A DNA stretch of 64,000 nt, taken from Candidatus Desulfofervidaceae bacterium (lineage in GTDB: Bacteria > Desulfobacterota > Desulfofervidia > Desulfofervidales > Desulfofervidaceae). A program made the position numbers and the translations under genes. Of the stretch, positions 1-64,000 are shown piece after piece. The stretch is from assembly GCA_027038965.1 (NCBI GenBank), contig JALWFG010000005.1, positions 1 to 64,000 of the forward strand. The letters are read 5' to 3'. The notes beneath the pieces were generated by a model. It made no database searches. It was not told the origin of the DNA and saw only the letters and a program-made list of their open reading frames with translations. Numbering within the stretch: position 1 is the stretch's first letter; the number at the start of each line of letters is the position of its first letter.

Positions 1-10
1 AACTATAAAA

Positions 11-16
11 CTCCTT
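11..16 (-). promoter_or_regulatory. Possible ribosome binding site of a gene just outside the window
   Basis: Read on the minus strand this is AAGGAG followed by ten bases to the window edge. It lies about 115 bases downstream of the hsdM stop, so it may serve the next gene of the restriction operon (hsdS would be expected). No start codon is visible inside the window, so this is inference only. Confidence 0.25.
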
Positions 17-129
17 ATTCTGTCTACTACAACAATGACCCAAAACCCCTTTCTAAAAAATGGGAGATTTATGCTTGACAAATTTTATATTAACCATTAT
101 ATCTTTCCAAAAAATTGGGGCATTTCATT

Positions 130-1608
130 CTATTCTATTTCATAATCAATATTTTCTATCTCAAACACTATCTCTTGTGGCTCTTTATATTCAATTTCAT
201 CTTTTTTATTTGGATTTTTTGCAGTTAAGTCGTAATTATTTTTAACTATATCTTCAATTGACACAATCCAGCTATTTTCTGAAACTTCTCTTTTTTCAAA
301 TTTTTCTAACGCATCTTTAAAATGTTCGTCTTTTATCCTCTGGACTTTTGTAAATTTTCCTTCTAGTTCATAATACCAAATTTCTTTAGTTGGGACCCCA
401 GTTTTTTCAAAAAATACTAAATTTGTTTTTACTCCTGCACCCATTGCTGAAAATACACCTTGAGGAAGTGAAACTATAGCAAAAACATTACATTTCTCTA
501 AAAGTTCTTTCCTTATCTCTTTAAATTTCCCTTCACCAAACATTATTTGACCTTCTGGTAAGACCATTCCAACTCTTCCACCGTTTTTAAGCTTTCTCAT
601 AATGTATTGAAGGGCAAGGGCTTCTGTTGAAGCTATTGGATAAGGAAAATTATTTTGAACCTGTCTGTTCTCTTTTCCACCAAAAGGAGGATTGGTTATA
701 ATAACATCAAATTTCTCATCTTCGGGTATATTGTGCACATCTTCCATCAGAGTATTTTTCCTAAAGTAATTGGGATTTGCAATCCCGTGTAAAATCAAAT
801 TCATTGTGCCCAATAAAAATGGAAGTGGTTTCTTCTCCTGTCCGTAAAAAGTCTTATTTTTTAATAGTTCTGTTTGTGAAACTGTAATGTTGTCATTCTT
901 TTTTAATAGATATTTATAAGCCTCAATTAAAAAACCAGCCGAGCCACCAAATGGGTCAAGTATTGTTTCTCCAATCTTCGGCTTTATGACATTAATTATG
1001 AATCTTATTACAGGTCTTGGTGTGTAAAACTCTCCGCCCCAGCCGGCTTCTGAGCCCATTTCCAATAAAAGCTCTTCATAAACTTGGGATAGGATATGAG
1101 AATCTTCATAACTTGAAAAGTCTATTTTATTTATTTTTTCTATTACATCCAGTAAATTGTAAACAGATTTAATTTTATTTCCCGTGATTTCTTTAAAAAC
1201 TTCTGCAACTTTTTCTTTTTCTGGAGTACCACTTAAATTTCTTAAATATGGAAAAAGAATGTTATTGATAAAATGTATTAAAGTTTCTTCAGGTTTAATA
1301 ATTTTTGTAAATTCTTCATCAACATCATTTACAAAATCTTTCAAAGAATCCTTTGGCTTTCCTATCCAATCCTTATTTTTAGCCCAGTTAGACCATCTTA
1401 GTTTTTTGTCAATTATTGGTTTATACTCTTCACCTTCCAAAACAGCTAACTCTTCTTGTTGATTTTCAACATCTTCAAATATTCTAAGAAATAAAAGCCA
1501 TGATAATTGCTCTATGTAATCAACTGTTGCATTTGTCCCGTCATCTCTACGCATTATATCACAAATGGCCTTAATTTCGTTTTTTACTATCTGCTCTTTT
1601 GGGTTCAT
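130..1608 (-). CDS. hsdM: Type I restriction-modification system DNA methyltransferase (M) subunit
   Basis: This 492-aa protein is the N6-adenine methylase subunit of a type I restriction-modification system, which acts with HsdS (specificity) and HsdR (cleavage). The N-terminal helical HsdM domain (about residues 5-130) is followed by the SAM-binding motif DPFGGSAGF (218-226, a variant of DPACGSGGF) and the catalytic NPPF (306-309). The ATG is preceded by AGGAG at good spacing. Length is normal for the family. No hsdS or hsdR is visible: downstream only 129 bases remain, and upstream lies a decayed gene fragment. Whether this is part of a complete system or an orphan methylase cannot be told from the window. 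Confidence 0.93.
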   Translation of the reverse strand: MNPKEQIVKNEIKAICDIMRRDDGTNATVDYIEQLSWLLFLRIFEDVENQQEELAVLEGEEYKPIIDKKLRWSNWAKNKDWIGKPKDSLKDFVNDVDEEFTKIIKPEETLIHFINNILFPYLRNLSGTPEKEKVAEVFKEITGNKIKSVYNLLDVIEKINKIDFSSYEDSHILSQVYEELLLEMGSEAGWGGEFYTPRPVIRFIINVIKPKIGETILDPFGGSAGFLIEAYKYLLKKNDNITVSQTELLKNKTFYGQEKKPLPFLLGTMNLILHGIANPNYFRKNTLMEDVHNIPEDEKFDVIITNPPFGGKENRQVQNNFPYPIASTEALALQYIMRKLKNGGRVGMVLPEGQIMFGEGKFKEIRKELLEKCNVFAIVSLPQGVFSAMGAGVKTNLVFFEKTGVPTKEIWYYELEGKFTKVQRIKDEHFKDALEKFEKREVSENSWIVSIEDIVKNNYDLTAKNPNKKDEIEYKEPQEIVFEIENIDYEIE

Positions 1609-1630
1609 ATTGTGCTCCTGACTAAGACAT

Positions 1631-1836
1631 CTAAAAAGCTAATAAAACTAATCTCTTTACTTTGCTTTTTTCATCTTCAGCCAAAAGTAAATCTTCTTTA
1701 ATTTTCTTTGTTATTAAAAATCCACCTATTGTTTTTTTGAGTATTTTAATACTTCATCTAACAATTCTGCAGTTAGAGTTAATGATTCTAAGTTTACTTT
1801 AGAAATAAAACAGGCAAAAGGATTTGTCTTGCACCC
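1631..1836 (-). pseudogene. Decayed gene fragment upstream of hsdM
   Basis: Minus-strand reading gives a coding-like stretch in two frames that join if one A is restored in an A7 run at 1732-1738. The upstream part reads FACFISKVNLESLTLTAELL and so on to LKYSKK, and the downstream part continues TIGGFLITKKIKEDLLLAED to a TAG at 1631-1633. The upstream end stops inside a degenerate copy of the palindromic repeat (1825-1851). No start codon is available for the downstream half. I do not recognise the family. The rest of the hsdM-uvrA gap (1852-2036) shows no convincing gene. Confidence 0.4.
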
Positions 1837-1851
1837 CTACGGGGCAGGACA
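1825..1851. repeat. Degenerate copy of a palindromic repeat
   Basis: The stretch from TGTCTTGCACCCCTA to GGGGCAGGACA matches the arms of the perfect 28-bp palindrome at 30290-30317, with a few changes near the centre. It abuts the truncated end of the gene fragment at 1631-1836. Confidence 0.55.
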
Positions 1852-2036
1852 GTATCTTGTTTAATCAAAAAAGTTAACATGAAGAAAGAAAAAAGCCAAG
1901 TGAAAAGTTATACGGTAAGCAGGAAGTCCTTTGGTGGCATAATTTTTATAAGACCTGTTAAATATCTAACGCTGGGCTAGGAAGAAAAGAGTTATCAGAA
2001 TTGTTGCCAAAAAGGTAGCCTTAAGGATTTCTATTC

Positions 2037-4796
2037 TTAAAATGGGTTAAAATATGTTTGCTTAAAGAAGTTATTATACTTTTTAAGACATTGTCCAGTA
2101 TAGCTTTGAGGATGGTTAATAATCTCTTCTGGGGTGCCCGCAGCGATGATTTCCCCTCCCCTATCACCTCCTTCTGGCCCTAGGTCAATTAGATAATCAG
2201 CCCACTTGATAACTTCAAGATTGTGTTCAATAATAAGCAAAGAATGTCCCTTCGTCAAAAGTGTCTGGAAGACATTTAAAAGGCATTGAATATCATGGGG
2301 ATGTAAGCCAACTGTAGGTTCATCAAAGATAAACAAAATTCCTTTTTTCCCGTTTTCCCGCAAAAATTTAGCCAGTTTGAGCCGTCCGGCTTCTCCCCCA
2401 GAAAGGGTATTTATAGGCTGTCCCAAACGTAAATATCCTAACCCAACCTTAATCGCTGGCAAAAGTTGCCTGACAATTTGAGGCTGAAAGGAGAAAAAAT
2501 GCCTTGCTTCCTGAAAGGTCATATTAAGCACATCGGCAATGTTTTTACCCTTAAAGGTAATTTCAAGAATGTCTTCTTGATATCTTTTTCCTTTACATAC
2601 CGGGCATGTAATATAAACATCAGATAAAAACTGCATTTCTATTCGTTCATAACCTGCTCCTTGACAGGCAGGACATCTCCCTCCAGGGCTGTTAAAAGAA
2701 AAGTGTCCTGGATTAAGTCCCTTGGTCTTGGCTTCAGGCAAAGAGGCAAAAAACTTGCGGATAGAAGTAAAAATATCTAAATAGGTAGCAGGATTGGCCC
2801 TAGGTGTTTGACCGATAGGGCTTTGATCCACAAGAATAATATCGCCCACCTTTTCAAAACCTGATATCCGTTTGTAAATACCTGGTTTGCCGCAAAAATC
2901 GCCTTTTTCTTTTTTAATCCCTTTATAAATAATTTCCTGTGCCAAGGTGCTCTTTCCAGAACCAGAGACCCCTGTAAGACAAACCATAACCCCAAGCGGA
3001 ATCCGAACATCAATTCCCTTTAGATTGTTGGCTTTTGCCCCTTGAATTTCTATCCATCCCTTGGGCCTACGTCGAAGGTTAGGCATCTTTATTTGTTTTT
3101 TGCCTGTTAGGTATTGGGCAGTTAGTGTGTCTTGTTTCTTAAATTCTTCTATTGTTCCCCAAAATACAATTTGCCCTCCCCTTTCCCCTGCACCAGGCCC
3201 TAACTCAAGCACATACTCCGCTGCCTTCAAGATGTCTGGGTCATGCTCTACTACTACCACGGTATTTTCTTGAGCCAGCCTTTTAAGAATATTTATCAAA
3301 CGTTCATTATCCCGGGGATGAAGTCCCACGCTTGGCTCATCTAAGATAAATAGGGTGTTCACCAGTGCTGAACCAAGGGCCTTGGTCAAATTTACCCTGG
3401 CTACCTCACCACCTGATAGGGTCCGAGATTGACGGTCAAGGGTAAGATAACCTACCCCTGCTTCTTTAAGATAAAAAAGCCTCCGCTTAATTTCATTTAA
3501 AAGGAGGTTGACGGCAGGATTTTCTATTTCTAAAAATTCGGCGGTGAAAAAATCGTAAGCCTCATCAATAGATAAAGATAAAATCTGGGCAATATCCCTC
3601 CCCTTCAATTTATATTGCAAAACCTCCCTTTTAAATCTGGTTCCCTGACAATCAGGACATGTAAAATAGCCCCGGTAACGAGATAGAAATACCCGAACAT
3701 GCATTTTGTAACTTTTTGTTTCCAGCCAATCAAAGAAGCCCTTAATACCATAAAAGCCAGGGCCGCCATTTATAATCATGGCCTGATGCTGAGAAGAAAG
3801 CTGGGTAAAGGGAACATCTACAGGAATGCCCTGGTTTTGACAAAAGCGCATAAGGTCTTCATATTCTTCACTGTACTTTTTCCATATCTTGATGGCCCCT
3901 TCAGCAAGGGACATATTTTTGTCAGGGATAACTAAATCCATATCGTAACCAATTATCTTTCCAAACCCTCGGCAGGTAGGACAGGCCCCCAGAGGGCTAT
4001 TGAATGAAAAAAGATTGGCATGAGGCCTTTGATAAACCTTATTGCAATAAGGGCACATATAATCCCTAGAAAAGAGCTTGAGTTCTGAAGACTGCCAAAT
4101 ATAAATAGCGGCCTTGCCTTGACCAAATTGATAGGCCATCTGTAAGGCTTCATGAAGTCTTTCATTTTGGGAGGTATTTAAACGGTCAATAAACACATAA
4201 ATACATCTTTCCTGATGCCAATTTAGCTCATCTAGATTTAAGATTTTTCCATCCTTTAAAATTCGGTCAAATCCATGTTTTAAAAGAAAAAATCTATCTT
4301 CTTTAGGCCTTGCAACCTGATAAGGAAAACAGATAAACAGTTTTTCCCCTCTATATCTTTGCTGAATTTCATTTATTATTTCTTGGATATCATAGGCCTT
4401 AACTTCTTTTCCGCATTGGGGGCAATAAAGCGTAGCCAGATGGGCAAATAGTAATTTTAGATAATCATTAATCTCTGTCATTGTCCCTACGGTAGACCTA
4501 GAGGTCTTGACAGGGTGTTTTTGATCAATTGCAATGGCAGGCAAAATTCCCTCAATTTTTTCAACATTGGGTTTGTCCATACGCTCAATAAATTGTCTGG
4601 CATAGGGAGAGAATGTTTCTACATACCTTCTTTGGCCTTCGGCATAAAGGACATCATAGGCAAACGAAGACTTACCGGCCCCACTTACTCCGGTAACTAC
4701 AATCAATTTGTTAATGGGGAGGGAAACATTAATCCCCTTTAGATTATTCTGGGTGGCATTATAGATATGAATAAAATTGTCTAAATGTTGAGGCAT
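2037..4796 (-). CDS. uvrA: UvrABC excinuclease subunit A
   Basis: UvrA is the DNA-damage recognition ATPase of nucleotide excision repair. The 919-aa protein has two ABC ATPase halves: Walker A GVSGAGKSS near the N-terminus and GVSGSGKST at about residue 595. It has CxxC zinc modules (CPQCGKEV, CPYC...CPTCRGFG, CPACQGAG...CPVCKGKRY) and two signature motifs with DEPSVGLHP and DEPTVGLHP Walker B regions. The ABC signatures read LSGGEVAR and LSGGEAGR instead of the usual LSGGEAQR, so this may belong to a divergent UvrA subgroup. The length is slightly below the usual 940. It is divergent from the YkgJ-type gene at 4916. Confidence 0.95.
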   Translation of the reverse strand: MPQHLDNFIHIYNATQNNLKGINVSLPINKLIVVTGVSGAGKSSFAYDVLYAEGQRRYVETFSPYARQFIERMDKPNVEKIEGILPAIAIDQKHPVKTSRSTVGTMTEINDYLKLLFAHLATLYCPQCGKEVKAYDIQEIINEIQQRYRGEKLFICFPYQVARPKEDRFFLLKHGFDRILKDGKILNLDELNWHQERCIYVFIDRLNTSQNERLHEALQMAYQFGQGKAAIYIWQSSELKLFSRDYMCPYCNKVYQRPHANLFSFNSPLGACPTCRGFGKIIGYDMDLVIPDKNMSLAEGAIKIWKKYSEEYEDLMRFCQNQGIPVDVPFTQLSSQHQAMIINGGPGFYGIKGFFDWLETKSYKMHVRVFLSRYRGYFTCPDCQGTRFKREVLQYKLKGRDIAQILSLSIDEAYDFFTAEFLEIENPAVNLLLNEIKRRLFYLKEAGVGYLTLDRQSRTLSGGEVARVNLTKALGSALVNTLFILDEPSVGLHPRDNERLINILKRLAQENTVVVVEHDPDILKAAEYVLELGPGAGERGGQIVFWGTIEEFKKQDTLTAQYLTGKKQIKMPNLRRRPKGWIEIQGAKANNLKGIDVRIPLGVMVCLTGVSGSGKSTLAQEIIYKGIKKEKGDFCGKPGIYKRISGFEKVGDIILVDQSPIGQTPRANPATYLDIFTSIRKFFASLPEAKTKGLNPGHFSFNSPGGRCPACQGAGYERIEMQFLSDVYITCPVCKGKRYQEDILEITFKGKNIADVLNMTFQEARHFFSFQPQIVRQLLPAIKVGLGYLRLGQPINTLSGGEAGRLKLAKFLRENGKKGILFIFDEPTVGLHPHDIQCLLNVFQTLLTKGHSLLIIEHNLEVIKWADYLIDLGPEGGDRGGEIIAAGTPEEIINHPQSYTGQCLKKYNNFFKQTYFNPF

Positions 4797-4915
4797 ATTT
4801 TTATTTTAACGCCTGATTGGAACTGGTCAAGAAAGGAACGATGAATTGGAATAAGGACTTCACATTTACTGCTTTTTCTGTTAATCTCAGCATCAAAATT
4901 CAAGGGAGGAAGAAC

Positions 4916-5614
4916 ATGGGAGAAATATTAACACCGACATCAGAATTTAATTTTGCTTGTCATAAAGGTCTTTCTTGTTATACCCAATGCTGTCGTAAGG
5001 TAAATATCTGGCTTTTGCCCTATGATGTCTTGAGGATGAAAAACGCCTTGGGTATTTCTTCAGAGGAGTTTTTAGTGAAATATACCTTACCCCGAAAAGG
5101 ACAAAAAGGCCTGCCTCTCGTCCTTTTAAAAATGCAAAGCAATGAAGAGAATACCTGTCCCTTTGTAAGGCCAGATGGATGTATCATCTATTCTGATAGG
5201 CCTTGGCCGTGTCGAGCTTATCCTATTTCTCAAACCGAAAAGGACGGGGAATATACCCTTATTAGATTTAATTTCTGTAAGGGTTTTGAGGAAGAAAGAA
5301 AGTGGACTGTTTCTGAATGGATAGAGGATCAAGGCCTAAAGCCATTTTTAGAAATGGAAAAGGCATATCGGAAAGTAACCCAAAGCCCAAATTGGGAGCG
5401 GATTGCCTATCTTAAGGGAGAACCTTGGCAAATGTTTTATCTGGCCTGCTATAACATTGATAAGTTTAAAACATTTGTAAAGGAAAGTCCAAGTATAAAA
5501 AGGTTAATACCTCAGGAAAGACTTCGGTTAATCAAAGAAAGTGAAGTAGAGCTTTTAAAATTTGCCTTTGATTGGGTAAGGTTTGCTATTTTGGGCGAGG
5601 CCGTGTTTGACTAA
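4916..5614 (+). CDS. YkgJ-family Cys-cluster (zinc/iron-chelating) protein
   Basis: The protein of 232 aa carries the YkgJ-like cysteine cluster: CHKGLSCYTQCCRK near the N-terminus, then CPFVRPDGCIIYSDRPWPCR, typical of the family thought to bind Fe-S or zinc. The start at 4916 is chosen because GGGAGGA lies just upstream; an in-frame start at 4817 would add 33 residues lacking family character. The molecular role is unknown. It is divergently placed to uvrA and convergent with the padR-type gene. Confidence 0.8.
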   Translation: MGEILTPTSEFNFACHKGLSCYTQCCRKVNIWLLPYDVLRMKNALGISSEEFLVKYTLPRKGQKGLPLVLLKMQSNEENTCPFVRPDGCIIYSDRPWPCRAYPISQTEKDGEYTLIRFNFCKGFEEERKWTVSEWIEDQGLKPFLEMEKAYRKVTQSPNWERIAYLKGEPWQMFYLACYNIDKFKTFVKESPSIKRLIPQERLRLIKESEVELLKFAFDWVRFAILGEAVFD

Positions 5615-5624
5615 GATTGAGGGA

Positions 5625-6152
5625 TTAACCTACATTTTGCTTTAACTCCTTTATAAACTCTATTTCTGCCTTTAGCAATTTTTCTAAATGTTCAGGAATG
5701 GCAATTCTGCTTGGTGCCTGGCCTTCCTGGGCAAGCTTTTTTTTAAGTTCTTGGGCCCATTGAAGGGCATCATTCAAGAGCTGAATTCGTTTATCTATCA
5801 CCCTTACTAATTGCTTAGGGCCAAAAAACGAAAATTCATTTAAAAAGTAAAGGCCTAAATCCAAATTAAAGAAAGGTCTTTCTATGATTAAAAAGTTCCG
5901 AATAAAAAGCCTTTGAAAATATCTATTTCCCTTAGTCGTAAGGGAATATACATACTTTTCAGGACGATTTCCTTCCCTATCTACAGTCTTCTTAAGATAG
6001 CCATTTTTGGCCAATTTATCTAAGGTATAATAAATAGAAGTCAAACTGACGTTTGTAAGAGGAGTAATCTCTCTTTTGATGATTTCTTTGATTTTATATC
6101 CGTGCAAAGGTTGTTTCTTAAGGAGCCCCAATAAAATAAGCTCTAATTTCAC
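5625..6152 (-). CDS. PadR-family transcriptional regulator
   Basis: This 175-aa protein begins with a PadR winged helix (LLGLLKKQPLHGYKIKEII, then SLTSIYYTLDKLAKNGYL and EKYVYSLTTKGNRYF). A helical C-terminal dimerisation region follows (about residues 90-175). PadR proteins are usually repressors of small regulons. It overlaps the upstream peptidase gene by four bases and is the last gene of the minus-strand run that starts at rpoD. Its effector and targets are not shown by the sequence. Confidence 0.85.
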   Translation of the reverse strand: MKLELILLGLLKKQPLHGYKIKEIIKREITPLTNVSLTSIYYTLDKLAKNGYLKKTVDREGNRPEKYVYSLTTKGNRYFQRLFIRNFLIIERPFFNLDLGLYFLNEFSFFGPKQLVRVIDKRIQLLNDALQWAQELKKKLAQEGQAPSRIAIPEHLEKLLKAEIEFIKELKQNVG

Positions 6153-7288
6153 TTTTTCCCTCCTGTAAGGAAGTCTAGCAATAAATTAGCAGATTTCTCC
6201 ATCTCCTGTAAAGACAAAAATTCATCGTAGGAGTGGACATTTTTCATTCCTGTCCCTAAAATTACGCTCGTAATTCCCTTCTCATTGAAAATATTGGCAT
6301 CACTTCCTCCACCACTTATCTTCAGCTTCATTTCCATATCCAAGGCCTCTCCTGCCCTTTTAATTTCTTTAATCAAGGGATGGTCCTCTTTTACATACAT
6401 CAGGGGATAATCATCCTCAATTTTGATTTCAAGTCTTGGTAAATCCTCTATTTTAGCAACTTTTTCTAAGGCCTTTTGGAAAGAATCAATAATTTTTTGC
6501 GTTTGAATTTGAAGCTTTTCCTTTTGATGACTCCTTACCTCACCCTTAAGCACTACTTTGGCAGGGACAATATTTGTAGCCGTGCCACCGTTAATTAATC
6601 CAATGTTGCAAGTAGTTTCTTCGTCAATACGTCCCCATTTCAAAGGAGAAATGGCCTTAGAAGCCAACCAAATGGCGTTAATGCCTTCTTCGGGCCTCAC
6701 TCCAGCATGGGCCGCTTTTCCCAATACCTCTATTTGAAAACGATTGGCCATAGGGGCTCGATGAATAATTTCACAAGGATTTCCCCCATCCAAGACTATT
6801 CCCCATTTGGCCTTTATCAGGGAATAATCAAGCTGTTTTGCCCCCAAGAGCCCAATTTCTTCGCAGATGGTAAAGACTGGTTGCAAGGGTGGATGGCTTA
6901 AGTGATTTTCTTTTATAGCTCTGAGCACCTCTAGAATAATGGCTACACCTGATTTGTCATCTGCCCCTAAAATTGTAGTCCCGTCGCTTTTCAAAACACC
7001 ATTTTTTTCAATTACTACAATCTCTTCTCCCGGCCTTTGCACGGTATCAAGATGGGCGTTAAGCATGATAGCATCCACTGATTCTATCTTTATATCTCCT
7101 TCCATCCAACCAACAATATTTCCAGAATTGGCTCCTAATTTTTCTCCTGCATCATCTTCTGTCCAACTAATATCTAAACTGTTTAGAATTTCTTTTACAT
7201 AACCTGCCACTAAGCCTTCTTCCCTAGAAGGACTGGCCAAGCGGACCAGGTCTATAAAGGTATTTTTTAGTCGTTCCATATTAATCAT
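6149..7288 (-). CDS. M20-family metallopeptidase, peptidase T-like
   Basis: The 379-aa protein is a di-zinc M20 peptidase. Metal-site motifs are visible: LNAHLDTVQ (HxD), LGADDKSG (bridging Asp), CEEIGLLG (general base Glu-Glu) and DGG. The dimerisation domain follows (about residues 180-290), and the last metal ligand His is near the C-terminus (VHSYDE). Relatives are annotated as peptidase T-like or tripeptidase, cleaving small peptides in the cytosol. GGAGGG precedes the ATG at good spacing, and the start overlaps the dxr end by eight bases. In many genomes dxr is followed by the site-2 protease rseP; that gene is not here. Substrate is unknown. Confidence 0.85.
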   Translation of the reverse strand: MINMERLKNTFIDLVRLASPSREEGLVAGYVKEILNSLDISWTEDDAGEKLGANSGNIVGWMEGDIKIESVDAIMLNAHLDTVQRPGEEIVVIEKNGVLKSDGTTILGADDKSGVAIILEVLRAIKENHLSHPPLQPVFTICEEIGLLGAKQLDYSLIKAKWGIVLDGGNPCEIIHRAPMANRFQIEVLGKAAHAGVRPEEGINAIWLASKAISPLKWGRIDEETTCNIGLINGGTATNIVPAKVVLKGEVRSHQKEKLQIQTQKIIDSFQKALEKVAKIEDLPRLEIKIEDDYPLMYVKEDHPLIKEIKRAGEALDMEMKLKISGGGSDANIFNEKGITSVILGTGMKNVHSYDEFLSLQEMEKSANLLLDFLTGGKK

Positions 7289-8435
7289 CTTTTCCCTCCA
7301 TCCATTCTAAGGCCCTTTGCCTTGCCCAAGCATCCCAAAAAAGGATGGTTTCCAAATTCATTTCAGAAACAGGTTGATGCACATTCATTACATTTTCAAT
7401 TAAAACCGGGATGTCAGCAAAGGTTATCTTCCTTTGAAGAAAGGCCTCTACAGCAATTTCGTTTGCAGCATTAAGTACCACAGGCATACTACCTCCAACT
7501 TGGGCTGCTTCTAAGGCCAATTTCAAGCACGGAATTTTTTCAACCTCAGGCGAAAAAAATTCCAATTTTTGCTCCCAAAGACTTAAAGGCTCAAGTGGTA
7601 ATTCACACCTTTGAGGATAATTCAAGGCAAAAGCAATAGGCAACCTCATATCAGGTTGACTTAAATGGGCCAAAATTGTTCCATCAACAAGTTCCACAAG
7701 TGAATGCACCAAACTTTGGGGATGAATAATCACCTTAATATTCTTTAATGGCATATCAAACAACCACATGGCCTCAATCACTTCCAAACCTTTGTTCATC
7801 AAGGTCGCAGAATCAACGCTAATCTTTGCTCCCATCGACCACCGAGGGTGACTTACTGCTTCCTGGGGTGTTATTTTTTGAAAATCCTTATCTTTGCCCC
7901 AAAAAGGGCCTCCTGAAGCCGTCAGAATTATATTTTTAACTTCAGCCTTTTTTCTTTCCATAAGAAGTTGGAAGATGGCACTATGCTCGCTATCTACAGG
8001 CAAAAGCTGCTCTCTTGCTCTAATGGCCTTTTTAACCAGACTTCCCCCAGCTACTAGGGTTTCTTTGTTAGCTAAGGCTACTGTTTTCCCAGCATTAAGG
8101 GCTGCAAGAACTGGTTTTAAACCGCTAATTCCTACCATTGCCGCCACTACAACAGAGGTTTCAGGCAAGGTAGCTATTTCAATATAGCCATCTTCTCCAT
8201 GAAGCACCTGGACTCTCAAACTAGACGGCAATTCTTCCTTTAGCCTTAAGGCATCTTCTTTTTCCAAAACACACACATATTGCGGTTTAAAGGTTAGAAT
8301 CTGTTTTTTTAAAAGGGCAACGTTCCTGCCTGCTCCTAGAGCAATTACTTTAAACCTTTGAGGGAAAAACGAGACTACTTCTAAGGTTTGTCTCCCAATA
8401 GAGCCTGTAGAGCCAAGTATCGTCAGATATTTCAT
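7281..8435 (-). CDS. dxr: 1-deoxy-D-xylulose 5-phosphate reductoisomerase
   Basis: This enzyme converts DXP to MEP with NADPH, the committed step of the non-mevalonate isoprenoid pathway. The NADPH-binding GSTGSIGRQT sits at the N-terminus. Further family motifs are VDSEHSAIFQ, LTASGGPF and HPRWSMGAKISVDSATLMNKGLE (given here in part as SMGAKISVDSATLMNKG), followed by the C-terminal helical domain. The ATG at 8435 has a GGTGG-type site and fits the family start MKYLTILGSTG; a TTG six codons upstream is less likely. It overlaps the cdsA end by four bases, and the order uppS-cdsA-dxr is the common bacterial arrangement. Product is about 384 aa, normal length. Confidence 0.96.
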   Translation of the reverse strand: MKYLTILGSTGSIGRQTLEVVSFFPQRFKVIALGAGRNVALLKKQILTFKPQYVCVLEKEDALRLKEELPSSLRVQVLHGEDGYIEIATLPETSVVVAAMVGISGLKPVLAALNAGKTVALANKETLVAGGSLVKKAIRAREQLLPVDSEHSAIFQLLMERKKAEVKNIILTASGGPFWGKDKDFQKITPQEAVSHPRWSMGAKISVDSATLMNKGLEVIEAMWLFDMPLKNIKVIIHPQSLVHSLVELVDGTILAHLSQPDMRLPIAFALNYPQRCELPLEPLSLWEQKLEFFSPEVEKIPCLKLALEAAQVGGSMPVVLNAANEIAVEAFLQRKITFADIPVLIENVMNVHQPVSEMNLETILFWDAWARQRALEWMEGKDD

Positions 8436-9226
8436 CTCAACCACCAGTCCCAAAAGTAATAACTAAAGGGCAATGCAAATAAAAGGCCGTCAATTCTATC
8501 TAAAATCCCCCCGTGTCCAGGCAAAATAGAGCCGCTGTCTTTTATCTTGTTATAACGTTTTAGCACTGACTCAAAAAAATCTCCAGTTTGTTCGATGATG
8601 GTGATAAAAGGAGCCAAGAGGAGCGACGGAATTAAGGCCAACTTGGGTAAAAACGGTAGTAACACTAAGGCTACCAAAAAGGCACCTAGAAATCCTCCCA
8701 ACAACCCTTCCCAGGATTTTTTAGGACTTACTTTGGGATAAAGCTTGTGTTTTCCAAACCGACATCCAATATAAAAGGCGCCGGTATCACTGGCAAACAC
8801 TACAAACAGGGTCCAAAGCAACAATATCCTGCCTTGAGATAAAGAGAGGAAAAAGAGGGCATGCCCTAAGAGAAAAGGAGGGTAAATCAATCCAAAACCC
8901 AATATAGGGAGATAGGAAGCAAGGTCTGGCTGCAAACCATAAATAATAATAAAGCTGAGGCTTAACAAAAAAAAGGCCACACTCAAGCCCAAAAGGGGGA
9001 ATCCAAGTGTCAATAAAATAAAGAAAATGGTGCCTGCTAAGATGGCAATAAAGAGAAGATACTTATTTGTCACATGCCACATATTTAAATATTCCCATTG
9101 TCCTAACAAACTTATCCCGATCACCAAAAAAACTATGGCCCAAAATGGAGAGAAAAGCACTACCCAAACAATCAAGGGCAAGAAGGTAATAGCTGTAATA
9201 ATTCTTTTAACATGTTCTTTATTCAT
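8432..9226 (-). CDS. cdsA: Phosphatidate cytidylyltransferase (CDP-diacylglycerol synthase)
   Basis: CdsA makes CDP-diacylglycerol from phosphatidate and CTP in the inner membrane. The 264-aa protein has multiple hydrophobic segments and the C-terminal CdsA signature region: FVVFASDTGAFYIG, VSPKKSWEG and GSILPGHGGILDRIDG, with conserved Asp residues. It supplies the substrate for pssA (49452-50192) and for the phosphatidylglycerol pathway that pgpA (25996-26481) belongs to. The start overlaps the uppS end by eight bases. Confidence 0.96.
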   Translation of the reverse strand: MNKEHVKRIITAITFLPLIVWVVLFSPFWAIVFLVIGISLLGQWEYLNMWHVTNKYLLFIAILAGTIFFILLTLGFPLLGLSVAFFLLSLSFIIIYGLQPDLASYLPILGFGLIYPPFLLGHALFFLSLSQGRILLLWTLFVVFASDTGAFYIGCRFGKHKLYPKVSPKKSWEGLLGGFLGAFLVALVLLPFLPKLALIPSLLLAPFITIIEQTGDFFESVLKRYNKIKDSGSILPGHGGILDRIDGLLFALPFSYYFWDWWLR

Positions 9227-9950
9227 GCTTTAGTTGCTCTGATAATTTTCCAAAGCGCCGCTCTCTTCTCTGATAGTCTTCTAGGGCTTGGATGAACTTT
9301 GTCTTGGAAAAATCAGGCCAGAGGGTAGGAGTGACATAAAATTCGGCATAAGCCGCTTGCCAAAGCAGAAAGTTACTCAACCGCATCTCTCCACTTGTCC
9401 GAATAATAAAATCAGGGTCGGGTAAACCCCTTGTCCAAAGATAATTGCCAAATATTTTCTGATCTATCTTTTCCGGCAGGAGGGTTCCATCAAGCACATC
9501 CTTAACAATGGCCTTTACCGCGGTGATAATCTCTTGCCTTCCCCCATAACTCAAGGCCAGATTTAGCACCATTGCCTTACAATGGCTGGTAGCAGCAATG
9601 GTCTCAGAAATCTTTTTTTGAGTAGACAAGGGCAACAGACTAACCTCCCCCGCTACTCTGAAACAAATATCTTGCTTGAGCATATTTGGAGTTTCTGTTT
9701 GGAGGTAATCTTCAAGAAGCTTCATTAAAAACTCTACTTCTTCCTTAGGACGTTGCCAGTTTTCTAAAGAGAAGGTATAGAGGGTAAGCACCTTAATACC
9801 AATCTCCCTGGCTGCCTCAATAATCTCCTTCGCCCTTTTTGTCCCTTCTTGATGGCCAAAAACTCTATTCAATCCCCTCTTTTTGGCCCATCTTCCATTA
9901 CCATCCATAATGATGGCTACATGTTGGGGCAATCGGTTGAAATCAAGCAT
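9219..9950 (-). CDS. uppS: Isoprenyl transferase (undecaprenyl diphosphate synthase)
   Basis: UppS condenses isopentenyl diphosphate onto farnesyl diphosphate to give the C55 lipid carrier for cell-wall and LPS sugars. The 243-aa protein shows the cis-prenyltransferase motifs MDGNGRWAKKRG near residue 16, LTLYTFSLENW, LALSYGGRQEI and the C-terminal PDFIIRTSGEMRLSNFLLWQ. Length is normal. It overlaps plsC by eight bases and cdsA by eight bases, so the three are very likely co-transcribed and perhaps translationally coupled. Confidence 0.97.
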   Translation of the reverse strand: MLDFNRLPQHVAIIMDGNGRWAKKRGLNRVFGHQEGTKRAKEIIEAAREIGIKVLTLYTFSLENWQRPKEEVEFLMKLLEDYLQTETPNMLKQDICFRVAGEVSLLPLSTQKKISETIAATSHCKAMVLNLALSYGGRQEIITAVKAIVKDVLDGTLLPEKIDQKIFGNYLWTRGLPDPDFIIRTSGEMRLSNFLLWQAAYAEFYVTPTLWPDFSKTKFIQALEDYQRRERRFGKLSEQLKHE

Positions 9951-10668
9951 CTATTTCCGCCTTGTATTTTTGGTAATTTTTCACAACAATTTCTCTTACT
10001 CTTTCTGCTAGAAGCTGCTTGTCCCTATCTGTATAATCACTTACAACTATCGGTTTGTCAATAATAATAGCCACCTTTCCCTTCCGAATACGTTTCCCTC
10101 CTTTAGGTAAAATTTGCCTTGTTCCAACAATGGTCAAAGGGACAATCGGCACCCCGGTACGCAACGCAAGGAGCATGCCTCCTCCCTTAAATTCGTTTAT
10201 CCTTCCGGTTTCACTTCTTGTTCCTTCAGGGAAGATAACAATAGAATACCCCTCTTTTATTTTTTTAATGGCCTTTAAAAGCGCTTTGTAAGCCTCTTTA
10301 GGACTTTCTCGCTTGACTGGAATATGTCCACAAGCCTTAATACCCCACCCTACAAAAGGGATATAAAAAAGGCTTTGTTTGGCCATCCATTTGAACTGAA
10401 TCGGAAGAAAACCCATAAGAGTAAAGATGTCATATTGACTTTGATGGTTGGCAGCAAATACATAGGTCTTATTAGGGTCTATATTTTCAAGTCCTATTAC
10501 CTTCACTTTTACTCCACTTGCCCAAACAATCGTCTTTGCCCAGATACGGGCCAAAATATGGGGAACATTCCTTTTTGTCCAGGGAAGAATGCTTGTCAAA
10601 AAAGCAAAGGGATAAAAAATGATACTGATAATTGCTATCCACAAAAACACCAAGATGCTTCTTAGCAT
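9943..10668 (-). CDS. plsC: 1-acyl-sn-glycerol-3-phosphate acyltransferase
   Basis: PlsC acylates lysophosphatidate to phosphatidate, the substrate of CdsA two genes downstream. The 241-aa protein has an N-terminal membrane segment (LVFLWIAIISIIFYPFAFL) and the LPLAT catalytic NHQSQYD (HX4D). The acceptor-binding block FPEGTRS follows, then the GVPIVPLTIVGT block. The gene lies four bases after yjbQ and overlaps uppS. Confidence 0.93.
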   Translation of the reverse strand: MLRSILVFLWIAIISIIFYPFAFLTSILPWTKRNVPHILARIWAKTIVWASGVKVKVIGLENIDPNKTYVFAANHQSQYDIFTLMGFLPIQFKWMAKQSLFYIPFVGWGIKACGHIPVKRESPKEAYKALLKAIKKIKEGYSIVIFPEGTRSETGRINEFKGGGMLLALRTGVPIVPLTIVGTRQILPKGGKRIRKGKVAIIIDKPIVVSDYTDRDKQLLAERVREIVVKNYQKYKAEIDA

Positions 10669-10672
10669 AGGG

Positions 10673-11071
10673 CTAAATTCCCATAACCTTCACAAATACC
10701 TTTCTATGCCTCGGGCCGTCAAACTCACAGAAAAAAATTCCTTGCCATGTGCCTAGGACAAGATGAAGTTTTTCCACCATTACCTGAACAGAAGAACCTA
10801 TAAGACTGGCCTTAATGTGAGCTGGGGAATTGCCCTCAAGATGTTTATAACCTGCCTCCCAAGGAATAACCTGATTTAAAATATTCAAGATATCCTCAGG
10901 CACACTTGGATCGGCATTTTCATTAATTGTTACCGCTGCCGTAGTATGTGGCACGTAAACAAGACACAAACCGTTTTCTATATTACTTTTACGCACTATT
11001 TCTTCAACTTGAGCAGTAATATCAATAAATTGAGTTTTCCTAGTGCTGTTAACATAGATAGTCTCAGGCAT
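10673..11071 (-). CDS. YjbQ-family protein (UPF0047)
   Basis: This 132-aa protein belongs to the YjbQ/UPF0047 family, some members of which were reported to have weak thiamine phosphate synthase activity. Conserved blocks HTTAAVTINENADPSVPEDI, GNSPAHIKASLIGSS and a C-terminal HRKVFVKV are all present, including the His and acidic residues thought to form a metal site. It is 15 bases downstream of pyrR and 4 bases upstream of plsC. The in vivo role is not established. Confidence 0.9.
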   Translation of the reverse strand: MPETIYVNSTRKTQFIDITAQVEEIVRKSNIENGLCLVYVPHTTAAVTINENADPSVPEDILNILNQVIPWEAGYKHLEGNSPAHIKASLIGSSVQVMVEKLHLVLGTWQGIFFCEFDGPRHRKVFVKVMGI

Positions 11072-11086
11072 TTTTTCATTACTCCT

Positions 11087-11611
11087 TTATCTGATTATGA
11101 CTTCATCTTTGTCATCTTTTTCTGATAAAAAGACGTCTATCATTTCTTCTTGAGCAGTGGGCACATATAGCCCAATATAGTTGGCCATAATCGGCAATTC
11201 CCGATGATTACGATCAATAAGCACTGCCACTTCTATTTTTTGAGGACGACCAAAATCCATAATAGCATCCATAGCGGCCCTAATGGTTCTACCTGTAAAA
11301 ATTACATCATCTACCAAAACAATATTTTTATCATCAACGCTAAAGGAAATCTCTGTTTTTTTCAGGAGAGGTTGTTGAACGAGTCTGGTCCAATCATCCC
11401 GGTATAAATTAATATCTAAAGTTCCCAGCAAAGGCTTTTTGCCTTCTATCTCAAAGATAATGTTTTGTAATCTCTTGGCCAAATAAGCTCCTCCAGTATA
11501 AATTCCCACTAAGGCCAAATTTTGGCTGCCCTTGTTGTGTTCTAGAATTTCATACCCAATACGCATCAGGGCCCTTTTAATCTCATCACCGGCCATTATA
11601 ACTTTGGACAT
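11087..11611 (-). CDS. pyrR: Bifunctional pyr regulator / uracil phosphoribosyltransferase PyrR
   Basis: PyrR-type phosphoribosyltransferase with the PRPP loop VLVDDVIFTGRTIRAAMD and a C-terminal block with REL and Asp-rich ends. In Gram-positives it regulates pyr mRNA and makes UMP from uracil. The start at 11611 (MSKVIMAGDEI) is chosen because GGAG lies at a fitting distance, which gives 174 aa, the family length. A longer reading from 11737 adds a non-conserved hydrophobic extension. No pyr biosynthetic genes are near. Whether it regulates RNA here is unknown. Confidence 0.9.
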   Translation of the reverse strand: MSKVIMAGDEIKRALMRIGYEILEHNKGSQNLALVGIYTGGAYLAKRLQNIIFEIEGKKPLLGTLDINLYRDDWTRLVQQPLLKKTEISFSVDDKNIVLVDDVIFTGRTIRAAMDAIMDFGRPQKIEVAVLIDRNHRELPIMANYIGLYVPTAQEEMIDVFLSEKDDKDEVIIR

Positions 11612-11739
11612 TTCCATCTCCATAAAAATATGAAAGGTAATAATATCAACAATATATAAATTTGTCAAAATAAAGACTAAGCCCAAATCTACAATCGGAA
11701 GTGGGCGAATAGCCCAAGTAGGGGGAAGGTTAAACAAAT

Positions 11740-13086
11740 TTAAAGAAAATTTTCTAAATCTAGATTGAGACTCTCTGAAGCCATTTTGAGTTTTTGAAGG
11801 GCCCGTTTTTCAATCTGTCTAATTCTCTCTCTAGAAACCTTAAATCTCTTTCCAATCTCTTCTAACGTATGCTCGCTTTCTCCTCCTAGCCCAAATCGCA
11901 ACCGCAAGATCTCTTGTTCTCGAGGTGTAAGGGTTGCCAAAATTACCTGAAGTTTCCTAGAAAGCTCGGCATGAGTAACTGCGTCAAAGGGAGAAACCGC
12001 CTTTGAATCTTCAATAAAATCTTTAAGGGTGCTATCCTCGTCCCCAATTGGAGACTCAAGAGAAATAGGTTCTTTGACAGAGCATAAAATTCCTGTAATT
12101 TTTTCCAAGGGCAATCCTGTTTTTTCAGCCACCTCCTTAGGGGTAGGCTCTTTGCCTCTTTCTTTAAGAAGTTCATAAAACGCTTTTAAAACTTGATTTT
12201 TTAACTCTACAAAATGAACAGGTAAACGAATTGTCTTAGCCTTATCCAAAATAGCCCTTGTAATTGATTGTCTTATCCACCAAGTAGCATAGGTGCTAAA
12301 ACGGTGGCCTTTGGTATAATCAAATCGAAAAATGGCCTTCATAAGGCCAAGGTTTCCTTCCTGAATCAAATCAGAAAGGCTTAATCCTTGTCCTACATAT
12401 CTCTTGGCAATACTTACTACCAAACGCAAATTGGCCCCGATCATCTCATCACGGGCGCTTTTAATCATGTTTTCCAGTCTATCAATACGGTTAACAAGCT
12501 TATAGAGTTGAGGATCCTGATAGCGATAAGCAAGCTTTTTTACCACCCTGACTACCGTATCCAAACGCCTTCTCTTAGGAGCTATATCCTTCTCTTTCCA
12601 CTCCTTAATGCGTTGCTTAAGACGCCCCATTTCAGGATAAGGAAGTTCAGAACTCAAGATATGAATCATTACAGCATTATACCCTCTTCTGATTCTTCGG
12701 GTAAGCTCTTGCTCCCTTTCTTGAGTCAAGAGTTCATAAATTCCTATTTCTTGAAGATATGCCGTAACAGGCTCCCTTTCAACGCCTTCTTCCCTTTTGA
12801 CTGTAATAGGTGCTTCTTTTTGTTCTCCCTTTAATTCAGTCGCCTTGTCAGTTATATGCTCTGCACCTAATTTCTCTTTTATCTGTCCAACTTCTAACTC
12901 TAACTCTAACTCTTTCTCTTTAATCTCTTCAACAATCCTAATATCATTTTCTTCGAGCAAATCAATTATTTTCTCTACTTCATCAGGATCCACTTCATCA
13001 GCAGGTAGAAGATCGTTTAACATATCATAAGTAAGATATCCATTTTTTTGGCCTTGTTTTATAAGTTGATCCAAATATCCTTTCAT
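11740..13086 (-). CDS. rpoD: RNA polymerase sigma factor of the sigma-70 family, RpoD-like
   Basis: The 448-aa protein has a region 1.1-like N-terminus (about residues 1-65) and a charged linker. Region 1.2 follows (EPVTAYLQEIGIYELLTQ), then region 2 (ANLRLVVSIAKRY, DLIQEGNLGLMKAIFRFDY, STYATWWIRQSITRAI). Region 3 comes next, and region 4 ends the protein with the helix-turn-helix HTLEEIGKRFKVSRERIRQIE. The presence of 1.1 and a full 2.3/2.4 argues for the primary sigma factor, though the usual dnaG partner is absent and a group 2 factor is possible. A start with AAGG just upstream is used. It heads the run continuing through pyrR to padR. Confidence 0.9.
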   Translation of the reverse strand: MKGYLDQLIKQGQKNGYLTYDMLNDLLPADEVDPDEVEKIIDLLEENDIRIVEEIKEKELELELEVGQIKEKLGAEHITDKATELKGEQKEAPITVKREEGVEREPVTAYLQEIGIYELLTQEREQELTRRIRRGYNAVMIHILSSELPYPEMGRLKQRIKEWKEKDIAPKRRRLDTVVRVVKKLAYRYQDPQLYKLVNRIDRLENMIKSARDEMIGANLRLVVSIAKRYVGQGLSLSDLIQEGNLGLMKAIFRFDYTKGHRFSTYATWWIRQSITRAILDKAKTIRLPVHFVELKNQVLKAFYELLKERGKEPTPKEVAEKTGLPLEKITGILCSVKEPISLESPIGDEDSTLKDFIEDSKAVSPFDAVTHAELSRKLQVILATLTPREQEILRLRFGLGGESEHTLEEIGKRFKVSRERIRQIEKRALQKLKMASESLNLDLENFL

Positions 13087-13417
13087 CTTTTACCTTCGCA
13101 GCCTTAGCTCAAGAGTCAAATAGTCACACTTTCTATTATGCGAACAATACCCCCGAATGTCAATAGAAGATTTGGGGATCACTTAGGACCAAATCAGAAT
13201 CCCAATTAAGATGCCTTTTTTAAACATAAATTTCATATTTTGTCAAGATTTTCACAATCTGTAGCATCCCACTCCAAGAATAACCAATCAACAGATTTTC
13301 CTCACTTCCATCCCTTTAGGAACTGGCTAAATTTTAATTGACCAATTGATTAATGTTGAAACATTTATTTCTGTTTTAATTAAGAAATGAACATGCTCTC
13401 TTAATTAATAAAGATAA
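13087..13417. other. Intergenic region upstream of rpoD
   Basis: No gene is seen in these 331 bases. They should hold the rpoD promoter (minus strand) and the end of the pil operon. An AT-rich inverted repeat, TTAATTAAGA at 13376-13385 and its complement at 13399-13408 with a 13-base loop, lies just after the stop of the 137-aa gene and could aid termination. Confidence 0.5.
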
Positions 13418-13831
13418 TTAAACAACTTCTACTTCAGCCTTAACCTTAAAAAATCCCCGATATAGTTCTTCATGTCTTTTGGCTATTTCAGTCATATACT
13501 CTTCTAGCTTATTTAGATCTTTTACGTTAACTACACCGTCGGCATTTTTTATAAAGGCCGTAAATACATCCAGAGACCTGCCTTCTTTATCTAAGGCAAT
13601 ACACACACATTCTCTCCTTTTTTCAATGGGAATAAATCTGAAAATCTGTTCTTTGGGTGCAATGGCAAAAACAAAGGCGAAATCCTTTTTAAATATCTCT
13701 TGTAAGGCCTGCTTTTCATCTTCAACTTGAATTACTTCACAGGTTTTTCCTGTAGACGCAGCTATACCTTTAAATGCGCCTTTTATTGCAGCTGTTATTT
13801 CAGTGGAAATTCCAACAATTAAAATTTGCAT
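13418..13831 (-). CDS. Unrecognised receiver-like small protein downstream of pilT genes
   Basis: This 137-aa protein starts MQILIVGISTEI and alternates short hydrophobic strands with helices, in the manner of a CheY-like receiver or similar alpha/beta fold. I see no DD acidic pair, phospho-acceptor Asp or conserved Lys in the expected places, so a phosphorylation role is doubtful. It is 12 bases downstream of the second PilT-type ATPase and probably in the same transcript, which hints at a role in twitching or type IV pilus control. That link is inference. Confidence 0.6.
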   Translation of the reverse strand: MQILIVGISTEITAAIKGAFKGIAASTGKTCEVIQVEDEKQALQEIFKKDFAFVFAIAPKEQIFRFIPIEKRRECVCIALDKEGRSLDVFTAFIKNADGVVNVKDLNKLEEYMTEIAKRHEELYRGFFKVKAEVEVV

Positions 13832-13843
13832 TTATTTACTTCC

Positions 13844-15013
13844 CTAAAGTAGTTTGAAGTCATCTTCCTTTTTATCTATTTTTAATTCATCTACAGGGAT
13901 ATCAGAAGTAAGTTCACCCCGAGAGGCCTTGATCTTATCTATTTCCTTTCTCACCACAGACCGATAAGAGGCATAAGCAAGGGCAATGTCTTCATTTATG
14001 GTTCCCTCTTCAAACGCTCGAACCAAATCTTGGTCAAACGTCTGCATACCAAAAGGAGCACCCTTGGCAGCAATATCATAAAAGTTTGTGGGCTCTCCCT
14101 GCCCTAAAATGACGTCTTGAGTCCTCAGGGTATTTTTAAGGATTTCAAAAATGGCTACACGTCCTCCTTGGAGCTTGGGTATTAACTTTTGACATATAAT
14201 CCAGCGCAATGAGGAAGCAAGTCGAATTCGGGTAAACTGTTCTTCATTTTTTCCTACCATGTCAATTATTCTATAAACAACTTGGCCTGCATAAGTGGCA
14301 TGAATAGTACTGATAACAAGATGACCTGTTTCAGCCGCACTCAATGCGATTTTCACTGTTTCAGGATCGCGCATTTCCCCTATCATGATAACATGTGGGG
14401 CCTGACGCAAAGCCGCCCTTAATGCCGTAGGAAAGTCCTTAAAATCTCTTCCCAATTCTCTTTGATTAAAGGTAGCTTTCCCAGAAGAAAAGACAAATTC
14501 TATCGGATCTTCTAAAGTAATAATATGAACTGGCCTTGTTTGGTTTATGAGTTCAAGAATGGCGGCAATAGAGGTAGACTTACCACTTCCTGTAGGACCA
14601 GCAAATAAAATGAGCCCTGAAACCTCTTGCCCAATTTCATTAAACACTTTAGGCAAGTTGAGTTTTTCTATTGTAGGAACTTCTTCAGGTAATTTTCTTA
14701 AAACAATGGCATAACCTGTATGTTGAGAAAAAATGTTGACACGTAAGCGAATATTTCCCACTTGATGAGATAAGTCACAGGAGCCAGCATCAACAAGATC
14801 ATGCAAGAGTCGTTTCCTATTGTTTATCAATGCCAAAGCTAGAGTTTCTGTCTGAAAGGGGCTCAGCCTCTTAATTCCGGCAAAACTCAAGCGGTGGACT
14901 TGGCCCTCATGCAAAATTTCTAAGGGCGATTCGGGAGTGAAAATAATGTCTGAAAGGTTAGGATACGCTTCTATGGCCTTTTTTATTATAGAATTTACAA
15001 TTTTTATATCCAC
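13844..15013 (-). CDS. Type IV pilus retraction ATPase, PilT/PilU-type
   Basis: The 389-aa protein is a GspE/PilT secretion ATPase. Walker A GPTGSGKSTSIAAI is preceded by the usual N-terminal PAS-like domain, and the Asp box, Walker B and His box follow (ITLEDPIEFVF, ALRQAPHVIMIGEMRD, AAETGHLVISTIHA). It resembles PilU more than PilT in being the second, more divergent copy. It follows pilT with a two-base gap. PilT and PilU pull pili back using ATP at the inner-membrane base of the pilus machine. No pilin or assembly genes are in the window. Confidence 0.88.
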   Translation of the reverse strand: MDIKIVNSIIKKAIEAYPNLSDIIFTPESPLEILHEGQVHRLSFAGIKRLSPFQTETLALALINNRKRLLHDLVDAGSCDLSHQVGNIRLRVNIFSQHTGYAIVLRKLPEEVPTIEKLNLPKVFNEIGQEVSGLILFAGPTGSGKSTSIAAILELINQTRPVHIITLEDPIEFVFSSGKATFNQRELGRDFKDFPTALRAALRQAPHVIMIGEMRDPETVKIALSAAETGHLVISTIHATYAGQVVYRIIDMVGKNEEQFTRIRLASSLRWIICQKLIPKLQGGRVAIFEILKNTLRTQDVILGQGEPTNFYDIAAKGAPFGMQTFDQDLVRAFEEGTINEDIALAYASYRSVVRKEIDKIKASRGELTSDIPVDELKIDKKEDDFKLL

Positions 15014-15015
15014 TT

Positions 15016-16098
15016 CTATACCTCAGTAAAATCTCTAGGCATTTTTTTAAGAAATGGCTTAAACTTACTTTTATCAATTGCATTTAAATAAGCATCTTCT
15101 GGTTCTATCCACCCCTTGGACAAAAGCTCCATAATGGCATCATCTAACGTTTGCATACCATATTTTTTGCCTGTCTGAATTAGTGAAGGAAGCTGATGGG
15201 TTTTATTTTCCCTGATAAGGTTTCTTACTCCGTAGGTAGCCACCATAATCTCTAGGGCAGCTACCCTTCCAGGTTTATCAACTCGTTTAAAAAGGGTTTG
15301 GGAAATTACCCCCCTTAAGACATCGGCCAATAAAGAACGAGTTAGGTTTTGCTCATCTGTAGGAAACATTTCCATAATGCGTTCTACTGTTTTAGTAGCG
15401 CCAATGGTATGCAGGGTGCTAAATACCAAATGCCCGGTCGCTGCGGCCTCCATAGCCAACCTAGCGGTTTCAATATCCCTTATTTCTCCAACTAGGATTA
15501 TATCTGGGTCCTCTCTAAGGGCAGAACGTAAAGCTGAAGCAAAGGATTTGGTATGAGTGCCTACCTCCCGATGGGAAATTACACAGTTTTTATGGGGGTG
15601 AACAAATTCAATAGGGTCTTCAATAGTGATGATTCTTGCCTTTCTCTTTTCATTGGCATAGTCAATAATAGCCGCTAAGGTAGTAGACTTACCACTCCCC
15701 GTTGGCCCCGTAACCAAGACAAATCCTTTGGGGAGCAAGGCAAAGCTCTTCAATACTTGGGGCAAGCTAAGTTCCTCTATAGTTTTAATCTTTGATGGAA
15801 TCTCGCGAAAGGCAGCTCCAATTCCTTCTTTATGTTGGAAGTAATTTGCCCTATATCTCGCCAAGCCTGGAACTTCGTAAGCAAAGTCCAAATCCCCACT
15901 TTCCTCAAATTGTTTTATTTGCTGCTCCGTAATAATTTCATAAAGCATTGCCTTCAATTCATTTTCTTCAAAGGTTTTATATTTCACCCTTTGAAGCTCT
16001 CCATGAATTCTCAAGATAGGAGGAGACCCCGTAAGAAGATGAAGGTCAGAAGCATGATACTCATTCATCAATTTAAAAAAGGCATCTATCTTAGCCAT
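15016..16098 (-). CDS. pilT: Type IV pilus twitching motility ATPase PilT
   Basis: This 360-aa PilT-type hexameric ATPase has the signature pieces in order: ASDLHLLTGSPPILRIHGEL at the N-terminus, Walker A GPTGSGKSTTLAAI, the Asp box TIEDPIEFVH, Walker B with REDPDIILVGEIRD, and the His box ATGHLVFSTLHT. A C-terminal AIRNLIRE-like motif (AVRNLIRENK pattern, here GVRNLIRENKTHQL) is present, as needed for retraction. It lies 20 bases downstream of the biotin ligase gene, so it may be read from the acetyl-CoA carboxylase operon. Confidence 0.94.
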   Translation of the reverse strand: MAKIDAFFKLMNEYHASDLHLLTGSPPILRIHGELQRVKYKTFEENELKAMLYEIITEQQIKQFEESGDLDFAYEVPGLARYRANYFQHKEGIGAAFREIPSKIKTIEELSLPQVLKSFALLPKGFVLVTGPTGSGKSTTLAAIIDYANEKRKARIITIEDPIEFVHPHKNCVISHREVGTHTKSFASALRSALREDPDIILVGEIRDIETARLAMEAAATGHLVFSTLHTIGATKTVERIMEMFPTDEQNLTRSLLADVLRGVISQTLFKRVDKPGRVAALEIMVATYGVRNLIRENKTHQLPSLIQTGKKYGMQTLDDAIMELLSKGWIEPEDAYLNAIDKSKFKPFLKKMPRDFTEV

Positions 16099-16118
16099 AA
16101 TTTTGCTCCGCTTCTAAA

Positions 16119-17027
16119 TCAATCCTCAATGTATTCCAACTCTCCGCTATACACGGTTACCTCTCTTTGAGAGTCCAGAAATCTAATTCTTAATCCTCCG
16201 AACCCATCAATCCCCATTATTTGAACCTTTTCTTTACTGCCCTTTAACACGTCTTCCCCATAAAATGCCTTTTTCCCAATGCTGTCTCCATATTTCAACC
16301 AAGCAGAAATTACTTCCTCTGTGTTATTTTTACTTTCTGCCTCATGCAATAATCCAATATACCAAATTAGATTTGTCAGAGTCAAGATAAATATTCTGTA
16401 AAGATCGCCTTCTTTCCCTGTGTCTTTTAAGGAAACGGCCCTTGATTTCAAAATTCTAGGAATAAAATTGTTAATGTTTATTCCAATTCCCAAAACTAAA
16501 TATGGTTCTTTAGAACGAATAGTAAATGATTCGGTCAAAATTCCTCCAATTTTACGCCCATTATACATCAAATCATTGACCCATTTAATGGTAGCAGGTA
16601 CCCCTACATTCCTCAACGCCTCACAGCAAGCAATCCCAGCAACTAAAGGATATAAATGGATAAAGGGCGGGTCTACTTCAGGGAAAAGAAGCACGCTAAA
16701 CCAAAGTCCACCCTTAGGGGCAAACCACTTTCGTTTATACCTCCCCTTGGCCCTATAAACCGATTCTGCTACAAATATAGTGCCTGAATAAGGGACTTCC
16801 CCCTTCTGATAACATTCATTAACATATTGTCTGGCAAGCTCCATAGTCCGAATAGCCCTTTCATAGTAAAAGATGCGGTGACCAATAAAGGCTCCTTTTC
16901 TCCAAATTCTTTCTGCATCTTTACCATATACCAATAGCTTCTTACGGAAAATTTCATTTTTAAACAACTCATACCTTGACTTAATTTTATTTTCTATTTC
17001 TAAATTGCGAATTGTGGCTATTCCCAT
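16119..17027 (-). CDS. Biotin-protein ligase (BirA/BPL catalytic domain), divergent
   Basis: This 302-aa protein has the BPL catalytic fold without the BirA DNA-binding domain. KWVNDLMYNGRKIGGIL matches the active-site Lys region, and LGIGININN is a conserved block. The glycine-rich biotin/ATP loop, GRGRRGRxW in most ligases, reads AKGRYKRKW here. The N-terminus (about residues 1-60) is unlike BPLs. It overlaps the biotin-carrier gene by ten bases in the accC operon, so it is most likely the dedicated ligase for that carrier, whose biotin site is also atypical. Confidence 0.8.
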   Translation of the reverse strand: MGIATIRNLEIENKIKSRYELFKNEIFRKKLLVYGKDAERIWRKGAFIGHRIFYYERAIRTMELARQYVNECYQKGEVPYSGTIFVAESVYRAKGRYKRKWFAPKGGLWFSVLLFPEVDPPFIHLYPLVAGIACCEALRNVGVPATIKWVNDLMYNGRKIGGILTESFTIRSKEPYLVLGIGININNFIPRILKSRAVSLKDTGKEGDLYRIFILTLTNLIWYIGLLHEAESKNNTEEVISAWLKYGDSIGKKAFYGEDVLKGSKEKVQIMGIDGFGGLRIRFLDSQREVTVYSGELEYIED

Positions 17028-17671
17028 TCCAGATATATTCTTTTAACAAGGTGGGAAATAAATTCAAGCTGTTCAGGAGGGCAAATTCCTAATAGAGGGT
17101 CTCCCTGATTTACAGTAGTATTGGGTTTAAAATAAATGACATATATGATCCCAGGTCTTCCCTCATAATTAAGCACTACATCTCTTTTCATTCGGGACAT
17201 AATAAGTAGTTCTTCCCCTGGGTTTATAAGAGCTTTTTTAAGCCCCTTTTGTTCAATTTTTTGATAGAGTTCAGGAGCAAGGTAATATTTAGCCGTTTCA
17301 GGGGCATTATATATCTCCAAAAATTTCTCTAAAACTTTATTGATTGCCTCTTCCTTACTCAATTTGTGCTTTATGGACATTAGAGGTGTCTTTGCCTCTA
17401 CAAATTGTCCATCTAAGGATTCATCCAAATCTGTAATTTCACCATCAATAGGGGCATAAAACCTCTTTTCATTACCTTGCCTAACAAGGGTATACAATAA
17501 AGTCCCCTTTCGTTCTAACCATTTACCTGTAGTCCCTTGCACTTTCTGACCTTTTGTAACCTTTAAGGAAACAATCCCTGTATGAGGAGTAGAAATAGTA
17601 AATACCTGATATGGATTTCTCTTATATTCAGCAATAATATCTTCAATTTTCATCTGCTGTTTTGAAGTCAT
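17018..17671 (-). CDS. Biotin carboxyl carrier-like protein with two barrel domains
   Basis: The 217-aa protein contains a lipoyl/biotinyl-type barrel at about residues 24-100 (STPHTGIVSLKVTKGQKV then FYAPIDGEITDL) that has no lysine at the tip position. A second half-barrel-like stretch lies at about 148-198 (LINPGEELLIMSRMK, then GRPGIIYVIYFKPNTTV and GDPLLGI). The Met-Lys of RMKR (K162) aligns with the biotinylated Lys of the usual AMKM motif. So the biotin site seems to be SRMKR. It sits six bases after the fused carboxyltransferase and before the ligase gene, which supports the role as BCCP of this acetyl-CoA carboxylase. Biotinylation is inferred. Confidence 0.72.
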   Translation of the reverse strand: MTSKQQMKIEDIIAEYKRNPYQVFTISTPHTGIVSLKVTKGQKVQGTTGKWLERKGTLLYTLVRQGNEKRFYAPIDGEITDLDESLDGQFVEAKTPLMSIKHKLSKEEAINKVLEKFLEIYNAPETAKYYLAPELYQKIEQKGLKKALINPGEELLIMSRMKRDVVLNYEGRPGIIYVIYFKPNTTVNQGDPLLGICPPEQLEFISHLVKRIYLEWE

Positions 17672-17677
17672 AAGCTC

Positions 17678-19909
17678 TTACCTATAATAAAGGTTCTTGC
17701 CTCCCATGGTTCGAAGGGCCATATAAAGATTTTTGCGAAAATCTCTTCTATCCCAAATTCCCTGGATATGCCCTCTTCTCAAGGCATTTCTAGCTGAATG
17801 ATAATCAGGCGGAATGTCCTCGCCAGTAGTTTCTCGAATGACTCTAGGTCCAGCAAATCCAATCTTTGAAGACCGAATGGCAAATTGATACGGAGCACAT
17901 CCCAAAAAGCTCGCTACAGGTCCAGCATAAGAATTGTTATCATACACAACAATATAAAGTCCTCCAGCCTCCAGATATTCCCTCACTGCTACCGTGCATT
18001 TTGGCATTTGAATGACCCCAATTGTCCCTTCTTGAATTCTAATCCCCGCGGTACCATGGACATAGGCCAGAAGGGGCCTCCGCAACCTTTTGGCTCGCTC
18101 ACAGGCAAGAACAAATTTTTCTCCCTCGGCTGCTCCTACGGTTCCCCCTCGAAAATCTGAATAAAGCATGGCTACTATCAGTTCTATGCCCAAAATTTTG
18201 GCGTCAAAGGTAATAATGGCACTATGACGTCCTGTTTTCTGTCTTGCTTCTTCAAGTTTCTCGTCAAATCCTTTGTAATTTAAAGGATTTATAGAAGCAA
18301 TTTCGGCATTAAACTCCTTTACTGAATTTTTATCAAAGAGACAATGTATATACCACTGGTATTCTAGAGGAAAATGGTGGCCACAATTAGGGCAAATCCC
18401 ACAAAACTCAGAATAAAGGTCTGGAATCCAAATGTCATAACAGCCGTATCTTTCGGCATTAGGGCAGCTAATAGTTTTATCTACCTTAGCCCTAGGACTA
18501 ACATATCCTCCCCTTAGGCAAACTTTTTCCATTTCCTGAAGTTCTTCTGAAACAAGATAAGAAAGCTTGGGAGGTAAAATTTTATTTCTTAGCTTTACCA
18601 AAGGTGAAAGGAGATGATTAAAAATTACCAGAAGTTCAGCTTTAATCTCTTCACTGAATTGCTGGATTCTACGTCTGGGACGCCGCAAAAGGTCATAACA
18701 AATATAGGTTTTTGCATATAAAAATTTATCTTTAAGATTACTGACCTTTCTATGTAAAGGGCTTCTCAAATCAACATAGAAATTGGTGCCCATATTTCGG
18801 TATTTTTGTCTTCTTTTCTGAATAAGCCTTTGGATTTCCTTTTCATCCAATTGCCATCTAACATAAATGTTGTCCGTGTCTTTGTAACCGTTTTTTTTGT
18901 AATGATATGCCCTGAGGGTGCCAAGGCTTTTAACTGATAAAATCACTTCATCCGTGGCCTTTATAACCTCCCTTTTAAGCCGATTAAAAAAGTCATAATC
19001 TTCCCGCTTCGCCCCCAAAGGAGGTTCTTGAATAATACGGTCAATTGTCCCTAACTGCAGATTGTCCTTGGCCGTGATTTTAAGTTGTTCTGCACAAAAA
19101 CGGATTAATTCTGGACTTGCCTTCTTACCTTCCTTTAACTTGCCTTCAATAGCAGCCGCGCCCTCAGGAGAAATAACAGAATAATACCCGTGAGAAAACA
19201 TGAGTCTTAAATCGGCCAAACCAATGGCCTCGGCACCACCAGATCCACCTTCAGAAATAAAGGCAATGATAGGCACCCTTATGCCGGCCATCGCATAGAG
19301 ATTGCGAGCGATCTGCTGAGCAGCTCCGGGGTAGTCTTCTATAGGAAATGCCCCTGGTGTAAAGATATAGGAATGGATGGGAATGCCTTCTGTCTCGGCC
19401 ACTTTCATAAATTGCAAGGCCTTGGCATTTCCCCATGGTTTAGCGCTTCCCCCATTACGAAACTCCTCTCCATGCCCTTTTTCATGTCCGATAACCATTA
19501 CCTGATATGTATAAATCCGATGTCCCACCTTCCGATTTATGGTTGCCCTTGCTGCTACCACTGCAGGGTCAATATTACATTCATCTGCCCCGGCCAGTTC
19601 TACATAGTCATCGTAGACATTTTCTAAAATGTCCTTTAAACTTATGCGGAAGGGATGTCGCACAATTCTGACATAATCTAAAGGGGTAAGCTTTTTCTCT
19701 GCCTCTTTTTCGTAGAGAGAAATTTGAGCAGAAATTTTGTTAATATTTTTTTGGACGTCTTTAGCAGAAAGGGTATAAAGCTGCTCTTTTAATTTTGCAA
19801 GCCAATTTTGAAGGGTGTTCAGACGTTCTCCAAAGATTTCCCCTTTAATATCATTGAGATAAATGAGTCTTTTTTCTAAAAATAGAAGTTGTTTCTCTAA
19901 TTCTATCAT
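17678..19909 (-). CDS. Acetyl-CoA carboxylase carboxyltransferase, alpha and beta subunits fused (AccA-AccD order)
   Basis: This 743-aa protein joins an AccA-like half and an AccD-like half. AccA-like features are an N-terminal helical region to about residue 75, RHPFRISLKDI, then GHEKGHGEEFRNGG and SEGGSGGAEAIG. AccD-like features begin with a zinc-finger stretch at about residues 475-510 (C-x5-6-C ... CGICPNCGHHF), then GRHSAIITFDAKI, GTAGIRIQEG and FAGPRVIRETTGEDIP. It carries out carboxyl transfer from biotin to acetyl-CoA, the first step of fatty acid synthesis. It overlaps accC by four bases. Confidence 0.9.
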   Translation of the reverse strand: MIELEKQLLFLEKRLIYLNDIKGEIFGERLNTLQNWLAKLKEQLYTLSAKDVQKNINKISAQISLYEKEAEKKLTPLDYVRIVRHPFRISLKDILENVYDDYVELAGADECNIDPAVVAARATINRKVGHRIYTYQVMVIGHEKGHGEEFRNGGSAKPWGNAKALQFMKVAETEGIPIHSYIFTPGAFPIEDYPGAAQQIARNLYAMAGIRVPIIAFISEGGSGGAEAIGLADLRLMFSHGYYSVISPEGAAAIEGKLKEGKKASPELIRFCAEQLKITAKDNLQLGTIDRIIQEPPLGAKREDYDFFNRLKREVIKATDEVILSVKSLGTLRAYHYKKNGYKDTDNIYVRWQLDEKEIQRLIQKRRQKYRNMGTNFYVDLRSPLHRKVSNLKDKFLYAKTYICYDLLRRPRRRIQQFSEEIKAELLVIFNHLLSPLVKLRNKILPPKLSYLVSEELQEMEKVCLRGGYVSPRAKVDKTISCPNAERYGCYDIWIPDLYSEFCGICPNCGHHFPLEYQWYIHCLFDKNSVKEFNAEIASINPLNYKGFDEKLEEARQKTGRHSAIITFDAKILGIELIVAMLYSDFRGGTVGAAEGEKFVLACERAKRLRRPLLAYVHGTAGIRIQEGTIGVIQMPKCTVAVREYLEAGGLYIVVYDNNSYAGPVASFLGCAPYQFAIRSSKIGFAGPRVIRETTGEDIPPDYHSARNALRRGHIQGIWDRRDFRKNLYMALRTMGGKNLYYR

Positions 19910-21309
19910 GTGGCAAATCTCTGAATGGAATTAAGTCTTTCTTTCAAAAACTCAATATTAGTAATAATTTCTTCTCCCTGATTGTTTTTGCCTTCTATTA
20001 CAATTTCTTCAAGGAGCCTTTTTCCCCTTTCCTTGGCCTGAGCCACACTTTCTCCCCATACTAAGATTAAGGCTAAGTTGGGGTCGTAGTCGCTGGGAAT
20101 GGCATAAGGCCTATCTTGAGGTACATGGGTATGCACTTGAAGCCAATCATGTTGGGGAAGTTTAAACTTGGTAATAGTCCCGCCCCAGGGGCGAAATCCA
20201 TGTAATGTATCCTCAGCAATAATCCGAAATTCTATGCTACATCCATGAAAGGAAATATGCTTTTGTTTGTATTTCAACTTCTCACCCAAGGCAAGACGAA
20301 TTTGTTCCTTGACTAAATCAACCCCTCGAGGTTGCTTTTTGATTTGAGAAATAAAGCCAGAGACACCGCTCTCAACTTGAATTCGTGGGTTAACTTCTAA
20401 AAGATAAAACTTCCCCTCTGGAGTAACAATCCATTCCCACGTTCCTACGTTATCATATCCCAAGTATGCTGCCATCTTCAAAGAATATGAAACGATCTTT
20501 TCAGTGATTTCATTAGGATCAAATTGATATCTATAATCAGGGTCAAAGGCAGGGGCTACTTCTATCCTCTTTTGTCGAAAAATACTTTGGATTGTGCAGT
20601 TTCTAGTACCAAAATGCACTCTCTCACCATGGCGACTACACACTAGTTGAACTTCTATATGATTAAAATCCGATAGCTTTTTTTCTAGTAATACTCCCTC
20701 ATCTCCAAAATGTTTTTTGGCATATCTCTTAATTCTTCTATATACCGCTCTCAATTGGTTTAAATCATAAACCTCCTCAATACCCATTCCTCCACCGCCA
20801 GCAGAGGCCTTTACCAAAATAGCAGGATGTTTTATTCCCTCTTCCCACTGCTGGTGAAAAAGCTTAATTCCAATGTTTTCCGCTTCCACCTCGTTATAGA
20901 TAGGACGGTCCGACCCAGGAATAACAGGAATTCCTAAGCGTTTGGCTATACTCTTAGTATTAATCTTGCTGCCCAGCTCCTTGATTACTTCTGGACGGGG
21001 ACCAATAAAAATCAAAGGACGGCTCCGCTGAGTAACCCTTCTCGCAAAGCGGTAGTTTTCTGCCAAAAAGCCATAACCTGGATGAATAGCAGTGCACCTT
21101 GCAAAATCGGCAATTTCTAAAATTTCGTTGGGATCAGTATAACTCGCAATTCGAAAAACCTTCCCTCCATTTTCTCTTCCCAAGCGAACGTGCTCTGAAT
21201 CTCTATCCTCTTCTGTATAAACTACCACATACTCTAACCCGAGTGCCTTGCAAGCCCGCATGATCCTTATAGCAATTTCGCCCCGATTAGCAATCAAAAC
21301 TTTTTCCAT
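19906..21309 (-). CDS. accC: Biotin carboxylase subunit of acetyl-CoA carboxylase
   Basis: The 467-aa protein is an ATP-grasp biotin carboxylase. The N-terminal MEKVLIANRGEIAIRIMRAC is diagnostic, followed by HPGYGFLAENYRFA, the ATP-binding loop KASAGGGGMGIEEV, the HIEVQLV region and the catalytic EVNPRIQVESGVSG. It carboxylates biotin on the carrier with bicarbonate and ATP. It is the first gene of the operon accC - fused accA/D - carrier - ligase on the minus strand. Length is a little above the usual 445-450. Slight changes from typical AccC include an extended region near LHGFRPWGG. Confidence 0.93.
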   Translation of the reverse strand: MEKVLIANRGEIAIRIMRACKALGLEYVVVYTEEDRDSEHVRLGRENGGKVFRIASYTDPNEILEIADFARCTAIHPGYGFLAENYRFARRVTQRSRPLIFIGPRPEVIKELGSKINTKSIAKRLGIPVIPGSDRPIYNEVEAENIGIKLFHQQWEEGIKHPAILVKASAGGGGMGIEEVYDLNQLRAVYRRIKRYAKKHFGDEGVLLEKKLSDFNHIEVQLVCSRHGERVHFGTRNCTIQSIFRQKRIEVAPAFDPDYRYQFDPNEITEKIVSYSLKMAAYLGYDNVGTWEWIVTPEGKFYLLEVNPRIQVESGVSGFISQIKKQPRGVDLVKEQIRLALGEKLKYKQKHISFHGCSIEFRIIAEDTLHGFRPWGGTITKFKLPQHDWLQVHTHVPQDRPYAIPSDYDPNLALILVWGESVAQAKERGKRLLEEIVIEGKNNQGEEIITNIEFLKERLNSIQRFAT

Positions 21310-21369
21310 CCTTATTTAAACCAATCTTTTTGATTTATACCTGTTACAATTCCACTTACTACCACTACA

Positions 21370-21476
21370 AAAGGCCGAAGGCACAAGGCGAATGGCCAAA
21401 GGCAAAATCTTGATTTTCCTTCATACTTCCTTTTACCTTTAGCCTTTTACCTTTTATCCTTTGTGCCCTTAGCCTA
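21370..21476. repeat. Imperfect long inverted repeat in the accC upstream region
   Basis: The left arm contains GGCACAAGG (21380-21388) and several AAAGGC-like units. The right arm ends with CCTTTGTGCC (21458-21467) after CCTTT units. The arms are reverse complements with many mismatches, and could form a long bulged hairpin. It lies in the 227-base gap between accC (whose start is at 21309) and the DUF6485 gene, which otherwise shows no gene. It may be a mobile noncoding repeat or a terminator of the upstream gene. Confidence 0.5.
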
Positions 21477-21536
21477 ATATCTTTGATAGCAACTATCATA
21501 ATTTTATTAGGATACCACCATATAAAACTGGTATAA

Positions 21537-21749
21537 TTACCACCATTTGCCTCTTTGTTGATAAATCTGGATGAACTTTTCTATAGAACGGTCGTAACTA
21601 GCCTCTATATCCGGTGGAAAATAACAAGCAGGTAACTCCCCTCTTTGGCGATGATATTTAATACATTCGCAACAAATTCCCTTTTTCTCACAAGGTTCAT
21701 AGGTGCAAGGGCATCTTTTTTTATTCTCAGCCACTTTGCACTCAGGCAT
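21537..21749 (-). CDS. DUF6485-type small cysteine-rich protein
   Basis: The 70-aa protein has a cysteine array (C4, C13, C15, C20 and further CxxC pattern CCEC) in the sequence [20 protein letters not shown], followed by [10 protein letters not shown] and a C-terminal helix. This pattern matches the DUF6485 family common in anaerobes. It probably binds a metal or Fe-S cluster. It stands between lpxC and the accC operon and I see no functional link. Confidence 0.78.
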
Positions 21750-21813
21750 AAAACCCTCCTCTATTTATTCTCAGCCGCTCTAAAATAGCCTACCAAGAAC
21801 CAGGCGTCAAGGT

Positions 21814-22725
21814 TTAATGAACGAAAGAAGCCTTTTTCTCAGATAAGGAAATCTGAGAGGATTCCAAATAAACCTCTTTAATTAGAGGTTTATTATTCTT
21901 AAGATAAGTTGCAAACTTATGATTTAGGGCATGCCCTGATTTATAGGCCTTTATTTTGGCAATCAAAGGTGCCCCTAACAAAAAGATATCTCCTAAAAGA
22001 TCCAATATTTTATGGCGAACAAACTCATTTCTATAACGCAATCCCTCTCTATTAAGCACCCTAAATTCATCTATAACAATGGCATTGTCTAAAGACCCAC
22101 CTTTGGCCAATCCTTGCTCCCGAAGCCACTTGACCTCTTTAAGAAAGCCAAAGGTTCGAGCCCGACTAATTTCCCTTTCAAAGCGTTTAAAGGAATGATG
22201 AAAGGTATAAGTTTGCTTTTTAAGCAATGGATGCTCAAAATCAATAGTAAAGGTAACCCTCAAGTTGTTGTCCTTAGCGGGTGCGGCATAAATCCATTTT
22301 TGCCCTTCTTTAACAACGATTGGCTTTTTCAATAAATAAACTTTTTTAGGAGAAGTTTGATATTTAATGCCTGTTTCTTTGATTAGATATACAAATGGAG
22401 CCGCACTCCCATCCATTATAGGCACTTCGGGGGCATCTACTTCCACTATTACATTGTCTATACCCAATCCCATAAACGCAGCCAATAAATGCTCCACTGT
22501 AGCTATAACCATTCGCTCATTACCTAGGGTTGTTGCTAAACGATGATCTATTATATTTTCAATTTCTGCCTTAATCTCTGGTTTAGAGGGCAAGTCAACC
22601 CGTCTAAAAACAACTCCGGTATCCTCAGGGGCTGGACAGAGCCTAAGATTAACCTTTTTGCCTGAATGAAGCCCAATTCCTGTGCAAGCAACTTCACTTT
22701 TCAATGTTCTCTGTGCCCAAAACAT
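21814..22725 (-). CDS. lpxC: UDP-3-O-acyl-N-acetylglucosamine deacetylase
   Basis: LpxC catalyses the committed step of lipid A synthesis and shows that the host makes an LPS-type outer membrane. The 303-aa protein has QRTLKSEVACTGIGLHSGKK at its N-terminus and the zinc-binding HLLAAFMGLGIDN with MDGSAAPF. It also has ARTFGF, then the block HKILDLLGDIFLLG that holds the catalytic His and Asp, and SGHALNHKF. No good ribosome binding site precedes the ATG at 22725. A sigma-54-like element lies 16-31 bases upstream. Confidence 0.95.
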   Translation of the reverse strand: MFWAQRTLKSEVACTGIGLHSGKKVNLRLCPAPEDTGVVFRRVDLPSKPEIKAEIENIIDHRLATTLGNERMVIATVEHLLAAFMGLGIDNVIVEVDAPEVPIMDGSAAPFVYLIKETGIKYQTSPKKVYLLKKPIVVKEGQKWIYAAPAKDNNLRVTFTIDFEHPLLKKQTYTFHHSFKRFEREISRARTFGFLKEVKWLREQGLAKGGSLDNAIVIDEFRVLNREGLRYRNEFVRHKILDLLGDIFLLGAPLIAKIKAYKSGHALNHKFATYLKNNKPLIKEVYLESSQISLSEKKASFVH

Positions 22726-22740
22726 AGCATTTGAAATTTA

Positions 22741-22756
22741 AGCAAAAAGAGTGCCA
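22741..22756 (-). promoter_or_regulatory. Sigma-54-like promoter element upstream of lpxC
   Basis: Minus-strand TGGCACTCTTTTTGCT fits the -24/-12 sigma-54 consensus (TGGCAC, five bases, TTGCT) exactly in spacing and bases. Predicted transcription start would be near 22730, only about five bases before the lpxC ATG, leaving no room for a ribosome binding site. The match is therefore either coincidental or the mRNA is nearly leaderless. Confidence 0.35.
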
Positions 22757-22811
22757 GAACTTGCTTAATTGCTTAATTGCTTGAGTAACCCACCCAACCA
22801 CTAATCACTAC

Positions 22812-22849
22812 CTGTGGGTTATTCACCACAGTCAAGCCCTTTGACTGTG
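22812..22849. other. Pair of mutually exclusive hairpins at the mobA 3' end
   Basis: CACAGTCAA (22827-22835) can pair with TTGACTGTG (22841-22849) in a nine-base-pair stem, while CCACAG at 22826-22831 can instead pair with CTGTGG (22812-22817). The nine-base stem is followed by a T-rich stretch (22851-22856) only when read on the plus strand. The mobA stop codon lies inside it. Confidence 0.4.
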
Positions 22850-23434
22850 TGTTTTTTGCCACAGTTTTTGAGCTCTGGCCAAATCTTGGGGGGTGTTCAA
22901 ATTAAAAAAGTTTAGCCCAGAGGGGTCAGCAGAGGACACAAGTTCTGGAGAGAGATATCTTTTTCTGACTTTCCTTAGGGCCTGATATAAACGTAAATCA
23001 CCTCTTTTTAGCTGAGATTCAAAAACCGGCAAACTGTCTTTTCCATAAAGGGCACAAAGAGGTTGATGTCCATCAGGGGTCTGGGGAATTAGGGCATCAA
23101 GTTTGTCTTCCCACTGAGAAAAGAGGAAATTTAAAAAACTAGCAGACACAAACGGTAAATCACAAGCCAATACAACCGCAGGGAATTCAGTTGTATAAAA
23201 AAGCCCTGTAAAAATTCCCCCTAAAGGCCCTTGATAAGGGATAATATCTGTAACGATCCGAACGGGCAAATGAAGAAATTTTAAAGGCATGTTAGCAACC
23301 ACTATAATCTCGTTACAAACCTGCTCCAGCGTCTTGTAAACCCATTCTATTACCCTTTTTCCCCCAATTTCAATAAGGGCCTTATCCTTTCCCATACGCT
23401 TGTTTTGTCCACCTGCCAAAATAATACCCGTCAT
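22832..23434 (-). CDS. mobA: Molybdenum cofactor guanylyltransferase
   Basis: MobA attaches GMP to molybdopterin to make the MGD form of the cofactor used by many anaerobic oxidoreductases. The 200-aa protein opens with the nucleotidyltransferase motif LAGGQNKRMGKDKALIEIGG. It also has DIIPYQGPLGGIFTGL, the metal-binding LACDLPFVS, and a C-terminal NLNTPQDLARAQ. All are family hallmarks. No molybdoenzyme is encoded in the window. Confidence 0.94.
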   Translation of the reverse strand: MTGIILAGGQNKRMGKDKALIEIGGKRVIEWVYKTLEQVCNEIIVVANMPLKFLHLPVRIVTDIIPYQGPLGGIFTGLFYTTEFPAVVLACDLPFVSASFLNFLFSQWEDKLDALIPQTPDGHQPLCALYGKDSLPVFESQLKRGDLRLYQALRKVRKRYLSPELVSSADPSGLNFFNLNTPQDLARAQKLWQKTHSQRA

Positions 23435-23462
23435 TTCAATCGCCTTAAAAAGTGTGAATATT

Positions 23463-23780
23463 CTAAGTCCCTTTTTTCAATAACTCTAAAAGTAAATTTA
23501 GCTCTTTTTTTATTTCCTCTAGCAACACCCGCCTTTTTATGCGTTTGGGAAGCTGTTTTTTAGCACCTGAAATAGTAAATCCATCTTCGTAAAGCAACTT
23601 TTTTATTTCTATAATAGTTTTGATATCTTCTACAGTATAAAGTCGGCGGGAAGAAAAGCGAGATGGTTTTATCTCTTTAAACTCCTTTTCCCAATAACGC
23701 AAGACATGAGGTTCAACTCCCAAAATTTCGCTGACTTCACTAATTTTAAAATACTTTTTTGTATCCCATTTCTTTGGCAT
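23463..23780 (-). CDS. MerR-family transcriptional regulator
   Basis: This short 105-aa protein is one MerR-type winged helix: FKISEVSEILGVEPHVLRYW, then EKEFKEIKPSRFSSRRLYTVEDIKTIIEI (in part), and a helical tail. Such short MerR proteins are widespread next to housekeeping genes. It has no effector domain. It is 28 bases upstream of mobA in the same direction and divergent from the Fur-type gene. Confidence 0.88.
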   Translation of the reverse strand: MPKKWDTKKYFKISEVSEILGVEPHVLRYWEKEFKEIKPSRFSSRRLYTVEDIKTIIEIKKLLYEDGFTISGAKKQLPKRIKRRVLLEEIKKELNLLLELLKKGT

Positions 23781-24004
23781 TTTTAAAATGGCACTTTAAT
23801 TTTGATATCTAGACTACCAAAGGAACAAAACAATGTCAATTTTTCGCATTGCCTGTCAGTTTACTGCGATGAGGTGGTGCAACAAGGCTTTGATCTTTCC
23901 CATAGTTTAATATTAGCAGTTTTTTGTTTTGCGTAGGGTCAGTTATTAAGAGGCAATTTTTGGGCTCTGGACTTATGAACTGTTTTAAGATAAAACTAAA
24001 AAAT

Positions 24005-24439
24005 ATGGAAGCATTTAAACAAGAACTTACAGATAAAATTCAGTTATTGAAAAAAAAGGGTGTAGTTTTGACGACCCCTCGTTTGATTATTCTTGAATTT
24101 TTAGTGTCCAATCGGATTCATCCTACGGCTGAAGAGATCTTTAATGCCCTAAAGAAAAAATATCCTTCAATTTCCCAGGCGTCTATCTATAATACTATCA
24201 AACTTTTCGTTAAACTTGGCATTGTCTCCGAGCTTTTTGTAGAAAAGGAAAGGGCCCGATATGATATTAATACTACTCCTCATGCTCATTTTAAGTGCTT
24301 GAAATGTGGTAAGGTATATGATGTAAAAAAACCTCTTCCTCAAATGGAGGAAATTGAAGGGCATCAAGTAGCTTTGACTCAGATTTACTTCTATGGCACC
24401 TGTAATGAGTGTTTGAAAAAGGCAAAAAGGAGAGAATAA
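24005..24439 (+). CDS. Fur-family metalloregulator (PerR/Fur-like)
   Basis: The protein, 144 aa from the chosen ATG, has an N-terminal winged helix (TTPRLIILEFLVSNRIHPTAEEIF, in part, and SISQASIYNTIKLFVKLGIV), then the metal-binding HAHFKCLKCGKVYDV and a second CxxC (CNECLKK). This is the structural-zinc and regulatory-metal layout of Fur/PerR. Starts at 23924 or 23975 would add residues not conserved in the family. Its targets are not seen. The next gene starts one base after its stop, so the two are one transcript. Confidence 0.88.
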   Translation: MEAFKQELTDKIQLLKKKGVVLTTPRLIILEFLVSNRIHPTAEEIFNALKKKYPSISQASIYNTIKLFVKLGIVSELFVEKERARYDINTTPHAHFKCLKCGKVYDVKKPLPQMEEIEGHQVALTQIYFYGTCNECLKKAKRRE

Positions 24440-24440
24440 T

Positions 24441-25994
24441 ATGGATTTTATTAAGGAATTGTTAACCCCTGAGGCCTATCCTCACCCTGTAAACCAGATA
24501 GAACTCATTCAAACTCACATTTCGTGGGTATTCCTCACCGGTAATTTTGTTTATAAAATTAAAAAACCTGTTAATTTTGGATTTCTTGATTTTACTACCC
24601 TTGAAAGAAGACGTCACTTTTGCCAAGAGGAATTAAGGCTCAACAAACGCCTTTCCCCTGAAATATATCTTGATGTTATACCTATTGTGAAAAAAGGTAA
24701 GCATTATTTTGTGGGTGGCGAAGGAGAAGTTGTAGATTATGCGGTAAAAATGAAACAATTACCCCAAGAGACATGTCTTATTTCCTTACTAGAAAACAAA
24801 CAACTGACTCCCAAAATTATGGACAAGCTTACTTATTTAATGGCCTCTTTTTATCGCGATGCAGAAACAAATGCAGAAATTACCTCTTATGGTACCCCTG
24901 AAAAGATTATGATAAATATCAAAGAAAATTTTGACCAAACTGCCCCTTATGTTGGCAAAACTATAGAGAAAAAGATTTATGATGCTTTAAAAGGATATTC
25001 TTTTCGTTTCTTGGAAGAAAAAAGAGAAATATTTTTAAACCGTATTAAAACTGGCAAAATCAGAGACGGTCATGGCGATTTTCACTGTGCCAATATTTAT
25101 TGGCATAATGGAAAAATCTATGTTCTTGATTGCATTGAATTTAATACCCGATTTCGGTATGCAGATGTAGCGGCTGATGTGGCCTTTTTATTAATGGATC
25201 TAGATTTTCGCAAGGCTAGTTCCTTTGGAAACCGATTTTTAAATACCTTTTTGACTTATACCAATGACTTTGAGTTACTAGAGGTAAACGACTTTTATAA
25301 AATATACCGCGCGTATGTAAGGGGTAAAATTGCCAGTTTTGAAACGGGCTTGTCTGAAATACCTGAGGCCCAGCGCCAGCAGGCCTTAGAGAGGGCAAAG
25401 GCCTATTTTAACTTGGCATATAAATATTTAACTTCCTCTAAAAGGCCTTTTATTTTGGCAACCACAGGGCTTATTGGAAGTGGCAAATCCACCCTAGCTA
25501 CTCAGCTTGCCCCTGAAATCAATGCCGTTGTTATCCGCTCTGATGCCTTAAGAAAGCACTTGGCTAGCCTTAGACCCGATGAGCACGTTTATGCCCCATT
25601 TGGACAGGGGCTTTACAGCCCCCAAATGACGGCTAAGGTGTATAAAGAGCTCTTTAGATTAGCCCAAAAGGTTTTAGCTCTGGAATTACCCGTAATTCTA
25701 GATGCCTCATTTAGCAAGAGGGCCTCTAGGCAGGTAGTAAAGGAATTGGCCCAGACGGCCAATTGCCCTCATTTCTTTCTTTATTGTCAATGTCCTGAAG
25801 ACATTTTAAAGCAAAGACTTCAACAAAGGCAGTCTCATGGAGAAGATGTCTCGGATGCCCATTTTGATCTACTTGAGGCATTTAAAAGGGATTTTGACCC
25901 CTTGCTTCCAGAAGAAAACCAGATTATTGTAGATACTTCTGGGGATCTCAAGCAACCCATTGAACACATCAAGACCCTGCTCAAAATTAACTAA
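24441..25994 (+). CDS. Fusion of aminoglycoside phosphotransferase-like and P-loop kinase domains
   Basis: This 517-aa protein has an APH/choline kinase-like N-terminal domain: GHGDFHCANIYW is the catalytic loop, and DCIEFNTRFRYADVAADVAF contains the metal Asp. An AAA_33/zeta-like kinase domain follows from about residue 330 with Walker A GLIGSGKSTLA. The architecture is known as a bifunctional APH/ATP-binding protein; relatives have no established substrate. It follows the Fur-type gene with a one-base gap. Drug resistance should not be assumed. Confidence 0.85.
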   Translation: MDFIKELLTPEAYPHPVNQIELIQTHISWVFLTGNFVYKIKKPVNFGFLDFTTLERRRHFCQEELRLNKRLSPEIYLDVIPIVKKGKHYFVGGEGEVVDYAVKMKQLPQETCLISLLENKQLTPKIMDKLTYLMASFYRDAETNAEITSYGTPEKIMINIKENFDQTAPYVGKTIEKKIYDALKGYSFRFLEEKREIFLNRIKTGKIRDGHGDFHCANIYWHNGKIYVLDCIEFNTRFRYADVAADVAFLLMDLDFRKASSFGNRFLNTFLTYTNDFELLEVNDFYKIYRAYVRGKIASFETGLSEIPEAQRQQALERAKAYFNLAYKYLTSSKRPFILATTGLIGSGKSTLATQLAPEINAVVIRSDALRKHLASLRPDEHVYAPFGQGLYSPQMTAKVYKELFRLAQKVLALELPVILDASFSKRASRQVVKELAQTANCPHFFLYCQCPEDILKQRLQQRQSHGEDVSDAHFDLLEAFKRDFDPLLPEENQIIVDTSGDLKQPIEHIKTLLKIN

Positions 25995-25995
25995 A

Positions 25996-26481
25996 ATGGG
26001 CTTATCAGAAGCAAAGTCAAATATTAAAAGATATTTCTGGCTGGGGATAGCTACAGGCTTTGGAATAGGCTTTTTACCTGGTGCTCCTGGGACTTACGGT
26101 AGTTTACTGGCAATAATACTTTATTTCTTTTTCCCTAAATCTCCTATTTTTTACGCTCTTTTTATAATTTTGCTTCTTCCCATTGCCTGTATAAGCGCCT
26201 CCAAGGCAGAGATATATATTCAAAGACATGACCCCTCTCAGGTAGTCATTGATGAAATTCTTGGCATGTTGGTGGCCCTGTGGACCATCGTCCCTACGAT
26301 TTTTAGCCTTTTTCTGACCTTTTTACTCTTTCGTTTTTTCGATATTACCAAACCTTTCCCAATCAGACAATTGGAGTCCTTGCCTAAGGGAACAGGGATT
26401 ATTGCCGATGACCTTATGGCTGGCATTTATGCCCTTGCCTGTATTCATCTCTTACAATTTGTTTGGACCTCCTTACATTAA
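25996..26481 (+). CDS. pgpA: Phosphatidylglycerophosphatase A
   Basis: The ATG at 25996 follows the upstream stop by one base and gives a 161-aa protein. It is a PgpA-type integral membrane phosphatase that removes phosphate from phosphatidylglycerol phosphate. Visible features are GFLPGAPGTYGSLLAI, DEILGMLVAL and FRFFDITKPFPIRQLE, with the C-terminal DDLMAGIYA. These fit the family metal-binding Asp and Glu residues. A reading from 25960 overlaps the upstream gene and is less likely. Confidence 0.92.
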   Translation: MGLSEAKSNIKRYFWLGIATGFGIGFLPGAPGTYGSLLAIILYFFFPKSPIFYALFIILLLPIACISASKAEIYIQRHDPSQVVIDEILGMLVALWTIVPTIFSLFLTFLLFRFFDITKPFPIRQLESLPKGTGIIADDLMAGIYALACIHLLQFVWTSLH

Positions 26482-26625
26482 AAGGTCTAATTAATTGCGT
26501 TATAGCATTTGTGGTATTCATTTGGTTAGACTAATTTCTTTAACCCTTTTGGGTTTATTTAGTTTGAGAATAAGTGAGAGCCGGAACTTCTTTCCTTAGA
26601 TTTAGATGGAGAGAAACAGGAAGGT

Positions 26626-26650
26626 CTACCAGAAGGCAAATTGCCGGTAG
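26626..26650 (-). terminator. Hairpin directly after the ATP-grasp gene
   Basis: CTACC (26626-26630) pairs with GGTAG (26646-26650), and inside it GGC (26635-26637) pairs with GCC (26643-26645). It begins directly at the stop codon of the minus-strand ATP-grasp gene in a convergent gap with pgpA. A T-rich tail is weak, so this is a possible rather than sure terminator. The remaining 26482-26620 shows no gene. Confidence 0.35.
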
Positions 26651-27646
26651 TCAAACCAAGCGTCTCCTGGCACATTTCAAAATCATCTCAACAAAGGCCT
26701 TGTAGGGAATCCCCGTTTTTTCTGCCAGCATAGGTAGATCTGAGTGGGTAGGGTGTAATCCCGGCAGGGGGTTTATTTCCAAAACATAAGGCAAATTCCG
26801 TTCATCTAGACGAATATCAATTCTAGAGGCATCCCGACAATTTAAAGCCCTGTGGGCCTCAAGGGCAATTCGTTTAATTTCCCTTTCTAAGTCGCCTGGC
26901 AAATCTGCCAGATGATATTCTACAAAGGTCTCACAGTCTTCTTTGGCCTTGGCGCCATATATGCCAGAAAGGCTTTGTTCTTTGATGATAATTTCCATAA
27001 TCCCAATTACACTGGCCTCATTTCCTGTGCCTAGAATGCCCACTGTAAATTCCCTACCTTTCAAAAACCTTTCTACCAACACCGGTTGCCTATAGGCAGA
27101 AAGAAGATATTTTACCCTTTCTTCTAAGTCTTGTTTATCAAAAATGATACAAGAGGCATCAATGCCCATGCCTGTGCCTTCATGAATGGGCTTTACAAAG
27201 AGAGGATAAGTCAATTTTTTTAGGGTTTTAATCTTTTCTATGTCCTTAATTACTACAAATTCAGCGGTAGGAATACCTTCTGCCTTCAATATCCGTTTGG
27301 CCATGGCCTTATCTAGGCACAAACACAGGGTAAGAGGATCAGAAAAGGTATAGGGAATTTGAAAGGCATCTAAAAGGGCTGGTATTTGGGCCTCCCGACT
27401 TCTGCCATGGCGTCCCTCAGCGATGTTAAAGACCAAAGATATCCGTTTGCCTTCATTTAAAAAGCGCATTAGAGAAAAAATGTTGCCAATTTCAACTACC
27501 TTATAACCCAACTCCTTCAAAGTGGCACTTAAGGCCGCAATGGTTTCTTCGGCATCGAATTCAGCGTATTTATCCCAAGGTTCTTCATTTTTTAACTCAT
27601 AATCAGAACGCAAATCATAGGTAAGCCCAATTATAAATTCACCCAT
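26651..27646 (-). CDS. ATP-grasp ligase of the D-alanine--D-alanine ligase type
   Basis: The 331-aa protein has the D-Ala-D-Ala ligase-like order: N-terminal strand IIGLTYDL, NIAEGRHGRSREAQIPALL, DKAMAKRILKAEGIPTAEF, the ATP loop KPIHEGTGMGID, then VERFLKGREFTVGILG, and the metal-binding RIDIRLDERNLPYVLEINP with GLHPTHSDLP. AAGGAG lies nine bases before the ATG. It overlaps the aminomutase gene by 16 bases, so it is probably translated with it. I infer it joins an amino acid, possibly a beta-amino acid made by that enzyme, to another substrate. Cell-wall Ddl function is possible but less likely in this context. Confidence 0.82.
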   Translation of the reverse strand: MGEFIIGLTYDLRSDYELKNEEPWDKYAEFDAEETIAALSATLKELGYKVVEIGNIFSLMRFLNEGKRISLVFNIAEGRHGRSREAQIPALLDAFQIPYTFSDPLTLCLCLDKAMAKRILKAEGIPTAEFVVIKDIEKIKTLKKLTYPLFVKPIHEGTGMGIDASCIIFDKQDLEERVKYLLSAYRQPVLVERFLKGREFTVGILGTGNEASVIGIMEIIIKEQSLSGIYGAKAKEDCETFVEYHLADLPGDLEREIKRIALEAHRALNCRDASRIDIRLDERNLPYVLEINPLPGLHPTHSDLPMLAEKTGIPYKAFVEMILKCARRRLV

Positions 27647-28731
27647 GGGTCTGTCTCCTTGTTATCATTGACAAGATGTTCATAGCCAGGGTTAGGATAA
27701 ATAAAGGTTTGCCCTTTATAATTTTTTAGCCACCAGCCCTTTTCGTCCTTTTTGATAAAATAATCTGGTAAAAGGGGAATTTTACCTCCGCCACCAGGGG
27801 CATCTATAATGTAATGGGGAACACAAAGTCCAGAAGTAAATCCTCTAAGACCCTTCACGATTTCTAGCCCCTTTTCTACTTGAGTTCGAAAGTGAGAGGT
27901 GCCCCTAGTTAAATCTGTTTGATAGAGATAGTAAGGTTTTACCCTGATTTTGACCAATTTTTGCATCAATGTCTTCATCGTAGCCACATCATCATTCACA
28001 CCCTTTAAAAGCACCGTTTGACAGCCTACAGGGATACCAGCATTTACCAGCCGTTCACATGCCTGAGCGCTCTGCTTTGTGATTTCAGCGGGGTGATTAA
28101 AGTGGGTATTAACATAAAGAGGATGGTATCTTTTTAGCATTTGGCACAATTTTCCCGTAATCCGATGAGGCAAGGTACAGGGAACCCTAGTACCAATCCT
28201 AATAATCTCCACATGCCTTATTTTTCTTAAGGCATTTAAAATGGGCTCTAACTCGGCATCTGTTAGCAATAAAGGGTCCCCACCAGAGAGTAAAACATCC
28301 CTGATTTCGGTATGCCTTTTAATGTATTCTAAACCTTTTTGAATAGTCTCCTTATTAACGACAAACTTGCGGCCAACCTTACGCTTTCGAGTGCAAAAAC
28401 GGCAATACATGGCACAACGGTTAGATACCAAAAAAAGTACCCTATCAGGGTAGCGATGGGTAAGATTGGGTACAGGACTTTGCTCCTCTTCACAAAGTGG
28501 GTCATCCAAACCATAAGCATCGTTAAGCTCACTTATATCTGGTACGGCCTGCTTCCAGATGGGGTCTCCCTTTTCCTTAATGAGACTTAAATAGTAAGGA
28601 TTAATCCGCATCGGATAAGTAGATATGACCCTTTTAATTTGGGTTATTTCAACCTCGGTTAGCTTAAAAAGCTGAGCCAGTTTTGAAGGCGTAATAATAC
28701 TTTGCTGGAGAAGCCTCTGCCACCTTTCCAT
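27631..28731 (-). CDS. KamA-family radical SAM aminomutase (lysine 2,3-aminomutase-like)
   Basis: This 366-aa protein has the radical SAM cluster CAMYCRFC, and PLP-site and substrate features of lysine 2,3-aminomutase. LSGGDPLLLTD is present, and so are YVNTHFNHPAEIT, DLTRGTSHFRT and DAPGGGGKIPLLP, the last two holding the Asp residues that bind the substrate amine in LAM. The start at 28731 has AGGAG seven bases upstream. An ATG further up adds 18 residues. EpmB, which modifies a lysine for elongation factor P, is the main alternative. The overlap with an ATP-grasp ligase is unlike the ablA-ablB osmolyte pair. Confidence 0.85.
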   Translation of the reverse strand: MERWQRLLQQSIITPSKLAQLFKLTEVEITQIKRVISTYPMRINPYYLSLIKEKGDPIWKQAVPDISELNDAYGLDDPLCEEEQSPVPNLTHRYPDRVLFLVSNRCAMYCRFCTRKRKVGRKFVVNKETIQKGLEYIKRHTEIRDVLLSGGDPLLLTDAELEPILNALRKIRHVEIIRIGTRVPCTLPHRITGKLCQMLKRYHPLYVNTHFNHPAEITKQSAQACERLVNAGIPVGCQTVLLKGVNDDVATMKTLMQKLVKIRVKPYYLYQTDLTRGTSHFRTQVEKGLEIVKGLRGFTSGLCVPHYIIDAPGGGGKIPLLPDYFIKKDEKGWWLKNYKGQTFIYPNPGYEHLVNDNKETDPWVNL

Positions 28732-29068
28732 TTTTTTCTCCTTTTTTCTATCTTCTTTGAAATGACTGGGTAAAATAAAAGACAAGATCCTAAGGTGGCC
28801 TTGAAACTTCTCCCATTTGTTTCCTCTTTAACCTCAAATTTCAAGGCTATTACAGCAAGATACATGCCAATTGAATTAAGTTCCCTAAAAAATAGAGCTA
28901 TTTGTTAGTAAGTATTGCCAACTGGCCAAAGATTTATCAGATTGAAAAGACATTTCAGAAGGAGTTTTCTTTTTGATAAAAAAATCCTGAGGATAAAAAA
29001 ACACAAATTGCCTTTATTCCAACTATTAATCGGCATATTTGTTGCTGGACTTTAGACAAAAAGCCTTA
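28732..29068. other. Intergenic region upstream of the aminomutase gene
   Basis: About 337 bases between psiE-like and kamA-like minus-strand genes. It holds the kamA ribosome binding site next to 28731 and must hold a promoter, but I see no clear promoter or gene. No repeat or hairpin stands out. Confidence 0.45.
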
Positions 29069-29500
29069 TTATTTAGGACTGATTTTTATAGCCAGGCTTC
29101 TGACAATGCCCAAGCTTAAAAAAATACAAGCAAAGCCTAAAAATGCACTAAATTGATGAAGAATCTTACCTTCAAACAGTTCTACAAAGAGCTCTCTAAG
29201 CACAAACACAAATCCTGAATCAATTAAAGAATGAAGTCTAAAACGATGGATTTCCTGATATTCTATGAAGCCTTTAAAGATTTCTATAACTACCAGCAGA
29301 GACAAAATATTGGCCACTGTGTGAGTAATAAAGGTGTTGAGGTCGTGTAGGTGAAAGAGATTTCTAATTTGTATAATGACTTGCCACAGCCCTAAAAACA
29401 AGACTGCAATGATGATTAAAACCAAAACATTGATAACGACCTTTACGGCCAATCTAAAAAGTGGTAGCGTGCCACTTTGAAATAAATTCAACCACTTCAT
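29069..29500 (-). CDS. PsiE-like inner membrane protein
   Basis: The 143-aa protein has four predicted membrane segments (about residues 15-45, 58-75, 95-110 and 115-135) and matches the phosphate-starvation-inducible PsiE family in its layout: hydrophobic segments with IEIFKGFIEYQEIHRFRLHSLID and FVLRELFVEL between them. The function of PsiE is unknown in Escherichia coli too. It is isolated from its neighbours by gaps of about 190-340 bases. Confidence 0.72.
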   Translation of the reverse strand: MKWLNLFQSGTLPLFRLAVKVVINVLVLIIIAVLFLGLWQVIIQIRNLFHLHDLNTFITHTVANILSLLVVIEIFKGFIEYQEIHRFRLHSLIDSGFVFVLRELFVELFEGKILHQFSAFLGFACIFLSLGIVRSLAIKISPK

Positions 29501-29694
29501 AAAAAGGGATAAAACACTATTAAAATAAATTTTTGATGAAGATTTAGTATGCTTTTAACAAAAAATATTAAGAAACTTTTGGTAGTGTAAAATTACTTGT
29601 GTTACCCTTTGAAGGGAGAGGGGTGCAGGACAAGAGAAGTGTTCAAAATAACTACACCACCAACGCCTCTATTAAAAGTGCACCACTTTTAATG

Positions 29695-29976
29695 TCAATT
29701 TCTATTTCTATTTCTTGCCTCTGGATAGACCTCTGTTCTATGCATAACTGCAAATATGAGAATGGTGTTTTCGTCTTTAAATTTAAACACTATTCTATAA
29801 TTCCCAACCCTTAGCTTCCAGTATCCTTTTAGTGTGCCTCTGAGTGGCTTGCCGTATTTTTGCGGGAATGTCATAAGTTTTGTTTCTATGGCCTTTTTTA
29901 TTCTTTCTCTTTGTGTTTTATCAAGTTTTGCAATATCTTCTTTCACTTCAGGATGGTATATGCCTTCAAAAGGCAA
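29695..29976 (-). CDS. RelE/ParE-family toxin of a type II toxin-antitoxin pair
   Basis: The 93-aa protein has the RelE fold pattern: YHPEVKEDIAKLDKTQRERI, LRGTLKGYWKLRVGNYRIVF and the C-terminal strand VMHRTEVY. RelE-type toxins cut mRNA at the ribosome. The start codon is TTG, two bases after the antitoxin stop, with GGGG at a plausible distance, so translation coupling with the antitoxin is likely. The C-terminus is a repetitive ARNRNRN. Confidence 0.82.
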   Translation of the reverse strand: MPFEGIYHPEVKEDIAKLDKTQRERIKKAIETKLMTFPQKYGKPLRGTLKGYWKLRVGNYRIVFKFKDENTILIFAVMHRTEVYPEARNRNRN

Positions 29977-29978
29977 GA

Positions 29979-30206
29979 TTATCCCCAGATATCTTCATGT
30001 GTTAAGATTTCTGATTTTTTTAGTGTTTTTTCTCTTTTTTCTGCAATATCAGATAAAGCTATATCCTCTCTCAGTTCAAGGGATTTCTTTATCAAATCCC
30101 TTGCCAAAGTAGACATAGATGTGCCTTCTTTTTTGGACATCTCTTTTAGTGTTGAATATAGCCTTCTTTCCAAAACTACATTCACTCTCGGATTTTTTGT
30201 GGACAT
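29979..30206 (-). CDS. Ribbon-helix-helix antitoxin
   Basis: This 75-aa protein starts MSTKNPRVNVVLERRLYSTL, a ribbon-helix-helix DNA-binding N-terminus, and continues with a helical toxin-binding tail ending EILTHEDIWG. GGAGG lies seven bases upstream of the ATG. It is directly upstream of the RelE-type toxin, as usual for type II pairs, and should repress its own promoter. The palindrome at 30290-30317 is about 85 bases upstream and could be operator or unrelated repeat. Confidence 0.8.
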   Translation of the reverse strand: MSTKNPRVNVVLERRLYSTLKEMSKKEGTSMSTLARDLIKKSLELREDIALSDIAEKREKTLKKSEILTHEDIWG

Positions 30207-30289
30207 GACAGACCTCCAGTCCTTTTCATGCCTTGTAAAAGAATTGTAACACTTATGATGAACCATGTAAAGAGAGATGATGAAGGACA

Positions 30290-30317
30290 TGTCCTGCACC
30301 CCTAGGGGTGCAGGACA
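30290..30317. repeat. 28-bp perfect palindrome
   Basis: The sequence is TGTCCTGCACCCCT followed directly by its own reverse complement, so it has no loop. A half-palindrome (GGGGTGCAGGACA) lies at 29620-29632 on the other side of the toxin-antitoxin pair, and a degenerate full copy at 1825-1851. It may be a small mobile palindrome, an operator of the antitoxin, or a transcription end for corA (whose stop is at 30380). Confidence 0.75.
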
Positions 30318-30379
30318 GGACATTGCCAAGCTTTTATTTCATCCCTTTGAGGTTGATTACAGTTTTTAGTCTAACATTT

Positions 30380-31441
30380 CTAAATCCACCGCTTCTTTTT
30401 GAAATAAAAGAGCATGCCTAAGCCAATAACCAACATGATAATAAGAACAGTCGGGTATCCCCACTTCCAATTAAGTTCAGGCATGTATCTAAAATTCATA
30501 CCATAGATGCCTGTGATCAGGGTTAAGGGAATAAAAATTGTAGCAATAATGGTCAATAGGGTCATAATTTCATTCATTTTGTTGCTTAGACTTGAGAGAT
30601 AAATATCAAGCATGCCTGTAAGTTGGTCATTAAAGGTTTCTATTAGGTCTATAATCTGCACGGTATGGTCATAGACATCTCTAAAATAAAGGGCGGTTTC
30701 CCTGGTAACCAATTCAGATTCTGACTTTTCTATAAAGGAAATGGCCTCTTTTAATGGCCAAATGGACTTGCGAAGCAAGATTAGTTTCCTCTTTAAGTGC
30801 TGAATTTGCCTTAAAGTTCCTTTATCCGGACGGACAAGGAGTTTATCTTCCAGATTTTCAGTAATTTCTCCTATGTTTTCCAAAACAACAAAATAATGGT
30901 CTATGATGATGTCCATTAAGGCGTAAAGAAGGTAATCAGCCCCCATGCTTCTAATGCGGCTTTGGGGAATTTTTATCCTTTGTTTAATGGGTTCAAAGAT
31001 GGTGTTGTTCTTTTCCTGAAAGGAAATCACAAAGTTTTTACCCAAAATGAAGCTTATCTGTTGTTGCTCAACCTCCTTCTTCTCTTCATCCCATATTAGG
31101 GCCTTAAGCACGATAAAGATGTAGTTTTCAAAGTCTTCTGCCTTGGGACGTTCATGAACATTTAAGATATCTTCCAAGACAAGGGGATGAATGCCAAAGT
31201 GTTGGCCGATTTTTTCTATGATTACCTCTTGGTACAATCCCTTTATTTCCCACCACCTAATTGCCTGAGGGGGTTCACAAGCAAGACATTCCTCAATATT
31301 AGTAATGACCCTTTCGCAATAACTCGCTTTGTCGTATTCAATCAAGTTTATCTCCATGGATTGATTTCGATGCCTGCCGGTATATACTAGTGAGCCTGGC
31401 GAGGTTCCTATCTTTTCTGCTCTGATGTGTCTTTGTTTCAT
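30380..31441 (-). CDS. corA: CorA-family magnesium/cobalt channel
   Basis: CorA is a homopentameric Mg2+ channel of the inner membrane. The 353-aa protein has the soluble helical N-terminal domain and two C-terminal membrane helices (about residues 290-315 and 325-347). Between them is YGMNFRYMPE, the family GMN motif and the loop that follows it. It overlaps the stop of the c-di-AMP cyclase fusion by four bases, so the two genes are most likely one transcript. Magnesium and potassium handling is a known target of c-di-AMP in other bacteria, so the pairing may be functional. Confidence 0.94.
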   Translation of the reverse strand: MKQRHIRAEKIGTSPGSLVYTGRHRNQSMEINLIEYDKASYCERVITNIEECLACEPPQAIRWWEIKGLYQEVIIEKIGQHFGIHPLVLEDILNVHERPKAEDFENYIFIVLKALIWDEEKKEVEQQQISFILGKNFVISFQEKNNTIFEPIKQRIKIPQSRIRSMGADYLLYALMDIIIDHYFVVLENIGEITENLEDKLLVRPDKGTLRQIQHLKRKLILLRKSIWPLKEAISFIEKSESELVTRETALYFRDVYDHTVQIIDLIETFNDQLTGMLDIYLSSLSNKMNEIMTLLTIIATIFIPLTLITGIYGMNFRYMPELNWKWGYPTVLIIMLVIGLGMLFYFKKKRWI

Positions 31442-33165
31442 TCTATAACCTTTAATTCTACCTTTGGTCTTAATAATTGCGGTTGATGACCATTAGAGGA
31501 TAGTATTGCAAAATTTATATTTAACTGCTTGGGCGAAACCCCATTTTTTACCAAATACCCAAATACTGCTTGGGCCCTTCTTTGAGCCAATCTTTGATTA
31601 TAGGCCTTGGGGCCAGTGGGGGTAGCGTAACCAGTAATAGTCAATCTGAGATGAGGATTCTTTTTAAGTATCTGAACCATGTTGTTAAGTATCGGTCTGA
31701 ATTGAGGTTTAATTGTTGTTCTATTCAGGTCGAAAAAGATACTTAATATGCGTTCTGTTTCAATGGTGACCTTGACTGAATTTTCCTTTAAAGGTTTTAC
31801 ATAACTTGGGAAAATAAGATTGGCAGAAAGGGTAGTAGTAGCGGCAATGTTTCTCAAATCAATAGGTTCTGTTGGAATATTAGAGGGAATTTTCTTCTTA
31901 GGGGTCAAAACCTGAATAAATTGGGGTGCTACTGTGATTTTCTTAAGAATAGTTCCTGGGGGAGGACTTCCTGAAGTCTGGACCTTTATGGGAACGTTTA
32001 TTGAAATTAATTGATGGGCTAATAATTCAATTCTATTGGGTTTTATTTTCACCACTAAAAGGCTTAAGGGCCGATGGACCATATCTTCTGTCAAGAAGAT
32101 TGTTTGGGCACCCTCCTTTATTTTTGACATGTCTATTGTTACCTTTAATTCCTGTGGATTTAAAAGGCTAAATGCCTGCTTGGAACCTACCAAAGTTACG
32201 GTTACCTCCTTGGGATTAAAGTCATCAATTACCCAATCAGAACTCAAGTTTTGGAATTCTATAGGCACCACAAAGTCGCGGTAAATATTTCCTTTTTGAT
32301 AGCCAAATACCAACCACAAGCCACAGGCAAGCAAAAGGGCTAATCCCTTTTCCAAGGGATTTTCCATAAGCCGTCTCAACCATCCTTTGGGAGTACTTTT
32401 GGGAAATTTTTGCTGATAAAAGTGTTCTATAATAGGGCGCAATTGCTCTACATTGTTTAACTTTTTCAACCGACCATTCTTGGCAATACTGATTGTTTGC
32501 CTTTCCTCCGAAACTACAATACACAAGGCGTCTGAATGCTCTGATAACCCCAAGGCCGCCGTGTGGCGGAGCCCCCGATTCCCAATTTCTTTAATATTTG
32601 AAGACAGGGGCAAATGGCACCCAAACTTGACTATTCGTCCATGTTCTACAATAACGGCCCCATCATGTCCCAAGGAATGGGGGTCAAAAAGGCTTTCAAG
32701 CAACCCCTCGCTTAAAATGCCTTCTAAAGGGGTGCCTCCTTGGAGATGCCTGTCAAGTGGTTCTAGCCCCTTAAGCACAATTAAGGCCCCATATTTTTTG
32801 CGCACCAGACTTGTTATTCCCCTTATTAAAACATCTACTTCAGGATAGGGTGAAGCTTGAAAGCGCCTTTTGCTAAAAATCCCCCACATTCCTATCTGTT
32901 CAAAAAATCTTCTTAAATCTTCTTGAAAGATAACCACCATGGCAATGATTAAAATGGCAAAAAAACCTTTCAAAACAAAAACTGTAAGATACATTTGCAT
33001 AAACAGGGCCACGATATATATCAATCCCAACACCAAAAGCCCTATAAAGACGAATCTGGAAGTAGTTTTCTTAAACCAAATTAAGGCCGTATAGGCAAAG
33101 ACGGCCATTACGAAAATGTCAAAAAAGTCTGCTAATCTGAAATGGTGAATGATATTTATCAACAT
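31438..33165 (-). CDS. Diadenylate cyclase CdaA fused to YbbR repeats and an OmpA-like domain
   Basis: The 575-aa protein is built in four parts. Residues 10-80 hold three CdaA-type membrane helices. Residues 85-245 are a DisA_N/DAC domain with HDGAVIVE (DGA at 168-170) and GNRGLRH (RH at 200-201; the usual RHR reads RHT) plus the SEHSDALCIVVSEE block. A fourth helix at about 273-289 leads to YbbR/CdaR-like repeats (about 290-470). Residues 475-575 are an OmpA-like domain (LTITGYATPTG, AYNQRLAQRRAQAV). DAC proteins make c-di-AMP. In Gram-positives CdaA and CdaR are separate proteins. The expected topology places DAC in the cytosol and YbbR-OmpA in the periplasm. The Asp that binds peptidoglycan in OmpA (HTD) is Thr here; the Arg is kept. 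Confidence 0.9.
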   Translation of the reverse strand: MLINIIHHFRLADFFDIFVMAVFAYTALIWFKKTTSRFVFIGLLVLGLIYIVALFMQMYLTVFVLKGFFAILIIAMVVIFQEDLRRFFEQIGMWGIFSKRRFQASPYPEVDVLIRGITSLVRKKYGALIVLKGLEPLDRHLQGGTPLEGILSEGLLESLFDPHSLGHDGAVIVEHGRIVKFGCHLPLSSNIKEIGNRGLRHTAALGLSEHSDALCIVVSEERQTISIAKNGRLKKLNNVEQLRPIIEHFYQQKFPKSTPKGWLRRLMENPLEKGLALLLACGLWLVFGYQKGNIYRDFVVPIEFQNLSSDWVIDDFNPKEVTVTLVGSKQAFSLLNPQELKVTIDMSKIKEGAQTIFLTEDMVHRPLSLLVVKIKPNRIELLAHQLISINVPIKVQTSGSPPPGTILKKITVAPQFIQVLTPKKKIPSNIPTEPIDLRNIAATTTLSANLIFPSYVKPLKENSVKVTIETERILSIFFDLNRTTIKPQFRPILNNMVQILKKNPHLRLTITGYATPTGPKAYNQRLAQRRAQAVFGYLVKNGVSPKQLNINFAILSSNGHQPQLLRPKVELKVIE

Positions 33166-33198
33166 TGCTCTAAATATAATATATGTTTATTTGTTTTC

Positions 33199-34170
33199 CT
33201 ACAAGTCTTCATTTTTTCTTTTTACCACATACTCCAGAAGGGATTTTATGATGTCCTCGTAGCTTAAACCGCACTTATAGGCAGATTTCAAGAAGGTAGA
33301 ACCCGGACTTAAACAGGGATTGGCATTAACTTCTAAAATGTAGAGGTTATTTTCTTTGGAAAGCTTCATATCCACCCTAGCGTAATCCCGACACTTGGTA
33401 ATTTCAAAGGCCTTAAGGGCTAGCTTCTGAATTCGCTTTTTCAGAAATAACGGCAAATCAGGGAAAAAGGCATAGTCAGCATGACTTTGCCATTTGGTTT
33501 GATAATCTATAATCTGCCCATGGTGGGGCCTTATCTCGGCTATGGCCAACACCTTTGGTGTGGGATACCCTAAAAGAGAAACTGTAAATTCCCTTCCCTC
33601 TATGAACTCCTCAATCAAAATAGGTTGATTAAACTTACTATAATATTGAGGCAAAAAATCCATTAGGGCAGAAATTTCAGTAAAAATGTTTTGGGCCTCT
33701 ATTCCAATACTTCCATCTTCGTAGGCTGGTTTAACAATAACAGGAAGTTTCAAACTGACAATGTCTTTGATCCTTTTGCCATCATAAACACCAAAATTTG
33801 GTGTGGAAAGTCCAGTTGCTGTGAAAAGATGTTTGGCCAAAATTTTATTGGTGGTTACCGTCATTCCCTCTAGACCTGTTCCAGTATAGGAAATGTTTAA
33901 CAATTCCATGATACCACAAATATGAGCTTGAAAAGCAGCTTTTTCTTCAACACTTTCACAAAAATTAAAACACAATTGAATATTTTTGGTTTTGAGGATA
34001 CCTATAAACTTATCAATTTGTTGCCTAGTTATAGGAATCTGGCATGTCTTATAACCCAAGTTTTCCAAAACCAATTCAGTTTTTTTGACAACTTCAAGCA
34101 CGTCACTACTGGCCTCGCGCCACAAATAATTTTATAAAGTCGGTTTGTTGTATACAAGCCCAATTTTCAT
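33199..34170 (-). CDS. ATP-grasp ligase (D-Ala-D-Ala ligase-like) with an in-frame TAA at codon 13
   Basis: The body of about 308 residues has the ligase layout: NILAKHLFTATGLSTPNFGV, the ATP loop KPAYEDGSIGIE, IEEFIEGREFTVSLLG and the metal-site ARVDMKLSKENNLYILEVNANPC (in part). AGGAGG lies nine bases before an ATG at 34170, and the first codons read MKIGLVYNKPTL, the expected first strand. They are followed by TAA (34132-34134) in the same frame, and the open frame then continues with NYLWREAS. So the gene is either truncated by one nonsense change, re-started at TTG 34125, read through, or misassembled. It is upstream of the CdaA fusion by 33 bases. Confidence 0.75.
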
Positions 34171-34413
34171 TTTATCCTCCTTAAAAAAACGACAAAGTAT
34201 TTGGTTGAAAAAGCAAGGAATATGCCACAAGCAATTTGGCTAAAATTCTAGGAACATTTAATTGTCTAGAAAAATCCAAAAGGCTAAGCCCAAAGGTGTT
34301 TTTTTCACTTTGACAAAGTAAGCTGTCATAATGTCTTTTATTTTAAGAAAAAAATAATTTTTATTCTTTCAGGTTACATCCCTTAAAATCAAATATTTTT
34401 CTATTTCTTGATT
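34171..34413. other. Intergenic region before the sigma-54 cassette
   Basis: About 243 bases with no gene. It contains the upstream side of two divergent units: the AGGAGG of the ATP-grasp gene and, at its right end, the sigma-54-like element. Activator binding sites for an NtrC-type protein would be expected here but none is recognisable by eye. Confidence 0.4.
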
Positions 34414-34429
34414 TGGCATAAGCCTTGCT
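34414..34429 (+). promoter_or_regulatory. Sigma-54-like promoter of the small-protein cassette
   Basis: TGGCATAAGCCTTGCT agrees with the -24/-12 consensus (TGGCAC, five bases, TTGCW) with correct GG-GC spacing; one base of the -24 block differs. Transcription would start near 34440, about 70 bases before the first start codon, which has a strong AAAGGAGGTG. An NtrC-type activator is encoded at 35594-36922, facing this cassette. Confidence 0.6.
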
Positions 34430-34508
34430 TTGCTTTGAATTGAAAGCCGCAGAGGGATGAAAAAAAGCAAAGGGAGAAAAAAACGAGAAAGAAAGGAGGT
34501 GAGAAAAA

Positions 34509-34610
34509 ATGACTGAGCAAAAACCTACTCCAACTCAGGGTGCCAAAAAGAAAGGGGGTAAGAAAAAGGGTGGACAGAAACAAGGCGGACAAACACAATC
34601 TGATCACTAA
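34509..34610 (+). CDS. 33-residue Lys/Gly/Gln-rich peptide
   Basis: A small open frame of 33 codons begins nine bases after AAAGGAGG. The product is highly basic and repetitive: after MTEQKPTPTQ come KKKGGKKKGG and QKQGGQTQ, ending SDH. It has no hydrophobic stretch and no cysteines. Strong ribosome binding site, a sigma-54-like promoter upstream and a cassette of small proteins downstream suggest it is expressed. Such a peptide might bind nucleic acid or cell-surface polyanions; this is speculation. I do not recognise the family. Confidence 0.6.
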   Translation: MTEQKPTPTQGAKKKGGKKKGGQKQGGQTQSDH

Positions 34611-34638
34611 ATCAGAGAACTAGTAACTAGTCAAAAAG

Positions 34639-34664
34639 AGGATATGCCTTAAAGGGTATATCCT
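34639..34664 (+). other. Hairpin between the peptide gene and the next gene
   Basis: AGGATAT (34639-34645) pairs with ATATCCT (34658-34664), and three more pairs extend it inward with one G-T. No T-run follows, so it looks more like an attenuation or processing hairpin than a full terminator. The next gene's AAGGAGG starts about 15 bases later. Confidence 0.4.
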
Positions 34665-34693
34665 CCTAAAAGCATGTTAAGGAGGATTGAGAA

Positions 34694-35032
34694 ATGAAGA
34701 TTAAAAAAATCATTGCTAGTTTGATTTGTATTGGTTTGATGCTAAGTGGAGTTTCATATGCTGCCCATTACCATTATAAGAAAAAGACCGTTATTTGGAT
34801 CCAGCATGAACTTAAAACCCTTGGGTATTATAACGGTCAAACTAACGGTGTGCTTGATAAAGAAACTACTGAGGCCATTAAGGCCTTTCAGAAGGCGCAT
34901 GGCCTTAAGGCCGATGGTATTCCTGGAAGAAGGACCAGGCATGCCATTAAAAAGGCTATTAAAGCCGAGATGAAATCCAAGGCTTTAACTCCTAAATCTT
35001 TGAAGAAACAAAATGCCCCAGCGGTAAAATAA
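34694..35032 (+). CDS. Secreted peptidoglycan-binding domain protein
   Basis: The 112-aa protein starts with MKIKKIIASLICIGLMLSGV, a signal peptide ending near SYAAH. One PG_binding_1-type domain follows: WIQHELKTLGYYNGQTNGVL, KETTEAIKAFQKAHGLKADG and IPGRRTRHAI. Such domains bind the cell-wall peptide. The C-terminal tail is Lys-rich. It has a strong AAGGAGG. It is the second gene of the sigma-54 cassette and suggests the cassette acts on the cell envelope. Confidence 0.85.
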   Translation: MKIKKIIASLICIGLMLSGVSYAAHYHYKKKTVIWIQHELKTLGYYNGQTNGVLDKETTEAIKAFQKAHGLKADGIPGRRTRHAIKKAIKAEMKSKALTPKSLKKQNAPAVK

Positions 35033-35059
35033 ATACTCACGATAATAGGAGGGATAAAA

Positions 35060-35326
35060 ATGAGCAAAAAAACGTTTTTTTTAGTCCTGGTTTTGGGGTT
35101 AGGAATTATATTGGGCGGGTATGCCTGCAAGGAGAAAAAGCAAAAGCAAGGTGCTGCTCCTACAAGCATGCTTAATTCTCAAGTTGTAGCCCAAGAAGAA
35201 CAAGATAAATCTTCTCCAGAACTACAAGGGGATAATGCTACTGTTGACCAACAAAATGAAGAAGTCCAACCAGAACAGCAAATGAATGAAAATACAAATG
35301 AAGAAATGCCTGAAAAAACTAATTGA
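35060..35326 (+). CDS. Small probable lipoprotein
   Basis: The 88-aa protein has a signal sequence (MSKKTFFLVLVLGLGIILGG) and a cysteine directly after YA. The lipobox GYAC is weak, with Gly at -3, but typical lipoprotein length and the following charged tail fit. The mature part is Gln/Glu/Asn-rich and likely disordered. Function unknown. It is 28 bases after the peptidoglycan-binding protein with AGGAGG. Confidence 0.65.
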   Translation: MSKKTFFLVLVLGLGIILGGYACKEKKQKQGAAPTSMLNSQVVAQEEQDKSSPELQGDNATVDQQNEEVQPEQQMNENTNEEMPEKTN

Positions 35327-35349
35327 ATTAATTTAATAAGGAGGAATGT

Positions 35350-35541
35350 ATGATAAAAATTGTTAAATGTCCGGTGTGCAAATCAGAAATTGAACTTTAC
35401 GAAACGCCTGAGGAAGGGGATGTAATCTATTGTCAAGAATGTGGAAGAGAACTAGAGGTCGTCTCTACCCATCCCCTTAAACTTGAACCCTTAGAAGGAG
35501 ATGAAGGTCTAGAGCTAGATAAAGACGACTATATGGACTAA
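35350..35541 (+). CDS. LysW-like zinc-ribbon protein
   Basis: The 63-aa protein has the LysW pattern: KCPVCKSEIEL, then a second CxxC in YCQECGRELEVVS, and HPLKLEPLEGDE before an acidic tail. LysW is the amino-group carrier in alternative lysine and arginine biosynthesis; its C-terminal EDWGE carries the substrate on the final Glu. Here the C-terminus is DKDDYMD, ending in Asp, so it may carry no amino acid, or a different one. AAGGAGG precedes the ATG. Being next to envelope proteins and not to lysX/lysZ makes a lysine pathway role unlikely. Confidence 0.75.
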   Translation: MIKIVKCPVCKSEIELYETPEEGDVIYCQECGRELEVVSTHPLKLEPLEGDEGLELDKDDYMD

Positions 35542-35560
35542 ATTTTTACTCCTTATCTTT

Positions 35561-35592
35561 GGGATACCCCTTTTTAGAGGGGTGTCCCTTTT
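35561..35592 (+). terminator. Hairpin terminator after the LysW-like gene
   Basis: GGGATACCCCT (35561-35571) pairs with AGGGGTGTCCC (35578-35588) with one G-T, and TTTT follows at 35589-35592. It ends the plus-strand cassette and just touches the end of the convergent NtrC-type gene at 35594. Confidence 0.8.
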
Positions 35593-35593
35593 C

Positions 35594-36922
35594 TTACATT
35601 TCCTTCAAACGCCGATAAAGGGTAGCCAAACTGATGCCAAGCATTTCCGCTGCAGCCTGTTTATTGCCTTTGGTATAGGTAAGAGTTTTTTCAATAATTA
35701 TCTTTTCAATTTGTTCCATCTTTAGCCCTAAAGGGAGAGTGATAAAAGCAGAAGGTTCCGCTACAGTGTGCAATTTAGGCGGTAGACTATCCATTCCCAC
35801 ATAAGGGGACCTAGCCAAGATAACCGCCCTTTCAATAACATGTTTGAGCTCTCTTACGTTGCCAGGCCAGTTATAGGATAAAAATGCCTTTTCTACCTCA
35901 GGGGTAAAGCCTTTTACATCCTTTTTACTTTCTCTAGCAAACTGATGTAAAAAATAGTGGGCTAACAAAAGCACATCCTCTTGGCGGTCTCTAAGTGGCG
36001 GGACTTCTATTACAAATACATTCAGGCGGTAATAAAGGTCGGCCCGAAATCGTCCTGCCTTGACTTCTTCCTCCAAATTTTTGTTGGTAGCGGCAATGAC
36101 CCTGACATTTACTTTAATGGTATTTTCTCCCCCTACTCTTTCAAATTCTCCTGCTTCTAATACCCTTAGCAGTTTTACTTGCATTGAAAGCGGCATTTCT
36201 CCAATTTCGTCCAAAAAAATGGTACCACTATCCGCCAATTCAAACCTTCCCTTACGCTTACTCAGGGCACCCGTAAAGGCACCCTTTTCATGGCCAAACA
36301 ATTCTGATTCTAAGAGGGATTCAGGAAGGGCCCCACAATTCACTTTCACAAAAGGTTTTCCCACCCTAGGGCTTAGGTTATAAATACTTTCGGCTATTAG
36401 TTCCTTTCCTGTTCCACTTTCTCCTATAATTAAGACTGTGCTTTTGGTTGGTGCTACCTGAAGAATTTGCTCCCTTACTCTTTGCATGGCGGAGCTAGTG
36501 CCAATTAGGTTTGATTTATTTTCCATAAATGTTTTCTTAAGACGAATGTTTTCTAACATCATCTTTTTGGCTCGAAGGGCCTGAATAATGGCCTTCTTAA
36601 GTTCTACCGGCCTCAAAGGCAATACCAAAAAATCACAGGCCCCATTTCTAATGGCTTGGGTAGCATCTTTGACCTCTGGTTGGCCGGAAATAACAATCAC
36701 AGGTAAAAGACTTTTCTTGCTGATTTCTTTTACAAAATCAAGGGCACTTGTGCGAGGCAATTTGTGTCCTGCCACAATAACATCGCACTCCTTTTGTTTT
36801 AAAATTTCCCAGGCCTTTTTATGAGAATTGGCTACAGAGAACACATATTCCTTGTTAGACAAATGCTTAAGTAAAAACAACCGAGTTTGATCATCCAAAC
36901 AGACTAATAAAAGCCTAATCAT
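35594..36922 (-). CDS. NtrC-type sigma-54 activator with a degenerate receiver domain
   Basis: The 442-aa protein has a receiver domain (1-125), an AAA+ domain (about 140-365) with Walker A GESGTGKE (167-174) and GAFTGA (214-219), and a Fis-type HTH at the C-terminus. GAFTGA shows it can contact sigma-54. In the receiver the acidic pair (Asp-Asp at 10-11) is kept, but the expected phospho-Asp is Gly52 (DVIVAGHKLP) and the conserved Lys is Leu101. It is therefore unlikely to be switched by phosphotransfer. No histidine kinase is near. The gene faces the sigma-54-like cassette. Confidence 0.93.
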   Translation of the reverse strand: MIRLLLVCLDDQTRLFLLKHLSNKEYVFSVANSHKKAWEILKQKECDVIVAGHKLPRTSALDFVKEISKKSLLPVIVISGQPEVKDATQAIRNGACDFLVLPLRPVELKKAIIQALRAKKMMLENIRLKKTFMENKSNLIGTSSAMQRVREQILQVAPTKSTVLIIGESGTGKELIAESIYNLSPRVGKPFVKVNCGALPESLLESELFGHEKGAFTGALSKRKGRFELADSGTIFLDEIGEMPLSMQVKLLRVLEAGEFERVGGENTIKVNVRVIAATNKNLEEEVKAGRFRADLYYRLNVFVIEVPPLRDRQEDVLLLAHYFLHQFARESKKDVKGFTPEVEKAFLSYNWPGNVRELKHVIERAVILARSPYVGMDSLPPKLHTVAEPSAFITLPLGLKMEQIEKIIIEKTLTYTKGNKQAAAEMLGISLATLYRRLKEM

Positions 36923-37022
36923 AGACGCCTTAGTATCACAAACGAAAGTAAATGTCTATAATTGGGTGTGTAATTTGCGGCTGATTGACTTTAAATACAA
37001 ACAATGATAATTACCATTAAAA

Positions 37023-37307
37023 ATGGCCAGGTACAATAAGGCATCTGTATTAGACCGAGTTATTTTAATGGCAGAAAGTCTCTCAGTGGGTGATTCTATA
37101 GAAATCCTCTGCCACAAGAAAAATCGCATGGTAAAGTTGATAAGATATTTTGAGAACGAGTTTGTTTTGTTAGAAAAAGGCTTTTGGCAAGAGCGATTGG
37201 AAGTCAATAAGAAAGTGCTTAGAAAAACATTAAAAAAAGTGATTAAAAGGGAGTTTCCTCGCAGCCATAAATTGTGGGTTTTTCAAAGAAAAAAGCAACT
37301 TCTCTAA
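37023..37307 (+). CDS. Unrecognised small basic protein
   Basis: This 94-aa protein begins MARYNKASVLDRVILMAESLSVGD and is rich in Lys and Arg toward the C-terminus. A strand-helix pattern is visible but no known motif. It is divergent from the NtrC-type gene with a 100-base gap, and no strong ribosome binding site is seen (weak match only). It could be a small nucleic-acid-binding protein, but I do not recognise it. Confidence 0.5.
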   Translation: MARYNKASVLDRVILMAESLSVGDSIEILCHKKNRMVKLIRYFENEFVLLEKGFWQERLEVNKKVLRKTLKKVIKREFPRSHKLWVFQRKKQLL

Positions 37308-37373
37308 TCGCTTTTAGCATTAAGACCAAACCATAACGAGGTTTTGATTCGCTTTTTACAAAAGGGCTTTTTC

Positions 37374-38237
37374 TTATGACTTAGGTATTAGCTGCTCACA
37401 AATATCTTTTACGGCCTGGACAAGGGCTGAGTTAGGGTCCTTTTTATAAAGGTCAATAACTGCAGGTTCCAATTCAAAGAGACCGTTTTCTTGAGGTAAA
37501 GAAAAGATGGAATCAACCCGTTTATCAATATCAAACCTTTGAATCAGGTCCTTGGCCCTTTGGATTAAAGGGCCTCCATCAAGACGGTTAACTACCAAAT
37601 AAATGCGTTTTATCCCTATTTCTTTAGCCAGTTTTATCGAATGAGTTGCTACTGCCATTGCATTAAATGAAGCGTCGGTTACGACTAAACAGTGAGAAAA
37701 ACCTTTGGCCAAGGCTCGCCCAAAGTGTTCAACTCCTGCCTGAGTATCTAATAAAACCAATTCATCTTGTCTTAAGGAAATGTGTTTAATAACGGCATCA
37801 AGCAAGGCATTTTCAGGACAAAGACATCCTGTAGCGGGTTGGATTACCGTGCCCATAACAAGGAAGGAAAGGGCCTCATTAAGCTTTATGCCAAATCTAT
37901 CCACCACGTCCTCTACAGGTGGGTTTAACCTTAAAAATGCCCCCCACCCTGTGCCTGGCCGAGCCCCCGTTTTTTCTTCAATATAATCCAAATTCTGGCT
38001 AAGAGGTACAAGCTCCTTTGACCTTTCGGTTGGATACCCTAACGCAAAGGGCAAGTTCATTTGAGGGTCTTCATCCACAGCCAAAACCTTATAGCCCCTG
38101 TTTACAAAGGCCCAAGCCAGCAAGGCCGTCAAGGTGGTCTTACCTGCCCCACCCTTACCGGTAATGATTACCTTAAACCCTTTAGTGATTCCATCCTGAC
38201 GGAGAAACTTAATTTCTTCTGGTGTTTTCTTTCCCAA
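37374..38237 (-). CDS. cooC: CO dehydrogenase maturation ATPase CooC
   Basis: CooC is a MinD/Mrp-type ATPase that helps insert nickel into CO dehydrogenase. The 287-aa protein has the deviant Walker A GKGGAGKTTLTALLAWAF and VDEDPQMNLPFALGYP, followed by the conserved CLCPENALLD block with a C-x-C pair and the switch region DTQAGVEHFGRALAKG. It follows cooS with a nine-base gap on the minus strand. No CO-linked ferredoxin or hydrogenase genes are next to it. Confidence 0.92.
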   Translation of the reverse strand: MGKKTPEEIKFLRQDGITKGFKVIITGKGGAGKTTLTALLAWAFVNRGYKVLAVDEDPQMNLPFALGYPTERSKELVPLSQNLDYIEEKTGARPGTGWGAFLRLNPPVEDVVDRFGIKLNEALSFLVMGTVIQPATGCLCPENALLDAVIKHISLRQDELVLLDTQAGVEHFGRALAKGFSHCLVVTDASFNAMAVATHSIKLAKEIGIKRIYLVVNRLDGGPLIQRAKDLIQRFDIDKRVDSIFSLPQENGLFELEPAVIDLYKKDPNSALVQAVKDICEQLIPKS

Positions 38238-38246
38238 AATCGCCTC

Positions 38247-40166
38247 CTAAATACCTAAGTTCCTTCTTTTCTCTGTAATAATTTCTTCCATAATGTCTGC
38301 GGTCTTGACAGGGTCTTCCTCTACAAAGAAATAGCCACCAATTAACCCTTTAAGGTCTTCGGTTAAAATCTTCACTACCGTTTCACTGCCAGAGATAGGA
38401 GGCATGGGCCACAGGTGCACCGGAATACCAGAACCCACAAAGTAGGTTCCAATAGAAACCGCCTTTTCTGACATCCACTCCGGTGCCGACCCTACCAGAG
38501 GCAGGTCAGAAATATCCACCTGCATATAGTCAGCCACAGCACCTGCTAAGGTTAGCATCCTTGAGCAATCTACACAAGAACCCATGTGCAATACTGGGGG
38601 AATATTAAAAGCTTGACAAACCTCCTTCAAGCCGCTTCCTGCCATTTCTTGGGCCTTGAGTTGCATCAATCCAGCCTTGGCACAGGCAATTGCCCAACAA
38701 CCCGTGCCAATAACCAAAATATCCCTTTTTATAAGTTCTTTGGCAATGTTTACATGATTGTAATCTTGTCTTACCTTGGGATTGTTACACCCTACTATTC
38801 CTACTATTCCTTTGACCTTACCGTTGGCAATGGCATCTACTAAAGGTTTAGGATTACCGCCCAAGGCTTCCAATATACCTTCGGTACTGAATCCCACGAC
38901 GGCCTCGGTCTTGTGGGAGGGAATATAAACCTTGGTTTTATCTCGGTGGGGAAAGGCTTCTATTGCAATCTTGACAATTCTTTTGGCCACCTCTGTAGCC
39001 TGTGTTTCATCAAATTGGATATGCACTGATCCAGGAAATTTAGCTTGATTACTAGTGGAAATAAACTTGGTATGAAAACACTTACATAATTGTCCTAAGG
39101 CAGGATAAATACATTGCACATCCACCACTACTGCCTCTATGGCCCCGGTCATGACGGCCAGCTCTTGATGGAGGACATTGCCAGCAATGGGAACCCCCTG
39201 ACGCATCAAGAGTTCATTGCCGGTGCAGCACATACCCACAATGTTTATTCCTTTGGCTCCATATTTTTGGGCTGCAGCCTGCATTTCTTCTAGCCGGGCT
39301 ACTTCTATAATTTTCTCAGACAAAATGGGTTCATGTCCATGGATAACAATGTTGACATAATCGGCATCAATTACACCCAGATTGGCCATGACCGTTCTTA
39401 CACTGGGGGTGCCAAATAAAACATCTTGAATTTCGGTAGCAATTAAAGACCCTCCCCAGCCGTCTCCAAGGGCTGCCCGAATGCCTTGAAAAAGCAAAGA
39501 AACAGGGTCATTATCTACCCCTATATGGGTGCGGTGCATAATATCTACAATTTCCCTGTCAATGTTCCGAGGCAATATACCTATTTTTTTGGAAGTCTCC
39601 TCAAAAAGTCGCTTTTCCAGGCCTTGCCAGCATTCAATCCTCTTTTTAGGGGCATAAGAAAGAAGAAATTTGATTGGATTGTCGTCCTGTTTACCATAAT
39701 CCCCCATAGCGATCTCGGCTATCTCTTTAGCCAGGTTATTTGGATTTTCTTCAGAATCAAGCCCCAGTCTGGCTGCAATGGCCTTTAATTTAGATATATC
39801 CTTAAGTTGGTAATCTTTATTTTTTCCTTCTGCTATTTCTTTCAAAATGATCGCTAAGGGACGGCCATGGTCAGAATGAGCTGCTGCCCCGGCTGCAATG
39901 GCCCTGATTAAATTTCTCGCTACAATAATATCTGCCGTAGCCCCACATACCCCTTTGGGACTTTTAGGGGTAATACGACAGGGACCCATCGCACAATTTT
40001 TACAACACACCCCAGTGCTTCCAAATTTACAATGTGGGGTTTGGGCCTCTTCCCTATCCCAAACAGTTTCTAATTCTCTAAGTTCAGCTAGCTTCAGCAT
40101 TTCCTGGGCGGCTGGATCAATACTTCTTGCTTGCCATCCATTTCCCTCTTTTTTGGTGCCTTTCAT
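38247..40166 (-). CDS. cooS: Anaerobic (Ni-Fe) carbon monoxide dehydrogenase catalytic subunit
   Basis: This 639-aa monofunctional Ni-CODH interconverts CO and CO2 at a [NiFe4S] C-cluster. Cysteines for the B and D clusters are in the N-terminal block CKFGSTGVCCKNCAMGPCRI. The C-cluster region shows GHEPILSEKIIE (ligand His), CCTGNELL, CIYPAL, VGCNNPK and GTGCWAIACAKAG. No acetyl-CoA synthase subunit is present. A GGGAGGG precedes the ATG. cooC follows, and a PAS-LytTR regulator precedes it, so CO is likely the inducing signal. Confidence 0.96.
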   Translation of the reverse strand: MKGTKKEGNGWQARSIDPAAQEMLKLAELRELETVWDREEAQTPHCKFGSTGVCCKNCAMGPCRITPKSPKGVCGATADIIVARNLIRAIAAGAAAHSDHGRPLAIILKEIAEGKNKDYQLKDISKLKAIAARLGLDSEENPNNLAKEIAEIAMGDYGKQDDNPIKFLLSYAPKKRIECWQGLEKRLFEETSKKIGILPRNIDREIVDIMHRTHIGVDNDPVSLLFQGIRAALGDGWGGSLIATEIQDVLFGTPSVRTVMANLGVIDADYVNIVIHGHEPILSEKIIEVARLEEMQAAAQKYGAKGINIVGMCCTGNELLMRQGVPIAGNVLHQELAVMTGAIEAVVVDVQCIYPALGQLCKCFHTKFISTSNQAKFPGSVHIQFDETQATEVAKRIVKIAIEAFPHRDKTKVYIPSHKTEAVVGFSTEGILEALGGNPKPLVDAIANGKVKGIVGIVGCNNPKVRQDYNHVNIAKELIKRDILVIGTGCWAIACAKAGLMQLKAQEMAGSGLKEVCQAFNIPPVLHMGSCVDCSRMLTLAGAVADYMQVDISDLPLVGSAPEWMSEKAVSIGTYFVGSGIPVHLWPMPPISGSETVVKILTEDLKGLIGGYFFVEEDPVKTADIMEEIITEKRRNLGI

Positions 40167-40239
40167 ACCGACGCCCTCCCCTGTGTTCTCTTAAGTTCCA
40201 TTAGGCCAAATTAAACAGAAATAGTCAACATACAAATGG

Positions 40240-40273
40240 ATAAAATGAAAAATAATTGAATAAAATGAAAAAA
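40240..40273 (-). promoter_or_regulatory. Direct repeats upstream of cooS, possible LytTR-regulator operator
   Basis: ATAAAATGAAAAA occurs at 40240-40252 and again at 40260-40272, a 20-base shift that would place the two copies two helical turns apart, the arrangement LytTR-type regulators use. They lie between the regulator stop (40289) and the cooS start (40166). Whether the regulator binds here is inference, and AT-rich repeats also arise by chance. Confidence 0.45.
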
Positions 40274-40288
40274 ATGAGGATAAAAAGA

Positions 40289-41020
40289 TTACCGAAGCCC
40301 CAAAAGTTTTAAAAAGGCGTTTATTTTATTACGGCTCAGTGGCAAGTCATAGCCATTCTTCATTAAAATTCGGTATTTATAATCACTTTTTTTCAATTTT
40401 TGAACTGAGCTAAGATTGATGATAAAGCTTTTATGGATTCTGAAAAAATGTTCTTGGGGCAACTTGTTTTCAATTTCTCCTAAACTTAAAGGGCTCAAAA
40501 ATATTCTCTTTCCTGAAATCACTTCAGTATAGTTTCCTTTAGCGGCAAAAAAATCAATCTCATCTACCTCCAAAAGCAGGAAATCATCTCCCTCATATAC
40601 AGGAAATTTAACCATAAAATTCTTATCATTGACTAAAAGGGTAGTAACATTATAGAGCAAAGCGGCAAAGGTATCCCGGCACTGGCCTTCTAATAAAAAG
40701 ACCTTACCCAAAAAAATTATCTCCTTCCCTTGAGCCTTATAGACCTTTATTACAGAACTGCCACTTCTGTGCCTTTTAATAGCCTCTTTGGCCATCCTTT
40801 GGATTTCTTCAAATGCCTGTGGGGAATGCAAGGTAGAAAGGTTGGAAGGGTGTGATGAAGCGTTTAAATCAATTCTCAAAAGCTCCTTAATGGTTTCATT
40901 TATACAAAGGATATCATAATTGAGGTCAAAAATAACGATTCCTACCTTAAAAGTTCGTTTTAAAATATCTAAAATAGGTTCCATTTTGAATTTAGAGGGG
41001 TTGGTGGCCTTAACGACCAC
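40289..41020 (-). CDS. PAS-LytTR regulator resembling the CO sensor RcoM
   Basis: This 243-aa protein has an N-terminal PAS-like domain (about 15-130) and a LytTR DNA-binding domain (about 138-240: FPVYEGDDFLLLEVDEIDFF, YTEVISGKRIFLSPLSLGEI, FFRIHKSFIINLSSV). The layout equals that of RcoM, which senses CO by heme with a His ligand. A His stands at the same spot in a similar context (STLH65SPQAF); I see no Met at the place of the second ligand I recall. The start is GTG with AGGA ten bases upstream. It lies between ndk and cooS. Confidence 0.8.
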   Translation of the reverse strand: MVVKATNPSKFKMEPILDILKRTFKVGIVIFDLNYDILCINETIKELLRIDLNASSHPSNLSTLHSPQAFEEIQRMAKEAIKRHRSGSSVIKVYKAQGKEIIFLGKVFLLEGQCRDTFAALLYNVTTLLVNDKNFMVKFPVYEGDDFLLLEVDEIDFFAAKGNYTEVISGKRIFLSPLSLGEIENKLPQEHFFRIHKSFIINLSSVQKLKKSDYKYRILMKNGYDLPLSRNKINAFLKLLGLR

Positions 41021-41030
41021 CTTTTGATTC

Positions 41031-41456
41031 CTATCTCTCTGTTGCCTTTAATTCATGCTCACTAAAGAAAAAGGCAATTTCTTTAGCAGCATTCTCCAAA
41101 GAATCAGAACCATGGACGGTGTTTTCTCCCTTATTTAATCCCAAATCGGCCCTAATAGTACCAGGTGCTGCTTCTTGGGGATCAGTAGCCCCCATAATTT
41201 CTCTAACCCTGGCAACCGCATTTTCCCCTTCAAGCACCATGGCTACAATTGGGCCAGAGCTCATATAGGCGGTCAACTCATCAAAAAAAGGACGGCCTTT
41301 ATGAACGGCATAAAACGCCTCGGCCTGCTTTTTAGTTAAGCATAACATCTTTAAGGCAAGCACCTTCAGGCCTTCTTTTTCAAATCGCCTAATCACTTCT
41401 CCTACCAAATTTCGATTCACACCATCGGGTTTCACCAGACTCAAGGTTCTTTCCAT
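41031..41456 (-). CDS. ndk: Nucleoside diphosphate kinase
   Basis: Ndk balances nucleoside triphosphate pools by phosphate transfer through a His. The 141-aa protein has [12 protein letters not shown] at the start, then [20 protein letters not shown] and the active-site [12 protein letters not shown]. These are family hallmarks. The ATG follows GGGAGGAG. It is ten bases before the PAS-LytTR gene, so both may be one transcript. No functional link to CO metabolism is evident. Confidence 0.97.
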
Positions 41457-41608
41457 TCTTTCTCCTCCCTTCTGACATTAATTCCTGCAGTTTTTACTCC
41501 AAAACAGGAGAAATATCAAGCGTGATTGTCTTACTTTAAACAGAGCCTTAAATTTCTCCTCGATGAAAGACTATTGCCTTTTTGTCCAAAAGGGTTAATT
41601 TTAATTCC

Positions 41609-42565
41609 ATGCAAGCAAAGGGGTTGGGCTACATTGGTTTTGATATCGGAGGAACAAATATTCGGGTTGGCCTAGGGCTGGACAACGGGAGAATTGTTGG
41701 TTTTTTTAAAGAAAAAACCGAGGCCAATAAAGGAATTGCTGAAGTTATCAACAAAATTGTTTTATTAGTGAGAAAAATCACAGACCAATATTCAGATGTA
41801 AAAATTGAAGGGGTTGGAATTGGCATTGCAGGCATCTTGAAGCCTTCTCAAGGCATTGTCTGTTTCTCTCCTAATCTTCCTGGATGGAGAAACATACCCC
41901 TGGTGAAAATTCTTCAAAAAAGGGTTCAACTTCCGGTTTTTATAGAAAATGATGCCAATCTTATTGCCCTGGGAGAGGCTTGGCAGGGAGCAGGAAAGGA
42001 CGAAGAAAACTTTGTCCTCTTAACATTAGGCACAGGGGTGGGTGGTGGTATTATTGCCAATGGCAAATTGTGGACAGGTGAAACTAGTGGAGCTGAATTC
42101 GGCCACATGAAAATTAACCCTCAGGGAGAAAGATGCCTTTGTGGTCGTAGGGGATGTCTTGAAACTTATGCCTCGGCTACTTGGCTAGTAAAACGGGCTC
42201 AAAAAGGCCTAAAGGCAGGAATGCCTTCTATTTTAAATAGGTATCAGTCGTTAACTGCTAAAGACATCTTTACGGCAGCTCAAAGGGGTGATATCCTGGC
42301 CAGGCATTTATTCCAGCTAGCTGGATGGGCCTTGGGTATAGGAATTGCCAACTTGTGTAACATTTTGGGATTCACAACCGCTATTATTGGTGGCGGGGTA
42401 AGCCATGCCTGGGAGGCCTTTATTGGTAGTTTAAAATATACCCTGGCTCATGAGCTTTTGGCCGTAGATTATGAAGAGGTGAAGATTTTAAAGAGTAAAC
42501 TGAATGATATGGCTGGTATATACGGAGCATGTTATTTGGTAAAGCAGGAGATGAAAAATAAATGA
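41609..42565 (+). CDS. ROK-family sugar kinase (glucokinase type)
   Basis: The protein, about 318 aa, begins [20 protein letters not shown] (ATP-binding ROK motif). It continues with [23 protein letters not shown], the ROK zinc site in [21 protein letters not shown] and a C-terminal IGGGVSHAW. It most likely phosphorylates glucose or an amino sugar in the cytosol. The ATG at 41609 is chosen; a TTG at 41582 would add nine residues. It overlaps the start of lepA by four bases. Confidence 0.88.
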
Positions 42566-44370
42566 CGGATATTAAAAATATTCGCAATTTTTGCATTATA
42601 GCCCATGTGGATCACGGTAAATCTACTCTAGCAGACCGCATCTTGGAATATACTGGCGCAGTGCCTCCTAATAAAATGAGAGAACAATTTTTGGACAGGA
42701 TGGATTTAGAAAGGGAACGGGGTATTACCATCAAGGCCCAAGCCGTCCGATTAAATTACAAGGCAGACGATGGGAATATTTACACGCTCAATTTGATTGA
42801 TACCCCTGGCCATGTAGATTTTTCTTATGAAGTGTCCCGAAGTATGGCGGCCTGCGAAGGCGCCTTACTCTTAGTAGATGCTGCTCAAGGAGTTGAGGCT
42901 CAGACCGTGGCAAACGTATATTTGGCCATCGACCAAGGGTTAGAAATTATTCCAGTAATTAACAAGATTGATTTGCCTAGTGCCGAACCGGAACGGGTCA
43001 AAAAAGAGATAGAAAACATCTTAGGACTTGATGCCTCAGAGGCCATTTTAACCAGCGCCAAAAAGGGAATTGGGACCAAAGAAGTCCTTGAGACGATAAT
43101 CAAAAAAATTCCTCCCCCTGAGACTGCTCCTGATGCCCCTTTACAGGCCTTAATCTTTGATTCCTGGTTTGACAGTTATCAAGGGGTGGTCACCTTAGTA
43201 AGGGTATTTCATGGAACGCTACGTTTGGGGCAGAAAATAAGGCTTATGTCTTCGGGAAAATCTTATGAAATTTCAGAAATAGGGGTTTTCACGCCTTGGC
43301 AAACTCAGGTGGATAAACTTGGACCTGGGGAAGTAGGTTATATCAAGGCAGGCATTAAGACCGTACGGGATGCCAGAGTAGGAGACACAGTGACCGAAGA
43401 AAAGAGACCAGCCTTACATCCACTACCTGGGTTTAAAATTGTGAGGCCAGTAGTCTTTGCAGGGCTTTATCCTACCGATTCAGGGGACTATGAAGAGTTA
43501 AAAGATGCCCTATTTAAACTTAATCTGAATGACTTGGCCTTTGTCTTCGAACCTGAAACTTCAGCCGCCCTTGGTTTTGGATTTCGATGTGGGTTCCTAG
43601 GGTTGTTACATATGGAAATTGTTCAAGAAAGGTTAGAAAGAGAATTTGGTTTGTCTGTAGTGGTCACCGCGCCTTCGGTCATCTATAAAGTAGAAACCAC
43701 AGACGGCCAAGCCTTAGATATAGACAATCCTTCTAAACTCCCTCCTCAAGTAAAAATCAAACGTATTTTAGAACCCGTAATTCAGGCCGAGATTCACGTG
43801 ACACCCTCCTTCGTAGGTAACGTTATTAAGCTTTGTGAGGAAAGAAGAGGTAAACAGAAGGAAGTGCGTTTTATAAGTGAAAAACATGCAGTTTTAACGT
43901 ATGAACTTCCCTTTAGTGAAGTCATTACCGATTTTTATGATATGCTTAAATCTGTAAGCCGAGGTTACGCCTCCTTTGATTATGAAATTATTGGATACAA
44001 AGATGCACCTTTGGTAAAATTAGATGTGCTTATCAATGCTCAACCTGTAGATGCCCTTTCTATCATCGTTCACAAAGATCAAGCCTATTATAAAGGGCGG
44101 TGGTTAGTTTCCAGACTAAGAGAGGTAATTCCTCGTCAGGTTTTTGAGGTAGTTATTCAAGCTGCTATTGGAAGTAGAATTATTGCTAGGGAAAAAATTG
44201 CCCCCCTGAGGAAGGACGTTACCGCCAAATGTTATGGAGGAGATATTACCCGAAAGCGTAGGCTTCTTGAAAAACAGAAGGAAGGGAAAAAAAGGCTTAA
44301 ACAAATTGGTAAAGTAAATATTCCTCAAGAGGCCTTTTTGGCTGTATTTTCAAAAAAGGGCGAAAGATGA
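42562..44370 (+). CDS. lepA: Elongation factor 4 (LepA)
   Basis: LepA is a ribosome-binding GTPase that acts in translation, back-translocation or assembly. The 602-aa protein has the G-domain motifs [31 protein letters not shown] and NKIDLP, then the EF-G-like domains with the LepA-specific C-terminal region ([20 protein letters not shown]). Length is the family norm. Start overlaps the ROK kinase by four bases. lepB lies 62 bases downstream, the standard lepA-lepB arrangement. Confidence 0.98.
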
Positions 44371-44432
44371 TGTGTAAAACGCATATATGGGTGCATATTC
44401 TCATTGCGCATTCTACATTTAGGAGGTAAAAG

Positions 44433-45053
44433 TTGGACGAAATTGCACGCAAAAAGGGTCAACTCAGAGAATGGGGCGAATCCATTATTATTGCCTTGGT
44501 CTTGGCTATGTTTATTCGCACCTTTATTATTCAAGCCTTCAAAATCCCCTCTGGCTCTATGATTCCCACTTTGCTAATCGGGGATCATCTCTTGGTAACA
44601 AAATTTAGCTATGGAATTAGGTTGCCCGTAATAGGCAAAACGGTTGTTAAGTTTAAAAATCCTCACCGGGGTGATGTTATCGTCTTTATTTGTCCGGTGG
44701 AAAGGAGCAAGGACTTCATTAAAAGGGTCATTGGACTGCCCGGAGATACTATAGAGGTTAGGAATAAAAAGGTTTATATTAATGGTAAACTCTATCCAGA
44801 CCCTCATGCCTATCATAGTGACCCAAGGATCTTGCCTGCTGAGATGAGTCCAAGGGATAACTTTGGGCCCATTACTGTGCCTCCCAACAAATATTTCGTT
44901 ATGGGAGATAACCGAGATAATAGCTGGGATAGTCGGTTCTGGGGATTTGTGGACCGAAATGACATTTTAGGCAAGGCCTTGATTATTTATTGGTCTTGGG
45001 AAAGGCCATTTTATCACATTCGTTGGAAAAGGATTGGAATGCTTATCCGTTAA
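44433..45053 (+). CDS. lepB: Signal peptidase I
   Basis: LepB cleaves signal peptides of exported proteins. The 206-aa protein begins with a TTG codon six bases after AGGAGG; the first membrane segment ESIIIALVLAMFIRTFIIQA is followed by PSGSMIPTLLIGDHLLV (catalytic Ser), DFIKRVIGLPGD (catalytic Lys region) and GDNRDNSWDSRFWG. All are S26 family hallmarks. It would process the predicted secreted proteins at 34694 and elsewhere. Confidence 0.96.
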   Translation: MDEIARKKGQLREWGESIIIALVLAMFIRTFIIQAFKIPSGSMIPTLLIGDHLLVTKFSYGIRLPVIGKTVVKFKNPHRGDVIVFICPVERSKDFIKRVIGLPGDTIEVRNKKVYINGKLYPDPHAYHSDPRILPAEMSPRDNFGPITVPPNKYFVMGDNRDNSWDSRFWGFVDRNDILGKALIIYWSWERPFYHIRWKRIGMLIR

Positions 45054-45206
45054 TATTTGGTAGTTTTGTTTATTCTATTCAATAGAGGCCTTCTCACGTC
45101 ATATCTCAAAATATACCTGTCAATATGACTGATTTGATGTTTTTAGACAATGGTTGAATATTAACGATTGACATTCGACCTCATTTTCCTTTATCATTCA
45201 TAAAGG

Positions 45207-45236
45207 TTGACAAATTGGTTTTAATATGAATATAAA
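45207..45236 (+). promoter_or_regulatory. Sigma-70-type promoter of the ilv-leu cluster
   Basis: TTGACA at 45207-45212 is followed by 18 bases and TATAAA at 45231-45236 (17 to ATATAA). It lies 24 bases before the first gene, which carries TAGGAGGA. The 45054-45206 part of the gap shows no gene. Confidence 0.65.
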
Positions 45237-45260
45237 CAACTTTACTCTAGGAGGAAGAAG

Positions 45261-45494
45261 ATGGAGCAATGGGAGTTGGACTTAATTAATAAACTCCTTG
45301 ATAAGGATGAAGAGTTGAAAAACTTATGGGAAGAGCATTTAAAGCTAGAAGCAGCAATAGAAGAATTCAATAAAAGGGTTTACCTTACCCCCGAAGAAGA
45401 GGCAGAAAAGCAACGCTTGAAAAAAATTAAATTGGCAGGCAAGGATAGAATGCACGAAATATTAAACAAATATAGGAAGGAATTGGGAGAATGA
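45261..45494 (+). CDS. YdcH-like (DUF465) small helical protein
   Basis: The 77-aa protein is predicted to be two helices ([20 protein letters not shown] and [20 protein letters not shown]), matching the YdcH/DUF465 type of coiled-coil hairpin. No function is established. It overlaps ilvB by four bases and leads the ilv-leu transcript. It may be a passenger gene. Confidence 0.7.
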
Positions 45495-47203
45495 AGCTTA
45501 CAGGTGCACAAATTGTCATCGAAAGCCTTTTAAAAGAGAAGGTAGATGTAGTTTTTGGTCTACCTGGAGGAGCTATTATAGATGTCTATGATATGCTTTA
45601 TGACTCTCCTATTCGGCATATCCTCGTTCGCCATGAACAAGGGGCCGTTCATATGGCCGATGGCTACGCTAGGGCAACAGGAAAGGTAGGCGTAGCAATG
45701 GTAACTTCAGGCCCTGGTGCTACCAATACTGTAACCGGGATTGCGACTGCCTACATGGACTCTATTCCTCTTGTAGTCATCACTGGTCAGGTTCCTACCA
45801 AGCTAATTGGGAACGATGCCTTTCAAGAAGTCGATATTGTAGGCATTACTAGACCATGCACTAAACACAACTATTTAGTAAAGGATGTCAATGAGCTGGC
45901 TCGGATTATAAAAGAGGCCTTTCACATTGCCCGCACAGGTCGTCCCGGGCCAGTGCTAATTGACTTACCTAAGGATATCCAACAGACCAAAGCGGATTTT
46001 GTTTATCCTGATGAAGTTAAACTTCCTGGATATAAACCTACATATCATGCCAATTTAAGACAGATTAAAAAGGCAGCCCAGCTTCTTGCCAGGGCCAAAA
46101 GGCCTGTGATTTATGCAGGTGGAGGAGTCATTTATTCTCAAGGTGCCTCAGAAGAATTGACTAAGATGGCAGAGTCATTTTACCTGCCGGTAACAAATAC
46201 CTTAATGGGCCTAGGCAGCTTCCCTGGCAATCATCCTCTCTGGCTGGGAATGCTGGGTATGCACGGTACATATACGGCCAATATGGCCATCTCTTGCTGT
46301 GATGTTATGTTAGCTGTAGGGGCGAGGTTTGATGACAGAGTTACTGGTAAGTTAGATGAATTTGCTCCTGAAGCGAAAATCATTCATATTGACATTGACC
46401 CCTCATCTATCAGCAAGAATGTAAGGGTAGACGTACCGATTGTTGGGGATTGCTATGATGCCCTTAAAAAACTTTTTAAGGCATTACAAAATACCGAAGA
46501 AAATATAGACTGGAAGGAAAAACATCACGAGTGGCTAACTCAAATTGAAGAGTGGTCTAGAGAACATGCTCTGGCTTATGAGCAGCCCCCCGATGGACCC
46601 ATTAAGCCCCAATTTGTCGTAGAAAAATTGTATGAGCTCACAGGTGGTGAAGCCATTGTAGCCACAGAAGTAGGACAAAACCAAATGTGGGCAGCCCAGT
46701 ATTATAAGTTCAAACGCCCGCGGACGTTGCTTACCTCAGGGGGATTAGGTACAATGGGATATGGTTTTCCAGCGGCCATTGGTGCCCAAGTAGCCTTTCC
46801 TAACAAGCTTGTTCTGGATATTGCAGGAGATGGAAGCATCCAAATGAACATTCAAGAGTTGGCCACCGCCGTGGGAAATAGACTTCCTGTCAAAGTGGCT
46901 ATACTTAATAACGGATATTTAGGTATGGTCCGACAGTGGCAACAGTTATTCTACCATAGACGTTATTCTCAAACAAGCCTTGAGTATTCGCCTGATTTTG
47001 TAAAAGTAGCTGAGGCATATGGAGCTGTAGGGCTTAGGGCCACTAAGCCCCAAGAGGTTGAAGATGTCATTAAGAAGGCCTTGAGCATAAATGCACCTGT
47101 TTTTATGGATTTTATCATAGAGCCTGAAGAGAATGTTTATCCCATGGTGCCTGCGGGCGCACCTATTACCAAAATGCTTCTGGGAGGGACAGTTTTAGTT
47201 TAA
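45491..47203 (+). CDS. ilvB: Acetolactate synthase large subunit
   Basis: IlvB makes acetolactate or acetohydroxybutyrate with TPP, the first step of valine, leucine and isoleucine synthesis. The 570-aa protein has [27 protein letters not shown]-type region [29 protein letters not shown], the Rossmann-like middle domain and the TPP site [15 protein letters not shown] with [12 protein letters not shown]. Length is typical. The regulatory subunit follows after 18 bases. Confidence 0.97.
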
Positions 47204-47221
47204 TTTTAAAGAGGAGAAAAA

Positions 47222-47719
47222 ATGAGACATACGCTTTCTCTTTTAGTAGAAAATCAGCCCGGGGTGTTATCTCGAGTTACTGGACTGTTTAGCGGCAGAG
47301 GGTTCAATATAGAAAGCCTTTGTGTAGCCGAAACAATAGATCCTCAAGTCTCTCGAATCACTTTGGTTACAAGAGGAGATGAGCAAATTATAGAACAGAT
47401 TAAAAAGCAGCTAAACAAACTCATCAACGTGATTAAAGTAGTTGACCTCTCCGAAATAGAGTCTGTAGAAAGAGAAATGGCCCTTATTAAGATAAAGGCT
47501 ACAGCCGAACACCGGGCTGAAATTTTGAGGATGGTAGACATTTTTAGGGGGAAAGTTGTGGATGTCAGTCCGCTTTATTACACAATAGAAATTACTGGAG
47601 ATGCAAAAAAACTAGAGGCCTTTATTGAGCTTATGAAAAACTTTTCTATTAAGGAGATTGCCCGCACAGGTACAGTTGCCTTACCACGGTCTAAAAAAAC
47701 TGAGTTGAGGAGGAATTAG
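47222..47719 (+). CDS. ilvN: Acetolactate synthase small (regulatory) subunit
   Basis: The 165-aa protein has an ACT domain: HTLSLLVENQPGVLSRVTGL then FSGRGFNIESLCVAETIDPQ (in two parts). The C-terminal domain ALIKIKATAEHRAEILRMVD follows. It binds IlvB and carries feedback inhibition by valine. The stop is directly followed by the ilvC start. AGAGGAG precedes the ATG. Confidence 0.97.
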   Translation: MRHTLSLLVENQPGVLSRVTGLFSGRGFNIESLCVAETIDPQVSRITLVTRGDEQIIEQIKKQLNKLINVIKVVDLSEIESVEREMALIKIKATAEHRAEILRMVDIFRGKVVDVSPLYYTIEITGDAKKLEAFIELMKNFSIKEIARTGTVALPRSKKTELRRN

Positions 47720-48715
47720 ATGCAGATTTATCACGATGACGATGTAAACATGGATGTATTTGAAGGGAGCAAGGTAGCCGTAATTGGATACGGCAGTCAG
47801 GGACATGCCCATGCCTTGAATTTGAGAGATAGTGGAGTCGATGTCATTGTAGCCCAAAGGCCAGGAGGCCCTAATTACTATTTGGCCTTAGAGCATGGTT
47901 TTGACCCAGTTTCGGCTACTGAAGCTACTAAGGAAGCCGACGTTATTGCCCTTTTAATTCAAGACCAGTATCAACCTGAAGTTTACAAGAAGGAAATAGA
48001 GCCTAATCTTTCTGAAGGCAAGGCATTGTTATTTGCCCATGGATTTAATATTCACTTCAATCAAATTGCTCCGCCTAAGGATGTAGACATCATCATGGTT
48101 GCTCCTAAAGGACCTGGACATTTGGTAAGGCGGATGTATGAACAAGGTGCTGGGGTGCCTGCCTTAATCGCTGTTCAACAAGACGCTTCAGGTAAGGCCA
48201 AAGAAAGGGCCCTTGCTTACGCCAAAGGCATTGGTGCTACCCGGGCGGGGGTTCTTGAAACTACCTTCCAAGAAGAAACCGAGACCGATTTGTTTGGGGA
48301 ACAAGTTGTTTTATGTGGAGGCGTAACCAAACTTATGCAAACGGCCTTTGAAACATTGGTAGAAGCAGGCTACCAACCAGAGATTGCTTATTTTGAATGC
48401 ATTCATGAGCTAAAACTTATTGTTGACCTCATTTATGAAGGTGGCTTTCAGCACATGAGATACTCCATTAGTGATACCGCAGAGTACGGAGACTACACTA
48501 GAGGTAGACGGATAATCAATGAGGAAACTCGGAATCGAATGCGGGAAGTTTTAAGGGAAATCCAAACCGGTCAATTTGCCAAAGAATGGATTTTGGAAAA
48601 CAAGGCAGGGCGGCCTGTATATCACGCCTTAAAAAGAATGGAAGAAGGACATCTGGCCGAAAAGGTAGGGGCCAAATTGAGAGAGATGATGCCTTGGCTT
48701 AAAAAGAAATCGTAG
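47720..48715 (+). CDS. ilvC: Ketol-acid reductoisomerase
   Basis: IlvC isomerises and reduces acetolactate with NAD(P)H. The 331-aa class I enzyme has [33 protein letters not shown], the metal ligand region [17 protein letters not shown] and [17 protein letters not shown] with [12 protein letters not shown]. All are hallmarks. It starts directly after the ilvN stop. Confidence 0.98.
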
Positions 48716-48748
48716 TCCAAATAAAATGAAAAGTTGATAAAAAGCTAA

Positions 48749-48779
48749 AAAGGGGAGAAGTCACCTCCCTTTAATTTTA
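48749..48779 (+). terminator. Probable terminator after ilvC
   Basis: AAAGGG and AG (48749-48757, one bulged G) pair with CT and CCCTTT (48765-48772) around a seven-base loop, followed by TAATTTTAC. Some read-through into psd is likely, as the ilv-psd-pss-leu order is common. Confidence 0.5.
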
Positions 48780-48793
48780 CTTTAGGAATGAAG

Positions 48794-49414
48794 ATGAATC
48801 AGGTTGGATTGCCATTCGTCATTGGCGGTGCTGTAGTGAGCATTTTTTTGCTAGGGTTGCATCTCTGGCCTTTGGCAATCGTAGGCGGTATTTTAACCTT
48901 GTTTTTTGCCTATTTTTTCAGGGATCCCCAAAGGCAAACACCCATTAATCCCAAGGCCATTGTATCTCCTGCAGACGGTCAAGTAGTATTTGTAGGAGAA
49001 GCAATCTGTCCTTTTTTAAATGAGAAAATGCAAAAACTCAGCATTTTTATGTCTATCTTTGACGTTCATGTTAATAGAATGCCTTATGATGGCCAGGTGG
49101 ATAAAATAAAATATCGAAAGGGTCGTTTTTTACCTGCATTTAAAAAAGAGGCCGACCTTTCCAATGAAGCAAATGCCATTTTTTGCCATACAAATCAAAA
49201 TTTCCCCTTTATTGTTGTGCAAATTGCTGGTATATTAGCAAGAAGGATTATTTGTTATTTAACTCCCAACCAATATGTCAAAAAGGGGAAACGGATTGGT
49301 TTGATTTGCTTTGGTTCAAAGGTGGATCTTTACCTGCCTAAAAATGCTAGAATCCTACCTATCTTAGGCCATAAGGTAAAGGCAGGGGAAACTATAGTCG
49401 GGTACTGGGAATAG
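48794..49414 (+). CDS. psd: Archaeal-type phosphatidylserine decarboxylase
   Basis: Psd makes phosphatidylethanolamine from phosphatidylserine. The roughly 206-aa protein has the N-terminal membrane segment and conserved DPQRQTPINPKAIVSPADGQ, SIFMSIFDVHVNRMP, and the self-cleavage site FGSKVDLYLP, where the Gly-Ser gives the pyruvoyl group. It is the short type. ATG 48794 has AGGA six bases upstream; an ATG at 48788 is too close to it. pssA follows after 37 bases. Confidence 0.9.
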   Translation: MNQVGLPFVIGGAVVSIFLLGLHLWPLAIVGGILTLFFAYFFRDPQRQTPINPKAIVSPADGQVVFVGEAICPFLNEKMQKLSIFMSIFDVHVNRMPYDGQVDKIKYRKGRFLPAFKKEADLSNEANAIFCHTNQNFPFIVVQIAGILARRIICYLTPNQYVKKGKRIGLICFGSKVDLYLPKNARILPILGHKVKAGETIVGYWE

Positions 49415-49451
49415 AACCATTTGTTACAAGCAATAAAAACAGGTCAAGGGC

Positions 49452-50192
49452 ATGAAAGAAAAAAAAGGTGTTTATCTTCTACCCAATTTATTCACTACTG
49501 CAAGCCTGTTTGCGGGCTTTTGCTCTATTGTGGCTTCTATTCAAGCCCATTGGGAAAGGGCAGTTATTACCATTATTATTGCCGGCATCTTAGATGGGTT
49601 AGATGGAAGGATTGCCAGATTAACTGGAGCAGTAAGTAACTTTGGAGTCCAATATGATTCTCTTTCAGATCTTATTGCTTTCGGAGTAGCCCCAAGCATA
49701 TTGGCCTATACATACGCCTTGTATTCATTTGGAAGATGGGGTTGGTTAGCTGCCTTTCTCTTTCTCGCTTGTGGGGCCTTAAGGTTGGCCCGATTTAATG
49801 TCCAAGTAAAGAAACTTGATATTCGTTTTTTCACTGGATTGCCTATTCCTGCTGCAGCTGGGACCTTGGCTCTAACGGTATTCAACTTAAATCGCCTTCC
49901 AATGGAACCGGCCTTAAGGAATCATATTTTGATTGCCTTTACCTACATTCTCTCTTTTCTAATGGTAAGCACCTTCCGTTATTATAGCTTTAAAGACCTT
50001 GAACACATAAAAGACAAACCTTTCCGAGTAGCCTTAGGCGTGGTTTTGCTTTTGGTCCTTATTATGAGTCAACCATTTTTTATCTTATGGTGTATGGGCA
50101 TTGCTTATGCCGTTTCTGCTCCTATTTCCTTTGTGCTTTATCTCATGCGAAGACGTAAAGAGGAAAAGACCAGCAAAGTAGATATTGTTTAA
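49452..50192 (+). CDS. pssA: CDP-diacylglycerol--serine O-phosphatidyltransferase
   Basis: PssA makes phosphatidylserine from CDP-diacylglycerol and serine. The 246-aa protein is an integral membrane CDP-alcohol phosphatidyltransferase with the motif [20 protein letters not shown] followed by YDSLSD, i.e. DGxxAR-x8-G-x3-D-x3-D. Several membrane helices follow. Together with psd it forms the phosphatidylethanolamine branch supplied by cdsA. Confidence 0.95.
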
Positions 50193-50205
50193 GGAGGAAG
50201 AGTTT

Positions 50206-51468
50206 ATGGGGATGACAATGACTGAAAAAATTCTGGCTGCTCATGCCGGTTTAGAGCAGGTTAAACCTGGACAACTTATTAAGGCTAAAGTGGACATGGC
50301 TTTAGCCAATGACATCACTGCCCCTTTGGCCATTAAGGCCTTTAAGGCGGCTGATGGCAAAAAGGTCTTTGACAAAGAAAGGATTGCCCTTGTGCTTGAC
50401 CACTTTACACCCAACAAAGACATTCCTTCAGCCATTCAGTGCCAAGAGGTAAGATTGTTTGCTCGTCAGCAAGAAATTGTCCATTTTTATGATGTAGGAG
50501 AAGTGGGTATTGAACATGTCATTTTACCAGAAAAGGGATTGGTCTTGCCTGGAGACATTGTTATTGGCGCTGATAGTCACACCTGCACCTATGGGGCCTT
50601 AGGGGCCTTTTCTACTGGCGTAGGCAGTACAGATTTAGGAGCAGTTATGCTGACGGGAGAAATTTGGCTTAAAGTGCCTCCAAGCATTAAATTAATCTAT
50701 AAAGGCACTTTGCCTAAATGGGTTACTGGTAAGGATTTAATTCTTTACACCATTGGAGACTTGAGTGTAGAAGGGGCCCTTTATAAAAGCATGGAATTTT
50801 GTGGCGAGGCCATTAGAACCCTTTCCATGGAAGGCCGTTTTACAATGGCCAATATGGCTATTGAAGCAGGGGCCAAAAATGGCATATTTGCAGTGGATGA
50901 AAAGACCCTTGACTATGTCAAGCCCAGAGCTCAAAGACCGTATCAGATTTATGAAAGTGATTCAGATGCAGAATATCTTCTTATCAAAGAGTATGACATA
51001 ACTCACCTTGAACCAGTAGTTGCCCTTCCCCATTCTCCAGATAATATCAAAGCGGTATCTGAAATAGGAGAAATTAAGATTGATCAAGTCGTCATTGGCT
51101 CCTGCACCAACGGAAGACTTGAAGACCTAAAAATGGCCGCTGCTGTTCTTAAAAACCAAAAGGTGGCCAAAGGGGTGCGTTGTATTGTCATTCCTGGCAG
51201 TCAACAAGTCTACCTTGAAGCACTTAAGCAAGGGCTTATAGAAATATTCATTGAGGCCGGTGCCGCAGTAAGCACTCCCACTTGTGGTCCCTGTCTTGGA
51301 GGACACATGGGAGTTTTGGCTCCTAAAGAACGGGCAGTATCCACTACCAACAGAAATTTTATTGGACGTATGGGGCACCCAGAAAGTGAAGTTTACTTGG
51401 CTAGCCCTTATGTGGCTGCAGCTTCGGCCATTACTGGAAAAATTTCGCATCCTGAAGAAGTTTGTTAA
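50206..51468 (+). CDS. leuC: 3-isopropylmalate dehydratase large subunit (aconitase-family)
   Basis: The 420-aa protein is a bacterial-archaeal type LeuC/HacA. Motifs are [37 protein letters not shown] and [16 protein letters not shown], which hold the [4Fe-4S] cysteines. It isomerises 2-isopropylmalate to 3-isopropylmalate for leucine synthesis. Homoaconitate substrate is possible for this subfamily, but the ilv context supports leucine. The ATG at 50206 follows AAGGAGG; a start at 50185 is less good. leuA and leuB are not in the window. Confidence 0.93.
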
Positions 51469-51484
51469 AGGAGGAGGTTTAAAG

Positions 51485-51979
51485 GTGATTATTGAAGGGA
51501 AAACATGGAAATTTGGAGATAATATTGATACCGATATCATCATTCCAGCTCGGTATCTAAATACCTCTGACCCCAAGGAGTTGGCTAGGCATTGTATGGA
51601 AGGTATCAGACCAGGATTTGCTCAAGAAGCAAGCGAAGGGGACATTATGATAGCAGGACGCAACTTTGGGTGTGGGTCTTCTAGAGAACATGCCCCTATT
51701 GCTATAAAGGCCACAGGTATAAAAGCCGTAGTAGCCAAAAGTTTTGCTAGAATTTTTTATAGAAATGCCTTTAATATTGGCTTGCCTATTGTAGAATGCG
51801 AAGGGGCTGCCGAAACAGCCAAAGAAGGAGATATTCTCAAAATTGACTTGGACAAAGGAGAAATTTTAAACCTCACTCAGAACTTAAAATTCAAAATACC
51901 GCCCTTGCCTGAATTTATGAAAGAACTTATTGCAGACGGAGGCCTGATTCCCCACTTGGCCAAAAAGGGTAGTTACTGA
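51485..51979 (+). CDS. leuD: 3-isopropylmalate dehydratase small subunit
   Basis: The 164-aa LeuD begins at GTG (51485), which follows GGAGGAGG. It has [40 protein letters not shown] and [15 protein letters not shown], the small-subunit hallmarks. It lies 16 bases after leuC and converges with the uracil-DNA glycosylase gene. Confidence 0.95.
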
Positions 51980-51984
51980 TTACT

Positions 51985-52665
51985 TTAAGTGGAGTTCAAT
52001 TCCTGAAGCGTTTTTTTAATGAGTTTTAAATCTTCCCAGGCCAGTCTTTTTTGGCCTGGATTACGTAATAGATAGGCGGGATGGAAGGTAGGGATAAGTT
52101 TTATCCCCTGCCAATCGTGAATTCGCCCCCTGAGTCTGGAGATGGGGACATTGGTGTTAAGCAAGGTATGTGTAGCAATACTGCCTAAAGTGCAAATTAC
52201 CTTTGGACAAATTACCGCTAATTGTGCCTTTAAAAATGGCAAGCAGGCCTCTATTTCATCTGGTTGAGGATTGCGGTTACCAGGGGGGCGACACTTAATG
52301 ATATTACAAATGTAAGCATCTTTATATCTATCTAAATCAATGGCACTAAGCATTTTATCTAGAAGTTTTCCTGCCGCTCCTACAAATGGCCGGCCCTGAA
52401 GGTCTTCCTCTCTGCCTGGAGCTTCTCCTACCAATACCAAAATGGCGTTAGGATTTCCTTCACCGAACACAATGTGATGTCGGGTTTGATGTAATTTGCA
52501 CCGTTTACAATTACCAAGTCTTCGCCTGATTTCCTCAAGCCTTTCTTTCTTTGAACAAAGGCCTTCCAAAAATTTCTTAGTCTTATCATCAAGATACACT
52601 TCTTTTATATTCAAAAGGGAAACTATCTCTAAATGCCCCTTTAACTCATCTAGCAAATTCGGCAT
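51985..52665 (-). CDS. Family 4-type uracil-DNA glycosylase
   Basis: The 226-aa protein excises uracil from DNA. It has the Fe-S cysteines CKRCKLH, FGEGNPNAILVLVGEAPG with GRPFVGAAGKLLD, NIIKCRPPGNRNPQPDE, VICTLGSIAT and the C-terminal TFHPAYLLR. This is the type IV pattern, common in thermophiles and anaerobes. It overlaps coaBC by 16 bases and has an N-terminal extension with no known motif (about residues 1-30). Confidence 0.92.
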   Translation of the reverse strand: MPNLLDELKGHLEIVSLLNIKEVYLDDKTKKFLEGLCSKKERLEEIRRRLGNCKRCKLHQTRHHIVFGEGNPNAILVLVGEAPGREEDLQGRPFVGAAGKLLDKMLSAIDLDRYKDAYICNIIKCRPPGNRNPQPDEIEACLPFLKAQLAVICPKVICTLGSIATHTLLNTNVPISRLRGRIHDWQGIKLIPTFHPAYLLRNPGQKRLAWEDLKLIKKTLQELNST

Positions 52666-53849
52666 AATATCCTCTTTATCCTATCTATTAAACGCATGGC
52701 CACGGCTTCTTTGGACATTAAAGGCCAATTTTCTCTAGCGCCACTGCGATAAATAAGGCTAACTTTGTTTGTCTCGCTTTCAAATCCGGCGCCCGGTTGG
52801 ATAACATCATTGGCCACAATCAAATCCAGGTTCTTTTGCTGAAGCTTCCTCTGAGCCTCCTTTAATAAATCCTTGGTTTCGGCTGCAAAACCTATTAATA
52901 ATTGGTGTCTTTTTCTTTGTCCTAATACAAAAAGAATATCTTCTGTCTTTTCCAGTTCTAAATTAAGTCTCTCGGTCTTTTTTATTTTCTGAGATACATA
53001 GCAAGGTCTAAAATCAGCTACCGCGGCCGCCATAATAACCACATCTACATCTTCATAAAGGGACAAAACGGCCTCTTTCATCTCTGCACATGAAACTACA
53101 GGAATAAACTCAACACCATAACTTGGTCTTAGGGAGGTAGGACCGCTTATCAGAATTGTTTTTGCTCCCCTAGCCGCTGCTATTTTGGCGATAGCAAATC
53201 CCATCTTACCTGAAGAGCGGTTGGAAATGAATCGGACTGGGTCTAGGAACTCTTGGGTAGGACCAGCGGTGACAAGAACTTTATAACCTTTTAGATCTTT
53301 AGGGAAAAAGAATGATTCTATCCAAGTAGTAATGTCCTCTATATCTGGCAGTCTTCCTTGACCTTGGACCCCACAGGCCAGATTTCCAGTAGCAGGTTTC
53401 ATGAGGTGAAAGCCTAATTTTTCTAAGATATTCAAGTTTCTTTGAACCGCTGGATTGAGATACATTCGGGTGTTCATGGCAGGACATACTAGGATAGGCC
53501 TTGGGCAACCAAGTGCAGCACTCGTTAAAAGGTCATCGGCCATTCCTTGAGCCAATTTAGCAATAATATCCGCACTTGCCGGAGCGATAACAAATAAATC
53601 AGCCCAGTCTGTTAAATTTAAATGGATAATGGGGTATTCTGAATGAAACTCAAAAATATCCGTATATACTTGATTTCTGGTAAGGGCACTTAAGGTAAGA
53701 GGAGTAATAAAGGCCTGCGCCCCTTTGGTCATTATCGCCTTTACTTGGGCACCTTTGTTTTGTAAAGAACGAATAAGGTCTGGAATACGATAAGCAGCAA
53801 TGCTGCCTGTAACTCCGACCAAGATATGTTTGTTCTTTAGTACTTGCAT
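52650..53849 (-). CDS. coaBC: Bifunctional phosphopantothenoylcysteine decarboxylase / phosphopantothenate-cysteine ligase
   Basis: CoaBC makes 4'-phosphopantetheine for coenzyme A. The 399-aa protein has the flavoprotein decarboxylase half: VGVTGSIAAYRIPDLIRSLQ, TLSALTRNQVY, PAMNTRMYLNP. The ligase half has VLVTAGPTQEFLDPVRFISN with RSSGKMG, and AAVADFRP. Length is the family norm. No overlap with the next small gene. Confidence 0.97.
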   Translation of the reverse strand: MQVLKNKHILVGVTGSIAAYRIPDLIRSLQNKGAQVKAIMTKGAQAFITPLTLSALTRNQVYTDIFEFHSEYPIIHLNLTDWADLFVIAPASADIIAKLAQGMADDLLTSAALGCPRPILVCPAMNTRMYLNPAVQRNLNILEKLGFHLMKPATGNLACGVQGQGRLPDIEDITTWIESFFFPKDLKGYKVLVTAGPTQEFLDPVRFISNRSSGKMGFAIAKIAAARGAKTILISGPTSLRPSYGVEFIPVVSCAEMKEAVLSLYEDVDVVIMAAAVADFRPCYVSQKIKKTERLNLELEKTEDILFVLGQRKRHQLLIGFAAETKDLLKEAQRKLQQKNLDLIVANDVIQPGAGFESETNKVSLIYRSGARENWPLMSKEAVAMRLIDRIKRILCRIC

Positions 53850-53887
53850 ATCTTACGTCTCAAACTTGCATTTTATATAGGTCAAGA

Positions 53888-54391
53888 TTAAACAGACAAA
53901 TAATGATTTAAAACGTCATCAAACACTTCAAAACTAGCAGAAATCCAAAAAACCATTTTCCCCTTTCTAAATACGGCATGCTGTTTGCCAATTCCCCAAA
54001 AGATATAAACTTCGGTTCCTTTTTCCCTTTTTTTCTTAAATCCATAAAAAGGGGTCTTGTGGCTTTGCATAATTTTTTGCATCATAATTTCTACCTGTTG
54101 CTCGGCTTGACTTAGAGTAAAGGCTTCTGAAACCCAAATAGTAGCTTCATGCCAATTGCCTTGATAAAAGGCCCCTTTGTAATAAGCTACCCAAGCCTTT
54201 TTTACCTTAATGACCCTACCATGAAGTTTATTAACGGCCTTGATAGCCTCCCTCCCTTGTAAAAGCTTCATTAAATGTAGATTAGGGAGGGTTTCTGGGA
54301 ATAATGCATTGGCTTTAGGTTTCTTTTGGCAAGAAACACAAAGTAACGAAAGAAAAAAGACCAAACAGAATAGTAATCTTTTTTTAGTCAT
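53888..54391 (-). CDS. Probable lipoprotein of unknown function
   Basis: This roughly 167-aa protein has the signal MTKKRLLFCLVFFLSLLCVS then Cys with lipobox LCVSC. The mature part shows strands with Tyr and Trp (VAYYKGAFYQGNWHEATIWV) and a C-terminal helix, with no recognised motif. It is probably anchored in the envelope. The start at 54391 has GGA upstream. It lies 11 bases after a small Cys-containing gene, all read on the minus strand. Confidence 0.65.
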   Translation of the reverse strand: MTKKRLLFCLVFFLSLLCVSCQKKPKANALFPETLPNLHLMKLLQGREAIKAVNKLHGRVIKVKKAWVAYYKGAFYQGNWHEATIWVSEAFTLSQAEQQVEIMMQKIMQSHKTPFYGFKKKREKGTEVYIFWGIGKQHAVFRKGKMVFWISASFEVFDDVLNHYLSV

Positions 54392-54402
54392 TGCTTCCAC
54401 TC

Positions 54403-54609
54403 TTATTCATATTTCTTTATTTGTAGAAAGGAAGAAATCGACTCATCTACAATTTGAAAGGCAGGATATTCATGTTTAGCAATAGCACAATTGATGTTTA
54501 AAGCACAATATTTTAAACAAATCGGATCATTGGGGTCAAAATCACTAAAGCAATGCAAACGGCCTTCTAACATCTCAGGCTTAATAACTTTTACCTTAAT
54601 TTTTTTCAT
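54403..54609 (-). CDS. Small protein with four spaced cysteines
   Basis: This 68-aa protein has Cys residues in the array C-x11-C-x3-C-x5-C (HCFSDFDPNDPICLKYCALN, INCAI), which looks suited to a metal or Fe-S site. The start at 54609 follows AGGAGCTT; a second ATG is three bases upstream. It overlaps suhB by 14 bases at its start and precedes the lipoprotein gene. I do not recognise the family. Confidence 0.55.
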   Translation of the reverse strand: MKKIKVKVIKPEMLEGRLHCFSDFDPNDPICLKYCALNINCAIAKHEYPAFQIVDESISSFLQIKKYE

Positions 54610-55399
54610 CATAAGCTCCTTCTTTAGCTTCTTTTAATACCTTTAACATATTTGAATGCAAAAATCCATTGGTTGCCAAAATTTCCTTTCCGTATATGGA
54701 ATATGGGTTACCTTCAAAGTCTGAGACTTTGCCACCAGCCTCTTTTACAATCAATGCCCCGGCAGCGGTATCCCAAGGTTTAAGCCTTTCTTCCCAAAAA
54801 CCATCAAACCGCCCACACGCAACATAACATAAATCTAAGGCCGCGGATCCAATCCTTCTAATACCTCGTGCTTTTAAAATCATTTTATAGAATCGCGTCA
54901 TGATTGGCTCTGGCCTTTGTTGAACATCATAAGGAAATCCGGTTGCTATAAGGGATTTGATCAATTTATCATTTTTGGAAACCGATATTCTTTGGTCATT
55001 TAAAAAGGCCCCCTTCCCCTTCAAGGCCGTAAACATCTCTTTTAAAACGGGATTATAGATTGCTCCAATAACCAACTCACCTTGGTTTTCAACTGCAATA
55101 GACACACAAAACCAAGGCAATCCATGAGCGAAGTTGGTAGTTCCATCTAAGGGATCAACAATCCATTTTACCTCTGCAGTTTGCCCTTTTTTAAGACCAC
55201 TCTCTTCTGCTAAAATCGAATGTTGAGGATATCGAGATGAAATGGCCTCTTTTATTAATTTTTCTGTTTCCAAATCTGCTTCTGTAACCAAATTGATGTC
55301 ACCTTTGTATCCAATTTGATGGGGTTTATGAAAAAAGTGCATCAACGCCTCACCGGCCTTGTATGCTATTTGGACGGCAAATTTATATATTTCTTCCAT
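54596..55399 (-). CDS. suhB: Inositol-phosphate phosphatase SuhB family
   Basis: The 267-aa protein is an IMPase-like phosphatase: WIVDPLDGTTNFAHGLPWFC, the metal site EESGLKK, GAIYNPVLKEMFTAL, and WDTAAGALIVKEAGGK. SuhB-type enzymes hydrolyse inositol phosphates or related sugar phosphates; some bind RNA polymerase. Length is typical. Substrate not determined here. Confidence 0.93.
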   Translation of the reverse strand: MEEIYKFAVQIAYKAGEALMHFFHKPHQIGYKGDINLVTEADLETEKLIKEAISSRYPQHSILAEESGLKKGQTAEVKWIVDPLDGTTNFAHGLPWFCVSIAVENQGELVIGAIYNPVLKEMFTALKGKGAFLNDQRISVSKNDKLIKSLIATGFPYDVQQRPEPIMTRFYKMILKARGIRRIGSAALDLCYVACGRFDGFWEERLKPWDTAAGALIVKEAGGKVSDFEGNPYSIYGKEILATNGFLHSNMLKVLKEAKEGAYDEKN

Positions 55400-55479
55400 T
55401 TTCTCTGGTTATACTCCTAAAATCCTATTTACTCTTTTTGCAAATTATGTTATAAGCCCAGATTAGGGTAAAAGCAAGT

Positions 55480-56940
55480 ATGTCTAACCATCCATCTACA
55501 AAAATTTGGGACAAACTTGTTGGTCTAGGCAGGGGTCCCTTTCTCTTAACAAAAGCCTATTTTGATATCTTACAGAAAGACAAGGTGTTATCGTTTTTAA
55601 AATCCAGTCCCTTTTTCAAAATTGAAAAACAGAAAAAAGGAGATTGTCTAGCTACTTGGGTAGGTAAGGATACAAAAAGTATTTTGGGGATTCTGAAAAT
55701 TAATAAGGCTAAATGTGTTTTAGAATGTATTAGTAAAGATAAAGTTGAAGAAGGCAAAAAATTATTGGAAAAGTATCTCAAAGAGGCAATTAATTTTCGT
55801 GCCTATAGTCTCCAAAAAATAGAGGAAGATATTCCTGAAGAAAGTGATGATGAACAAATCTTGTCTTTAGAAGACTACCTCCAATATTATTATGAAAATG
55901 AATGGATTAAAGCCCCCTTACCAGCTCTAGGTGGGAAAACCCCCTTAGAATGCTTAAAATCTTGCCAAGATAGGGCTAAGCTCCTTGAGCTTATAAATCA
56001 ATTGGAAAAAAAATCAAACCTTCCTTATGACTTTAATCGTCTCCGTTGCCGATTAAAATTAGGCTGTATTTATGACATGAGAGTAGAGTTAGAAAAATAT
56101 AAACTGGCCTTGCAGGAACAAATATTGGTTTTCTTAGATGCTAGTTTTCGTTTACTGAGGGCTGTAGAGAAGGTAGGGATATTACCCAGCAAAGAATCTG
56201 ATATTTTGGTCAAGGCCAGTCAGCTCGTTGATGAGTTAACCAATTTTGTAGTTGCATTGGATGAAGTAACTGCCTTTAGAGAATACAAAAGAATTGAAAA
56301 GGAAATTGTTAAAAGATTTGACTCCATAGAAGATAATTTATTGCTTTTCTTAAACTCTCTTCCTCAACAAGAAGAAATTATGTCTTTGTATCTTGATGAA
56401 AACTGGGATCATCTTAAAGAGGCCTCTGAAGATTTTTTTATTCCCCTTCCTCATGCAATTGCTAGAGAAATCATGGCCAACTGGCGCGAAAGTGCAGAAG
56501 AGATCTTAGTAACTCCCCAAATGGATTTAAAAACTCTTTTAAAGAAACAACCCATAGAATGGATAGAGGCCATTTCTACATTTTTGGGACTATCTCTATC
56601 AAATCAAAGTAAAAATGATCATATCCAGGTGGTTTGCAAACAACTCCATGACCAAAAGAAATTAAAGGAAGTTGTAAAAGGACTTGAACCAGAAGCAAGG
56701 AAACTCTTACGTCTTGTTTTAGATACTGGCGGCGTCTTCCCTTATGCATGTTTGGTTAAATGTTTTGGTAATGATGCTCAAGATGGATTCTATTGGCGTG
56801 AAAAACCACCTCAGAGCATAATTGGAATTTTAAGGTCAAGAGGACTTTTATTTGTAGGACATATTGTTACCGAAGGGAAAAAATTAAAAGTTGCTCTCAT
56901 TCCTCATGATTTGAGGCCTTCTCTCTTTAAAGTGCTTTAA
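55480..56940 (+). CDS. Unrecognised 486-residue protein with an ALGGKTP motif
   Basis: The N-terminal half has a stretch CVLECISKDKVEEGKKLLEK typical of small alpha/beta modules, then EWIKAPLPALGGKTPLECLK, which recalls the WxxxPxPALGGKTPxEA segment seen in MbcA/Xre-type antitoxins and in some SEC-C proteins. The middle is helical (about 190-400) and the end (about 405-486) looks like a winged-helix domain (GVFPYACLVKCFG, IIGILRSRGLLFVGHI). No membrane or catalytic motif is visible. Function unknown. It has a 152-base gap before the hydrogenase operon. Confidence 0.6.
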   Translation: MSNHPSTKIWDKLVGLGRGPFLLTKAYFDILQKDKVLSFLKSSPFFKIEKQKKGDCLATWVGKDTKSILGILKINKAKCVLECISKDKVEEGKKLLEKYLKEAINFRAYSLQKIEEDIPEESDDEQILSLEDYLQYYYENEWIKAPLPALGGKTPLECLKSCQDRAKLLELINQLEKKSNLPYDFNRLRCRLKLGCIYDMRVELEKYKLALQEQILVFLDASFRLLRAVEKVGILPSKESDILVKASQLVDELTNFVVALDEVTAFREYKRIEKEIVKRFDSIEDNLLLFLNSLPQQEEIMSLYLDENWDHLKEASEDFFIPLPHAIAREIMANWRESAEEILVTPQMDLKTLLKKQPIEWIEAISTFLGLSLSNQSKNDHIQVVCKQLHDQKKLKEVVKGLEPEARKLLRLVLDTGGVFPYACLVKCFGNDAQDGFYWREKPPQSIIGILRSRGLLFVGHIVTEGKKLKVALIPHDLRPSLFKVL

Positions 56941-57011
56941 TTCTTTCAAAGTCCGCAATTTATATCTTATATCATTCCCAAATGTCTTTTTATCTTTTTG
57001 TTATTTTTTCC

Positions 57012-57041
57012 TTGACAAGTAGCAATGCTTTTGTTTATAAC
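57012..57041 (+). promoter_or_regulatory. Sigma-70-type promoter of the hydrogenase operon
   Basis: TTGACA at 57012-57017 is followed by TTATAA at 57035-57040 with a 17-base spacer (18 to TATAAC). It lies about 50 bases before the MvhD-like gene, whose ATG has GGAGGGGAAG. The rest of the gap is featureless. Confidence 0.65.
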
Positions 57042-57092
57042 TCTGTTGTTATTTTAAAATAAAAAAGTAACACATTCTAAACGGAGGGGAAG

Positions 57093-57737
57093 ATGGCTGT
57101 TTTACCTGGTATGGAGTCAATAGGCACCTTAGTAAATCGTTTTCCAGAGCTGTGCGGAGGGTGTGGTCTTTGCGAGAAGGCCTGCCACAAGGAAGCTATT
57201 ACAATGAAAATTAAACCTTTGAAGGGAATGTGGCGACGCTTGCCTGAAGTGGATCAGGATAAGTGTATCAACTGTGGCTATTGTTCAGCAGTCTGTCAAA
57301 GTGGGGCCATTAAGCAGGGAGTAGATACGCTTATTAAGATGGTTTTACGCCAAAAACCAGAATATATCGCCTTTTATTGCACCTGGGCAGGAGGCTCTGG
57401 AAAAGAACTTGATTTGACAAAGGTTCCTGTGCCAAAAAACTGCAAACTTGTACGCGTAATGTGTACTGGTAGGATTGACCCTAGACAAATTATTGACCTT
57501 TTTAACCAGGGTATCAAAGGAGTTCTAATCTTTGCCTGTCCTCTTGAACAATGTGAGTACAAAGTAGGCAATTATCGGCTTAACCATCGGGTAGAACTTT
57601 TAAGAAAAATTTTAGAGGAGGCTGGATTTGACCCCCAGCGGGTAGAGGCCGTATTCGAACAGCTTACCGATACCAAAATTGTAGAGGATAAAGTCAACGA
57701 ATTTATAGGCAAAATCAACAAATTAGGATTACAATAG
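57093..57737 (+). CDS. MvhD-like hydrogenase Fe-S protein with two [4Fe-4S] ferredoxin motifs
   Basis: This 214-aa protein has ferredoxin cysteines CGGCGLCEKACHKEA and CINCGYCSAVCQSGA in its first 75 residues. An MvhD-type domain follows (about 85-200): YCTWAGGSG, VRVMCTGRIDPRQI and ACPLEQCEYKVGNYRLNHRV. MvhD links hydrogenase to heterodisulfide reductase in methanogens. One of the two Cys expected in the first [2Fe-2S] segment (CxWCxYAG) is absent. It is 13 bases before the [FeFe]-hydrogenase gene and likely passes its electrons to or from a partner. Confidence 0.85.
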   Translation: MAVLPGMESIGTLVNRFPELCGGCGLCEKACHKEAITMKIKPLKGMWRRLPEVDQDKCINCGYCSAVCQSGAIKQGVDTLIKMVLRQKPEYIAFYCTWAGGSGKELDLTKVPVPKNCKLVRVMCTGRIDPRQIIDLFNQGIKGVLIFACPLEQCEYKVGNYRLNHRVELLRKILEEAGFDPQRVEAVFEQLTDTKIVEDKVNEFIGKINKLGLQ

Positions 57738-57750
57738 GAGGGAAATAGCA

Positions 57751-59547
57751 ATGCAATTGAGATTAGACGAACAGACACTTAATGTGGATCAAATGACAAT
57801 ATATGACCTATTAAAAAAGGAAGGCAAACATTTTTTGAAATTAGATCATTCTTTTTATGCCTTTATTCATAACCCTGACTGCCCTTTACTTAATATTGTA
57901 GAAATAAATGGCAAGATTTATTCGGCCCCTGCCTTAAAGCAAAAGTTGGTCCAAGAAGGAATGGAAATAAAGACTGACAGCGAGCATATCAAACAGGTTC
58001 TTGAAGCACGACTTAAAAAACTTCAAGAAGATCATGAATGTCTGCTCATCCGTGAAGTTCAAGAAATTGTAGCCCGAGATGCCTCTGATAGCCAGCTTCT
58101 AGATTTTGATGCCCGTCAGGGCTGGGATTTCGAGTTAAGAAGATCCTCCCCTGCTACGGTTCATGATCCTAACAAGTGTGTGCGCTGTGGGGGGTGTGTA
58201 AGCATCTGCAACGAAATTCAAGAAGTAGGTGCCCTAAGCATGGATGAAGAAAAGGGTGTTATTATTGATGATGAGAAATGTGTGCGTTGTGGACAGTGTG
58301 TTCTTGTGTGTCCTTTGGGTTATTCGGAACAGAGTATTAAAAGTTTTGTTGAATTAATGGGATGTCAGCTATGCCCCTTTGCCCAACCTCAAGGGGCCTT
58401 TCATGAAGAGGAAAATGTGTTTGAAGTTTGGGAAGCGTTGCAGAATAAGGACAAATTTGTAGTGGTCCAATTTGCACCCTCAGTAAGGGCGAGTTTAGGA
58501 GAGCTTTTTGGAATGAATCCGGGAAGTTTAGTTGTGGGCAAGCTGTATGCTGCCTTACGCAAGGCAGGATTTGATCATGTGGGGGACACCAATTTTGCAG
58601 CCGATTTAACCATTATGGAAGAAGGCAATGAACTTATAAAAAGGATTAATGAAGGTGGAGTTTTGCCTCAATTTACTTCCTGTTGTCCTGCTTGGATAAA
58701 ATATTGTGAGACCTTTTATCCAGAACTCACTCCTCATATCTCTTCAGCCAAATCTCCCCAACAGATGTTTGGGCCCATTGCCAAAACCTACTTGGCAGAA
58801 AAGAAGGAAGTTGATCCCAGGAATATGGTGGTGGTTTCAATTATGCCTTGCACTGCCAAGAAGTTTGAGCGAAGTCGGGAAGAAATGTGTGATGCCTGGA
58901 AATACTGGATGGAAAAGGGTACTGTAAGTGAAAATGACAAGTTTCCTGATGTAGATTACGTATTAACTACCAGGGAATGTGCCAAACTTCTAAAAATGGC
59001 TGGGGTTAATTTGAAAGAAATGCCTGAAGAGAAACCCGATCCTCTTGTAGGAGAATATACGGGTGCGGCCACTATATTTGGCCGTACAGGGGGTGTTATG
59101 GAGGCAGCCTTAAGAACAGCCTATGAGGTGGTTACTGGAAAGCCTATTCCTCAACTTGAGTTTAAGGAATTGGAGTCCTTAAATAATATTAAAAAGGCAG
59201 AAGTGACCTTAAATGGCACCAAGATAAAGGTTGCTGTAGCCCACAGTTTAAAGGCCGTAAAGGAAATTTGCGAATCAGTAAAGAGTGGAGGTGAATTTTC
59301 TGACTACACCTTCATTGAGTTTATGGCCTGTCCTGGAGGTTGCATTGGAGGTGGAGGGCAACCTATCCTTACCTGTTTGAAAACAATAGAATTTCGGACC
59401 AAGGCCTTGAACGCCGATGACAAAAAGCGGCCTTTGCGTAAATCTCACGAAAATCCAGAAATTAAACAGCTTTATCAAGATTTCTTAAAAGAGCCCTTAA
59501 GTTCACTCTCCCACAAGCTTCTTCATACAAGTTATAAAGGAAATTAA
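57751..59547 (+). CDS. [FeFe]-hydrogenase catalytic subunit with degenerate N-terminal Fe-S domain
   Basis: The 598-aa protein catalyses H2 oxidation or evolution. Two [4Fe-4S] motifs lie at C143-x2-C146-x2-C149-x3-C153 and C177-x2-C180-x2-C183-x3-C187. H-cluster motifs are intact: TSCCPAW (311-312), MPCTAKKFE (C367) and FMACPGGCIGGGGQP (C527, C531). The N-terminal 110 residues align in length and pattern with the [2Fe-2S] and His-ligated [4Fe-4S] domains of clostridial enzymes (VEINGKIYSAPALKQKLVQE), but keep only C44 and H95-C97, so these clusters cannot form. No maturation genes (hydEFG) are in the window. Confidence 0.95.
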   Translation: MQLRLDEQTLNVDQMTIYDLLKKEGKHFLKLDHSFYAFIHNPDCPLLNIVEINGKIYSAPALKQKLVQEGMEIKTDSEHIKQVLEARLKKLQEDHECLLIREVQEIVARDASDSQLLDFDARQGWDFELRRSSPATVHDPNKCVRCGGCVSICNEIQEVGALSMDEEKGVIIDDEKCVRCGQCVLVCPLGYSEQSIKSFVELMGCQLCPFAQPQGAFHEEENVFEVWEALQNKDKFVVVQFAPSVRASLGELFGMNPGSLVVGKLYAALRKAGFDHVGDTNFAADLTIMEEGNELIKRINEGGVLPQFTSCCPAWIKYCETFYPELTPHISSAKSPQQMFGPIAKTYLAEKKEVDPRNMVVVSIMPCTAKKFERSREEMCDAWKYWMEKGTVSENDKFPDVDYVLTTRECAKLLKMAGVNLKEMPEEKPDPLVGEYTGAATIFGRTGGVMEAALRTAYEVVTGKPIPQLEFKELESLNNIKKAEVTLNGTKIKVAVAHSLKAVKEICESVKSGGEFSDYTFIEFMACPGGCIGGGGQPILTCLKTIEFRTKALNADDKKRPLRKSHENPEIKQLYQDFLKEPLSSLSHKLLHTSYKGN

Positions 59548-59557
59548 AGACAGATTT

Positions 59558-59582
59558 GGGGCGAAGCCTTTGACTTCGCCCC
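59558..59582 (+). terminator. Hairpin after the hydrogenase gene
   Basis: GGGGCGAAG (59558-59566) pairs perfectly with CTTCGCCCC (59574-59582) around a seven-base loop. It follows the hydrogenase stop by ten bases. No T-run follows, so termination may need a second factor. It also lies after the clp gene of the other strand. Confidence 0.65.
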
Positions 59583-59647
59583 CTCATCAAAATTGAATTA
59601 GGACAAAGGCAAAATTCCCTGCCTTTTTGGAGAATGAACAAGACAGT

Positions 59648-62600
59648 TTATTCTACTTTAAATTTAAATTTTTCTCCTTCAGCATCAATAACTACTTTGT
59701 GCCCTTCTTTTATTTCACCTTTCAAGATTAGCTCTGATAGTCTATTTTCAATATCCCTTTGAATTACCCTTTTTAAGGGCCTTGCCCCCATTAAAGGATC
59801 AAACCCTCGACGCATAAGGAGCTCTTTTGCCCTACTGGTTAAAACAACCTTAATATTCCTATCTTCTAAACGTCTGTTCAGTCGTTCGATGAGGATATCT
59901 ACAATCTTAATCACTTGGCCCGTCTTTAAGGGATGAAAGACTACAATCTCATCAATCCGGTTTAAAAATTCAGGCCTAAAGTAGTGTTTTGCAACCTCAA
60001 GCACCTTTTCTGCAGCTTGATTAAATTCATCATCAAAGGCCTTTTCTAGGGCCTCTCGGTCGGCTTCTATTTGTTTTTTTTCCTTCTGATAATCATCATC
60101 ATTAATTTCTCCACGGGCATATTTTTCCTCTAATACCTTGATTCGATCATGAAGGGTCTTGTAACGCGGATTAAATTTCTCCATTAAATCACGCAAATAT
60201 TCACTTCCCAAATTGGAAGTCATAATTAAAACCGCATTCCTAAAGGAGACTACCCTGCCCTGAGAATCAGTCAGTCTCCCATCATCTAAAACTTGCAAAA
60301 AGAGGTCAAATACCCGAGGATGCGCCTTTTCAATCTCATCCAGCAAAATTACACAATATGGTCTTCTTCTGACAATTTCGGTCAGCTTTCCGCCCTCTTC
60401 ATAGCCTACATACCCGGGAGGGGCACCAATCAGCTTGGCTACAGAATGTTCTTCTTTAAATTCAGACATATCAAGACGCACCATAGCGTCTTCGTCTCCA
60501 AAAAGAAATTCGGCCAAGGTTTTGGCCAGCTCTGTTTTTCCCACTCCAGTAGGCCCTAGGAATAAAAATGACCCCAGAGGTTTCCTAGGATCAGAAACCC
60601 CTGCCCTTGCCCGACGCACTGCCTCAGATACCTTTTTAACAGCCACTTCTTGGCCTATCACCCTTTTATGGAGATGTTCTTCCATAGAGAGAAGTTTTTC
60701 TCTTTCTTCTTCTACCATTTTAGAAAGTGGGATTCCTGTCATTTCTGATATGATTTCAGCAATATCTTCTGCATTTACCTCAAGTTTTACTTTAGGTTCT
60801 TTTTCTTTTTTTGCTAAAATCTTTTGTTTTTTTAATGTCTTAATTTCTTCGTTTAGTTGTTCCCACTCATCTAGATTTGCTTCCTCTTCAGCCTTTTTGG
60901 CCTTTTCCTCAAGCTCTTTAATCTTATTTTCCAGTTTGCTAATATCTATCTCTGTCTTTCTTTCAAAAGAGGCTAATTCTTTTGTAAGCTTATCCTTTTC
61001 CAATTGCAAGCTTTTCAATCTGGCTTCATCATTTTCGGACTCAGCCAATTTTATCGCTTCTTCAATCCGTTTAATCCGATTACGAATCTCCATTTCTTTA
61101 GGAGAAGGACACAGGCTTTTAATCTTTTTTCTAGCTGCAGCGGTATCCAAAACATCGATGGCCTTATCGGGTAAATTTCGGTTTTGGATATAGCGATGGC
61201 TTAGCAAAACCGCTGCTTCTATGGCTTCGTCAGAGATTTTTACTCCATGGTGAGTTTCATATTTAGGCCTTAGGCCTTTTAATATTTCAACAGTATCTTC
61301 AGGTGACGGTTCTGCAACCCACACAGGTTGAAACCTCCTTTCAAGGGCCGAATCTTTCTCAATATATTTCCGATACTCATCAGGGGTGGTAGCTCCAATG
61401 ATTTGAAATTCCCCTCTGGCCAAGGCTGGTTTTAAAAGATTGGCTGCATCCATAGCCGTCCCTTCGGCCCGACCAGCACCCACTACATTATGAATTTCAT
61501 CAATGAAGAGAATGACATCTTTCTTTTCCTTGATTTCATCTAAGATGTTTTTCAGGCGTTCTTCAAATTCTCCTCTATATTTGGTACCTGCCATAAGGGC
61601 ACCCATATCCAACTGCAAAATGTGTTTATTTTTTAAATTTTCTGGCACCTCTCCAGATGCAATTCTCTGGGCAATGCCTTCTACAATCGCCGTTTTGCCT
61701 ACTCCTGCTTCTCCCACAAATACAGGATTATTCTTTTGTCTACGGCTCAAAATTTCTATGGCTTGATTAATTTCTTTTTCTCTTCCGATCACAGGATCAA
61801 GTTTACCTTCCTTGGCCATCTCGGTTAAATTTACTGTAAACCTCTCTAAAGCCGATTTTTCTTCCTCGGCCAATTCTTCTCGCATCCGATTTGATCCTAC
61901 CATTTTCTCCCCCTTCTTTGTTCCTTCTATAGCAGATATAAGCTGATTTAAATAATATCCCCCTATGGTTTTGGGAGCATTATATAAGGCCTCTATCAAT
62001 GAGGTAGCCCCAATCTCTTTTTCTTCTCCTTTGGCAGCCTCATCTAATGTTTTTTCCATAAAATAAGAATATTTAAGTTCCTTGAGAGACTCTTGAAATA
62101 CCTCTTGTCTAAGCTTGACTACAATTCGTCTAGGATCAAGGCCATTTTCCAAAAATTGAAGGAGAGAGCTCTTATATTTTTCAGCCATATCTATAACTGT
62201 ATGAAGAAGCTCTTCACTTTCATCTTCTTTCATTCCCCTTTTAGCAAAAATAGACCTTAATTCTTCCAAAAAGGCCGTTGGGACAACCACAGTTTCTTCA
62301 CGAGGCACCCAGCGTCTCCTTGGGGTATATACATCCCCAAAAAAATCCTCAAAAAAACGCGAAAATTCTGTATCAAATATGTCAAATATTCGATTTATGG
62401 GTTCTGAAGTAGATACCCAACGGGTAAGGGTAATTTGAGTAAATGCTCTGTCTTTCTCTCCCTTTAATTCCTTTTCTAAGGCGTTTTCTATGTGCCTAAG
62501 GGTAGCCTTTAAGACTTCATCTATCAGTCCCGGAATATAATTTTGCGAAAGGGAATTCTTTATCCGCATAAGGTCATTTCGATATGAAGATATAACCCTA

Positions 62601-62836
62601 TCTAATTGGTCATAAAACATATTTAAGGTCTTATTAATTTCTGCCTTAGCATGTTCAGGATGAAGTCCTTTTTTTTCAAGCCAGCGCGTAAAAGGATTTT
62701 TCCCATTAGTATTAAATAGAGCCCACAAAAAATGGTCAGTATCTACATATCCTTCCTGCCGTTTCTGAGCGAGATCTTCTGCCTTTTTGAGCAATTGTTC
62801 TGCAACAGAACTTACTTTTTTCTCTTTCCAAGTCAT
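59648..62836 (-). CDS. Clp/Hsp100 ATPase with split N-domain and an insert in the second AAA module
   Basis: The 1062-aa protein has two AAA+ modules. Walker A GEAGVGKTAIV is at about 375-385, a coiled-coil M-like region follows (about 560-690), and Walker A GPTGVGKTELAKTL lies at about 760. The N-terminal part (1-330) contains one Clp_N repeat (10-45) and a second near 250-305, separated by about 200 residues of novel sequence. A second insert of about 50-60 charged residues lies after LIMTSNLGSEYL in module two. I see no LGF/IGF loop for ClpP docking. It may be a disaggregase (ClpB/ClpK-like) or a ClpC variant. Confidence 0.85.
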   Translation of the reverse strand: MTWKEKKVSSVAEQLLKKAEDLAQKRQEGYVDTDHFLWALFNTNGKNPFTRWLEKKGLHPEHAKAEINKTLNMFYDQLDRVISSYRNDLMRIKNSLSQNYIPGLIDEVLKATLRHIENALEKELKGEKDRAFTQITLTRWVSTSEPINRIFDIFDTEFSRFFEDFFGDVYTPRRRWVPREETVVVPTAFLEELRSIFAKRGMKEDESEELLHTVIDMAEKYKSSLLQFLENGLDPRRIVVKLRQEVFQESLKELKYSYFMEKTLDEAAKGEEKEIGATSLIEALYNAPKTIGGYYLNQLISAIEGTKKGEKMVGSNRMREELAEEEKSALERFTVNLTEMAKEGKLDPVIGREKEINQAIEILSRRQKNNPVFVGEAGVGKTAIVEGIAQRIASGEVPENLKNKHILQLDMGALMAGTKYRGEFEERLKNILDEIKEKKDVILFIDEIHNVVGAGRAEGTAMDAANLLKPALARGEFQIIGATTPDEYRKYIEKDSALERRFQPVWVAEPSPEDTVEILKGLRPKYETHHGVKISDEAIEAAVLLSHRYIQNRNLPDKAIDVLDTAAARKKIKSLCPSPKEMEIRNRIKRIEEAIKLAESENDEARLKSLQLEKDKLTKELASFERKTEIDISKLENKIKELEEKAKKAEEEANLDEWEQLNEEIKTLKKQKILAKKEKEPKVKLEVNAEDIAEIISEMTGIPLSKMVEEEREKLLSMEEHLHKRVIGQEVAVKKVSEAVRRARAGVSDPRKPLGSFLFLGPTGVGKTELAKTLAEFLFGDEDAMVRLDMSEFKEEHSVAKLIGAPPGYVGYEEGGKLTEIVRRRPYCVILLDEIEKAHPRVFDLFLQVLDDGRLTDSQGRVVSFRNAVLIMTSNLGSEYLRDLMEKFNPRYKTLHDRIKVLEEKYARGEINDDDYQKEKKQIEADREALEKAFDDEFNQAAEKVLEVAKHYFRPEFLNRIDEIVVFHPLKTGQVIKIVDILIERLNRRLEDRNIKVVLTSRAKELLMRRGFDPLMGARPLKRVIQRDIENRLSELILKGEIKEGHKVVIDAEGEKFKFKVE

Positions 62837-62974
62837 ACTTTCCTCCTTCTAAATTGCTTTTCATAAAATACAATAAGCACAAGTAATAATAGAGTCAACT
62901 TTGTTTCTTTTGAGTAAGTAAATAGATTCGGTCCCACCTTTACCTTCTTTTTCTTTTTTGGTAAAAATGTTTTT

Positions 62975-64000
62975 ATGAAACTGATTGGGGATCTTATCCT
63001 CCTTCCTGAGTTAAAGACCGTCATTCATTTAAAAGACGCCTTTGGACCAGAGGCCAATGCCCTAAAATCAGAACTTGTTTTTACTAAAGAGGTGGCCCGG
63101 GCATTTCAAGCAATCTATCACAGCCTTAAAGAAGAAAGGGGGAAAGGCTTTTTTATTGAAGGGGGATATGGTAGTGGTAAGTCGCATTTTTTGGCTGCTT
63201 TGTATCTTTACTTATCTCATGCTCAAACTCCGCCTTTGCTGGATATTCCCAAAATTAAAGGCCAATTTTTGGTTATTCCTATTTCTTTGATAGATTATGG
63301 GAGTGAAATTAGACTTCAAGAAATCGTTTTAGAAGCCATTAATAGCGAGCTCCAAAGACAATTTCAAACGAGTTTTGTTCCCTCTGAGTTTTTCGAAGAA
63401 TTAAAAAAAATCATTCCTCAAGAGGAACTTACGGCCTTAGGCAAGCACCTCGGTGTCCCTTCTCAAGAGTTATTTCAGCTTCAATATTGGCCTTATCTAC
63501 ATGAAATCTTGGAAACTCTCCCCCTTTCTTTCCGTCCGGTCATAGAGAGGCGTTCCCTATTTGATCATTTAAAGAACGTCATTTTTGAAAAGGGATTAAG
63601 GGGAGTAGTTATCCTTATTGATGAATTATCTGAATTTTTAAAATCAAAGTCTGCTTCTGGGGGCTTTCAGGAAGATATTCGCTTTTTACAGTTTTTAGGA
63701 GAAATGAGTCAAGAAATACCTCTTTGGATCATTGCTACGCTTCAGGAACGTATAGAGACTACCGGGGATATCCCTCAAGATGCCTTTGCTAAAATAAAGG
63801 ACCGCTACCCTGTTAGACTCATTTTTGCGGGGAGCCATATTGAAGAAATCGTGAGTGAACGTTTGGTTAAAAAACGACCTGGGGCTCGGGGGTACCTCAG
63901 AGAGCTTTATGACAATTTCAAACAAACATTCAAACAGCTTCCCTTTGATTGGGAAACCTGGTATCGGCTTTACCCGATTCATCCCTTAACTATTCAACTT
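62975..64000 (+). CDS. Large P-loop ATPase, partial (DUF6079/BrxC-PglY-like)
   Basis: The open frame starts at ATG 62975 and is still open at the window edge after 342 codons. It has Walker [21 protein letters not shown] (residues 62-80 or so), Walker [29 protein letters not shown] and [10 protein letters not shown]. Such patterns are seen in large P-loop ATPases linked to BREX-type or related phage defence (BrxC/PglY, DUF6079). The rest of the gene is outside. It is divergent from the Clp-like gene with a 138-base gap; no strong ribosome binding site is visible. Confidence 0.6.

Follow-up and report, generated by a model that had tools for sequence, protein, structure and literature searches.

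A CdaA-type diadenylate cyclase carrying YbbR repeats and an OmpA-like tail in one chain in a Candidatus Desulfofervidaceae bacterium

The window analysed here (64,000 nucleotides, positions 1 to 64,000 of contig JALWFG010000005.1) encodes a single-chain diadenylate cyclase of 575 aa (31438–33165, minus strand), in which a CdaA_N domain, a DAC domain, a fourth transmembrane helix, two YbbR repeats and an OmpA-like domain follow one another in that order. It is a variant of a known family, well formed and distinguished by one unusual added domain. The single-chain CdaA-CdaR(YbbR) part is an existing natural arrangement, widespread in the phylum and not special to this genome, whereas the OmpA tail is the unusual feature, found in one species only among the relatives examined. 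With moderate confidence, we favour the reading that the protein is an active membrane-bound CdaA-type cyclase to which a YbbR regulator is covalently joined via the fourth helix, the OmpA tail serving as an extra envelope-contact or oligomerisation module.

Domain layout and predicted topology

The cyclase frame reads from 33165 to 31438 on the minus strand, which the preliminary description had left unstated, with an ATG start, a TGA stop and 575 codons free of internal stops. Pfam searches located the CdaA_N three-helix membrane domain at residues 7–84 (32914–33147; PF19293, 1.7e-7), the DAC catalytic domain at residues 116–232 (32470–32820; PF02457, 3e-34), YbbR repeats in two stretches at residues ~295–470 (31756–32283; PF07949, 1e-13, the best stretch being residues 300–380) and the OmpA-like domain at residues 477–551, followed by a tail to 575 (31513–31737; PF00691, 4.2e-16), all on the minus strand. 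All four matches exceeded the curated Pfam cut-offs, CdaA_N with 31.7 bits against 23.8. TIGR00159 (CdaA, NCBIfam) matched residues 11–248 at 1.5e-49, with a score of 168.6 bits that lies below the equivalog cut-off of 188.8; the protein was therefore classed as a CdaA variant and not as a standard CdaA. The nearest solved structures were CdaA/DacA for the front part and OmpA/Pal domains for the end part, and comparison of the YbbR region with PDB sequences gave no relevant match. The preliminary description had placed a CdaA-type DAC domain, a fourth helix, YbbR and OmpA in one 575-residue frame; the open reading frame, the Pfam matches and the structure model all bore this out, with YbbR and OmpA signals both present after residue 290.

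An AlphaFold2 model of the cyclase was built on an alignment of 54 sequences (mean pLDDT 84). The DAC and YbbR domains mostly scored above 90 and the OmpA part about 70–86, while the pTM of 0.45 indicates that the relative arrangement of the domains is not confidently predicted. The model contains four long membrane-type helices, three in CdaA_N (residues 11–31, 37–55 and 59–79) and a fourth at residues 270–288 (32302–32358, minus strand), where a hydropathy peak was also found (270–271). The modelled DAC domain superposes on solved CdaA at 1.3–1.5 Å, the YbbR region is beta-rich, and one beta strand (463–478) is predicted to continue from the second YbbR repeat into the OmpA core. The helices support the topology proposed earlier, in which the DAC domain would lie inside the cell and the YbbR and OmpA parts outside.

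The protein thus shares with CdaA (DacA) the three N-terminal membrane helices, the DAC fold and a DAC domain with DGA and RH motifs, but adds a fourth helix and putative periplasmic domains in the same chain, and reads RHT instead of RHR. As in CdaR/YbbR, a membrane helix precedes YbbR repeats that would lie outside; in Firmicutes, however, CdaR/YbbR is encoded by an adjacent gene, whereas here two YbbR repeats are covalently part of the cyclase. No glmM gene was found beside the cyclase within the window, a further difference from CdaR/YbbR systems. In the proposed mechanism, the fourth helix would hold YbbR just above the cyclase on the periplasmic side, two or more chains would bring their DAC domains face to face so that two ATP are converted to c-di-AMP, and periplasmic YbbR contacts would set this pairing.

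Single-chain DAC-YbbR proteins in the phylum and the OmpA-like tail

The protein was searched against 99 relatives and 395 genomes of the phylum. Two arrangements were observed among the searched phylum genomes: cdaA and cdaR as adjacent genes, or one frame of ~400–520 codons. By manual count, some 100 or more of the 395 sampled genomes had the one-frame form, and in some genomes a fused protein coexisted with a separate CdaA. A GTDB-wide alignment-based pattern scan returned 253 relatives, of which the best 80 loci were kept, and a single-protein scan of GTDB contigs returned 0. The best 80 of the 253 came mostly from Syntrophaceae, Smithella and other deltaproteobacterial MAGs, and in 78 of these 80 loci DAC and YbbR lay in one frame of at least 440 aa. 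The fusion of CdaA with YbbR, taken in the preliminary description to be itself novel, is therefore common. The Desulfobacterota DAC-YbbR proteins (Syntrophus and Smithella MAGs; L003–L140) have the same domain order and RHT motif, often with corA downstream, and reach 56% identity to the window protein over residues 2–472, but stop at about residue 470–500 without an OmpA tail. In many genomes (such as G104, G157, G269 and G383), cdaA and cdaR came out as a single match interrupted by one in-frame stop, which suggests that the fusion is often gained and lost through one codon, or that the stop is read through.

CdaR interacts with the membrane domain of CdaA (PMC6368335), and in a Gram-negative species it acts as a negative regulator (PMC9259658). 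CdaR/YbbR is reported to affect the cyclase in opposite ways depending on the species (PMC9259658), and work in S. aureus did not conclusively show that YbbR has a regulatory role (PMC6368335). A single chain forces a 1:1 stoichiometry, and a single purified protein would suffice to test the CdaA-CdaR question. Our literature search revealed no description of single-chain CdaA-CdaR (DAC-YbbR) fusions among open-access papers, and a search on Syntrophus c-di-AMP returned nothing relevant.

When the same architecture was sought elsewhere with the OmpA tail included, no second case was obtained. Tail length and BLAST, with the longest frames included, revealed an OmpA tail in 0 of >150 fused relatives, a Pfam scan of 50 fused homologs identified none, and no OmpA-tailed protein was found in 42 genomes from the class of one relative or among plasmid and phage records. 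The tail nevertheless belongs clearly to the OmpA family: it aligns gap-free with OmpA-family domains of known structure, gives matches to OmpA/Pal proteins in the PDB to 4e-13, and shares the fold signature and the motif Asn and Arg with OmpA C-terminal and Pal domains (PDB 5WTP, 6TOP, 1OAP, 3TD3-5). In contrast to those domains, it is carried by an inner-membrane cyclase and departs from the peptidoglycan motif TD(x)7NxxLSxxRA, which here reads AT(x)7NxxLAxxRA (AT(x)7NQRLAQRRA). Thr515 occupies the position of the diaminopimelate-binding Asp, Asn523 and Arg530 are kept, and the terminal NRR segment is absent. The Asp is retained in the other OmpA domains examined in the same genome (G000) and in G001, G002, G005 and G078. 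The Asp, Asn and Arg of this motif are critical (PMC5104382), and Tp0624-D3 of Treponema, a comparable domain with Ala in place of the Asp, did not bind diaminopimelate (PMC5104382). Tp0624 likewise bears a divergent OmpA-like domain that has lost the binding Asp and kept the Arg, and a MotB-like inner-membrane-anchored model has been proposed for it; unlike the window protein, it has no cyclase and carries other partner domains.

These features bear on what the tail does, and an altered ligand, a protein contact and a relic are open candidates for its role. A relic has an appreciable though minority claim: the OmpA tail would be a functionless add-on, captured and partly degenerated, and the protein would work like the OmpA-free DAC-YbbR fusions of Syntrophales. 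The occurrence of the tail in a single species, the lower model confidence in this part, and the change of Asp to Thr together with the missing NRR segment, where other examined OmpA domains keep the Asp, all point in this direction. However, drift without constraint would be likely to erode a domain, whereas the tail contains no stop or frameshift, retains Asn523 and Arg530 and still matches the OmpA fold strongly (4e-16 in Pfam, 4e-13 in the PDB).

It appears unlikely, by comparison, that the domain grips peptidoglycan through Asn523 and Arg530 as a canonical tether and makes the cyclase a direct sensor of wall strain or wall distance. The OmpA/Pal fold, the conserved Asn and Arg, and a topology that would put the domain in the periplasm are consistent with such a tether, but Thr515 stands in for the Asp that would hold the diaminopimelate amine, both Asp and Arg are reportedly critical (PMC6572160), and a domain without the Asp, that of Treponema, failed to bind (PMC5104382). 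Canonical peptidoglycan binding is doubtful because the Asp is replaced and the NRR segment is missing. Of the cell-wall sensor suggested in the preliminary description, the periplasmic topology stands, whereas the sensing itself is weakened by the loss of Asp and NRR and by the confinement of the tail to one species.

We therefore return to the envelope-contact or oligomerisation module named at the outset. In this species alone, the OmpA-fold domain would pack directly onto the last YbbR strand and most likely pass the state of the wall or the osmotic state to the YbbR switch, through a contact that does not use the standard diaminopimelate grip. A bolder version, which we put forward only tentatively, is a covalent link between envelope and messenger: the OmpA module with its altered site would pull or position the YbbR switch and thereby place c-di-AMP output under the control of the wall state or of an outer-envelope protein, all within one protein co-translated with the CorA Mg2+ channel. 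The sensing and the direction of regulation in this scheme are putative. The OmpA-tailed form may nonetheless be a natural hint that the CdaR/YbbR signal originates in the wall or envelope.

At three DAC-YbbR loci of other genomes (L086:2674-3846, L105:2695-3843 and L106:2926-3798), a divergent gene beside the fused gene encodes a secreted-looking product whose C-terminal OmpA domain has the full peptidoglycan motif. Such a product might be the in-trans equivalent of the fused tail.

The RHT motif and the integrity of the frame

The window DAC is the only DAC in the genome. Its D168-G169-A170 motif is intact, and the loop at residues 200–202 reads R200-H201-T202, as had been noted in the preliminary description together with the concern that activity was not assured. 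Among 109 fused relatives with at least 42% identity, 101 carry RHT and the remainder mostly Ser or Ala at the third position, with DGA kept. RHR was found in most of the more distant fused proteins and in all six separate CdaA proteins compared. RHT is thus a clade-wide variant and no sign of decay, and its conservation beside otherwise unchanged motif residues speaks for an active enzyme. In addition, several genomes of the RHT clade showed no second CdaA-like protein, and the RHT enzymes of the clade are therefore probably active. On these sequence comparisons, the earlier concern is answered, and loss of activity through RHT was rejected as the default reading because the variant is clade-wide.

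We consider it very unlikely that the DAC domain is inactive or makes a different product and that the protein is a pseudo-enzyme. The motif as a whole is essential in M. tuberculosis DacA, where the triple change of RHR to AAA abolishes activity, although the third position was not tested singly (PMC3328451). Here only the third residue differs while Arg and His are retained, RHT, RHS or RHA is fixed across a large clade with DGA intact, and in some of its genomes the RHT protein is the sole CdaA-like protein found.

An even smaller probability was assigned to a sequencing or assembly error that fused a normal DAC-YbbR gene, with a stop near residue 470, to a nearby OmpA fragment. The OmpA-tailed form does occur in one genome only, and both other reading frames have stops at the YbbR-OmpA junction, one of which would terminate translation close to residue 470, where the relatives naturally stop, so that a single indel could in principle part DAC-YbbR from OmpA. 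However, the OmpA part starts at its first core strand directly after the strand of the second YbbR repeat and brings neither a linker nor its own start codon and signal peptide. The 4-nt overlap with corA falls at the end of the OmpA part, as it would in an unbroken operon, and the gene sits on one 397-kb contig of a genome with completeness 100. A frame error joining two genes is unlikely in view of the missing signal peptide and linker, the modelled strand shared by both domains and the other-frame stops at the junction; it was given low weight on account of these stops, the missing signal peptide and the corA overlap.

Genomic neighbourhood, putative circuit and origin

A gene for a corA-type Mg2+/Co2+ transporter (30380–31441, minus strand; TIGR00383, 1.8e-98, above cut-off) overlaps the cyclase stop codon by 4 nt (ATGA), and a D-Ala-D-Ala-ligase-like ATP-grasp gene (33199–34125, minus strand; PF07478, 1.1e-36) lies upstream, 33 nt from the cyclase start. 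This tight linkage supports the earlier statement that the cyclase is operonic with corA and an ATP-grasp ligase. In the best 80 of the 253 GTDB relatives, where CorA identity was checked for two, 18 loci had corA on the same strand at a downstream distance of −5 to 101 nt, and in nine others it followed roughly one gene later. The linkage is common to many Syntrophales DAC-YbbR loci (e.g. L073, L074, L092, L113, L126, L129 and L133) and is not present in the nearest relatives G078 and G164. The recurrent dac-ybbR/corA operon points to a link between c-di-AMP and Mg2+, and the coupled CorA channel would tie the c-di-AMP signal to Mg2+ handling. No description of a c-di-AMP/CorA link or operon was found in our literature search, and an Rfam search of the window revealed no c-di-AMP riboswitch or other RNA.

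The genome also encodes a PgpH-type phosphodiesterase with HDED, 7TM and HD domains (L225:4863-7241) and a KtrA-like RCK protein beside a Ktr/Trk-type membrane protein. In the proposed circuit, c-di-AMP would be read by the KtrA-type K+ channel regulator and removed by the PgpH-type phosphodiesterase. We infer the tie of both putative effectors to c-di-AMP in this genome; both families also occur in DAC-less relatives, and for this reason neither is tied to the window synthase. PgpH-type phosphodiesterase genes were kept in G001–G004, four genomes with no detectable DAC.

None of the four genomes available from the family (G001–G004, the sister species included) has dac or this corA, so that lateral acquisition of the cyclase and corA is probable and is the simplest reading of the locus. 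In a quick tree, with local support of 82–92 at some forks and modest deep support, the window gene fell in the Syntrophales-type RHT clade, apart from the gene of G005, a genome of the same order. Relatives of the ATP-grasp protein within the family showed only 32–34% identity, and the gene order of the sister-species genome G001 departs right after the gene matching window positions 25933–26478. Repeated loss of dac and corA in the family is an alternative that these data also accommodate.

A cluster at 26651–34125, unmatched in the sister genome where tested, contains two D-Ala-D-Ala-ligase-like ATP-grasp genes, a KamA-family radical SAM gene (lysine-2,3-aminomutase-like), a PsiE-like gene, corA and the cyclase, and may be a laterally acquired island. 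Inside it, at 29695–30329, two short minus-strand frames resemble, by eye only, a RelE/ParE-type toxin and its antitoxin.
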